Below are positions 1-40,662 of a stretch of DNA of 40,662 bases, piece after piece; position 1 is the stretch's first letter; each line of letters opens with the position of its first letter. The position numbers and the translations under genes were made by a program. The stretch is from an uncultured Pelagibacteraceae bacterium (GTDB lineage Bacteria; Pseudomonadota; Alphaproteobacteria; Pelagibacterales; Pelagibacteraceae), in NCBI GenBank assembly GCA_902546795.1, contig CACCLK010000007.1:1-40662 (forward strand). The letters are read 5' to 3'. The notes below the pieces were generated by a model. The model saw only the letters and a program-made list of their open reading frames with translations, was not told where the DNA came from and did no database searches.

Positions 1-267
1 ATTTCCTTTTGCCGGCATAGGCATAAGATTTATTTCAGCCAATATTCTTTGAACTCTTAATGTTGGTTTAGCGCCTTTGCTCACCCAATGTTTTACTCTT
101 TCTGACTCTACTTTTATTCTTTCTTTCTTTTCTTTCGGAAGAAGAGGATTAAAAGAACCTAATTTTTCTACAAACCTGCCATCTCTTGGAAACCTACTGT
201 CTGCAACAACAATTTTATATATTGGTCTTTTTCTAACACCTCCGATTGATAACCTTATTCTTAGCAT
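1..267 (-). CDS. rpsP: 30S ribosomal protein S16 (partial, C-terminus runs off the window edge)
   Basis: Minus-strand translation from ATG at 267: MLRIRLSIGGVRKRPIYKIVVADSRFPRDGRFVEKLGSFNPLL... matches S16; directly downstream of ffh. Not in the ORF track because it is open at the edge. Confidence 0.95.
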   Translation of the reverse strand, partial: MLRIRLSIGGVRKRPIYKIVVADSRFPRDGRFVEKLGSFNPLLPKEKKERIKVESERVKHWVSKGAKPTLRVQRILAEINLMPMPAKGN

Positions 268-277
268 ACTTATCCTT

Positions 278-1630
278 TCATTTTAGTTGGTTCATTATTT
301 CATCAGGTAAAACTCCTGATGGAATTTTTTTTCCTTTAGACATCTTTTTCATCATGTCTGACATCATTTTGAATTGTTTGATTAATTTGTTTATTTTAGC
401 AACATCTACACCAGCACCTTGGGAAATTCTTTTTCTTCTAGAGCCACTAATAATTTTTGGGTCTTCTCTCTCTTTTTTTGTCATTGAAAGAATTATAGCT
501 TCATTATCTGTTAACATTTTTTCATCGATTGATGAATTTTCCATTTGTTTTTTTATCTTATTTGCTCCAGGCAATAATGACATTACACTATTCATACCTC
601 CCATTTTTTTCATCTGTCTTAATTGGGAAAGATAACTATCCATTGTAAAAATTCCATCTTTGATCTGTTCTTCTGTTTCCTTTATCTTTTTTTCACTTAA
701 ATCTTTTGATGCTTTTTCGACTAAGGAAACTATATCTCCCATACCAAGAATACGTTTGGCAATTCTCTCGGGATGAAATACATCTAGATCATCAATTTTT
801 TCACCCATACCTATAAATTTGATTGGTTTTCCTGTCACTTCTTTCATACTAAGCGCAGCTCCACCTCTCCCATCTCCGTCTACTCTGGTTAAAATAATAC
901 TGGAAATATTAATTGCATTATTAAATTCACCAGCCACGTTGACCGCTATTTGACCTGTCAAAGAGTCAGCAACTAAAATTGTTTCAGTAGGTTTCACTAA
1001 ACTTTTGATTTGTTTGATCTCGGTCATCATATTTAGATCGATTTGAGTTCTTCCTGCTGTATCAAATATAATTACATCCGCTCCATTTATTTTTGCTGCA
1101 TTAATAGCTCTACTTGCAATTTCAGTAGGTTTTTGGTTTTGAACTATCGGTAAATTTAAAATATTATTTGCGTCAGCTAAAATTTTTAATTGCTCCTGTG
1201 CGGCTGGTCTATAGACGTCTAAACTTACAAGCATACATTTTTTTTTATATTTACGCTCAATAAAATAAGCAATTTTGGCTGAAGTAGTTGTTTTTCCTGA
1301 TCCTTGCAAACCTAACATAAGCAACGAGATCGGGCTCGATGCTTTCAAATTAATGTCTTCTTGTTTTTTTCCTAATAATTCAATGAGTTGATCATTAACG
1401 ATTTTAACAACCATCTGGCCCGGAGAAGTAGACTCGATTATTTCTTGTCCTATTGCCTTTGGTTTTACTTTTTCTATAAAATTTTTAGCAACTTGAAGTG
1501 AAACATCAGCCTCTAGTAAAGCTTTACGTATTTCCACTAATCCTGAGTCTACCTGATCCTTCGTTAACGAAGGAGCCTGTTTTAATTTAGAAAAAATACT
1601 TTCTAATCTATTTGTTAAATTCTCAAACAT
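278..1630 (-). CDS. ffh: Signal recognition particle protein Ffh (SRP54)
   Basis: 450 aa; GLQGSGKTTTSAK P-loop, DTAGRTQID, Met-rich C-terminal M domain. Confidence 0.97.
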   Translation of the reverse strand: MFENLTNRLESIFSKLKQAPSLTKDQVDSGLVEIRKALLEADVSLQVAKNFIEKVKPKAIGQEIIESTSPGQMVVKIVNDQLIELLGKKQEDINLKASSPISLLMLGLQGSGKTTTSAKIAYFIERKYKKKCMLVSLDVYRPAAQEQLKILADANNILNLPIVQNQKPTEIASRAINAAKINGADVIIFDTAGRTQIDLNMMTEIKQIKSLVKPTETILVADSLTGQIAVNVAGEFNNAINISSIILTRVDGDGRGGAALSMKEVTGKPIKFIGMGEKIDDLDVFHPERIAKRILGMGDIVSLVEKASKDLSEKKIKETEEQIKDGIFTMDSYLSQLRQMKKMGGMNSVMSLLPGANKIKKQMENSSIDEKMLTDNEAIILSMTKKEREDPKIISGSRRKRISQGAGVDVAKINKLIKQFKMMSDMMKKMSKGKKIPSGVLPDEIMNQLK

Positions 1631-1644
1631 TTTTAATCATCCAA

Positions 1645-1740
1645 CACCAATTGCACCAGTGGGCGAACCTTCGCTGACTGGTGTCGATCCTCTTATTTCT
1701 AAGAGCACCGCAAAAACACTTGTATTTGCGGAAAGTGGCT
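1645..1740 (-). ncRNA. Candidate structured 5' leader of ffh (three consecutive hairpins)
   Basis: Inverted repeats: CACCAGT 1654-1660 / ACTGGTG 1677-1683 with inner GCGAA/TTCGC; CTCTTA 1690-1695 / TAAGAG 1700-1705 (GAAA tetraloop on the minus strand); CCGCAAA 1708-1714 / TTTGCGG 1725-1731. Lies between ffh and divergent dapF. Confidence 0.55.
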
Positions 1741-1792
1741 GAAGTTACAATTAGGGGTTTTAAAAGTCAATGAATAATTATACTAATCAATT

Positions 1793-2611
1793 ATGGCAAC
1801 TATAAACGCTTATAGAATGGATGGTTTAGGAAATGATTTTATTATCATAGATAGAAGAGAAAATTCTATTGAGATAAGTAAGAATAAAATCATTGAACTT
1901 GGAAATAGAGACAATATTGGTTTCGATCAAATCATATTGATAGAAAAAAAACAAAAAAATGTTTTTCCAATTACGATTTACAATTCTGATGGAGGAGAAG
2001 TGAGCGCATGCGGAAATGGTGCTAGATGTGTTGCTTATCTATTAAGTGAAAAATTAAGTTCTAAAAATATTGAGCTAAAAACAAATAACAGAATACTTAA
2101 TGCAAAAGTAGTTGAAGATTTTTTAGTAGAACTTGAAATGGGAAAACCTTTGTTCGGTTCCAAAGAGATACCACTTTCAAAGACAGTTGATCCTAGCAAT
2201 ATTAGTTTAGAAATTGATAACAAAATTTTTAATAGTGGATTTTGCGTTAACGTTGGAAATCCACACATAGTTTTTTTTGTAAAGGATTGCTTTGAAAATA
2301 ATCTTAAAGTAATTGGTCCAAAGATTGAAAATCATGAACTATTTCCAGATAGAATTAATGTTACATTTGCCCAGATGATTGATAGAGAAAATATCCTGGT
2401 TAATGTTTGGGAACGTGGTGCTGGACTTACTAAAGCTTGTGGCACAGCAGCATGTGCAACTGCAGTAGCAGCACTTAAAAATAAAATTTCAGAAAGAAGA
2501 GTAGATATTAAATTCAAAGAAGGTTTTTTAAGTATAGAAATTGATAAAGATGAAAATATATTTATGACAGGGCCAGTTTCTAAGGTAAAAAATATTAATA
2601 TTGAGGTTTAA
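1793..2611 (+). CDS. dapF: Diaminopimelate epimerase
   Basis: 272 aa; ACGNGARCVA and ERGAGLTKACGTAACA active-site motifs. Confidence 0.97.
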   Translation: MATINAYRMDGLGNDFIIIDRRENSIEISKNKIIELGNRDNIGFDQIILIEKKQKNVFPITIYNSDGGEVSACGNGARCVAYLLSEKLSSKNIELKTNNRILNAKVVEDFLVELEMGKPLFGSKEIPLSKTVDPSNISLEIDNKIFNSGFCVNVGNPHIVFFVKDCFENNLKVIGPKIENHELFPDRINVTFAQMIDRENILVNVWERGAGLTKACGTAACATAVAALKNKISERRVDIKFKEGFLSIEIDKDENIFMTGPVSKVKNINIEV

Positions 2612-2612
2612 A

Positions 2613-3533
2613 ATGAACTTGTTTGATAAATTTAAAGTTGGCCTTGTAAAAAGTTCATCTGGTTTAACTCAAGGATTTGAAAACATCTTTTCAAAAAAAA
2701 AAATTAACAATGAAGTCCTGGATGAGTTTGAGGAGTTGATAATCTCCTCAGATGCAGGCGTGAACGTAGCAGCTGAACTGAGAAAAGACTTTGAAAGCTT
2801 TAGGGTCGATAAAAAAATAAATGATCACAAAGAGATCTTAAAACTTTTAGCTGATAAGATGGCTATTGAACTTCTCAAATACGAAAAAGATTTAAGTTTA
2901 ATGGGAAACGCAAAAACTTCGGCTATTGTGATATCTGGGGTTAATGGAGTTGGTAAAACTACAAGTATTGGTAAATTAGGAAAGTATTTTAAAGAAAACA
3001 ACAGGTCAGTGGTTTTTGGGGCCGCAGACACTTTCAGAGCAGCAGCGATTGACCAATTGCAAATTTGGGCAGCAAAAGTCAAAGTAGATATTATTAAATC
3101 GGAGGTTAATAGTGATCCAGCATCAGTAGCTTATAAAACTGCGGAGTTTGCAAAAAAAAACCAGATTGATATTGCTTTAATCGATACCGCAGGAAGACTT
3201 CAAAATAAAAAAAATTTAATGGAAGAGTATAAAAAGATTATCAATGTTCTGAAAAAAATTGACGAAACATTCCCTAATGAGATAATTTTAGTTTTAGACG
3301 CTACAACTGGTCAAAATGCTTTAAACCAGGTGGAGGAATTTAGCAAAATTCATAATTTAACTGGGTTAATTATTACCAAACTTGATAGCACAGCTAAGGG
3401 TGGTGTAGTTCTTGCAATATGCAAAAAATATAAATTACCAATTGTTGCAATAGGTATGGGGGAAAAAGAGGACGACTTACAGCCTTTTAAAGCTGAATAC
3501 TTTTCGAAGGCATTATTGGGCGTTGAAACTTAA
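2613..3533 (+). CDS. ftsY: SRP receptor GTPase FtsY
   Basis: GVNGVGKTTSIGKLG, AADTFRAAAIDQL, DTAGRLQNKKNLM motifs. ATG at 2613 preferred over the upstream TTG of the ORF track. Confidence 0.96.
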   Translation: MNLFDKFKVGLVKSSSGLTQGFENIFSKKKINNEVLDEFEELIISSDAGVNVAAELRKDFESFRVDKKINDHKEILKLLADKMAIELLKYEKDLSLMGNAKTSAIVISGVNGVGKTTSIGKLGKYFKENNRSVVFGAADTFRAAAIDQLQIWAAKVKVDIIKSEVNSDPASVAYKTAEFAKKNQIDIALIDTAGRLQNKKNLMEEYKKIINVLKKIDETFPNEIILVLDATTGQNALNQVEEFSKIHNLTGLIITKLDSTAKGGVVLAICKKYKLPIVAIGMGEKEDDLQPFKAEYFSKALLGVET

Positions 3534-4316
3534 AAAATCTTTTATTGAATTAATTAAATTTTCATCAAATTTCATCATGTGATCGTCGTCTTTAGTAAAA
3601 TACGAAAATTTAGGCTCATTAGCCAGATCGTATAATTTCTTTCCCATATGAAATGGAACTATTGTATCCTTTTCCCCGTGTAAGATTAAAATTGGGCTTT
3701 TAATTTCTTTAATTTTTCGCTCTGAATTATATTTATCTTTAAGTAAGTATTTTACTGGTAACCATGGATAAATGTTTTTCGCTGCATTTTCCATTGAAGT
3801 AAAAGGCGACTCTAAGATTATTCCCCTGAAATTATTTGTCTGACCTAATTCTACAGCAATCCCTGTTCCTAGCGATTCTCCATATAGAATGATATTATCA
3901 TTTTTAACACCTTTTGAGTTAAGCCATTCTATAGTTTTATGGGCATCATTATATAAATTTTGCTCAGTAGGCTCACCATTATTACCACTAAAACTTCTCC
4001 AGGCTAAAATTAATATATTAAGATCCAGTTTGCTCATTTGATTTAGTTTGTAGGTGCGATTAGAAAGATTTCCCGCATTGCCGTGGAAAAATACCAATGT
4101 TTTTTTATTTTTTAAATCGTTTTCAATTAACCACGATTTAAGTTTAAGACCCTTCTCGACTTCTATAAAAACTTCTTCAAATTTAAATTCTATCGGATCA
4201 TCTAAATAATTATTTTCACTAGGTAAATATAGGAGTTTTCTTTGATTAAAATACATGAAAGCAACAATTATAAAATAGACTAATACAATAGAAAAAAATA
4301 AAGTTGACACTTTCAT
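3513..4316 (-). CDS. Alpha/beta hydrolase (BEM46/ABHD13-like)
   Basis: N-terminal TM helix, FFHGNAGN, GESLGTG nucleophile elbow, LHGEKDTIVP, catalytic His region. Overlaps the 3' end of ftsY convergently. Confidence 0.85.
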   Translation of the reverse strand: MKVSTLFFSIVLVYFIIVAFMYFNQRKLLYLPSENNYLDDPIEFKFEEVFIEVEKGLKLKSWLIENDLKNKKTLVFFHGNAGNLSNRTYKLNQMSKLDLNILILAWRSFSGNNGEPTEQNLYNDAHKTIEWLNSKGVKNDNIILYGESLGTGIAVELGQTNNFRGIILESPFTSMENAAKNIYPWLPVKYLLKDKYNSERKIKEIKSPILILHGEKDTIVPFHMGKKLYDLANEPKFSYFTKDDDHMMKFDENLINSIKDFLSFNAQ

Positions 4317-5221
4317 TATTTAACTGCCTTTCTTGCCAAGTAAATACCAAAAAAGACAAAGGCTGCACCGAAATAGTGAAAGTCCATTAATGCCTCGTCG
4401 AAAAGAATTATTCCGTAAATAGCGGAATAAACTGAAAAAATATAAAGAGTAAAGCCGGCTAAAGATGCGCCGACATATTTTTGAACTTTTGTGTATAAAG
4501 TGAATGCAATTATACCTGGTAAAATAGCAGCAAATGAAACCCAGAAAATAAAATCACTATTAAACTTGGTATTAAAAAAGTATATTTCTTCTAAAAGATA
4601 GAATGGAAATAATGAAATTGATCCAAAAAAAGCAATCAGTGTAAACCTACCCATGAGACTAAAGTTACTTTTCCAGTTTAATAAATAAATTGAATAAACA
4701 GCCCATCCAATTGCAGCTCCAACCATCCACAAATCACCTGAGGTAAATTTAAAATTTAACAAAAGTTCAATTTTTCCTTTACTTATAATTGTAAAAACGC
4801 CTATTAAGCAAATTATTAAGCCAGCTATTCTCGATAAATTTATTTTATCTTGAAAAAACATAACAGACAAAATAATTATAAAAATAGGCGAAGAAGTATA
4901 AATTATACCCATATTAGCCATTGTAGTTGACATTCCTGCGATAAAAGGGAAGGCGCCACACACTCCACATCCCATTGAGCCTAAAAAGAATAATTTCCAA
5001 AATTCTTTTTTAAGTCTCTTTTTTTTGCTTAAAATTTCATTAATAAAAAATGGGCATAAAATTAAAAAAACAGTCAACCATCTCCAAAAAGCTAACGATA
5101 CTGGAGGTACATATTCCACGCCACCTCTTGCAACAATGATATTTGTTGCCATAAAAACAGGTTGAACAAATAGCAGCAAATACGGAAAGTAAGAATTATT
5201 TTTTGTCAATGAAGGCTTCAT
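4316..5221 (-). CDS. DMT (EamA) family transporter
   Basis: 301 aa, about 10 hydrophobic helices, EamA-type repeat. Confidence 0.88.
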   Translation of the reverse strand: MKPSLTKNNSYFPYLLLFVQPVFMATNIIVARGGVEYVPPVSLAFWRWLTVFLILCPFFINEILSKKKRLKKEFWKLFFLGSMGCGVCGAFPFIAGMSTTMANMGIIYTSSPIFIIILSVMFFQDKINLSRIAGLIICLIGVFTIISKGKIELLLNFKFTSGDLWMVGAAIGWAVYSIYLLNWKSNFSLMGRFTLIAFFGSISLFPFYLLEEIYFFNTKFNSDFIFWVSFAAILPGIIAFTLYTKVQKYVGASLAGFTLYIFSVYSAIYGIILFDEALMDFHYFGAAFVFFGIYLARKAVK

Positions 5222-5372
5222 ACAACATCATGACTATTACTAAACCCATCAGAATATAAACTGGTAAAACATCCTTAAAACCTATCATAGAAGAACGAGT
5301 TAGTGTTGTTGCTAAGCCAACTAAAAAAGCTATTGCTATACCACATCCTACGATCGTTGTTATTTTGTTCAT
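5196..5372 (-). CDS. Small hydrophobic (two-TM) protein, 58 aa
   Basis: Minus-strand translation MNKITTIVGCGIAIAFLVGLATTLTRSSMIGFKDVLPVYILMGLVIVMMLYEAFIDKK*. ATG overlaps the amidase stop (ATGA) and the 3' end overlaps the DMT start; below the ORF-track cutoff. Confidence 0.6.
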   Translation of the reverse strand: MNKITTIVGCGIAIAFLVGLATTLTRSSMIGFKDVLPVYILMGLVIVMMLYEAFIDKK

Positions 5373-6700
5373 TTGTCCTTACAGTTTTTTTCTAACCAGT
5401 TTGCGGTTCCAAGAAACCTTAGATCATCAAGTTTATCGCCAACTAATTGAACTCCTAATGGTAGATTATTTTCTCCTGTTAGTAAAGGTAATGAGATTGA
5501 TGGTAATCCCATATAAGTCCATACAGTACAGAATTCTGGGCTACCAGTAGATTTAAGACCTTTATCAGCAACTCCAGTTGAACAAGGTGAAATAACGCCA
5601 TGGTAATCTTCAAAAACTTCACTATAGGATCTATAACTTTGCTCCATAAAATCAACGGCTTCAGTGTATTGATTGGCAGAATATTTCATTCCCCTTTCAA
5701 TTGCTTCGATTAATTTTTTTCCAAGTTTTTTTTTTGAATTTTTATAAAATTTTTGAAAACTGTTAGCCATATCTGTCTCATGAATTATCTGATGATAAGA
5801 ATGTATATCTTTGAAGTATGAGGGTTCGTCAAAAACTTCTATGTTCTTTTTAAGTTTTTTAATAAGAAATTCAAAAGCCTTTTGAGATACTTTATCAATA
5901 TTTTTCCAATTCTTTGTTTTGTAAAAAATGAATTTTGGTTCAAAGTGGGGTCCTTTTTTACACTCTTCAACCATATTGTCTGCTGAATAATGAATTGTAT
6001 CTTTATCATATAAATCTTTTTTAATTAAAGATTTCGCTAGTAGAGCAACGTCCATGACATTTTTTCCAAAAACACCTATATGATCAAGCTTTGATGATTG
6101 TTTCAAAACACCGTTCCTAGATATCAAACCAAAAGAAGGCTTATAACCAACAACACCACAATAAGATGCGGGTCTAATTATTGAGCCTTTAGTTTGAGAT
6201 CCTAAAGTTAGTGGGGACATGAAAGAAGCGACTGCAGCCGCTGACCCACTAGAGGAGCCGCCTGGTGTCCTAGATTTATCATGAGGATTTGTGGTTTTAC
6301 CCGGATCAAAATACGCAAGTTCTGTTGTAACAGTTTTTCCCATAACTATTGCGCCTGCAATTTTAAGAAGGTTTACTACTTCAGCATCTGAGCTTTCTGA
6401 AACACCTTTTCTTAAAACTGTTCCACATTCAGTTGGCATATCTTCTGTTCCAATAATATCTTTTATCCCGATAGGAAGCCCATGAAGTGGGCCCAACGGT
6501 TTTCCAGATTTTCGATACTCATCTTTTTCTTTTGCTTTTTCTAAAATAGTTTTTTTGTCAATATAGGCCCAAGCTTTGACATCTTTCTCAAATTTACTTA
6601 CTCTCTCCAGATAAGCTTTGCAAACTTCTTCTGATGATAATTCACCTAGTTTTAATTTTGAAACTAGCTCAATAGCTGAAAGAGAAATAATATTATTCAT
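5369..6700 (-). CDS. Amidase signature family protein
   Basis: 443 aa; GLPIGIKDIIGTEDMPTECGT, TPGGSSSGSAAAVASFM, TQTKGSIIRPASYCGVVGYKPSFG. Confidence 0.93.
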   Translation of the reverse strand: MNNIISLSAIELVSKLKLGELSSEEVCKAYLERVSKFEKDVKAWAYIDKKTILEKAKEKDEYRKSGKPLGPLHGLPIGIKDIIGTEDMPTECGTVLRKGVSESSDAEVVNLLKIAGAIVMGKTVTTELAYFDPGKTTNPHDKSRTPGGSSSGSAAAVASFMSPLTLGSQTKGSIIRPASYCGVVGYKPSFGLISRNGVLKQSSKLDHIGVFGKNVMDVALLAKSLIKKDLYDKDTIHYSADNMVEECKKGPHFEPKFIFYKTKNWKNIDKVSQKAFEFLIKKLKKNIEVFDEPSYFKDIHSYHQIIHETDMANSFQKFYKNSKKKLGKKLIEAIERGMKYSANQYTEAVDFMEQSYRSYSEVFEDYHGVISPCSTGVADKGLKSTGSPEFCTVWTYMGLPSISLPLLTGENNLPLGVQLVGDKLDDLRFLGTANWLEKNCKDK

Positions 6701-6712
6701 GACCTTTAAAAA

Positions 6713-8074
6713 TTACGAAGCAAATAATGTTTCTGGAAGCCACAAAGCTATACCTGGAAATAAATACATTAAAACCATTGCTAAAATTACAATTAATAAG
6801 AACGGCATAATTCCTCTAAAAATTTCCATTAATTCTACATTTTTTGTTTGAACACCTTTTAAATAGTAGGCCGACATTGCCATGGGTGGTGTTAAGAAAG
6901 AGGTTTGCAAATTTAGAGCTATTAACATAGCGAAGAAATAAGGGTTTACTCCAAAAAACTCAACAAGTGGTAAAAATATCGGAACAAAAATAATTAGTAT
7001 CTCGGTCCATTCAAGAGGCCACCCAAGTAAAAATATGATTAGCTGTGTTATTACTAAAAACTGCCATGGAGCTATATTCATAGATTTAAAGAAATGTTCA
7101 AATACCTCATGGCCTCCCAGATAAGAGAAAACGGACGCAAAAGTCCATGATCCAATAAACAACCACATTATCATTGCTGTTGTTTTTGCAGTTAGAAACA
7201 CGGACTCCTTAAAATTTTTCCATTTTAAAGTTTTATAAAAATAAGACAAAACTAAAGATCCAAATGCACCAACGGCCGCAGCTTCAGCTGGTGTAGCTAG
7301 TCCTCCAAGTATTGTTCCTAAAACTAAAATTATTAAAGAAAAAAGAGGAAGGAATGATACTAAAACTTCTTTCATTATTACTGCTGTGGGAGGTATTTCC
7401 TCTGCTGGTGGCTTTGGCGCAATAGACGGATTTAGATAAGCTCGAGTTATAGCGTAAGCTATATAAAGACCAGCTAAAAGCAGACCAGGAAAAATCGCAG
7501 CAGCAAACAGTCTCAATGGTGATAACTGAGCAATAACAGAATAAACAATTAACATAATACTCGGAGGTATTAAAATTCCTAAACAACCCCCAGAACAAAT
7601 TACTCCTGATGCAAATTTTTTATCATAACCCGCCTTTACCATAGCCGGCCATGCTAATAACCCCATTAGCGTAACAACCGCACCTATTATTCCCGTAGCC
7701 GTCGAAAATAACGCACAAGTTATCAAAGCAGCAACTGCCATCGACGCAGGCAGTCTATGTGAAGCTAATCTAATTGCAAAAAATAACCTTGAAACTATTC
7801 CAGCTCTTTCTACCAAGTAACCCATAAATAAGAATAAGGGGACTGCTGTCAAAACTGTATTGTCCATCACTGTATAAGTATTTTGAACAAATAATTGAAA
7901 AATTCTGTTATCAAGCAAGTGTTCCATTCTTGTGGGATCATAATAAGCGTAGTAACCAAATCCAACGCCCATTGCCATTAATGTGAATGCGATAGGGAAA
8001 CCTAATAAAACTGCGAATAAAAAGATTGCCATCATAAAAATTGCAATTTCTGGATTTGTTAGGTTAAATAACAT
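6713..8074 (-). CDS. dctM: TRAP transporter large permease (DctM-like)
   Basis: 453 aa, polytopic; SGVICSGGCLGILIPPSIMLIVY and ATPAEAAAVGAFG TRAP DctM signatures. Confidence 0.93.
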   Translation of the reverse strand: MLFNLTNPEIAIFMMAIFLFAVLLGFPIAFTLMAMGVGFGYYAYYDPTRMEHLLDNRIFQLFVQNTYTVMDNTVLTAVPLFLFMGYLVERAGIVSRLFFAIRLASHRLPASMAVAALITCALFSTATGIIGAVVTLMGLLAWPAMVKAGYDKKFASGVICSGGCLGILIPPSIMLIVYSVIAQLSPLRLFAAAIFPGLLLAGLYIAYAITRAYLNPSIAPKPPAEEIPPTAVIMKEVLVSFLPLFSLIILVLGTILGGLATPAEAAAVGAFGSLVLSYFYKTLKWKNFKESVFLTAKTTAMIMWLFIGSWTFASVFSYLGGHEVFEHFFKSMNIAPWQFLVITQLIIFLLGWPLEWTEILIIFVPIFLPLVEFFGVNPYFFAMLIALNLQTSFLTPPMAMSAYYLKGVQTKNVELMEIFRGIMPFLLIVILAMVLMYLFPGIALWLPETLFAS

Positions 8075-8651
8075 CTTTTTGATCCTCGTCTTGTGAAGTT
8101 CTCATTAGAATTTTTTCGGTTTCTTCGGCTACAACCATCCTCGCTGGCCAATGGCCAGTCTTAATACAAATAATTGATCTAAAAACTTCACTAATGCCTT
8201 GGATTACTAACAGAACTCCCGCAGCCGGAATTAAAGCTTTTGCCATATAAATCTGAATTTGGGCCGGACTATTCCAGCTTGTTTCTTTTATCTTCCAAGC
8301 AAGTGAGGCGTATTCGTATCCATAAAAAGCAAGAGCAAGCACGCCTGGGAAAAAAAATATAAAATATAAAACCAGGTCAATGTAACCCTGTGTTTTTGGT
8401 TTAAACAATCGATATATTACATCTCCTCTCACGTGTGCCTCGGTAGATAGAGTATATGCACCAGCCATCATAAAAATCGCTCCGTACATTTGTAAACTAA
8501 AGTCAAAGTTCCATAGCGTGGGAGCATTAAAAACTTTTGCCATAAAAACTTCATAACAAGTCCCTCCCATTAAAATTACAATTAACCAGGAAAAAGCTTT
8601 TCCAACTGAAGTACTTAGATGGTCTGCAAAATAGATAAATTCCCTCATCAT
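8064..8651 (-). CDS. dctQ: TRAP transporter small permease (DctQ-like)
   Basis: 195 aa, four TM segments, EAHVRGDVIYRLF motif, overlaps dctM. Confidence 0.88.
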   Translation of the reverse strand: MMREFIYFADHLSTSVGKAFSWLIVILMGGTCYEVFMAKVFNAPTLWNFDFSLQMYGAIFMMAGAYTLSTEAHVRGDVIYRLFKPKTQGYIDLVLYFIFFFPGVLALAFYGYEYASLAWKIKETSWNSPAQIQIYMAKALIPAAGVLLVIQGISEVFRSIICIKTGHWPARMVVAEETEKILMRTSQDEDQKDVI

Positions 8652-8688
8652 ATAAAACTATAATAAATAAATAATAATTGCCATAAAA

Positions 8689-8711
8689 AAAGGGGGCATA
8701 AAGCCCCCTTT
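8689..8711 (-). terminator. Intrinsic terminator/attenuator between dctP and dctQM
   Basis: Minus-strand hairpin AAAGGGGGC-TTTAT-GCCCCCTTT followed by a U-tract; lies downstream of dctP stop (8733) and upstream of dctQ start (8651). Confidence 0.8.
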
Positions 8712-8732
8712 AATTTTGTATTAAAATTTATA

Positions 8733-9887
8733 TTAAATTTTTACTTTTGCTAAGCTTCCGAATTCATTTTCGTAAGCCAATCTGTAATTAGGCTGATTCA
8801 TAAGCAAGTATTTCATCACTCTTTTAGCGTAAGCCTTTTGTGAATCAACTATCTTTTTGAAGAAAGGATCTTTTTTGTTAAAGTCACCTATAACTTTATC
8901 CCATCCCTTAAGTTGCTCACCTAAGATCGCGTCAGAAGTTTGATAAACATTTACTTTATGCTGATTCATCAACTTAGATAAATCTGCAGAGTATCTTACC
9001 AAAGCCTTAAAGTAGTTGTCTGAGTTAGCAGCGTAAGCAGCATTTTTCAAAATTGCTTGATGCTTAGGCTCTAGACCACCGTAAGTTTTCTTATTTATCG
9101 GTATCTCAAACATCTCTTGTGATTGGTGGAAACTTCCCAAGTGGTAGTGCTTAGAAACGTCTTGCATACCAAACTGAGAGTCAGAAGTTGGGTTGTTAAA
9201 CTCAGCAGCTTCAATCAAACCAGTTTTCATAGCTGGCTGAATTTCACCACCTGGTAGCTGTCTTACTACCATTCCCATTGCTGTAAGAACGTTTGTCGCT
9301 AATCCTACAGTTCTGTATTTCATTCCTTTAACATCAGACACTTTAGTTACGTTCTTTTTAAACCAACCAAATGGCTGAGCAGGCATAGGCATGTGAAAGA
9401 AACCAATATAATTGAATCCAACTTTTGATAAAGTTTCTTCATACAGTTTTCTACCTCCACCATACTCTATCCATCCCATAACTTCTTGAGATGAAAGACC
9501 GTACGAAGGTCCAGTACCAAATAGAGAGGCAGCTGCATTTTTTCCATACCAATAAGCAGTTACCCAGTGTCCCATATCTAGAACACCTGAACTTACCGCT
9601 TGCCCGATTTCTGAAGTTTTAACTACTGCACCAACTGGCTGTAAATCAATTTTTAATTCACCGCCTGACATAGCTTCTACCATTTTAGCGTAGTCTCCCG
9701 CCATTTCGAAGAATATGTTAGCACCAGAAGGCCAAGCCGCTTGCATCTTTAAAGTTTTCGGAGCACCGAATGCAATGTTTGGCATTGCAACCGTAGCTGC
9801 CGCTGCTGCACCAGTAACCGCAGCTGCTTTAAAGAACTTACGTCTTGATGGAGTCTTAACTCCTTTTTTTCTTTTTATATTAGACAT
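8733..9887 (-). CDS. dctP: TRAP transporter substrate-binding protein (DctP; TakP / 2-oxo- or hydroxyacid-type subfamily likely)
   Basis: 384 aa; twin-arginine-like signal SRRKFFKAAAVTGAAAAATVAMPNIAFGAP; AYWYGKNAAASLFG and EFNNPTSDSQFG segments typical of this family. Confidence 0.9.
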   Translation of the reverse strand: MSNIKRKKGVKTPSRRKFFKAAAVTGAAAAATVAMPNIAFGAPKTLKMQAAWPSGANIFFEMAGDYAKMVEAMSGGELKIDLQPVGAVVKTSEIGQAVSSGVLDMGHWVTAYWYGKNAAASLFGTGPSYGLSSQEVMGWIEYGGGRKLYEETLSKVGFNYIGFFHMPMPAQPFGWFKKNVTKVSDVKGMKYRTVGLATNVLTAMGMVVRQLPGGEIQPAMKTGLIEAAEFNNPTSDSQFGMQDVSKHYHLGSFHQSQEMFEIPINKKTYGGLEPKHQAILKNAAYAANSDNYFKALVRYSADLSKLMNQHKVNVYQTSDAILGEQLKGWDKVIGDFNKKDPFFKKIVDSQKAYAKRVMKYLLMNQPNYRLAYENEFGSLAKVKI

Positions 9888-9981
9888 ATGTCCCCCTTGA
9901 TTATTAATTAATAATTATTTAAGCACAAAGTTGATTTAGAGTCTGCAAATAATTAAATTATTATTGCAATCTACAATTGTA

Positions 9982-10935
9982 TTAATTTACTAAATCTTTG
10001 GGTTTTTCGCCATTAAAAAACATTTCAAGATTTTTTGTCGCCCGATATAACATATCCCATCTTGTTCTTTTTGTTGCGCTGCCCAAATGAGGTAAGAGAA
10101 ATATATTTTTTAACTTAAGATATTCAGGGTGAATTTTTGGTTCCCCATTATAAACGTCCAAACCATATGCAAAAACTTTTTTTGACTTAAGTGCTTTTAT
10201 CATCGCTTCATCATCAACTATATCTCCTCTTGCTGAATTTGCGACAACACAATTTGGCAATAAATGTTTAAGAGTATCCTCATTCACAATTTTGGTTGTT
10301 TCAGAATTTGCTGGGCAATTTATTGATAAAAATTCACTATTAGCAAACAATGATTTTACATCTTTATGGAACACCGCTCCCTCCTCTAAATCATTGGGTA
10401 ATTTTTTTCTATTATGATAATGAATTTGCATATTAAAACCTCTTGCTCTTTTAGCTACCGCTCTACCTATTCTACCCATGCCCAATATTCCTAATGTTTT
10501 ATTAGACATTTGCTTACCTAACAAAAAGTCAAAAGACCATTTCCAATTTTGATTTTCTGCAGCTATTCTACCTTCTAAAGCTCTTCGAGATGCCCCGAGT
10601 AAAAGGAGAATCGCAATATCTGCCGTTGCGTCTGTGAGAACGTCTGGTGTATTTGTTACAGCTATCCCTTTTTGTTTTGCTGCATCGATATCAATATTAC
10701 CAAAACCTACAGCACCATTGGCTATTATCTTAATTTTCGCTGAAAGTTTTGAAATAGTGTCTTTATTTATTTGATCGGAAACTGAACTTAAAATTCCGTC
10801 ACAATCCTTAGATTTTTTAATAAGTTCCTCTTGAGAATAGATTTTATCATCAGGATTAAGTATGACTTCAAATAATTCTTTAAGTTTTTCTTCGTTTTCT
10901 TTGAGCAACTTTCTCGTGATCAATATTTTTTTCAT
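9982..10935 (-). CDS. D-isomer-specific 2-hydroxyacid dehydrogenase (glyoxylate/hydroxypyruvate reductase-like)
   Basis: 317 aa; GILGMGRIGRAVAKRARGF NAD-binding motif, NSARGDIVDDEAMI, LPHLGSAT. Confidence 0.92.
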   Translation of the reverse strand: MKKILITRKLLKENEEKLKELFEVILNPDDKIYSQEELIKKSKDCDGILSSVSDQINKDTISKLSAKIKIIANGAVGFGNIDIDAAKQKGIAVTNTPDVLTDATADIAILLLLGASRRALEGRIAAENQNWKWSFDFLLGKQMSNKTLGILGMGRIGRAVAKRARGFNMQIHYHNRKKLPNDLEEGAVFHKDVKSLFANSEFLSINCPANSETTKIVNEDTLKHLLPNCVVANSARGDIVDDEAMIKALKSKKVFAYGLDVYNGEPKIHPEYLKLKNIFLLPHLGSATKRTRWDMLYRATKNLEMFFNGEKPKDLVN

Positions 10936-12227
10936 AAGCTCTCAATATTAGGTGGTTTTTCACCTCCCGTCAGCCAATTTATAATTTCTACAGTGTGAAC
11001 TATGGGAATATTAGTTCCTGAAGAAATTTGAGTTATGCAACCAATATTTCCAGTCGAAATAAAGTCCGGTGAAACTTTTTTAATATTAGATACTTTTTCA
11101 TTTAATAATTTTTTTGCAATATCTTGATGAATAATATTGTATGTTCCGGCTGAGCCACAGCAAAGATGCCCCTCTGGAATTTCTACTATAATATTTCCTG
11201 TTTTTTTAAGAAGTTCTATAGGCTGATTGTGAACTTTTTGTCCGTGCTGCATTGAGCAAGCCGAATGATAGGCAATTTTATATTTTTTTTCATTTTTAAC
11301 ATAATTTAATTTTAAATTATTGAAAAGGAACTCAGTTACATCCATAGAAAGTTCGGAAATTTTTTTTGCCTTTTTTTTCATTTCAGAGTCATTTCTAAAT
11401 ATAAAGCCATAATCTTTCAAAGTAGTACCGCAACCTGAAGTATTGCTTATAATTGCATCTAATCCATAATTTAAATATTCGTCATACCAATAATTAATAT
11501 TGTTTACAAAAGACTTATGAGCTTTTGCTTCTTTACCCAAATGATGATTGAGAGAACCACAGCAATCAATCTCCTCAAGGACTACAACCTCAACAGAATG
11601 TCTATTTAAAATTTTGATTGTTGCTTCATTTATCTCAGGTGATAAAACTCTCTGAACACATCCAGTTAGTAATGCAACTCTTGAAACAGTTTTATCAGTT
11701 GAGGACTTAAAAATTTTTTTATCTTCAATGTTATTTTTATGAATTTTTTTTGGCATTAAAGCTAGTGAATTTTTAAAAAATTTTGGAAGTAAAAATTTAA
11801 AAGGGATTACAAATTTTATGAAAAAAGAAAAAATTTTAAATAATTTTGGATTTGGTAACAAAATTGAGAGCATATTTCTAAAAGTTCTTTGAAAAAAAGG
11901 CCTCTTATAAGTTCTCTCAACGTGATTTCTTCCATGATCAATTAAATGCATGTAATTCACACCGGATGGACAAGTAGTCATGCAGGCATAACATGATAAG
12001 CATCTATCGATATGCTTAACAACTTTTTCGTTAGCTGGTTTATTATTTTCTAGCATATCCTTAATTAAATAAATTCTACCACGTGGCCCATCAAGCTCAT
12101 CACCTAGGATATTATAGGTTGGGCAAGTAGCATTGCACATCCCGCAGTGCACGCACTTTCTAATTATTTTTTCACTTGATTTGTTTTCATGATCATCAAG
12201 CTGTTTATTATCAAAAGAAGTTTGCAT
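10932..12227 (-). CDS. glcF: Glycolate oxidase iron-sulfur subunit GlcF
   Basis: 431 aa; two CxxCxxCxxxCP clusters (CVHCGMCNATCPTY, CLSCYACMTTCPSG) and two CCG-type domains. Confidence 0.94.
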   Translation of the reverse strand: MQTSFDNKQLDDHENKSSEKIIRKCVHCGMCNATCPTYNILGDELDGPRGRIYLIKDMLENNKPANEKVVKHIDRCLSCYACMTTCPSGVNYMHLIDHGRNHVERTYKRPFFQRTFRNMLSILLPNPKLFKIFSFFIKFVIPFKFLLPKFFKNSLALMPKKIHKNNIEDKKIFKSSTDKTVSRVALLTGCVQRVLSPEINEATIKILNRHSVEVVVLEEIDCCGSLNHHLGKEAKAHKSFVNNINYWYDEYLNYGLDAIISNTSGCGTTLKDYGFIFRNDSEMKKKAKKISELSMDVTEFLFNNLKLNYVKNEKKYKIAYHSACSMQHGQKVHNQPIELLKKTGNIIVEIPEGHLCCGSAGTYNIIHQDIAKKLLNEKVSNIKKVSPDFISTGNIGCITQISSGTNIPIVHTVEIINWLTGGEKPPNIESL

Positions 12228-13486
12228 TATATTCCACTATACATTTTACCTGGGTTTAAAATCCTCTTAGGGTCAAAACTATTTTTTAGGTTTTGACTTA
12301 TTTTATATTTTATCGAATTTATTTTAAACACGTCAATACCTGCTTTCAAGCCGTCATCTAATTTAACAATAATGTAATATCCCCCAACATTGTCAATGAC
12401 TTCTTCAATTTCTCTCAAGATTTCCGAGTTTAACTTATCTATTTCCATCCAGATTAAATTGCCTCCCCAATCGATAAAATATCGTGTTAAATGCTTTTTC
12501 AAGTTATTTATAGTTTTTACTGCTTTTGAAGGGGGTATTACAACTTTAATTAAATTTTTCTCAGACTTTTCAAAAGCTTTTAGATTTTGAGTAAATTTCC
12601 AAAATATTTTTGATTGTTCGTCATCAAGATAATTGATTTCATCATCGAGTAATCCAAGTTCTTTTTTCAAATTTTCAAGCCTTTTTTCTATTGATGAGGT
12701 CGCTCCCTCTATCCTAATTGCGGTGATAGGTCCTTTATTTGTTAGATCATTTAAAAAAAATTGATTACTAAAATATTCTGGATAAAAAACCCCTCCAGAT
12801 ACATCAGAGGAAGAAGAAAGAGATATTCCCAAATACTCCAATGATTTTTTTAATTGAGCGTTGTGAATTACGAGTGTCTTGATTGACGGAGGTTTTGGTA
12901 AAACTTTAAGTGAAATCTCCGATATTACAGCTAAGGTGCCATAAGAACCAGTAATTATTTTTGAAAGGTCATACCCAGTAACGTTTTTTACAACTGTGCC
13001 TCCAGATTTTACTATTTCTCCACGACCATTAACTACTTTTATTCCTAACACGTGGTCTCTGGCGCTTCCTACTTTAAATCTTCTAGACCCAGAAAAATTT
13101 GTTGAAATAGCACCGCCTATTGTACCTAAATTTTTTACACCAGTGAATAAATAACCAAAGCTTTGTGGCTCAAAAGCCAGATGTTGACCATTTTTATCCA
13201 GCGCTTGATTAATTTCATTTATCGTTGTGCCAGACTTTACTTTTATATAAAGTTCTTCAGGTTCATATTTTATAATACCAGCGTAATTAGATAAATTTAA
13301 TTTTTTTTCAGATTGAAAGTTTCTTCCTATCTTTAATTTTGATCCAGAACCCTCCACTTCTATTGGGATATTTTTTGAATAACAAAATTTGACGAATTCA
13401 GAAATTTCCTTTTCTGACTTGGGTTTAAATTCTGATATTTTACTAAAATCTTGGGATGTCTGGGAATTTTGTTTTTCCTTTATGGA
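12227..13486 (-). CDS. glcE: Glycolate oxidase FAD-binding subunit GlcE
   Basis: FAD-binding PCMH fold; LGTIGGAISTNFSGSRRFKVGSARDHVLGIKVVNGRG; C-terminal FDPKRILNPGKM. Internal ATG at 13486 preferred over the ORF-track start. Confidence 0.92.
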   Translation of the reverse strand, partial: SIKEKQNSQTSQDFSKISEFKPKSEKEISEFVKFCYSKNIPIEVEGSGSKLKIGRNFQSEKKLNLSNYAGIIKYEPEELYIKVKSGTTINEINQALDKNGQHLAFEPQSFGYLFTGVKNLGTIGGAISTNFSGSRRFKVGSARDHVLGIKVVNGRGEIVKSGGTVVKNVTGYDLSKIITGSYGTLAVISEISLKVLPKPPSIKTLVIHNAQLKKSLEYLGISLSSSSDVSGGVFYPEYFSNQFFLNDLTNKGPITAIRIEGATSSIEKRLENLKKELGLLDDEINYLDDEQSKIFWKFTQNLKAFEKSEKNLIKVVIPPSKAVKTINNLKKHLTRYFIDWGGNLIWMEIDKLNSEILREIEEVIDNVGGYYIIVKLDDGLKAGIDVFKINSIKYKISQNLKNSFDPKRILNPGKMYSGI

Positions 13487-14942
13487 CATGAACTCTCCCC
13501 TCCTCAGCGCATTTTCGTAAAATAGGATAAACCTTTCCTGGGTTAAGAAGAGAATAAGGGTCAAGCGAAAGTTTTATCTTAAGTTGTTGCTGAATATCCA
13601 CATCATTAAAAGCTTCACACATTAATTCTCTTTTTTCTATACCTACACCATGCTCTCCCGTTAAAGCGCCACCAACTTTGACACAATATTTCAAAATTTC
13701 TGCACCAAATTCCTCAGTTTTTCTTAAAGACTCTTCGTCATTAGCATCAAACATTATAAGTGGATGAAGGTTTCCATCGCCAGCATGAAATGCGTTAGCA
13801 ACTGGAAGATCGTATTTTTTTGATAGTCTATTAATCTCTTTTAGAACTTCAGACAATTTGCTTCTTGGGATAGAACCATCCATACATAAATAATCGGGCG
13901 CTAAAACTCCGCAAGCTGGAAATGCAGCTTTTCTTCCCGCCCAAAAACGTTTACGGTCTTCTTCAGACTCGCTAATTTTAAAGCTTGACGAATTGTTTTT
14001 TTGACAAATTGATTTTACTATTTCCATATACTCATTAACTTCACTTTCTGTTCCATCAAACTCAACGATCATCATCGCCTCGGCATCTGTCGGGTAACCT
14101 GCTTTAACATGATCATCAGTAGCTTTTGTAAGCGCTTTATCCATTATTTCCATTCCAGCAGGGATACATCCGCCAGAAATAATTTGTGAAACGCTGTTTC
14201 CTGCATCATCAATAGAACTAAAGCCGATTAATGCTGTTTTTACTGTTTCAGGCTTTTTTAAAATTTTAACAGTTACTTGAGTTATCACTCCTAATAAACC
14301 CTCCGAGCCTGTCATTAAACCCATAAAATCATAGCCTTCGCTGTCCATGGTTTTTCCGCCGAAAGAAACTATCGTTCCATCCATTAAAACCACTTCAATA
14401 CCAAGTATATTATTTGTTGTTGCCCCATACTTTAATGAATGGACACCTCCAGAGTTTTCGGCAACGTTTCCACCAATTGAACACGCCATTTGACTAGACG
14501 GGTCAGGCGCATAATAAAAGCCTTTATCTTGAACAGCATGCGTAATTGATAAATTCGTAACGCAAGGCTGAGCCTTAACGCATCTGTTTTCATAATCCAC
14601 CTCGATAATTTTGTTAAATTTGCTCATACTCATCAAAACACAATCTTTTAGTGGTAATGATCCCCCAGATAAGCCAGTTCCTGCACCTCTTGGAACAACT
14701 TTAATCTTATTTTGATTACAAAATTTTAGAATTGAGCTCACCTGTTCAACTGTTTCGGGCAAAACAACAATCATTGGCATTTGTCTATATGCAGTTAAAG
14801 CATCGGTTTCATAAGGTTTGATTTCATCACTATGTGATAAGACGTTTTCTTTTTTAATTAAAATTTTCTGTAATTCAGAAACGTATAGCTCTCTTTTTTC
14901 TAAAGCCTGATTATCAACTTTTGGCATTTGTAGTTGTGTCAT
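13443..14942 (-). CDS. glcD: Glycolate oxidase subunit GlcD (FAD-linked oxidase)
   Basis: 499 aa; VPRGAGTGLSGGSLP, FHAGDGNLHP, GGALTGEHGVGIEKRELM. Confidence 0.96.
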   Translation of the reverse strand: MTQLQMPKVDNQALEKRELYVSELQKILIKKENVLSHSDEIKPYETDALTAYRQMPMIVVLPETVEQVSSILKFCNQNKIKVVPRGAGTGLSGGSLPLKDCVLMSMSKFNKIIEVDYENRCVKAQPCVTNLSITHAVQDKGFYYAPDPSSQMACSIGGNVAENSGGVHSLKYGATTNNILGIEVVLMDGTIVSFGGKTMDSEGYDFMGLMTGSEGLLGVITQVTVKILKKPETVKTALIGFSSIDDAGNSVSQIISGGCIPAGMEIMDKALTKATDDHVKAGYPTDAEAMMIVEFDGTESEVNEYMEIVKSICQKNNSSSFKISESEEDRKRFWAGRKAAFPACGVLAPDYLCMDGSIPRSKLSEVLKEINRLSKKYDLPVANAFHAGDGNLHPLIMFDANDEESLRKTEEFGAEILKYCVKVGGALTGEHGVGIEKRELMCEAFNDVDIQQQLKIKLSLDPYSLLNPGKVYPILRKCAEEGRVHVHKGKTKFPDIPRF

Positions 14943-14989
14943 AATTACTTTCTGCTATTAATTAGTTTTAGTCCCATAATATCTATACC

Positions 14990-16153
14990 TTATCCAAGCA
15001 TTTTTTTAATTTTTTCTAATGCTTTACTAATATTATCTTGTGATGCGGCAAAGCTAAATCGAACAAAATCAGTTGATGTTTTACCAAAAGCAGTTCCAGG
15101 CACTATTGCAACACCAGCTTCATGCATACACTTTTTTGAAAATTCAGACCCACTCATCCCTGTTCCGCTCACATTTGGAAAAGCGTAAAAGGCACCCCCT
15201 GGCATACTACATTTTACTCCAGGTAAATCATTCAAACCTTTGTAAATTAATTTTCTCCTTTGATCGAATTTTTTCATCATGTGATGAATAGAGTCATCAG
15301 GGCCATCAAGCGCTGCAATGCCTGCGAACTGTGAAGGGGCGTTTACGCAAGAGAAACTATTTATTGCTAACTTTGTAACGTGGGGAATCAATTTTTCTGG
15401 CCACACACTCCAACCCATTCTCCAACCAGTCATCGAGTAAGCTTTGCTCCATCCATCCAGTACTATTAATCTATCTTGTAGATCAGGGTAATTAAAAAAA
15501 GTTGGCATTTCTTTTCCATCAAAAATTTGTCTGCTGTAAATTTCATCACTAAGTATAACCACATGGGGATGTTTTTTTAAACCTTCAGCAAGAAAGTCTA
15601 TTGCTGGTTTCTCAACAAAGCTTCCAGTAGGGTTATTAGGATTTATTAAAACAAGTAATCTTGTTTTATCAGTAATTAAGGACAAAATTTTTTCAGGATC
15701 AAACTTTAAGTCTTTTTCTTTTGTAAGATCATAAGGCACTGACTTAGCACCAGTGTAATTTATCATTGACTCGTAAATTGGAAATCCAGGTGTTGGATGA
15801 ATTATCTCCGAGCCAGGCTCGCCAATCATTGCAATCGCAAAATACATTGTCGGTTTTCCCCCTGGCATGATCATGATTCTGTCAGGACTGACATCTTTTT
15901 TATACAAGCTTTTGATTTTTCTTGAAACTGCTTGTCTGCATTCAAGAATTCCATTTGCTAAAACATATCCATGGTGACCGTCATCGATAGCTTTTTTAGC
16001 GGCATCCATTATATGTTTAGGAGTCATAAAATCAGGTTGGCCTAAACCAAGATGGATCATTTCTTTTCCTTGAGCTTCAAGCTTCTTAGCTTCAGCAAGA
16101 ACACTAAAAGCCGTTTCAGTTCCTAATCGATTTAAATTTTCAGCAAGTTTCAT
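14990..16153 (-). CDS. Class I/II pyridoxal-phosphate-dependent aminotransferase
   Basis: 387 aa; INPNNPTGS, SDEIYS, DGWSKAYSMTGWRMGW (PLP lysine). Confidence 0.93.
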   Translation of the reverse strand: MKLAENLNRLGTETAFSVLAEAKKLEAQGKEMIHLGLGQPDFMTPKHIMDAAKKAIDDGHHGYVLANGILECRQAVSRKIKSLYKKDVSPDRIMIMPGGKPTMYFAIAMIGEPGSEIIHPTPGFPIYESMINYTGAKSVPYDLTKEKDLKFDPEKILSLITDKTRLLVLINPNNPTGSFVEKPAIDFLAEGLKKHPHVVILSDEIYSRQIFDGKEMPTFFNYPDLQDRLIVLDGWSKAYSMTGWRMGWSVWPEKLIPHVTKLAINSFSCVNAPSQFAGIAALDGPDDSIHHMMKKFDQRRKLIYKGLNDLPGVKCSMPGGAFYAFPNVSGTGMSGSEFSKKCMHEAGVAIVPGTAFGKTSTDFVRFSFAASQDNISKALEKIKKMLG

Positions 16154-16180
16154 AAATTTTATATATATTATATTAATTTA

Positions 16181-17329
16181 TTATCTATAGGCAATATTGG
16201 TATGATTTAGATCAGAAATCTTCTTTTTTCCGAGTAAAATCATATCCCTAGTTATCTCATCCTTCATAATTTTAAGTATTTTTTCAACACCAGCTTGCCC
16301 GCCAGCACCTAGAGCAAAAAGAAAACCTTTTCCAAAACTGCATGCTGTAGCTCCCATAGATAATGCTTTTAAAACGTGAGTACCTCTTCTGATACCACCA
16401 TCAATAATAATTTCAATTTTTCCTCCCACTGCTTCAGCAATTTTGGGTAATTGATCAAAAGGTGCTCTAGAACCATCAAGTTGTCTGCCTCCGTGATTAG
16501 ATAACATTATCGCTGAAGCTCCGATATCGACAGCTCTTTTTGCATCTTCAACAGACATTACTCCTTTCAAAGCAAATGGACCACCCCAACGTTTCACACA
16601 ATACTCTGCGTCTTTCCAGCTCATAGCAGGATCGTATTGTTCATTAATGTATTCCATAACTCCTTTTGCAATAGAGGAACCTTTTTTTGTAAAATGTGAG
16701 ACATTTGCTAATTCAAACTTTTCATTCAATAAATAATTTATTGCCCATTTAGGATGCGTAGCAAAACTTAATAAACTTTTTAATGTAAGTTTTGGTGGAG
16801 TTGTAAAACCCCATCTGTGATCCCTTTCCCTATTTCCTGCAACGACTGTGTCTACTGTTAAACATAAAGCTTTGAATCCTGAGCTTTTGCATCTATCTAT
16901 TAAATTATCAGTCAAGGATTGATCTTTGTGTATGTACAATTGAAATAACTTTGGGCCACTAGAGACGTTGGAGATTTGTTCAATTGATGAGGTCGCCATT
17001 GTTGACATGCTATAAAAAGTTCCAAACTTTTCAGCTGCTCTTGCTGAAGCTTTATCTCCTTCATGATGATACAATCTCTGCATCGCAGTAGGAGATAAGA
17101 ATAGCGGCATGTCAATTTTTGTTCCTAGCACAGTTGTTGATAGATCTGGTTGACCCACACTCGCTAAAATATTTGGAACTAAATCACAATTAAGAAAAGA
17201 GTCCGTATTTCTTCTTAAAGTAGTCTCGTCATCAGCACCACCATCAATATAATGAAATATTGGTGCAGGTAATTTTTTTTTTGCTAGTTTTCTAAAATCG
17301 TCAAAATTATAACAATTATTTAAGGACAT
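16181..17329 (-). CDS. lldD: FMN-dependent alpha-hydroxy-acid oxidizing protein (L-lactate dehydrogenase type)
   Basis: 382 aa; YIDGGADDETTLRRN, LSNHGGRQLDGSRAP, DGGIRRGTHVLKALSMGA. Confidence 0.9.
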   Translation of the reverse strand: MSLNNCYNFDDFRKLAKKKLPAPIFHYIDGGADDETTLRRNTDSFLNCDLVPNILASVGQPDLSTTVLGTKIDMPLFLSPTAMQRLYHHEGDKASARAAEKFGTFYSMSTMATSSIEQISNVSSGPKLFQLYIHKDQSLTDNLIDRCKSSGFKALCLTVDTVVAGNRERDHRWGFTTPPKLTLKSLLSFATHPKWAINYLLNEKFELANVSHFTKKGSSIAKGVMEYINEQYDPAMSWKDAEYCVKRWGGPFALKGVMSVEDAKRAVDIGASAIMLSNHGGRQLDGSRAPFDQLPKIAEAVGGKIEIIIDGGIRRGTHVLKALSMGATACSFGKGFLFALGAGGQAGVEKILKIMKDEITRDMILLGKKKISDLNHTNIAYR

Positions 17330-17331
17330 TG

Positions 17332-17829
17332 TTAAAACTTTTGAGAAAAAGTTATTACTTGATTGTCTACACCAGGGTTTACGTCTCCCCAGTCGTTGTT
17401 AGAGATATGGCTATAGCTGTAACCTAGTTTAGAATTTTTAAAAATATCGAAATCAATTTTTATTTCGCTTTTAAATTCTAATGCGGAACCTAATTTTTTA
17501 CCATCTCCTTTTTCGTAATATCCTGGTGTAAAACTTGGTTTTATGCTGACAGGTCCTAAATTATAGTCTGCTTGGATCCCTGTATACAAATACATTGAGT
17601 TCTTGTCTGTCAAGAAAGCTCCCGTGATCGGAGATATTTTCCCCAAAAAAGTTTTTCTAAATAAGTTGGTGTTTTTATGCTCTAAGCCAAATAAATTTGA
17701 TTTGTCGTCTCCCTCATCATCAATGGTGTCGAATATACCTGAGTAAAAAGATAATTCAGTATTATTCTCTTCAGCGTTAGCATTAACACTGAAGACTAAT
17801 ACTATCAAAGATACAAAAAACAATTTCAT
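17332..17829 (-). CDS. PagL-like lipid A deacylase / acyloxyacyl hydrolase family outer-membrane protein
   Basis: Signal peptide ending ANAEE; C-terminal beta-strand region GYSYSHISNNDWGDVNPGVDNQVITFSQKF resembles PagL catalytic His-Ser and terminal strand. Confidence 0.7.
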   Translation of the reverse strand: MKLFFVSLIVLVFSVNANAEENNTELSFYSGIFDTIDDEGDDKSNLFGLEHKNTNLFRKTFLGKISPITGAFLTDKNSMYLYTGIQADYNLGPVSIKPSFTPGYYEKGDGKKLGSALEFKSEIKIDFDIFKNSKLGYSYSHISNNDWGDVNPGVDNQVITFSQKF

Positions 17830-17873
17830 TGTTTGAAGTTACTATTTTCAATTAAAAAAGTATAGTTTTATTG

Positions 17874-18239
17874 TTAATTTTTTCTTTTGCGTAAAAATTT
17901 ATAAATCAAAATTCCCCCCAAAATTAAAGATAAATAAGGAAGCAACCATAAAATTGAATTTCTATAATTAAACTTTGGTTTATAAATTATCCATTCACCA
18001 AATTTATTGCTGAGAAAATCATAAATCTCTTTCTCGTTTTTGCCTTCTTTTATCTGATCACGTACGACTATTTTTATTGTTTGTGCAAATTCAGAATTTG
18101 AGTCAGCTATAGACTGGCCTTGACACACTAGACATCTTATATTTTTAAAGATTTTTGCTTCATCAAAAACACTTTCTGAGAATGCATTTGAGCTTAAGAA
18201 AAGCAAAATTAAAGATAATTTAGTTATATTTTTTATCAT
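17874..18239 (-). CDS. ccmH: Cytochrome c maturation protein CcmH
   Basis: 121 aa; RCLVCQGQSIADSNSEFA heme-lyase motif plus C-terminal TM. Confidence 0.95.
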   Translation of the reverse strand: MIKNITKLSLILLFLSSNAFSESVFDEAKIFKNIRCLVCQGQSIADSNSEFAQTIKIVVRDQIKEGKNEKEIYDFLSNKFGEWIIYKPKFNYRNSILWLLPYLSLILGGILIYKFLRKRKN

Positions 18240-18750
18240 TTTTAATTATTTCAAAAATTTTTTTGTAATCATCTTTATCTATTGGACCTATAAATTTTGC
18301 AAGAATTTTTAATTCTTTATCAATTAATATGCTTTCAGGAATGCCATAAATTCCAAAGTGAATAGAATATGTACCATTGTTATCTGTGACAATTAAATCG
18401 TATGGATTTCCTAAAGTGTTTAAAAAATTTTGAGCATTTCTTTTTTTATCTTTAAAATTCACTCCAATTAATTTTACCTTTTTTGTTTTTGATAATGAAA
18501 TTAAAAAAGGATGTTCAACTCTACAGGGTGAGCACCATGAAGCCCAAAAATTTATTAAAGTGAAGTTGTTTTCTTGCAGATTTTTCTCAGTCACAATTTC
18601 ATTGTTTTCAAAAGAAATTATTTCGAACGGTTCAATTTTTTGTCCTATTAGATTTTTTGTATTGTAAATATTTGATTTTTTTAAAGCAAAGAAAAACACT
18701 ACTAAAATAAAAAAAACTATTGTGAAAAAAACAATTCTTTTAAATTTCAT
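18220..18750 (-). CDS. ccmG: Thiol:disulfide interchange protein CcmG/DsbE
   Basis: 176 aa; thioredoxin fold with NFWASWCSPCRVEHP. Confidence 0.94.
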   Translation of the reverse strand: MKFKRIVFFTIVFFILVVFFFALKKSNIYNTKNLIGQKIEPFEIISFENNEIVTEKNLQENNFTLINFWASWCSPCRVEHPFLISLSKTKKVKLIGVNFKDKKRNAQNFLNTLGNPYDLIVTDNNGTYSIHFGIYGIPESILIDKELKILAKFIGPIDKDDYKKIFEIIKNDKKYN

Positions 18751-20624
18751 TTTTTAAAAATAAATAATCTTTGAATTCCACCCAATGAAATAATTATAGC
18801 AGAGATCCAAATCCAAATCATAAATGGTTTGTTCTGAAATTTGATATTGTAAAAATCTGATCTATCTATATTACTCATAGTTAAATAGTAATCTCTGAAT
18901 ATGTTCGTTCTGATAGAAGCTTCGTAGGTCAACGTTTCAGGATCATTATAAATTCTTATTTCCGGTTGTAAATTTCTTACTATGCCACTCTTCCTGTCTT
19001 TAAAAATAAAATCTCCGATCAAAGCATTATAATTTTCTCTCTTATCTAATCTTAATTTCGAAAAAGTTATTTCATAACTCTCAAATTTTTCTGTTTCACC
19101 AACTTTTAAATTTGCGTCTTTTTCAAAAGAAAAATTATGATTTATAATAATAAACATCATTAATAATCCAAACCCTAAATGTGATACTGCTCTAGAAATG
19201 TTTAAGTGTTTTTTTTCTTTTGCTGAAAAAATAAAATCTAAAATACTATAAATAATCAAAAATAAAGAAGAAATAATAATTAAATTACTTAATGTGGAAA
19301 GGCCACCAAAAAACTTTATCATGGCCAAATTTACTATTATTGATAAAAATAAAACTATAACAAATTTTTTTTTGTCAAAACTTTTAAATTTTATCCAGCT
19401 TGAGTTTGGTCCTAATGCCATAAAAAAAAGAAAAGGAATGATAATTGGTGCAATTACTAAATTATAAAATGGTGGTCCGACTGATATTTTGTTGTTTAAA
19501 AGAACCTCTGTAAAAATAGGATATACTGTTCCAATAAAAACAGTAATCAGATAAAAAGCCATAAACCAATTATTTGATAATATAAAAACTTCCTTGGAAA
19601 AATTTTCAAAAATATAGGTTTCTTTCTTCGTTTTTGTAAAAAAAATAGCAAATGAAATTACAACCATTAAAAAAAGTAAAACCAGAATGTAAAGACCTCT
19701 AGAAGGATCGTTTGCAAAAGTATGAACTGAATTTAAAATACCAGATCTTACAAGAAATGTGCCGGTCACACTTAAAATAAAAGTGAGTAAGCATAAAATT
19801 ATCACCCACGAGTACAAGCTTTCTCTCCTTTCTAAAATTATTAATGAATGAATTAAAGCTGTCATTGCAAACCACGGCATCAAGGAAGCATTTTCTACTG
19901 GATCCCAGAACCAAAAACCTCCCCAACCCAATTCGTAGTAAGCCCAAATAGATCCAACAATAATTCCAAGGGACTGAAAAAACCAAGTAACTTTAACCCA
20001 GGGTTTGATTTGAATTGCAAAATTTTTATTATTATATCCGGTTATCAAAGAAGATAGTGCTGCAGAAAAATAAATAGATGATCCAACAAACCCAATGTAA
20101 AGAAGCGGGGGGTGAATTGCTAATGCTGGGTCTTGTAAAATAGGATTGAGGCCAAGACCATCAGGTGGGATTGGTAGAATTTTTGAAAACGGGTTGGAGT
20201 TAATAAGTGAAAAAAATAAAAATGCTAGAATTAAAAAGTTTTGGCATACAGTTGTTATTAATAAAGAATTACTATTACTTTTTTCGTTAATTATTAAATA
20301 AAGAAAAGAAAATATTGACATAATACTTATCCATAAAAGTAAACTTCCTTCATGATTGCCCCAGGCTCCAGAAATTTTATAAAATAATGGTTTAGCAGAA
20401 TGTGAATTCTCGTATACAGTTATTAATGAAAAATCTGAAATGATAAATGCAGCAATTAATGTTGCAAAAGTCATAATTGCAAAAGTTGACTGCAAAATAC
20501 TTAGTTTAACTATCTTTGCTAAATTGTATTTTTTATCTCTGACCGAATGATAACAAAAATAGATTATAGAAATAGTGACTAAGATGTTTAGTATAAAAAA
20601 AATATTTCCAATATTACTTAACAT
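18747..20624 (-). CDS. ccmF: Heme lyase CcmF
   Basis: 625 aa, polytopic; GAWGNHEGSLLLWI and WGGFWFWDPVENASLMPW (WWD domain). Confidence 0.96.
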   Translation of the reverse strand: MLSNIGNIFFILNILVTISIIYFCYHSVRDKKYNLAKIVKLSILQSTFAIMTFATLIAAFIISDFSLITVYENSHSAKPLFYKISGAWGNHEGSLLLWISIMSIFSFLYLIINEKSNSNSLLITTVCQNFLILAFLFFSLINSNPFSKILPIPPDGLGLNPILQDPALAIHPPLLYIGFVGSSIYFSAALSSLITGYNNKNFAIQIKPWVKVTWFFQSLGIIVGSIWAYYELGWGGFWFWDPVENASLMPWFAMTALIHSLIILERRESLYSWVIILCLLTFILSVTGTFLVRSGILNSVHTFANDPSRGLYILVLLFLMVVISFAIFFTKTKKETYIFENFSKEVFILSNNWFMAFYLITVFIGTVYPIFTEVLLNNKISVGPPFYNLVIAPIIIPFLFFMALGPNSSWIKFKSFDKKKFVIVLFLSIIVNLAMIKFFGGLSTLSNLIIISSLFLIIYSILDFIFSAKEKKHLNISRAVSHLGFGLLMMFIIINHNFSFEKDANLKVGETEKFESYEITFSKLRLDKRENYNALIGDFIFKDRKSGIVRNLQPEIRIYNDPETLTYEASIRTNIFRDYYLTMSNIDRSDFYNIKFQNKPFMIWIWISAIIISLGGIQRLFIFKK

Positions 20625-21044
20625 TTATTTTTTATCTAATTGGTTCTCTGATGGAGGCTTATAATTCTCATCATGTTTTGCTAGGACACGGTTAGCGATA
20701 AAAAATTTTTTATCTTTTAATTTACCTTCGGCTATCACGCCTTTTTCCTCTAAAAATAAATTTGGAACTGTTCCTTTATAACTTACTAAAATTTCTTTCT
20801 TTAAATCTGTAATAATAAATTGAATTTCCCTCTTATTAACTTTAATTGAATTTTTTTTTACCATGCCGCCCAATCTGATTTCTTTACTTAAATCCAGATT
20901 CTGGTCATCAAATATTTCGCTAGGTGTTTTAAAATATAATAAACTTTGATTTAAAGTTTTTATTACATAAAAAAAACATAAAAATAGAGTGAAGCAAAAA
21001 ATACCTAGATAAATTATTCTTCTCTTTACTTTAAATGTAAGCAT
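20625..21044 (-). CDS. ccmE: Heme chaperone CcmE
   Basis: 139 aa; N-terminal TM, LGGMVKKNSI, VLAKHDENYKPP heme-binding His motif. Confidence 0.95.
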   Translation of the reverse strand: MLTFKVKRRIIYLGIFCFTLFLCFFYVIKTLNQSLLYFKTPSEIFDDQNLDLSKEIRLGGMVKKNSIKVNKREIQFIITDLKKEILVSYKGTVPNLFLEEKGVIAEGKLKDKKFFIANRVLAKHDENYKPPSENQLDKK

Positions 21045-21054
21045 TAAGAATGCT

Positions 21055-21288
21055 TTATATTATTTTTTTTTGAGACTTTAAAACTTGGGTAAAGATTTTT
21101 GATCTTGTTTGCAAAACTTTCTTCTCTTCCTTATTTAATTCCTGAATTTCTTTAATGAAGTTTTTTTCATATTTTTTAAGTTTATTATAAGTTCTAATAA
21201 AGAGGATTAAGCAAGAAATAAACACAATGCCAAACGATGCCCAAACATAAGCACCGTAACCATTCATTAAAAAAAGTTTTTCTATCAT
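21055..21288 (-). CDS. ccmD: Heme exporter protein CcmD
   Basis: 77 aa; GYGAYVWASFGIVFISCLIL, position between ccmC and ccmE. Confidence 0.88.
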   Translation of the reverse strand: MIEKLFLMNGYGAYVWASFGIVFISCLILFIRTYNKLKKYEKNFIKEIQELNKEEKKVLQTRSKIFTQVLKSQKKII

Positions 21289-21995
21289 AATCTTTTAACT
21301 CCAGACCTTTTTACTTTAATGATTTCTGTCTTATATTTCATTAGAAAAATTAACGCAGAGTAAAGCAATAAAATCAATAACATCAACATTAATGGCATGA
21401 GCATACTGCTATGAATTGAAGTTTCCCCAGTTATTTTTATACTTGCAGGTTGATGTAAAGTATTCCACCATTCCACTGAGTATTTAATAATCGGAATATT
21501 TATTGCACCAATTATCGAAATTATAGATGTGAACATTAACGACCTATTTTTAGGTTTAATGTGCTTTTGTGAATAAATGATCATTACATAAAAAAACATC
21601 AAAACAATCATTGAAGTTAAACGTGCATCCCACGCCCACCAAGTACCCCATGTTGGCTCAGCCCAAATAGAGCCAGTAATAATTGCTAAGCAAGTAAATA
21701 GCAAACCGATCGGGGCAATACATAAATTTACTATTTCTAAAATTTTAATCTTAAAGATAAAATTTATAATTGATAAAACAGTTAATGTAGAAAATGTTCC
21801 AAGAGCAATCCAAGCTGAAGGAACATGTACATACATTATTCTTACAACATCTCCTTGAAGATAGTCCGGTGGAGATAAAACTAAAGCAAAAGTCAAGCCT
21901 AAAATTAATAGGACAGGAAAAACTGATTTAATAAAAGTTAAAGTTTTTTCTGAAAATATATAAATTTTATTTAAAGAAAATAAATTTCTCATCAT
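21285..21995 (-). CDS. ccmC: Heme export protein CcmC
   Basis: 236 aa; WAEPTWGTWWAWDARLTSMIVL WWD domain. Confidence 0.95.
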   Translation of the reverse strand: MMRNLFSLNKIYIFSEKTLTFIKSVFPVLLILGLTFALVLSPPDYLQGDVVRIMYVHVPSAWIALGTFSTLTVLSIINFIFKIKILEIVNLCIAPIGLLFTCLAIITGSIWAEPTWGTWWAWDARLTSMIVLMFFYVMIIYSQKHIKPKNRSLMFTSIISIIGAINIPIIKYSVEWWNTLHQPASIKITGETSIHSSMLMPLMLMLLILLLYSALIFLMKYKTEIIKVKRSGVKRL

Positions 21996-22044
21996 GTTTT
22001 TTTACTACAGTATTTTTTTTGTGTGAAGATGATATTTTGGCCTA

Positions 22045-22123
22045 ATTGGGAACTGAGAGGGAGTAAGAAGTATGAGTAGTTCCCAATCAAGCTTTAAACA
22101 TTAAAAACTTATGCATACTTCTT
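22045..22123. ncRNA. Candidate H-type pseudoknot RNA upstream of ccmC (strand unresolved)
   Basis: ATTGGGAACT 22045-22054 pairs AGTTCCCAAT 22078-22087 (10 bp); AAGAAGTATG 22065-22074 in its loop pairs CATACTTCTT 22114-22123 (10 bp). No CDS in 21996-22177. Confidence 0.5.
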
Positions 22124-22177
22124 GGCATAGTTTTGAACCAATATTGTTGAATTTAAGGCGATATTACTTAAATCAGA

Positions 22178-22498
22178 TTAATTTGATGTTTTAAAATACG
22201 TTGAACCCTTTTTTCCCTCAAAAATTTCCTCTACTAAAGGGTGCTTGATTGGTTCATTGGATTTATCAATTAATAGATTTTGCTCAGATACATAAGCTTC
22301 GTATGTAACGTCATTGCTTTCAGCAAGTAGATGGTAGAAAGGTTGATCCTTCCTCGGTCTCACGTTTTTAGGTATTGATTGATACCATTCCTCAGAATTA
22401 TTGAATTCAAAATCCACATCGTAAATAACCCCTCTAAAATCGAAATGCCGATGTTTTACAACTGCGCCGATGGAAAATTTAGCTTTATTAATTGACAT
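22178..22498 (-). CDS. hspQ: Heat shock protein HspQ
   Basis: MSINKAKFSIGAVVKHRHFDFRGVIYDVDFEF...PFYHLLAE; internal ATG at 22498 preferred. Confidence 0.9.
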   Translation of the reverse strand: MSINKAKFSIGAVVKHRHFDFRGVIYDVDFEFNNSEEWYQSIPKNVRPRKDQPFYHLLAESNDVTYEAYVSEQNLLIDKSNEPIKHPLVEEIFEGKKGSTYFKTSN

Positions 22499-22576
22499 AT
22501 AATTCAACATATTAAATTTCACACCAAATGCAATATATAATTTCAACTTAAAATAATTTTGTGTTAAAATTATTAT

Positions 22577-23122
22577 GTGAATAAGTCATTGTTAAAATTT
22601 CTCACCGACCTCGGACCTTTAATAATTTTTTTTGTTGTTTATAAAAAAAGCGGCAACAATCTTAGTTCTGCTATACCACCTCTGATAATTGCGACTATAA
22701 TAGCTGTTAGTATTGTTTATTTCGTTGAAAAAAAAATTCCTTATGTTCCGTTATTAGGTGCCGTAATTATAACTTTTTTTGGTGGGTTAACCCTTTACTT
22801 TAACAACCCATTGTTTATTTATCTGAAACCTACAATTATTAATTTATTATTTGCTGCCTTTTTATTGTTAGGGAAAAATTTTTTTAACAGAAATTTTATA
22901 AAACAATTTCTCGGAAAAACATTAAGCATTTCAGATGAAGGTTGGGATAAGCTAAATAACAGATGGGCATTTTTTTTTATCTTTTTAGCTTTGCTAAATG
23001 AGATAATTTGGAGAACTCAAAGTGAACAAGTTTGGGTAAATTTTAAAGTATGGGGTATTCTTCCATTAACATTTTTATTTACTGTTTGGCAAATTTTAAT
23101 AATTAATAAATACAAAATATGA
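22577..23122 (+). CDS. yciB: Inner membrane-spanning protein YciB (septation protein A / IspZ family)
   Basis: 181 aa; FLTDLGPLIIFFVVY, WRTQSEQVWVNFKVWGILPLTFLF. Confidence 0.92.
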   Translation: MNKSLLKFLTDLGPLIIFFVVYKKSGNNLSSAIPPLIIATIIAVSIVYFVEKKIPYVPLLGAVIITFFGGLTLYFNNPLFIYLKPTIINLLFAAFLLLGKNFFNRNFIKQFLGKTLSISDEGWDKLNNRWAFFFIFLALLNEIIWRTQSEQVWVNFKVWGILPLTFLFTVWQILIINKYKI

Positions 23123-23460
23123 CAAAATTAAAATTAGTAGTTAATAATATTTACGTTGGGAAAGAAAAAGAAATCTTTTTTATAAAAAAAGAACTTAATT
23201 CAATTTTAAACTTATATGCAAGAATGGTGTCGAACGGCACTTGGAGAGACTACAGCTTTTCAAGAAGTAAGCTGGATGTATCTTTTAATATTTATCAAAG
23301 GACATCCGATAGGCCGATTTTAAAAATTTTGAAAAATTTCAAACCAAAAAATAAAAATGAAAAGTTTCAAGTAAAAGACAAGAATGGAATGACGCTTGAA
23401 AAATCAGAAGAGCTCAAAAGCATAATTGGAAAAATAAACAAAGATATAGAAAAATTTTAA
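23119..23460 (+). CDS. DUF2794 domain-containing protein
   Basis: 113 aa; LNLYARMVSNGTWRDYSFSRSKLDVSFNIYQRTSDRPILKI matches the alphaproteobacterial DUF2794 pattern. Confidence 0.75.
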   Translation: MTKLKLVVNNIYVGKEKEIFFIKKELNSILNLYARMVSNGTWRDYSFSRSKLDVSFNIYQRTSDRPILKILKNFKPKNKNEKFQVKDKNGMTLEKSEELKSIIGKINKDIEKF

Positions 23461-23462
23461 AA

Positions 23463-24215
23463 TTATCTTCTTTGACCAAATAATCTTAACAACATTATGA
23501 AAAGATTTATAAAATCTAGGTAAAGAGTTAAAGCGCCCATTACAGCTTTTTTGCCGATCAATTCTCCACTGTCACTAGCTAGATACATATTTTTGATTTT
23601 TTGAGTATCATAAGCAGTTAATCCTACAAAAACTAAAACTCCTATAATGGAAATAACAAAATACATCATGCTTGATTTAAGAAAAATATTTACTAACGAT
23701 GCTATAATTATTCCAATCAAACCCATAAATAAAAAAGAACCAAGTTTAGTTAAATCTCTTTTTGTTGTGTAGCCGTAAATACTCATAGCTCCAAAAGTTC
23801 CAGCCGTTATGAAAAAGACTCTTGTTATACTCGTTCCAGTGTAAGCTAAAAAAATAGAGGAAAGTGATGCGCCCATTAAAGCAGCAAAAATCCAAAATAC
23901 AGTTTGAGCTTTAGATGCGCTCATCTTAGCGATGCCAAAACTCATATAAAAAACTACTCCAAGAGGAGCAAGCATAATTACCCAGGCTAATCCCGAGTTA
24001 TAAATAGAATTTCCTAAGCCTGTAAGACCTAATATTTCACCGCTTGGTCCAGTTACAACAGACATTTTAAAAATTATCAAGGCAACAACACCGGTCAATA
24101 AAACTCCTGATGCCATATAGTTATAGACTTTGAGCATGTAAGCTCGTAAACCTTGATCTATAATTGCTTCAGAAACCGATGATCTTAAAGTTGTTTTTTG
24201 CTTATTAATTTCCAT
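23463..24215 (-). CDS. Bax inhibitor-1/YccA family membrane protein
   Basis: 250 aa, seven TM; N-terminal LRAYMLKVYNYMASGVLLTG, C-terminal LTAYDTQKIKNMYL and GALTLYLDFINLFIMLLRLFGQRR. Confidence 0.95.
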   Translation of the reverse strand: MEINKQKTTLRSSVSEAIIDQGLRAYMLKVYNYMASGVLLTGVVALIIFKMSVVTGPSGEILGLTGLGNSIYNSGLAWVIMLAPLGVVFYMSFGIAKMSASKAQTVFWIFAALMGASLSSIFLAYTGTSITRVFFITAGTFGAMSIYGYTTKRDLTKLGSFLFMGLIGIIIASLVNIFLKSSMMYFVISIIGVLVFVGLTAYDTQKIKNMYLASDSGELIGKKAVMGALTLYLDFINLFIMLLRLFGQRR

Positions 24216-24282
24216 AAGGTCAATATAATAATTTTTTGTATCTTTTCAAGTTTGAATTTTTTAAACTACAATTTAATTTATT

Positions 24283-25320
24283 ATGAAATACAAAAAGTTA
24301 GGTACTACGAACATAAATGTAAGTTTAATTTGTCTAGGAACGATGACCTGGGGCACACAAAATAGCCAGAGTGACGCATTTGAACAAATGGATTATGCGC
24401 TTGAAAAAGGGGTAAATTTTTTTGATACAGCAGAACTCTACTCGGTTCCTCCTAATGCGGAGTCATACGGTAAAACTGAGAAGATGATTGGTAATTGGTT
24501 CACTGAAAAAAAAAATAGGAATAAAATAATTTTAGCAACAAAAATCGCAGGGCCAAGATGTAGTTGGATTAGAGAGGGAAAAAACTGTTATAATGAGTCT
24601 GATTTAGAAAAAGCTATTGATGGAAGTTTAAAAAGACTCAAGACTGATTACATCGATCTTTATCAACTTCATTGGCCAGAAAGATCTGTAAATAATTTTG
24701 GACAGATTGGTTATGTCCATAAAGATAAAGAGGGGAAGTGGCACGACTTTGAAACTATTTTGTTAGCTTTAGCAAAATTTATAAAAAAAGGTAAAATTAA
24801 ATATGTGGGCGTTTCTAACGAAAGTCCTTATGGTTTATCAAAATATTTAGGACTTTCTGAGAATAAAAATTTACCAAGAATGATGTCCATACAAAATCCA
24901 TATAACTTGACGAATAGAACATATGAGGTTGGTTTATCTGAAATATCAATTAGAGATAAGTGTGGTTTACTAGCTTATTATCCTTTAGCAACTGGATACC
25001 TCTCTGGGAAGTTTAGAAATAATAAAATGCCAAAAAATTCAAGACATGCATTATTTAAAGGATGGGAAAGATTTAGTAATCCAAAAGCTTTGAAAGCTTA
25101 TGAAAAATATTTTAAACTTGCAGAGGAGAGTGGACTAACACCTACACAACTCGCACAAGCTTTTGTTAATTCCAGGCCTTTTGTTACAAGTAACATTATA
25201 GGCGCAACCACAATGGATCAGCTTAAAGAGAACATCGAAAGTGTCAATGTCAATTTAAGTGAAGAAATAATTGATAAAATTAATTTAATTCATAACGATA
25301 ATCCAAACCCAGCTCCATAA
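24283..25320 (+). CDS. Aldo/keto reductase (Tas-like)
   Basis: 345 aa; GTMTWGTQNSQSDAFEQMDYALEKGVNFFDTAELY, IDLYQLHWPER. Confidence 0.94.
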   Translation: MKYKKLGTTNINVSLICLGTMTWGTQNSQSDAFEQMDYALEKGVNFFDTAELYSVPPNAESYGKTEKMIGNWFTEKKNRNKIILATKIAGPRCSWIREGKNCYNESDLEKAIDGSLKRLKTDYIDLYQLHWPERSVNNFGQIGYVHKDKEGKWHDFETILLALAKFIKKGKIKYVGVSNESPYGLSKYLGLSENKNLPRMMSIQNPYNLTNRTYEVGLSEISIRDKCGLLAYYPLATGYLSGKFRNNKMPKNSRHALFKGWERFSNPKALKAYEKYFKLAEESGLTPTQLAQAFVNSRPFVTSNIIGATTMDQLKENIESVNVNLSEEIIDKINLIHNDNPNPAP

Positions 25321-25365
25321 CTCAAGGCATTGAATTAAATAATTTTTAGTATATTAAATGATATT

Positions 25366-25866
25366 ATGTGTTTAAAAAAAATTATAATAATAGTTTTTGC
25401 ATTATCGTGTACTATTAATGTATACGCATCAAATCCTAAATCTACTGGAAAATATAAAAATTGGGAAAGTTTTAAGATAGACACTGATAAAGGTAAAATT
25501 TGTTTTGCACAAACTAAACCAGTTAAAAGAGCACCTGGCGCGATCAAAAGAGGCGAGTCTAGACTTTTTGTAACCTTTAGACCAAATGAGAATATAAGGG
25601 ATGAGGTAAGCGTAACAAGTGGGCATGTTTATAAGTCGTCTTCTGTTACTGCTAAGTCGGGTAAAAATAATTTTTCTTTATTTTCACAAAGTAATTTTGC
25701 TTGGCTTCTTGATGAAAAAGAAGAGCAGAAATTTATTAAAGTTATGAAAAGGGCTACAAATCTTATGATTATTGGCGGAACAAAAGATGGTGCTCAAACG
25801 ACTGATCACTATTCAATGATGGGTTTCACAAAAGCATACAACACCGCCAAAAAAACTTGCGGATAA
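25366..25866 (+). CDS. Invasion-associated locus B (IalB) family protein
   Basis: 166 aa; signal peptide, YKNWESFKIDTDKGKICFAQTKP, C-terminal MMGFTKAYNTAKKTCG. Confidence 0.75.
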   Translation: MCLKKIIIIVFALSCTINVYASNPKSTGKYKNWESFKIDTDKGKICFAQTKPVKRAPGAIKRGESRLFVTFRPNENIRDEVSVTSGHVYKSSSVTAKSGKNNFSLFSQSNFAWLLDEKEEQKFIKVMKRATNLMIIGGTKDGAQTTDHYSMMGFTKAYNTAKKTCG

Positions 25867-27047
25867 TGAAAAAAATAGTTCTTGCTTATTCTGGTGGACT
25901 AGACACGTCAATAATTCTCAAATGGTTACAAAAAAACTTTAAAGCAGAAGTGATAGCTTACACGGCTGACATTGGTCAAAAAATAAATAGAAAAAAAATT
26001 ATTCAGAATGCAAAAAAACTTGGTGTAAAAAAAATAATAATCGAGAATTTAAAAAACACCTTTGTAAAAGAGTATATTTTTCCAATGCTTAGAGCGCATG
26101 CTATGTATGAGGGAAAATATTTGCTTGGAACTTCGATAGCGAGACCTTTAATAGGAAAAAGACAAATTGCTGTAGCAAAAAAATTTAAAGCTTTTGCAGT
26201 GTCACACGGATCTACAGGCAAAGGAAACGATCAAATTAGATTTGAATTAGCTTACTCTTTTTTTGGAAAAAAAATTAAGATAATCTCACCATGGAGAATA
26301 TGGAAATTGCAGTCTAGAACAGATTTAATAAAATATGCAAAGGACAACAAAATACCTATTCCTAAAGATAAAAAAGGATCACCGCCTTTTTCAGTGGACG
26401 ATAATATCTTTCACACATCAACTGAGGGAAAGATTTTGGAAAACCCAAGAAATAAAGCTCCAGAGCATATTTTTCAAAGAACAGTTTCATTAGAGAGAGC
26501 TCCATCAAAGCCTACAATTGTGAAAATTGGTTTTAAGAATGGTGACCCGATCTCAATAAATAATAAACAACTTAATCCCGAAAAGCTTTTGGAAAAACTT
26601 AATCTTATAGGTGGGAAAAATGGAGTAGGTAGAGTTGACTTAGTAGAAAATAGATTTCTTGGGATTAAATCTAGAGGCGTTTACGAAACGCCTGGAGGTG
26701 AAATTTTATACTTTGCACATAGAGCCATGGAGTCCGTAACATTAGATAAAGAGACTATGCACCAAAAAGAGAGAATTATGCCTATTTACTCCGAACTTGT
26801 TTATAACGGATATTGGTTTTCAAAAAAAAGACTGAAGCTTCAAAAGATAGTAGATAAAAAAAGAAACTTGGTGACGGGACAAGTTGTCCTAAAAATTTTT
26901 AAGGGTAATGTGATAATTTTGTCTAGAATTACAAACAATAAAGCTTATTCTATGAAAAAAGTATCATTTGAGGAAAACAAAACTTTTAAGAAAAGAAAAG
27001 TAGAAAATTTTATAAGATTTCACTCTAAACAGTTAAATAAAAGCTAA
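25866..27047 (+). CDS. argG: Argininosuccinate synthase
   Basis: KIVLAYSGGLDTSIILKWL, SHGSTGKGNDQIRFE; ATG at 25866 overlaps the IalB stop (TAATG). Confidence 0.97.
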   Translation: MKKIVLAYSGGLDTSIILKWLQKNFKAEVIAYTADIGQKINRKKIIQNAKKLGVKKIIIENLKNTFVKEYIFPMLRAHAMYEGKYLLGTSIARPLIGKRQIAVAKKFKAFAVSHGSTGKGNDQIRFELAYSFFGKKIKIISPWRIWKLQSRTDLIKYAKDNKIPIPKDKKGSPPFSVDDNIFHTSTEGKILENPRNKAPEHIFQRTVSLERAPSKPTIVKIGFKNGDPISINNKQLNPEKLLEKLNLIGGKNGVGRVDLVENRFLGIKSRGVYETPGGEILYFAHRAMESVTLDKETMHQKERIMPIYSELVYNGYWFSKKRLKLQKIVDKKRNLVTGQVVLKIFKGNVIILSRITNNKAYSMKKVSFEENKTFKKRKVENFIRFHSKQLNKS

Positions 27048-27069
27048 ATTTTTGGTAGATTAAAAATAG

Positions 27070-27456
27070 ATGAATAGTTCGATTCGAAATATACAGTTGG
27101 TTGCAGTAGTTGTAGTGCTGGTATCAACTATTATAGCATTCTTTCTTGAGATGAAAGAAATGTACGAGAACAAAGACATCACTTTAGCCGATTTGCTTTT
27201 AATGTTCATTTACATCGAGGTTATTGGTTTAGTGCGATCATATTGGGAAACTCAATCTGTAAGAATAACATATCCTTTGATAATTGCGATAACCGCTTTA
27301 GCGCGATTTATAATCTTGCAAGACAAAGAGAGTGATCCTGCTAATTTAATTTATATTTCTCTTGCGATTTTGATAGTTGCTATAGCCACTGTAATTATAA
27401 GATTTAGAAATAGTAAATTTTTAAAGTTAGATGGCAAAAAATCTAATGACATATAA
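27070..27456 (+). CDS. PsiE family (phosphate-starvation-inducible) membrane protein
   Basis: 128 aa, four TM; LLLMFIYIEVIGLVRSYWETQSVRITYPLIIAITALARFII. Confidence 0.75.
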   Translation: MNSSIRNIQLVAVVVVLVSTIIAFFLEMKEMYENKDITLADLLLMFIYIEVIGLVRSYWETQSVRITYPLIIAITALARFIILQDKESDPANLIYISLAILIVAIATVIIRFRNSKFLKLDGKKSNDI

Positions 27457-27466
27457 TTGTTAAAAA

Positions 27467-28183
27467 ATGAGCAAAAAAATTTTAATTATTGGAGCAACTG
27501 GATCAGTTGGAAGCGCATTGTCCGGACTTCTTAAACAAGATGGAATTGATGCTCACTTGGTGGCAAAGAATAAAGATGAAGTTTCCAAACTATCAGATAA
27601 ATATGGCTTCAGCCACACATCGACAAGCGTACTGGACTCTGATTTTCTTGAAAAAATACATTCAGATCTAAATGATGTCGATATTCAAGGTCTAGCTTAT
27701 TGCGTTGGTTCGATTGATCTTAAACCTTTTAACTTAGTTACAAAAAAAGACTATCTTAATTGCTTTGATTTAAATTTTTTTCCTGTGATAGACCTTATAA
27801 AAAAATTTCAGGAAAACCTAAAAAAAAATAAATCTTCAATTGTTCTTTTTTCTACAATTGCAGTTAAACAAGGTTTTCCAAATCATAGTATCATATCACC
27901 AGTAAAAGCCTCTTTAGAAGGTTTAACTATATCTTTAGCATCAGAACTTGCACCCAACGTAAGAGTAAACTGTATTGCTCCAAGTTTAAGTAAATCTAAG
28001 ATGGCAGATAAAATGTTTAAAAATCCTAAAATCACAGAGGCTATAGCAAAGCAGCATCCTTTAAAAAGACTTGGTCAAGGGAAAGACTCTGCTGAGTTAG
28101 CTAAGTTCCTTTTATCGGATCACAGCTCCTGGATTACAGGTCAAGTAATTGGTGTTGATGGTGGTAGATCCTCTATAGGATAA
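27467..28183 (+). CDS. SDR family oxidoreductase
   Basis: 238 aa; GATGSVGSALSG, SPVKASLEGLTISLASELAPNVRVNCIAPS, ITGQVIGVDGGRS; the usual YxxxK Tyr position appears altered (HSIISPVKA). Confidence 0.9.
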   Translation: MSKKILIIGATGSVGSALSGLLKQDGIDAHLVAKNKDEVSKLSDKYGFSHTSTSVLDSDFLEKIHSDLNDVDIQGLAYCVGSIDLKPFNLVTKKDYLNCFDLNFFPVIDLIKKFQENLKKNKSSIVLFSTIAVKQGFPNHSIISPVKASLEGLTISLASELAPNVRVNCIAPSLSKSKMADKMFKNPKITEAIAKQHPLKRLGQGKDSAELAKFLLSDHSSWITGQVIGVDGGRSSIG

Positions 28184-28194
28184 TCAGGAAAGTT

Positions 28195-28383
28195 TTATTT
28201 TTTGACAACCCAGGCTCTATGGTAAAAATCATCTATATTTTTTTGAATTAAACCTTTAGCAATTTCATTAGCCTTTTTTTCATTATAAGGACCATAAATC
28301 TTTTTTGATTTTTCAACTAAAGTGTCAAACTTGTTAGGGTTTTTATGTGTGCCTTCTATGACAATATACTTATTTCTAATCAC
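28195..28383 (-). CDS. DUF4170-like small protein
   Basis: 62 aa; YIVIEGTHKNPNKFDTLVEKSKKIYGPYNEKKANEIAKG resembles alphaproteobacterial DUF4170. Confidence 0.6.
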   Translation of the reverse strand: MIRNKYIVIEGTHKNPNKFDTLVEKSKKIYGPYNEKKANEIAKGLIQKNIDDFYHRAWVVKK

Positions 28384-28403
28384 GTAATATACTTACAATA
28401 TAC

Positions 28404-28982
28404 ATGAAAAAAATTTTTATTATTATTGTCGCATCCTTTATTCTAAGTAAGGCCAGTTCAAACGAAGCGTACGAAAAAGCTTATTTTGCTGGTGGTTGTT
28501 TTTGGTGCGTTGAAGAATATTTTGATAAAGTTGAAGGCGTTGTTAAAACTATTTCAGGTTATTCTGGAGGACACACAAGAAATCCTACTTACCAAGAAGT
28601 AGTTAAAAATCAAACTGGTCACGTTGAGGTTGTTGAGGTAACCTATGATGCGACTAAAGTAAATTACTCTGAATTAGTTAAAGTTCATTTAAATAATATT
28701 GATCCTTTTGATAATGGTGGTCAGTTTTGTGATCGAGGAGAAAGTTACAAAGCAGTTATTTTCTTTAAAAACAATAAAGAGAGAACGATCATAGAAAAAT
28801 CTCTCAATAATATAGAGAAAAGATTTAAACGAAAAACTTATGTTCAAACAAAAAAATTTTCAATGTTTTATGGAGGTGAAGAATATCACCAAGATTATTA
28901 TCAAAGAAACTTTATAAATTATCTTATTTATAAAGCTAACTGTGGTAGAGAAAAAAAATTAGAAACAATATGGGAACAATAA
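28404..28982 (+). CDS. msrA: Peptide-methionine (S)-S-oxide reductase MsrA
   Basis: 192 aa; AYFAGGCFWCVEEYFDKVEGV, GHVEVVEVTYD, YHQDYYQRN; secretion signal. Confidence 0.96.
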   Translation: MKKIFIIIVASFILSKASSNEAYEKAYFAGGCFWCVEEYFDKVEGVVKTISGYSGGHTRNPTYQEVVKNQTGHVEVVEVTYDATKVNYSELVKVHLNNIDPFDNGGQFCDRGESYKAVIFFKNNKERTIIEKSLNNIEKRFKRKTYVQTKKFSMFYGGEEYHQDYYQRNFINYLIYKANCGREKKLETIWEQ

Positions 28983-29428
28983 ATAGAATATTGATTTTTT
29001 TTGTTTTTATATGCCTACCAGTTAAGGCAGAGATGATTTTGCCAAATAAAGATTTTAAACCAATTGATGTAATAAAGATTCAACTTAATGCTCTTAAAAA
29101 AAACGATAGCCCAAAAAAAGATGCGGGTATTGAACAAACTTGGATTTTTGCTCATCCAATTAATAAAATGTACACAGGTCCATTAGAAAGATTTAAGATC
29201 ATGCTGAAAAGTGATGACTATAAATATTTAATAAATCACGTTTCTCACGAGATAAAACTTTTAAGAAATGAAAAAAATAAACATATGTTTAATGTATTGG
29301 TCTTATCAAATAAAAAAACTATTTACTCTTTTAACTGGTCCCTAGAAAAGGGAGATGAAAATAATTGTTTAGATTGTTGGTTTACTTCATCGGTTTCCAG
29401 ACCAATAAATATGGGGAACTCGATTTGA
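28970..29428 (+). CDS. DUF4864 domain-containing exported protein
   Basis: 152 aa; signal peptide; VIKIQLNALKKNDSPKKDAGIEQTWIFAHPINKMYTGPLERFKIML. Confidence 0.7.
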   Translation: MGTINRILIFFVFICLPVKAEMILPNKDFKPIDVIKIQLNALKKNDSPKKDAGIEQTWIFAHPINKMYTGPLERFKIMLKSDDYKYLINHVSHEIKLLRNEKNKHMFNVLVLSNKKTIYSFNWSLEKGDENNCLDCWFTSSVSRPINMGNSI

Positions 29429-29625
29429 AAAAACCACCATGGATATATCGGTATCTTATCATAGCGGCGATTTTAGTTTTGCCTCCATTTTTAAGTGCGC
29501 ATATAGGATCGATTTATCTTGGAACAGATAATGGAATTTTACTAGGTTTTTGTGTTGGTATCCCATGCGTGACTTTCGCAGCATGGAAACTTTATATAGA
29601 CGGATGGAGAGATGATGAGGATTAA
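29425..29625 (+). CDS. Small two-TM membrane protein
   Basis: LKKPPWIYRYLIIAAILVLPPFLSAHIGSIYLGTDNGILLGFCVGIPCVTFAAWKLYIDGWRDDED; TTG start overlapping the upstream stop (TTGA) proposed instead of the longer ORF at 29365. Confidence 0.65.
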   Translation: MKKPPWIYRYLIIAAILVLPPFLSAHIGSIYLGTDNGILLGFCVGIPCVTFAAWKLYIDGWRDDED

Positions 29626-30758
29626 TGAAATTTAAAATTACAAGAGAGGGAGCTGTAAAAGAACTTGATAATTTTATAGAGACAAATCTCAAAGATTACA
29701 GTTTTAAAAGAAACTTCGATTTTGGACCTAATGATAAGTCGAATGTATCCTGCTTATCTCCTTATATAACACACAGACTAATCACAGAATTTGAAGTAGC
29801 TAAAAAAGTCTTAGGAAAATATTCTTTTCAAAAAGTAGAAAAATTTATCCAAGAAATATTTTGGAGAGTTTACTGGAAGGGTTGGTTAGAACTAAGACCG
29901 CAAGTCTGGACAGATTTTATTGGGGACTTAAAGGATATTAAAGATGATAAAAATTATATGAAAGCTATAAATGGAGAAACGGAAATAAATTGTTTCAACG
30001 ATTGGGTAAGAGAACTTAAAGAAAATAATTATTTACATAATCATACCAGAATGTGGTTTGCTAGTATTTGGATATTTACGTTGAACTTACCTTGGCAAAA
30101 AGGTGCAGAATTCTTTATGAAGCATTTATTTGATGGTGATGCCGCATCTAACACATTAAGTTGGAGATGGGTTGCTGGCCTTCAAACTAAAGGAAAGCAC
30201 TATGTTGCTCAATCATGGAATATAAGCAAGTTCACTAACAATAAATATAATAATGTAAAACTAAATGAAAACGCTTTGCCTATAATAGATAAAAGAGAAT
30301 ATAAATTAAATCCACTTAATTTTGTTACAGAAGATAATTCAAATGAAAATTTATTAGTTTTTGAGAATGAATTAAACTTAGAAAATAAAAATTTAAAAAA
30401 ATATAAAAATATTTATTTGGTTTTACTAAGTAATGATGTTCGGAAGCTAAAACTTGAGCAGAAAGTGCTAGACTATAAATCACAGCTAGCTAATGATCAA
30501 AAAAAGAGATTAGATCAAATACAAATAATCGATGAAGCTGAATTCCAACCTGTAGTAGAAAAAATAAAATCTTTTGATGTAATTTACCCTTGTATTGGAG
30601 AAAATAATTCTTATCTAAATAGTATGAGAAAAAAACAAAATTTAAATTTAAACTTTGTTTTAAAAGATGAAGATAAATTCTCTTGGCAATTTTCAAATAA
30701 AGGTTATTTCAATTTTAAAAACAATATTCCTAAAATATTAAGTAAGCTAAATGTTTGA
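29625..30758 (+). CDS. Photolyase/cryptochrome FAD-binding-domain protein lacking the N-terminal antenna domain
   Basis: 377 aa; FIQEIFWRVYWKGWLELRPQVW, HNHTRMWFASIWIFTLNLPWQKGAEFFMKHLFDGDAASNTLSWRWVAGLQTKGKHYVAQSWNISKFT are photolyase C-terminal FAD-domain motifs starting near the N-terminus. Confidence 0.88.
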   Translation: MKFKITREGAVKELDNFIETNLKDYSFKRNFDFGPNDKSNVSCLSPYITHRLITEFEVAKKVLGKYSFQKVEKFIQEIFWRVYWKGWLELRPQVWTDFIGDLKDIKDDKNYMKAINGETEINCFNDWVRELKENNYLHNHTRMWFASIWIFTLNLPWQKGAEFFMKHLFDGDAASNTLSWRWVAGLQTKGKHYVAQSWNISKFTNNKYNNVKLNENALPIIDKREYKLNPLNFVTEDNSNENLLVFENELNLENKNLKKYKNIYLVLLSNDVRKLKLEQKVLDYKSQLANDQKKRLDQIQIIDEAEFQPVVEKIKSFDVIYPCIGENNSYLNSMRKKQNLNLNFVLKDEDKFSWQFSNKGYFNFKNNIPKILSKLNV

Positions 30759-31653
30759 AAACATATTAAAAAATCAAGATAAGATAGATCAAAAAAAATT
30801 TCATGCTTTTTTTATAGACTACTTATCGCAAAATAAAATTACTTTGACAAATTTTTGGGATCCAAAAGACTATGATTTAAAAAATTGTAAGCCATATATA
30901 TATTTCAACAAATTGAAGCAAAACAAAGCATCTAAAAGTAATTTGAGCATTATATTAAGCAAAATATATGAGCGGTATTTAGAATTTTTAGAAAATAATA
31001 AAATTATTAAACCAGACGATAAAAAAATTGAAAATGTTTTTATAAGCCGAGTTGATGAATTAGACCGAATTAAGTCATTTGATGCACTCTGGTTTCAATT
31101 TGCAACAGATCCTAATAAAACTTTAAAAGATGAAATTGAATGGGAATATTATTATTCAGATTTAAGACACAATATCCTTAAAATTTGTAATAAAAAAAAT
31201 TGGGATGAATTCAGTACAATTACCTTTCAGCCTCATATTCATAGAATCTTTCTTGCTGATTATTATGATATTGATAAAAAAAGTGACATTGAATCATTCG
31301 CACAAATATGTACACAAATTGATCACCTTTTGAACATTGATGGAAAGAAGTTCAAGGATACTGGAGATGCTATAAAGGGTAAATTTAAAGCTCAAACCGA
31401 ATTTGAAAAAATAAAGTCAAATATTTATTTAAAACAATCATTCTTAACACCTGTTTACCAACAAATTCCACAAACGAAAATTATCAGAATTATTATTTAT
31501 GTAGTCTACAGACTTTTTCTAGGAAGAAAAAGAAAGCTAAAAGATTATGTATTAGAAAATGAGAATAAAGCTTTAGATAATTTGGATATTGATCCTAAAA
31601 GCAAAACAAAATTTATCAAACAGTTTTTAAAATCAACTAATTTTACTATCTAA
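30751..31653 (+). CDS. Hypothetical protein, 300 aa, translationally coupled to the FAD-domain protein
   Basis: Start ATG overlaps the upstream stop by 8 bp; Lys/Asn/Ile-rich; no family recognised. Confidence 0.8.
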   Translation: MFENILKNQDKIDQKKFHAFFIDYLSQNKITLTNFWDPKDYDLKNCKPYIYFNKLKQNKASKSNLSIILSKIYERYLEFLENNKIIKPDDKKIENVFISRVDELDRIKSFDALWFQFATDPNKTLKDEIEWEYYYSDLRHNILKICNKKNWDEFSTITFQPHIHRIFLADYYDIDKKSDIESFAQICTQIDHLLNIDGKKFKDTGDAIKGKFKAQTEFEKIKSNIYLKQSFLTPVYQQIPQTKIIRIIIYVVYRLFLGRKRKLKDYVLENENKALDNLDIDPKSKTKFIKQFLKSTNFTI

Positions 31654-31670
31654 GATTCACTTAATTTTTC

Positions 31671-31719
31671 GATTAAGTCTAATTCAGTCCTGATTAAGAT
31701 AAATTAAGATAATTAAGAT
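31671..31719. repeat. Short direct repeats (A/GATTAAG) upstream of the nuclease cassette
   Basis: GATTAAG at 31671; ATTAAGAT at 31693-31700, 31703-31710 and 31712-31719 (about 10 bp periodicity). Confidence 0.6.
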
Positions 31720-31760
31720 TTTTTACTCTCAAAACTCTGATTTAGTTTTTCCAATACTTG

Positions 31761-31782
31761 ATTTCTATAAATTTATAGAAAT
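31761..31782. promoter_or_regulatory. 22-bp perfect palindrome ATTTCTATAAATTTATAGAAAT upstream of the cassette (operator candidate)
   Basis: Perfect dyad directly read; 39 bp upstream of the first cassette ATG. Confidence 0.5.
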
Positions 31783-31820
31783 GTCAGGTTTTTTTTAAAA
31801 ACTAATAAAAGGAGTTATTT

Positions 31821-32147
31821 ATGAAAAACATAAATACTACTACGGCTAAAAAGCCTCTATTGATTGAAAATAAGAAGAAAATAGAGGAAAAGTTCTTGGA
31901 TGTTTACGCTTGTTCGATAAACGTTTCACCTCAGGAATATAAAGCTGTAGATGAGTGGACACGTAGACTGTTCTTAAAAGCAGAGAAGTGTTTCACTCTT
32001 AAAAAGGGGTTGAATGCTATGGCAAATGTAGCTTTAACACCACCGCTAGTTATAGAGAAACAGGGTGATATTAAAAAATCATACCAGATCTATGTAATTG
32101 GTGTTTACGTCGAAGAAGTCATAAAACGGGAGGTGTTCAATGCCTAA
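31821..32147 (+). CDS. Hypothetical protein, 108 aa (first gene of the nuclease cassette)
   Basis: Strong SD AAAGGAG at about 31808-31814; overlaps next CDS; no family recognised. Confidence 0.75.
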   Translation: MKNINTTTAKKPLLIENKKKIEEKFLDVYACSINVSPQEYKAVDEWTRRLFLKAEKCFTLKKGLNAMANVALTPPLVIEKQGDIKKSYQIYVIGVYVEEVIKREVFNA

Positions 32148-32865
32148 AGATAATTGGACCTCTTGGTGTAGGTCTTCACACTTTCGTTTAGGTCATGCAA
32201 GTGTAACAATTCATAAAGATGGTATTTCTCTAAATGCCTCTTTAAATAAAATTGTTGATGTTGCTAAGTACCAAAACGTAAGAATTGATCTTAATCATCC
32301 TGATCCAGATTTAGCTACTAAAATAAAGTGTGAGCTAAACAATGATGAGGAGGATAAAAATAACTTCAAGATTATAAGAGCGCGTCATGTAGAAGATAAA
32401 AGACGCGGCTTTATTGCTTGTAGGAATTTGATTGATGGTCAACCCAAGTTGAAAAAGATCGGTCAAAAATTAAGGTCAGCAAGAAGAATAGAAGTAAAAG
32501 AATACGGAAAGGATAAATCATCTTTTACTTTTGATTTGCAGCCTGTCTGTGAATTATCAGTTGCTAATGCAGCTGATCTACCAGCTAAAGGTGGAATTTA
32601 CAGATACGTAGATAAATCAGAAATTGTTTACTACGGTAGAGCAAAGAATATCAAACTAAGGGCGAGAGACTCAATTAGGGATAATTGGGTTTACGACAAA
32701 ATTGAATATTCTTTGATCGATAGTGAGAGTGAGCAGGTTTTTTGGGAGTCTAAATTTTTAGATGAGTTTAAAGCCTCAAACAATCGTTTGCCTAGATACA
32801 ATCAATTATCTGGAACATCTATCATAAAACTTGAAAGTAGGAGGTCGGATGAGTCAGTTATTTAA
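32140..32865 (+). CDS. GIY-YIG domain protein with novel N-terminal region
   Basis: C-terminal KGGIYRYVDKSEIVYYGRAKNIKLRAR ... QVFWESKFLDEF ... LPRYN matches the GIY-YIG motifs (GIY, Y-Y-G, Arg, Glu, Asn). SD GGGAGGTG upstream. Confidence 0.8.
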   Translation: MPKDNWTSWCRSSHFRLGHASVTIHKDGISLNASLNKIVDVAKYQNVRIDLNHPDPDLATKIKCELNNDEEDKNNFKIIRARHVEDKRRGFIACRNLIDGQPKLKKIGQKLRSARRIEVKEYGKDKSSFTFDLQPVCELSVANAADLPAKGGIYRYVDKSEIVYYGRAKNIKLRARDSIRDNWVYDKIEYSLIDSESEQVFWESKFLDEFKASNNRLPRYNQLSGTSIIKLESRRSDESVI

Positions 32866-33553
32866 ACTTGGACCATCAGACTTTGCTTTTTTGTGGAGTG
32901 AGTGTAAACGTTGCTTCTACTTGAAGGTAAAGCATAACCACCAACGTCCTCGAAGTATTATGCCTAAGATTTTCATCTCTATTGATGGTCTTATGAAAGA
33001 TTACTTCGAGCAAAAGTCACCAAAGGATATAGACAATAGTCTAAATGACGGTCATGTTGAATTTGGTGACAGGTGGATACAATCTAAACCTTACTTAGAT
33101 AAAAAAACTGGAAACAGATGTTTTATAAAAGGTAAAACAGATACTGTTCTTAGCTTTAACGATAACAGTTATGGTATTGTTGATTTTAAGACATCAAGTG
33201 TTAAAGATGACAATGTAGCAAAATATTCAAGACAACTACATGCATATACCTTAGCACTTGAAAATGCAGCACCTGGTAAACCTTCATTAAAACCAATTTC
33301 AAAGTTAGGTTTATTTATTGTTGAGCCAAAAAAACTCATCAAAAGTGAGAAAGATATTTACTCATTTGAGAATGAAGTTAGTTGGCAGGAAATTCAAAGA
33401 GATGACGAAGCATTTTTTGAATTCCTAAGAGAGGTAATGGCGGTGTTGTCTAGTGACAAGACACCTGCAGCTAATCCTTTCTGTTCACACTGTGATTATC
33501 TGAAGAGAAGTCAGGTAGATTTTGATAACATAAAAAATAGGATTGCATCCTAA
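32849..33553 (+). CDS. PD-(D/E)XK nuclease superfamily protein (RecB/Cas4-like)
   Basis: IKGKTDTVLSFNDNSYGIVDFKTSS (D...DxK) and YSRQLHAYTLAL (QxxxY); two CxxC pairs (ECKRC, FCSHC). ATG at 32849 with SD TAGGAGG; the ORF-track start (TTG 32831) is less likely. Confidence 0.82.
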   Translation: MSQLFKLGPSDFAFLWSECKRCFYLKVKHNHQRPRSIMPKIFISIDGLMKDYFEQKSPKDIDNSLNDGHVEFGDRWIQSKPYLDKKTGNRCFIKGKTDTVLSFNDNSYGIVDFKTSSVKDDNVAKYSRQLHAYTLALENAAPGKPSLKPISKLGLFIVEPKKLIKSEKDIYSFENEVSWQEIQRDDEAFFEFLREVMAVLSSDKTPAANPFCSHCDYLKRSQVDFDNIKNRIAS

Positions 33554-33559
33554 ATTTTT

Positions 33560-33577
33560 GGGGCGCGAAAGCGCCCC
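33560..33577. other. GC-rich hairpin GGGGCGC-GAAA-GCGCCCC directly after the cassette
   Basis: 7-bp perfect G+C stem with GAAA loop; no U-tract after it on either strand. Confidence 0.75.
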
Positions 33578-33583
33578 AACTAA

Positions 33584-33709
33584 TCATTTAGAGGAACACC
33601 TCTTAGAACAATATTTTACTTTATCCCAATTTAGTCTCCATTTTTTTCTCCAACTAAAAGGCTTATTGCAAACTGGACAAGTTTTTTTTGGCAAATCAGT
33701 TTTTTTCAT
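33584..33709 (-). CDS. DUF2256 domain-containing zinc-ribbon-like small protein
   Basis: Minus translation MKKTDLPKKTCPVCNKPFSWRKKWRLNWDKVKYCSKRCSSK*, 41 aa; CPVC...YCSKRC pattern of DUF2256. Below the ORF-track cutoff. Confidence 0.88.
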   Translation of the reverse strand: MKKTDLPKKTCPVCNKPFSWRKKWRLNWDKVKYCSKRCSSK

Positions 33710-34055
33710 TGTTCAGAAGGTGTTTATTTTTTATAAACAGGAAATACGCTGCAATCTCATAAAAAATATTTAATATGAGAAACAGAGGTTTAATTTTAAA
33801 TATCTTATATAAAAAATTATATTTAGGAACATTCTTCCAAATTATTAAAAAAGACTCCGCCCCATCAATTACCTTACCATCTTGTATGACATGCATTCTT
33901 CTAAGAAGTTCTTTGTATGATTTTGAAGTAATTTTTTGAGCTTCTTCATTATTGGTTACGTCTATCCACTCAACAGTGTTATCACTATGTTTTTTGTAAT
34001 GATTGATCTCAGCTCTGCAAATATTACATGAATTATTAAAAAAAACTTTAACCAT
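33696..34055 (-). CDS. DCC (DUF393) family thiol-disulfide oxidoreductase-like protein
   Basis: 119 aa; MVKVFFNNSCNICRAEINHYKKH; SYKELLRRMHVIQDGKVIDGAESFLIIW. Confidence 0.85.
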   Translation of the reverse strand: MVKVFFNNSCNICRAEINHYKKHSDNTVEWIDVTNNEEAQKITSKSYKELLRRMHVIQDGKVIDGAESFLIIWKNVPKYNFLYKIFKIKPLFLILNIFYEIAAYFLFIKNKHLLNNEKN

Positions 34056-35529
34056 TAGTATTTTCTTTTATAAAATTATTTGCAGCTTTGAAAATTCTTG
34101 TTTTTCTCTCTTTATTCATTTTTTCAGAAACTCTTACCATCATTGCAAGACGAGGATTTTTTAAAAAAAACTTTTTGTGCCGATCTATAAATTTCCAATA
34201 TAATCCATCCATAACATCACACCATGGACCTTTCTTAAAGTGCATCATCTTTAAAAAATAACTTGAACCACAGATATAAGGTTTTGTGGCAAATATTCCA
34301 CCATCACTAAATAATCCCATTCCATAAACATTTGGTGCCATTACCCAGTCAGATGAGTCTACAAACATTTCCATGAACCATTTGTAAACTTGTTTAGGAT
34401 TTATCTCACAAAGATTCATTATATTAGCCAATATCATCAATCTCTCAATGTGATGAGACCATCCGTAATTTTTAGCATTATTAATTGCATGATCAAGAGG
34501 ATCTAACCCTGTGGTGCCCTCATACCAAGATTTTTTCATCTTTCGATTATGATTAAAAAAATTTGTTTTTTCTAATCTTTGATCGTAGTTTTGATAGATG
34601 CCTCTCATAAATTCTCTCCAACCAATAATTTGTCTTATGTAACCTTCTAAAGAATTTAAAGGTACCTTGTTTTCAATTTTTTTTAACTTAGAAATAATTT
34701 CTTCAGGCGTAATCAATCCTAGGTTTATGAGTGGGCTTAGAGCGCTGTGAAAAACAGTGTTGGATTTATCAGTCACAGCATCTTCGTAATCCCCAAATAA
34801 TTTTATTCTCTCTTTTAAAAATTCATCTAACCATTTATTTGCATCTTTCCTATTTGTTGGGAACCAAAATTTGTCTGTGTTTCCTGGGTGATCTTTAAAG
34901 TTAGAATTTATAAATTTTTTTAAAACAGAAGTGTCTTTTGTATCTTTTACTTTAGATATTTGAGGAATTTTAATTGAATTGGGAAGTTTTTTTCTATTTT
35001 CCTCATCAAAACTCCATTTATTTCCTTTAGGGGTTCCATTTTTACTCATAAGTAAATTCATTTTTATTCGGACTATTTTATAAAAGTTAGCCATAAAAGG
35101 TCTTTTATTTTTTGATAGATAGTTTTTAAACTCTTCTCTATCCATTAAAAACATTGGAGATTTAATTTGATTTATTTTTAAAGAATTCTTTTTACAAAAA
35201 CTCAATATTTTTTTTTCAAATAACTTATCTTCTATTTCAAAAAAAGAAACTTCTTTTACCTTTTTTTCTTTAATAATTTTTGAGAGTTTTTTTTCATAAG
35301 GAATTTTAAAATCTTTATTTACATCTTTATAAATTAAATTAAAATTTTTAGATTTCAGCTCATCTCTGAAAGATCTCATAGAAGAGAGAAAAAGAAGTAT
35401 CTTTAATTTATGATGTTTCTCAAAAGTGCAAAGATCAAAATCCTCTGCCATAAAGAAAATATGATCCTTATATTTGTTAAAATATGTAGGATTAAATAAC
35501 TGATTTCCTAAAATTAAAAAAAGTTTCAT
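34048..35529 (-). CDS. Cryptochrome/photolyase family protein (FeS-BCP / deoxyribodipyrimidine photolyase-related)
   Basis: 493 aa; LILGNQLF N-terminus, YIRQIIGWREFMRGIY, GWSHHIERLMILANI, PNVYGMGLFSDGGIFATKPYICGSSY. Confidence 0.93.
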   Translation of the reverse strand: MKLFLILGNQLFNPTYFNKYKDHIFFMAEDFDLCTFEKHHKLKILLFLSSMRSFRDELKSKNFNLIYKDVNKDFKIPYEKKLSKIIKEKKVKEVSFFEIEDKLFEKKILSFCKKNSLKINQIKSPMFLMDREEFKNYLSKNKRPFMANFYKIVRIKMNLLMSKNGTPKGNKWSFDEENRKKLPNSIKIPQISKVKDTKDTSVLKKFINSNFKDHPGNTDKFWFPTNRKDANKWLDEFLKERIKLFGDYEDAVTDKSNTVFHSALSPLINLGLITPEEIISKLKKIENKVPLNSLEGYIRQIIGWREFMRGIYQNYDQRLEKTNFFNHNRKMKKSWYEGTTGLDPLDHAINNAKNYGWSHHIERLMILANIMNLCEINPKQVYKWFMEMFVDSSDWVMAPNVYGMGLFSDGGIFATKPYICGSSYFLKMMHFKKGPWCDVMDGLYWKFIDRHKKFFLKNPRLAMMVRVSEKMNKERKTRIFKAANNFIKENTNG

Positions 35530-35548
35530 TGGATACTTATATTTGAAG

Positions 35549-36397
35549 TTATCTATTAATCGAATTTGATCTTTTGAAGCATTTGATTGTATTTTTTAGT
35601 AAACAAGCAATTGTCATTGGGCCTACGCCACCTGGAACCGGTGTAATGGCTTTCGCCACCTTTTTAACATCATCAAAATCAACATCTCCGGTTATTTTAT
35701 CGTTCTTTTTATTAATCCCCACATCTATGACGATGGCACCTTTTTTAACCCAGTCACCCTTCACCATTTCACATATTCCTGCAGCTGAAATTAAGATATC
35801 TGCACGTTTACACTCGGATTTTAAGTCTTTTGATTTAGAGTGTAAGATTGTTACAGTGCAATCTTCTTTAAGTAATAATTGAGCCATCGGCTTTCCATTC
35901 AAATTTGACCTTCCAATAATTACTGCATGTTTACCACTTAAATCTTTAACAACATTCTTAACAAGAGATAAACATCCTAAGGGAGTGCAAGGTACAATTG
36001 CCTCATTTCCAGAAGCGAGATTTCCGACATTTTGAGGATGAAAACCATCGACATCTTTGTTTGGGTCTATCGAATTAATTACTTTTTCCTTTTTAATGTG
36101 TGTTGGAATCGGAAGTTGTACTAAAATTCCAGAAACATCTGGATTTTTATTTAGCTCGTTAATTTTATTTAATAAATCTTTTTCATTTATTTCTTTTGGG
36201 AATTTTATCACCTCCGATTCAATATTTACCTCTCGAGCTTTTTTTTGTTTATTCTTTACATAAATTTGGCTTGGTAGAAAATCACCAATTAATATAACGG
36301 AAAGTTTTAGCTTGAATCCTTTTTTTTGGATGAGAGATACCTCATTCTTTATTTCGCTTATGAGTTCAGCAGCAATTTTTTTTCCATCAATTATCAT
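35549..36397 (-). CDS. folD: Bifunctional methylenetetrahydrofolate dehydrogenase/cyclohydrolase
   Basis: 282 aa; VGDFLPSQIYVKNKQKKA, GILVQLPIP, VDGFHPQNVG, PVPGGVGPMTIACLL. Confidence 0.97.
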   Translation of the reverse strand: MIIDGKKIAAELISEIKNEVSLIQKKGFKLKLSVILIGDFLPSQIYVKNKQKKAREVNIESEVIKFPKEINEKDLLNKINELNKNPDVSGILVQLPIPTHIKKEKVINSIDPNKDVDGFHPQNVGNLASGNEAIVPCTPLGCLSLVKNVVKDLSGKHAVIIGRSNLNGKPMAQLLLKEDCTVTILHSKSKDLKSECKRADILISAAGICEMVKGDWVKKGAIVIDVGINKKNDKITGDVDFDDVKKVAKAITPVPGGVGPMTIACLLKNTIKCFKRSNSINR

Positions 36398-36688
36398 TTA
36401 AAACATAGCGGGTGCAAAAAATTCAAATATTAAGTTTCTTATAAAAATTATCAATAAAATCAAAACTATTGGGGATATATCAATTGACCCAAGATTTGGT
36501 AAAAAATTTCTTATCGGCCTTAATAGAGGATCGGTCAGCCTGTAAGTTACATCAAGTATAGAATAAACTAAACGGTTTGAAGTATTTAAGATATTGAAAG
36601 CCACAAGCCAACTAAGCATTACGTTTATCACTAATATCCAAAGATAGATATTAACTGCGCTATCAATCAGTATTAATACAGATTTCAT
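36398..36688 (-). CDS. YggT family protein
   Basis: 96 aa; MLSWLVAF, TDPLLRPIRNFLPNLGSIDISPIVLILLI. Confidence 0.92.
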   Translation of the reverse strand: MKSVLILIDSAVNIYLWILVINVMLSWLVAFNILNTSNRLVYSILDVTYRLTDPLLRPIRNFLPNLGSIDISPIVLILLIIFIRNLIFEFFAPAMF

Positions 36689-37779
36689 AAGTTTTTCTCC
36701 ACATAAATTGATTGGCTTGGAAACGCAAAAGAGGATCCATTTTTTTCTACTATTCTTTTAATTTCTAAAACTAATCTATCTTTAATTTCAAGCCATTCTA
36801 AAAAATACTTCGTACTAGTAAAACATAAAACTCTTATATCAATTGAGCTTGCTGAAAATTGATCAACTTTAATTGATATAAAGGTCTCTTTATCTTTTGA
36901 AAAATCTTTACTACCATTAATATGTTTTTCAATCTCATCTCTAATTTTTGTCAATTGCTCCACAGAGGTTTTATACTCAAGACCTATCAACCAATCTATT
37001 TTTCTATGGGTAATTTGAGAGTTGTTAATTACAGCTTTTTCTGCAAATTGAAAATTCGGAATAGTAGCCAAAGATTTGTCAAATCTTCTAACGACAGTCG
37101 ATCTAAATCCAATATTTTCTACCGAGCCTTCAATTACTCCCTCGACATAAATCCAATCTCCTACTCTAAACCTTCTCTCTACCAAAACTAAAATTCCCGA
37201 TATTAAATTTTTAAACAAATCTTGCGCACCTAAAGCAACTGCAACACCGAATAAACCTAGTCCAGCTATAATTGGTCCAATTTTTATTCCCCATAGCTCA
37301 AGAACTGCTGCAGCACCAAGAATTAAAATCAATATTTTTATAGATTTAATTATCCAGTTGAGTAAATCTCTTGAGAGCAAATCTCCAAATGATTTAACAA
37401 CTGCAGAGAGTGGGCCAATGAGTTGATGAATTGTCCAAAATATAATAATTGTTATTAAAGTCCTATTGGCATTATCAAAAAAGTCCTGGGTTCCATCTCC
37501 TAAAGTTACATAACTAGTAGCTACAAAAAAACCAATTACTATTGGAAAAAATTTTGTTGGACCTATCAGAGCTGAAACAAGAGAATTATCAAAATTATTA
37601 GTTGTTCTGGCTACATATTTTTCAAGACGTCTTACAACAAATTTTGTGAAAATACCTCTTAACAATAAAAACAAAAAGAATATTAAGATTGCGATAATTA
37701 TCTCAGATATGTTTACACCCGAGATTCCGTTCTTCCAAACCTCGATGAATAAACTTGTAAATTTTTCTAATATTTCCAT
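36685..37779 (-). CDS. Mechanosensitive ion channel (MscS) family protein
   Basis: 364 aa; GLFGVAVALGAQDLFKNLISGILVLVERRFRVGDWI. Confidence 0.94.
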   Translation of the reverse strand: MEILEKFTSLFIEVWKNGISGVNISEIIIAILIFFLFLLLRGIFTKFVVRRLEKYVARTTNNFDNSLVSALIGPTKFFPIVIGFFVATSYVTLGDGTQDFFDNANRTLITIIIFWTIHQLIGPLSAVVKSFGDLLSRDLLNWIIKSIKILILILGAAAVLELWGIKIGPIIAGLGLFGVAVALGAQDLFKNLISGILVLVERRFRVGDWIYVEGVIEGSVENIGFRSTVVRRFDKSLATIPNFQFAEKAVINNSQITHRKIDWLIGLEYKTSVEQLTKIRDEIEKHINGSKDFSKDKETFISIKVDQFSASSIDIRVLCFTSTKYFLEWLEIKDRLVLEIKRIVEKNGSSFAFPSQSIYVEKNL

Positions 37780-37783
37780 TGGT

Positions 37784-38488
37784 TCAATTTTCTATTTTTT
37801 TAAATTCTTCGCCTGGAATAAAAACATCTACTTTTTTCCAGTTTTTGGAATTTAAGAATTCTTTAATTTTTTTACTTATACACATAACTTTACATTGTGT
37901 CATTAGTTCGGTTAGAGAGTATTTTTTACTAATTTCATTAAAGCTTTCTGCGCTCCTCATTGAGTAAATAAGTGCTATATCAGGGGGGTAGTTTTTTATC
38001 AAAGCTAAGTTTTCTTTATTGATCTCAAAAATTTGTGATGATTTATAATTTTCGAATTTAACTACATCTATCCCCTCTGATCTTAATTCTTTATCTAGCT
38101 CGTATGAAGTTACATCACCACACAAATATGCTAATTTTCTTTTTTCTTTTTTTGAAACCTTTTCAGAGTTTAAAATAAGATTTTTTAAAGCATTAACAGT
38201 TCCTGATGCTGCAAAAGTATTATTAAATCCTTTTTGCCTTAAGGATTTCTCGGTAATACTTCCAACGCAATAACATTTAATTTTTTTATCTAAATTCTTT
38301 AATTTTAAAAATCTTACCGCATTGGCGCTAGTAAAAATTAAACCGCTAAAATCATTTGTATCTATTGGCATCATATCATTAGAGGAAATTTTAAGCGTAG
38401 GCACATGGATAATTTTATGTCCAGATGAAAAAAATTTCTTCAAAAGATCCTCGGCCTCAATTAATGGTCTAGTAAAAATAATATTCAT
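37784..38488 (-). CDS. hemD: Uroporphyrinogen-III synthase
   Basis: 234 aa; FTSANAVRFL, HemD fold and coupling to hemC. Confidence 0.85.
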   Translation of the reverse strand: MNIIFTRPLIEAEDLLKKFFSSGHKIIHVPTLKISSNDMMPIDTNDFSGLIFTSANAVRFLKLKNLDKKIKCYCVGSITEKSLRQKGFNNTFAASGTVNALKNLILNSEKVSKKEKRKLAYLCGDVTSYELDKELRSEGIDVVKFENYKSSQIFEINKENLALIKNYPPDIALIYSMRSAESFNEISKKYSLTELMTQCKVMCISKKIKEFLNSKNWKKVDVFIPGEEFKKIEN

Positions 38489-39405
38489 CTCTTTTTTATA
38501 AAATTTCCTTTAGATATTTTTAATATCTCTTTCGCTACATCCTTTCCAAGTTTTTTAGGTTTATTTTTATTCCCAATCCTTTTTAACTCAAAAAATTTTT
38601 CTTCATCGTCAGAAAAAAGTTGAACTTCTAATTTAATTCTATTTTTCGATAATTTAGCATAACATCCTACTGCTGTATCGCAATCACCTCCTATATTTTT
38701 TAAGAAACTTCTTTCTGCAATGGCACAGATTTGGGTATTTTTGTGATTTATTTTATTAAGTAACTCTCTAATTTTTCTGTCCTTAGTCCTAGATTGAACA
38801 GCTATAATACCCTGACCTGCACATGGTAAAAAAAACTTTGTGGGAAAAATTTCTTTTACATAAGAGTCATATTTTAAAGTTTTGACCCCAGCTAGTGCCA
38901 AAATAATTCCATCGAATTGTCCACTTTTAATTTTTTTTATTCTTGTGTCAATATTCCCTCTCATTTCCTTTACTAAAATATTTCTATTAAAAAGTTTCGA
39001 TTGTAACTCCCTTCGTTTAGAGCTTGAACCTACTATATTTTTTTTTAATTTTGAAAAATTTTTAAAATTTTTTGATAGAAAACAATCTCTTGGATCGTTT
39101 CTTTTTATAAAAGCTTGAATTGATAATCCTTTTGTTTCTATTGAGTCTAAATCTTTAAGAGAATGTACAGCAATATTAATTTTTTTTTGTATCAGCTTAT
39201 TTTCTATCTCTTTGCAAAATAAGTTTTTTCCACCTATTTCAGATATTTTTTTATTCTTGTTACGATCTCCAGATGTTTTTATTGTAACTATTTCTGCTCG
39301 TAATATTTTTTTTTTATCATTTGAAAGAATGAGATTTTTAACTTTGTTAGCGTAAGCTAAAGAAAGTTTGCTTCCACGACAACCAATTTTGATTTTTTTT
39401 ATCAT
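38485..39405 (-). CDS. hemC: Hydroxymethylbilane synthase (porphobilinogen deaminase)
   Basis: 306 aa; GCRGSKLSLAYA, AVHSLKDL, GGDCDTAVGCYA. Confidence 0.96.
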   Translation of the reverse strand: MIKKIKIGCRGSKLSLAYANKVKNLILSNDKKKILRAEIVTIKTSGDRNKNKKISEIGGKNLFCKEIENKLIQKKINIAVHSLKDLDSIETKGLSIQAFIKRNDPRDCFLSKNFKNFSKLKKNIVGSSSKRRELQSKLFNRNILVKEMRGNIDTRIKKIKSGQFDGIILALAGVKTLKYDSYVKEIFPTKFFLPCAGQGIIAVQSRTKDRKIRELLNKINHKNTQICAIAERSFLKNIGGDCDTAVGCYAKLSKNRIKLEVQLFSDDEEKFFELKRIGNKNKPKKLGKDVAKEILKISKGNFIKKR

Positions 39406-39443
39406 TTGTAAAATAAATTTAATATTTTATACTAACTTATCTT

Positions 39444-40520
39444 ATGAGAAAAAAGCTTACTTTTTTAGGAATTGAGACAAGTTGTGACGAAACAGCAGCT
39501 TCAATAGTACAGGAAAAACAAGATGGTACAGGAAAGATTTTATCTAATGTGATTTCAAGTCAAGTTGATAATCACAATAAATTCGGAGGTGTTGTGCCTG
39601 AGCTAGCCGCAAGGTCACACCTAGAAAATATAGAATTTATTATAAATAAATCTCTAAAAGTAAGTAAATTAAAATTATCTGATATCGATGGAATTGCAGC
39701 AACTGCTGGACCCGGCCTTGTAGTTTGCTTAACAGTAGGTTTGAACATTGGAAAAGCGATAGCTGGTTTTCTTAAAAAACCTTTTATTGCTGTTAATCAT
39801 CTTGAGGGGCATGCTTTAAGTCCAGGCTTAGAAAAAAAATTAGACTTTCCATTTCTTCTATTGCTTATATCAGGTGGTCACTCACAATTTCTTATTGTAA
39901 ATGACATAAATGATTATAGGCAACTTGGCACTACGATTGATGATGCCTTAGGAGAAACTTTTGATAAAACTTCAAAAATGTTAGGTCTTAGTTATCCTGG
40001 TGGTCCGGTGATAGAAAAACTGGCAAAAAAAGGCAATGGAGATAAATTTAAATTGCCTTTACCTATAATTAATAAAGCTGGATGTAATTTATCATTCGCT
40101 GGACTAAAAACTGCAATTTTAAGAGAGGTGGAAAAAAATAAAATTGATAACAATTTTAAAAATAATTTAGCTGCTTCATTTCAAAAAACCATTATAAAAA
40201 TTTTAAAAAAGAAAACAAAAGTTGCAATTGACGAATTTAAGAAAATTTCAAATAATAATTTTAATCATTTTGTTGTTGCAGGCGGTGTGGCCGTAAACAA
40301 AGATATTAGAAAAAACTTGAAACTTATAGCTGAGCAGTCGGGTTTGAAGATACTTTTTCCTGATCCAAAGATTTGCGGTGATAACGCTGCAATGATTGCA
40401 TGGGCTGGTATTAATAGGTACAAAAAAAAATTATTAAATGACTTAAGTGTGCCACCAAAATCAAGATGGCAACTTGATGAAAGGGCTCCTTTCATGAAAG
40501 GACCTGGATTAAAATTGTAA
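39444..40520 (+). CDS. tsaD: tRNA N6-adenosine threonylcarbamoyltransferase TsaD
   Basis: 358 aa; LGIETSCDETAASIV, VNHLEGHALSP, SGGHSQFL, VVAGGVAVNKDIR. Confidence 0.97.
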   Translation: MRKKLTFLGIETSCDETAASIVQEKQDGTGKILSNVISSQVDNHNKFGGVVPELAARSHLENIEFIINKSLKVSKLKLSDIDGIAATAGPGLVVCLTVGLNIGKAIAGFLKKPFIAVNHLEGHALSPGLEKKLDFPFLLLLISGGHSQFLIVNDINDYRQLGTTIDDALGETFDKTSKMLGLSYPGGPVIEKLAKKGNGDKFKLPLPIINKAGCNLSFAGLKTAILREVEKNKIDNNFKNNLAASFQKTIIKILKKKTKVAIDEFKKISNNNFNHFVVAGGVAVNKDIRKNLKLIAEQSGLKILFPDPKICGDNAAMIAWAGINRYKKKLLNDLSVPPKSRWQLDERAPFMKGPGLKL

Positions 40521-40662
40521 ATGAATTATTGGCTCCTAAAGTCAGAACCAGATGTCTGGTCTATAGATCAACAAATGCAGGCTGGTGTGAGAGGCGCAAC
40601 TTGGGACGGTGTTAGAAATTATCAGGCTGCAAATTTTTTGAAAGCGATGAAAGTTGGCGATT
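40521..40662 (+). CDS. EVE domain-containing protein (partial, N-terminus only)
   Basis: MNYWLLKSEPDVWSIDQQMQAGVRGATWDGVRNYQAANFLKAMKVGD matches the EVE/thymocyte nuclear protein N-terminus. Confidence 0.92.
   Translation, partial: MNYWLLKSEPDVWSIDQQMQAGVRGATWDGVRNYQAANFLKAMKVGD

Follow-up and report, generated by a model that had tools for sequence, protein, structure and literature searches.

A conserved hairpin RNA downstream of hspQ in Pelagibacteraceae as a candidate free-standing small RNA with an exposed C-rich loop

Described small RNAs of similar design and the SAR11 locus

SAR11 bacteria count among the ocean's most abundant cells and have few transcription factors, and riboswitches are well documented in them. 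In the literature on SAR11, no described trans-acting small RNA (sRNA) was found. The CcsR or 'cuckoo' sRNAs are small alphaproteobacterial RNAs in which an anti-Shine-Dalgarno-like, C-rich motif is exposed in hairpin loops, RepG acts through a C/U-rich loop, and the OmpR-activated MicF, OmrA and OmrB are short, Hfq-dependent sRNAs whose promoters carry response-regulator half-sites. To our knowledge, Helicobacter pylori has no Hfq. RepG of H. pylori targets the tlpB G-repeat (PMC8295292), and CcsR1-4 of the alphaproteobacterium Rhodobacter are processed from the 3' UTR of ccaF1 (PMC8625941).

The hairpin RNA described here lies between hspQ and ccmC in a 40,662-nt stretch of Pelagibacteraceae DNA (the window, meaning the whole stretch that was analysed). 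It resembles the CcsR and cuckoo RNAs in having an anti-Shine-Dalgarno-like loop (UAUCUCCCUC) and in being linked to a stress-related upstream gene. Unlike CcsR, which is tandem and derived from a 3' UTR, it is single-copy and has a promoter-like element of its own, and no sequence relationship was found between the two; it further differs from the CcsR and cuckoo RNAs in having no Rfam match and in its host, as no Hfq was detected in 16 SAR11 genomes by a search in which control genomes were positive. With RepG it shares an apparently Hfq-less host and the proposed use of a C/U-rich loop against a G-rich mRNA leader, but the two are not homologous, and the target of RepG is known while for the SAR11 RNA none is established. 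A response-regulator half-site promoter like those of MicF, OmrA and OmrB is proposed for it, on a tentative reading of the half-sites, although those sRNAs depend on the Hfq that was not found in SAR11. Like the structured RNA candidates of Candidatus Pelagibacter ubique and HIMB5, it is a conserved, intergenic, SAR11-confined element found by comparative sequence analysis. Meyer 2009 (PMC2704228) lists the hspQ-ccmC region neither in its Table 1 nor among the motifs that it names, and the HIMB5 candidates HRC-1 and HRC-2 are described solely in the supplement of their report, outside its main text (PMC6429828). Set against Rfam and the motifs of Meyer 2009, the hairpin represents a new family within an established type of RNA. 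Single-copy, strongly covarying, equipped with its own promoter-like element and kept family-wide despite extreme genome streamlining, it offers a concrete trans-acting sRNA candidate for SAR11.

A conserved minus-strand hairpin between hspQ and ccmC

The intergenic region between hspQ and ccmC spans 182 bp, and the hairpin unit and both genes are co-directional on the minus strand. The features of the locus are, in window coordinates:

22178-22510, minus strand: hspQ (YccV-like, PF08755; Pfam E = 6.5e-30), upstream neighbour of the hairpin unit
22123-22151, minus strand: Block A, an upstream element in fixed register, TTCAACAATATTGGTTCAAAACTATGCCA; consensus TTnAACAnnnTTnnnTCAAAnCTnnGnCA
22114-22123, minus strand: outer arm of a second complementarity, judged coincidental; not conserved in 20 same-genus relatives
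22106-22111, minus strand: predicted -10 hexamer TAAGTT, with the TA at 22111-22110 at a fixed distance in relatives
22093-22105, minus strand: start region, with transcription predicted to begin at about 22099 from the position of the -10 hexamer
22040-22092, minus strand: conserved hairpin RNA that would form the core of the sRNA, with a 15-bp stem (22092-22078/22054-22040) and a 23-nt loop
22055-22077, minus strand: exposed loop, with the near-invariant C-rich motif ACUCCCUCUC on its 3' side; core 22057-22063
21285-21995, minus strand: ccmC (PF01578; Pfam E = 2.5e-31), downstream neighbour in the window genome

Directly before ccmC, at 21996-22030 on the minus strand, an additional stretch (CTTCAC...TATTATAGTAGT) is conserved in the genus of the window and is possibly the ccmC promoter; of this stretch, CTTCCC and TGTAGTA are common to genus g7 and missing from g9.

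Compensatory changes were found in all 15 of the 15 stem pairs in a 52-sequence family alignment, in which 95.6% of cells were paired and the covariation score was 0.678, as compared to 0.366 for shuffled and at most 0.21 for slid alignments. The same helix was recovered by RNAalifold. An earlier alignment of 18 sequences had standard pairs in 97.8% of pair cells and both-sided changes at 5 pairs, and the predicted 64-nt transcript of the window folds at -20.6 kcal/mol (z = -5.0). When the stem is read on the minus strand, it contains ∼104 G-U cells as compared to ∼4 A-C cells; because these counts would be reversed on the plus strand, the RNA is assigned to the minus strand, and covariance-model scores for the sense strand were far above those for the antisense strand. 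Judged from these alignments, positions 22040-22092 almost certainly form a conserved minus-strand hairpin RNA, and the stem covariation and the G-U excess bear out the proposal, made from the window alone, of a structured RNA in the region of 22045-22123. Within the family alignment, conservation peaks at the loop motif, which has the family form UUAUCUCCCUC and sits in a 3' side that is either UAUCUCCCUC or ACUCCCUC. The loop is G-free and pyrimidine-rich, and its UAUCUCCCUC reads like an anti-Shine-Dalgarno sequence.

That sequence-only reading had rested on two perfect 10-bp complementarities in interleaved order, 22045-22054 with 22078-22087 and 22065-22074 with 22114-22123, which it found hard to dismiss as chance and took for a possible H-type pseudoknot. 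Both matches are present at these coordinates, and their arrangement is indeed statistically unusual. When the 182-bp intergenic region was shuffled with its dinucleotides preserved, 2% of the shuffles had a 10-bp inverted repeat within 90 nt and none (0/5000) had an interleaved pair, while the whole window contains 19 10-bp inverted repeats as compared to 12.3 expected and 2 interleaved pairs as compared to 0.05 expected. Just one of the two stems is conserved, however. The first match is the core of a longer stem (22040-22054/22078-22092, 15 bp including G-U pairs), all pairs of which covary, whereas the second is private to the window genome, where the longest complement between the loop and the 5' flank is 10 nt, as compared to 3-7 nt in 20 same-genus relatives. 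Counted from the predicted transcription start, the outer arm of this second match also falls 15-24 nt upstream, and for these two reasons the pseudoknot is given up.

Distribution, upstream element and neighbouring genes

Homologues within the genus of the window were found by DNA search, and covariance model R1 matched 137 of 169 same-genus genomes; several of those without a match are also without hspQ in their assemblies. In other Pelagibacteraceae genera, the hairpin lies downstream of hspQ with a different stem sequence and the same loop motif at 89 of 89 loci, a count that is not an independent test because the loop motif itself was used to find the loci. The hairpin recurs in essentially every Pelagibacteraceae genome having the locus, with essentially one real copy of the unit per genome, and the second matches that were examined were chance hits inside other genes. 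One contig (C12 of genome G022) holds the locus twice in inverted orientation (3264-3393 and 22838-22967) with equal scores, which is probably an assembly artefact, and at locus L171 (genome G363, genus g12) the 3' half of the hairpin and its flank are tandemly repeated directly downstream. No hairpin unit was found in the genomes of family f2 tested with model R2 or in the phages searched. A class sample of 190 genomes yielded one doubtful match outside the family (G702), on a contig that carries SAR11-like hspQ and ccmC and is probably a contaminant. Nearly all named records containing the exact Pelagibacter form belong to Pelagibacteraceae, including a Ca. P. ubique single cell; one is from Halomonas, and this match and one on a viral contig fall in coding sequence of G+C-rich DNA and were set aside as chance. 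Across the genomes and records searched, the hairpin unit is confined to Pelagibacteraceae. In Rfam 15, no family matched the locus at the gathering threshold, a permissive search of the locus returned microRNA models only, far under their gathering scores, and 14 relatives from eleven genera gave no match at E values up to 1. Elsewhere in the window, at 1646-1698 on the minus strand, the Rfam ffh RNA motif (RF01793), a SAR11 element already known, was matched at 52 bits.

An alignment of 109 non-redundant upstream regions revealed Block A as a 26-bp block in constant register, each of the 109 sequences keeping at least 13 of the 16 consensus positions. It is followed, after an 11-bp gap, by TA (linker positions 12-13) in 98 of the 109 (90%), as compared to 2-28% at neighbouring positions, while the rest of the linker between Block A and the hairpin is unconserved and ranges from 18 to 33 nt in length, mostly 23-29. 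We interpret the fixed TA as the initial TA of a -10 box; in most genomes transcription would then begin 1-6 nt ahead of the hairpin, and in the window at ∼22099, 7 nt ahead of it. Past the TA, the -10 box is weakly conserved, with overall TATAAT matches of 4.0 as compared to 3.98 in shuffled sequences, and no ordinary -35 element was found in Block A at the correct spacing. Block A contains the repeats TTnAACA, TnnTnCA and TTnGACA spaced 11 bp apart, suggesting that an activator of the OmpR/PhoB kind may act in place of a -35 element. The identification of an activator site with 11-bp half-site repeats is tentative, as a repeat-lag test put 11 bp best by only a modest amount, with a lag of 9 second. 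When Block A was searched for in 15 genomes with one mismatch allowed, only the hairpin locus recurred, with essentially one site per genome, and the idea of a regulon-wide motif was rejected. The predicted promoter is well supported as a fixed-spacing element, and transcription may initiate there.

The hairpin unit is tied to neither neighbour, as judged from an insertion and a gene swap. In one genome (G106; L036, 700-1447), a methyltransferase-like gene is inserted exactly between hspQ and the intact unit of block, linker and hairpin, and in genera g11, g12 and g14 an unrelated secreted-protein gene takes the place of ccmC after the unit. Most g11 loci also carry a conserved GGTTATATG stretch just before the start of the replacement gene, resembling a promoter of its own. 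At the other end of the putative transcript, at least six T occur in the first 12 nt after the hairpin at 24 of 41 g6 loci, 5 of 20 g1 loci and none of 12 g9 loci. The hairpin and U-run could end the transcript in many Pelagibacter genomes; a common terminator is absent across loci, notably in g1 and g9, and the loop is far too long for an intrinsic terminator.

Proposed mechanism, alternatives and a candidate target

On balance, we lean toward a free-standing regulatory sRNA gene with its own predicted promoter and a loop acting on mRNAs. A free-standing sRNA had been one of the alternatives offered from the window alone, and it is now the favoured reading. That the hairpin RNA is an autonomous sRNA is probable; that it works by pairing of its loop with mRNAs is plausible but short of probable. 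According to this model, a promoter just downstream of hspQ, in which an upstream activator-type site stands at a fixed distance from a -10 box, would start transcription a few nucleotides before a stable 13-16-bp hairpin and give a minus-strand sRNA of roughly 60-75 nt. The stem would be maintained purely as structure and would present an open loop with a nearly invariant 3' side, and this loop would pair in trans with mRNAs at their G-rich, GAGGGAG-like Shine-Dalgarno regions and lower their translation without Hfq.

Were the hairpin instead part of a 5' leader, the promoter would drive ccmC or its replacement gene, and the hairpin would control that mRNA through its translation, stability or termination. 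The promoter-like element, the hairpin and the downstream gene are co-directional, the start codon usually follows 33-93 nt past the hairpin at the loci compared, and no universal terminator stands after the hairpin. The reading also stays alive because ccmC is regulated, its mRNA rising 4.74-fold in Ca. P. ubique in sulfur-limited stationary phase (PMC5069961). The unrelated downstream gene in g11, g12 and g14, the promoter-like GGTTATATG before the replacement gene in most g11 loci and the lack of any conserved alternative pairing seen with the downstream ribosome-binding site (RBS) make a leader unlikely, however. The riboswitch or leader for the heme-export or ccm operon suggested by the sequence-only reading is disfavoured because of the same gene swap and because the structure amounts to one hairpin, with no complex core conserved, although a leader role may still apply where ccmC does follow the unit. 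In its pseudoknot form, a riboswitch for heme or ccm genes does draw on interleaved 10-bp matches that occur in the window genome, but with the second stem missing in the 20 same-genus genomes examined, its outer arm lying ahead of the predicted start, and constant association with a regulated gene failing where ccmC is not downstream in three genera, it is already largely refuted by comparison and has next to no chance of being correct.

A 3'-UTR element of hspQ, either processed to an sRNA or protecting the 3' end of hspQ mRNA after Rho termination, would account for the position of the unit downstream of hspQ wherever examined. The Rhodobacter CcsR sRNAs are made by such processing (PMC8625941), and the G-free, C-rich, pyrimidine-rich loop resembles a rut-like stretch. 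We nonetheless consider this origin improbable, given the whole gene between hspQ and the intact unit in G106, the fixed-spacing TA and upstream element, which point to initiation rather than processing, and the conserved loop, which end protection does not explain. The loop might also serve not as an antisense seed but as the recognition site of an RNA-binding protein, for example a cold-shock protein, with a role in sequestration or regulation. A pyrimidine loop held single-stranded within a constant frame and the lack of a partner mRNA conserved across the family are consistent with this, and CspE and CspL of P. ubique track iron availability (PMC2864753); with its one copy per genome, however, the unit differs from known multi-site sponges, and such protein binding is a long shot.

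With regard to the preferred reading, a free-standing sRNA acting through its loop, a search for the loop complement before start codons identified one gene recurrent across genomes, that of proteorhodopsin (Pfam E = 5.7e-51). Its RBS reads GAGGGAG in g6 and at nearly all loci of g1; in g9 it is GGGAGG, a partial match, while g12 has no match and g11 a full match in 1 of 4 loci, though the loops are conserved in both of these genera. With the RBS complement missing in g12 and variable in g11, proteorhodopsin was rejected as a family-conserved target and may be regarded as a lead, not a target. An apparent match to the loop complement in f2 lies inside an open reading frame and was discarded. 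A broader, speculative and rather unlikely scenario is that of a family-wide, Hfq-independent sRNA switched on by one of the few SAR11 response regulators, which would tune abundant mRNAs with GAGGGAG-type RBSs, such as that of proteorhodopsin in many lineages, via an anti-Shine-Dalgarno loop. Separately, the proteorhodopsin leader directly upstream of the ATG (loci L305-L334 and L335-L348) is itself strongly conserved, with a TAGTTTATATAAACTA-type palindrome followed by AAAACTAAC and a GAGGGAG RBS.
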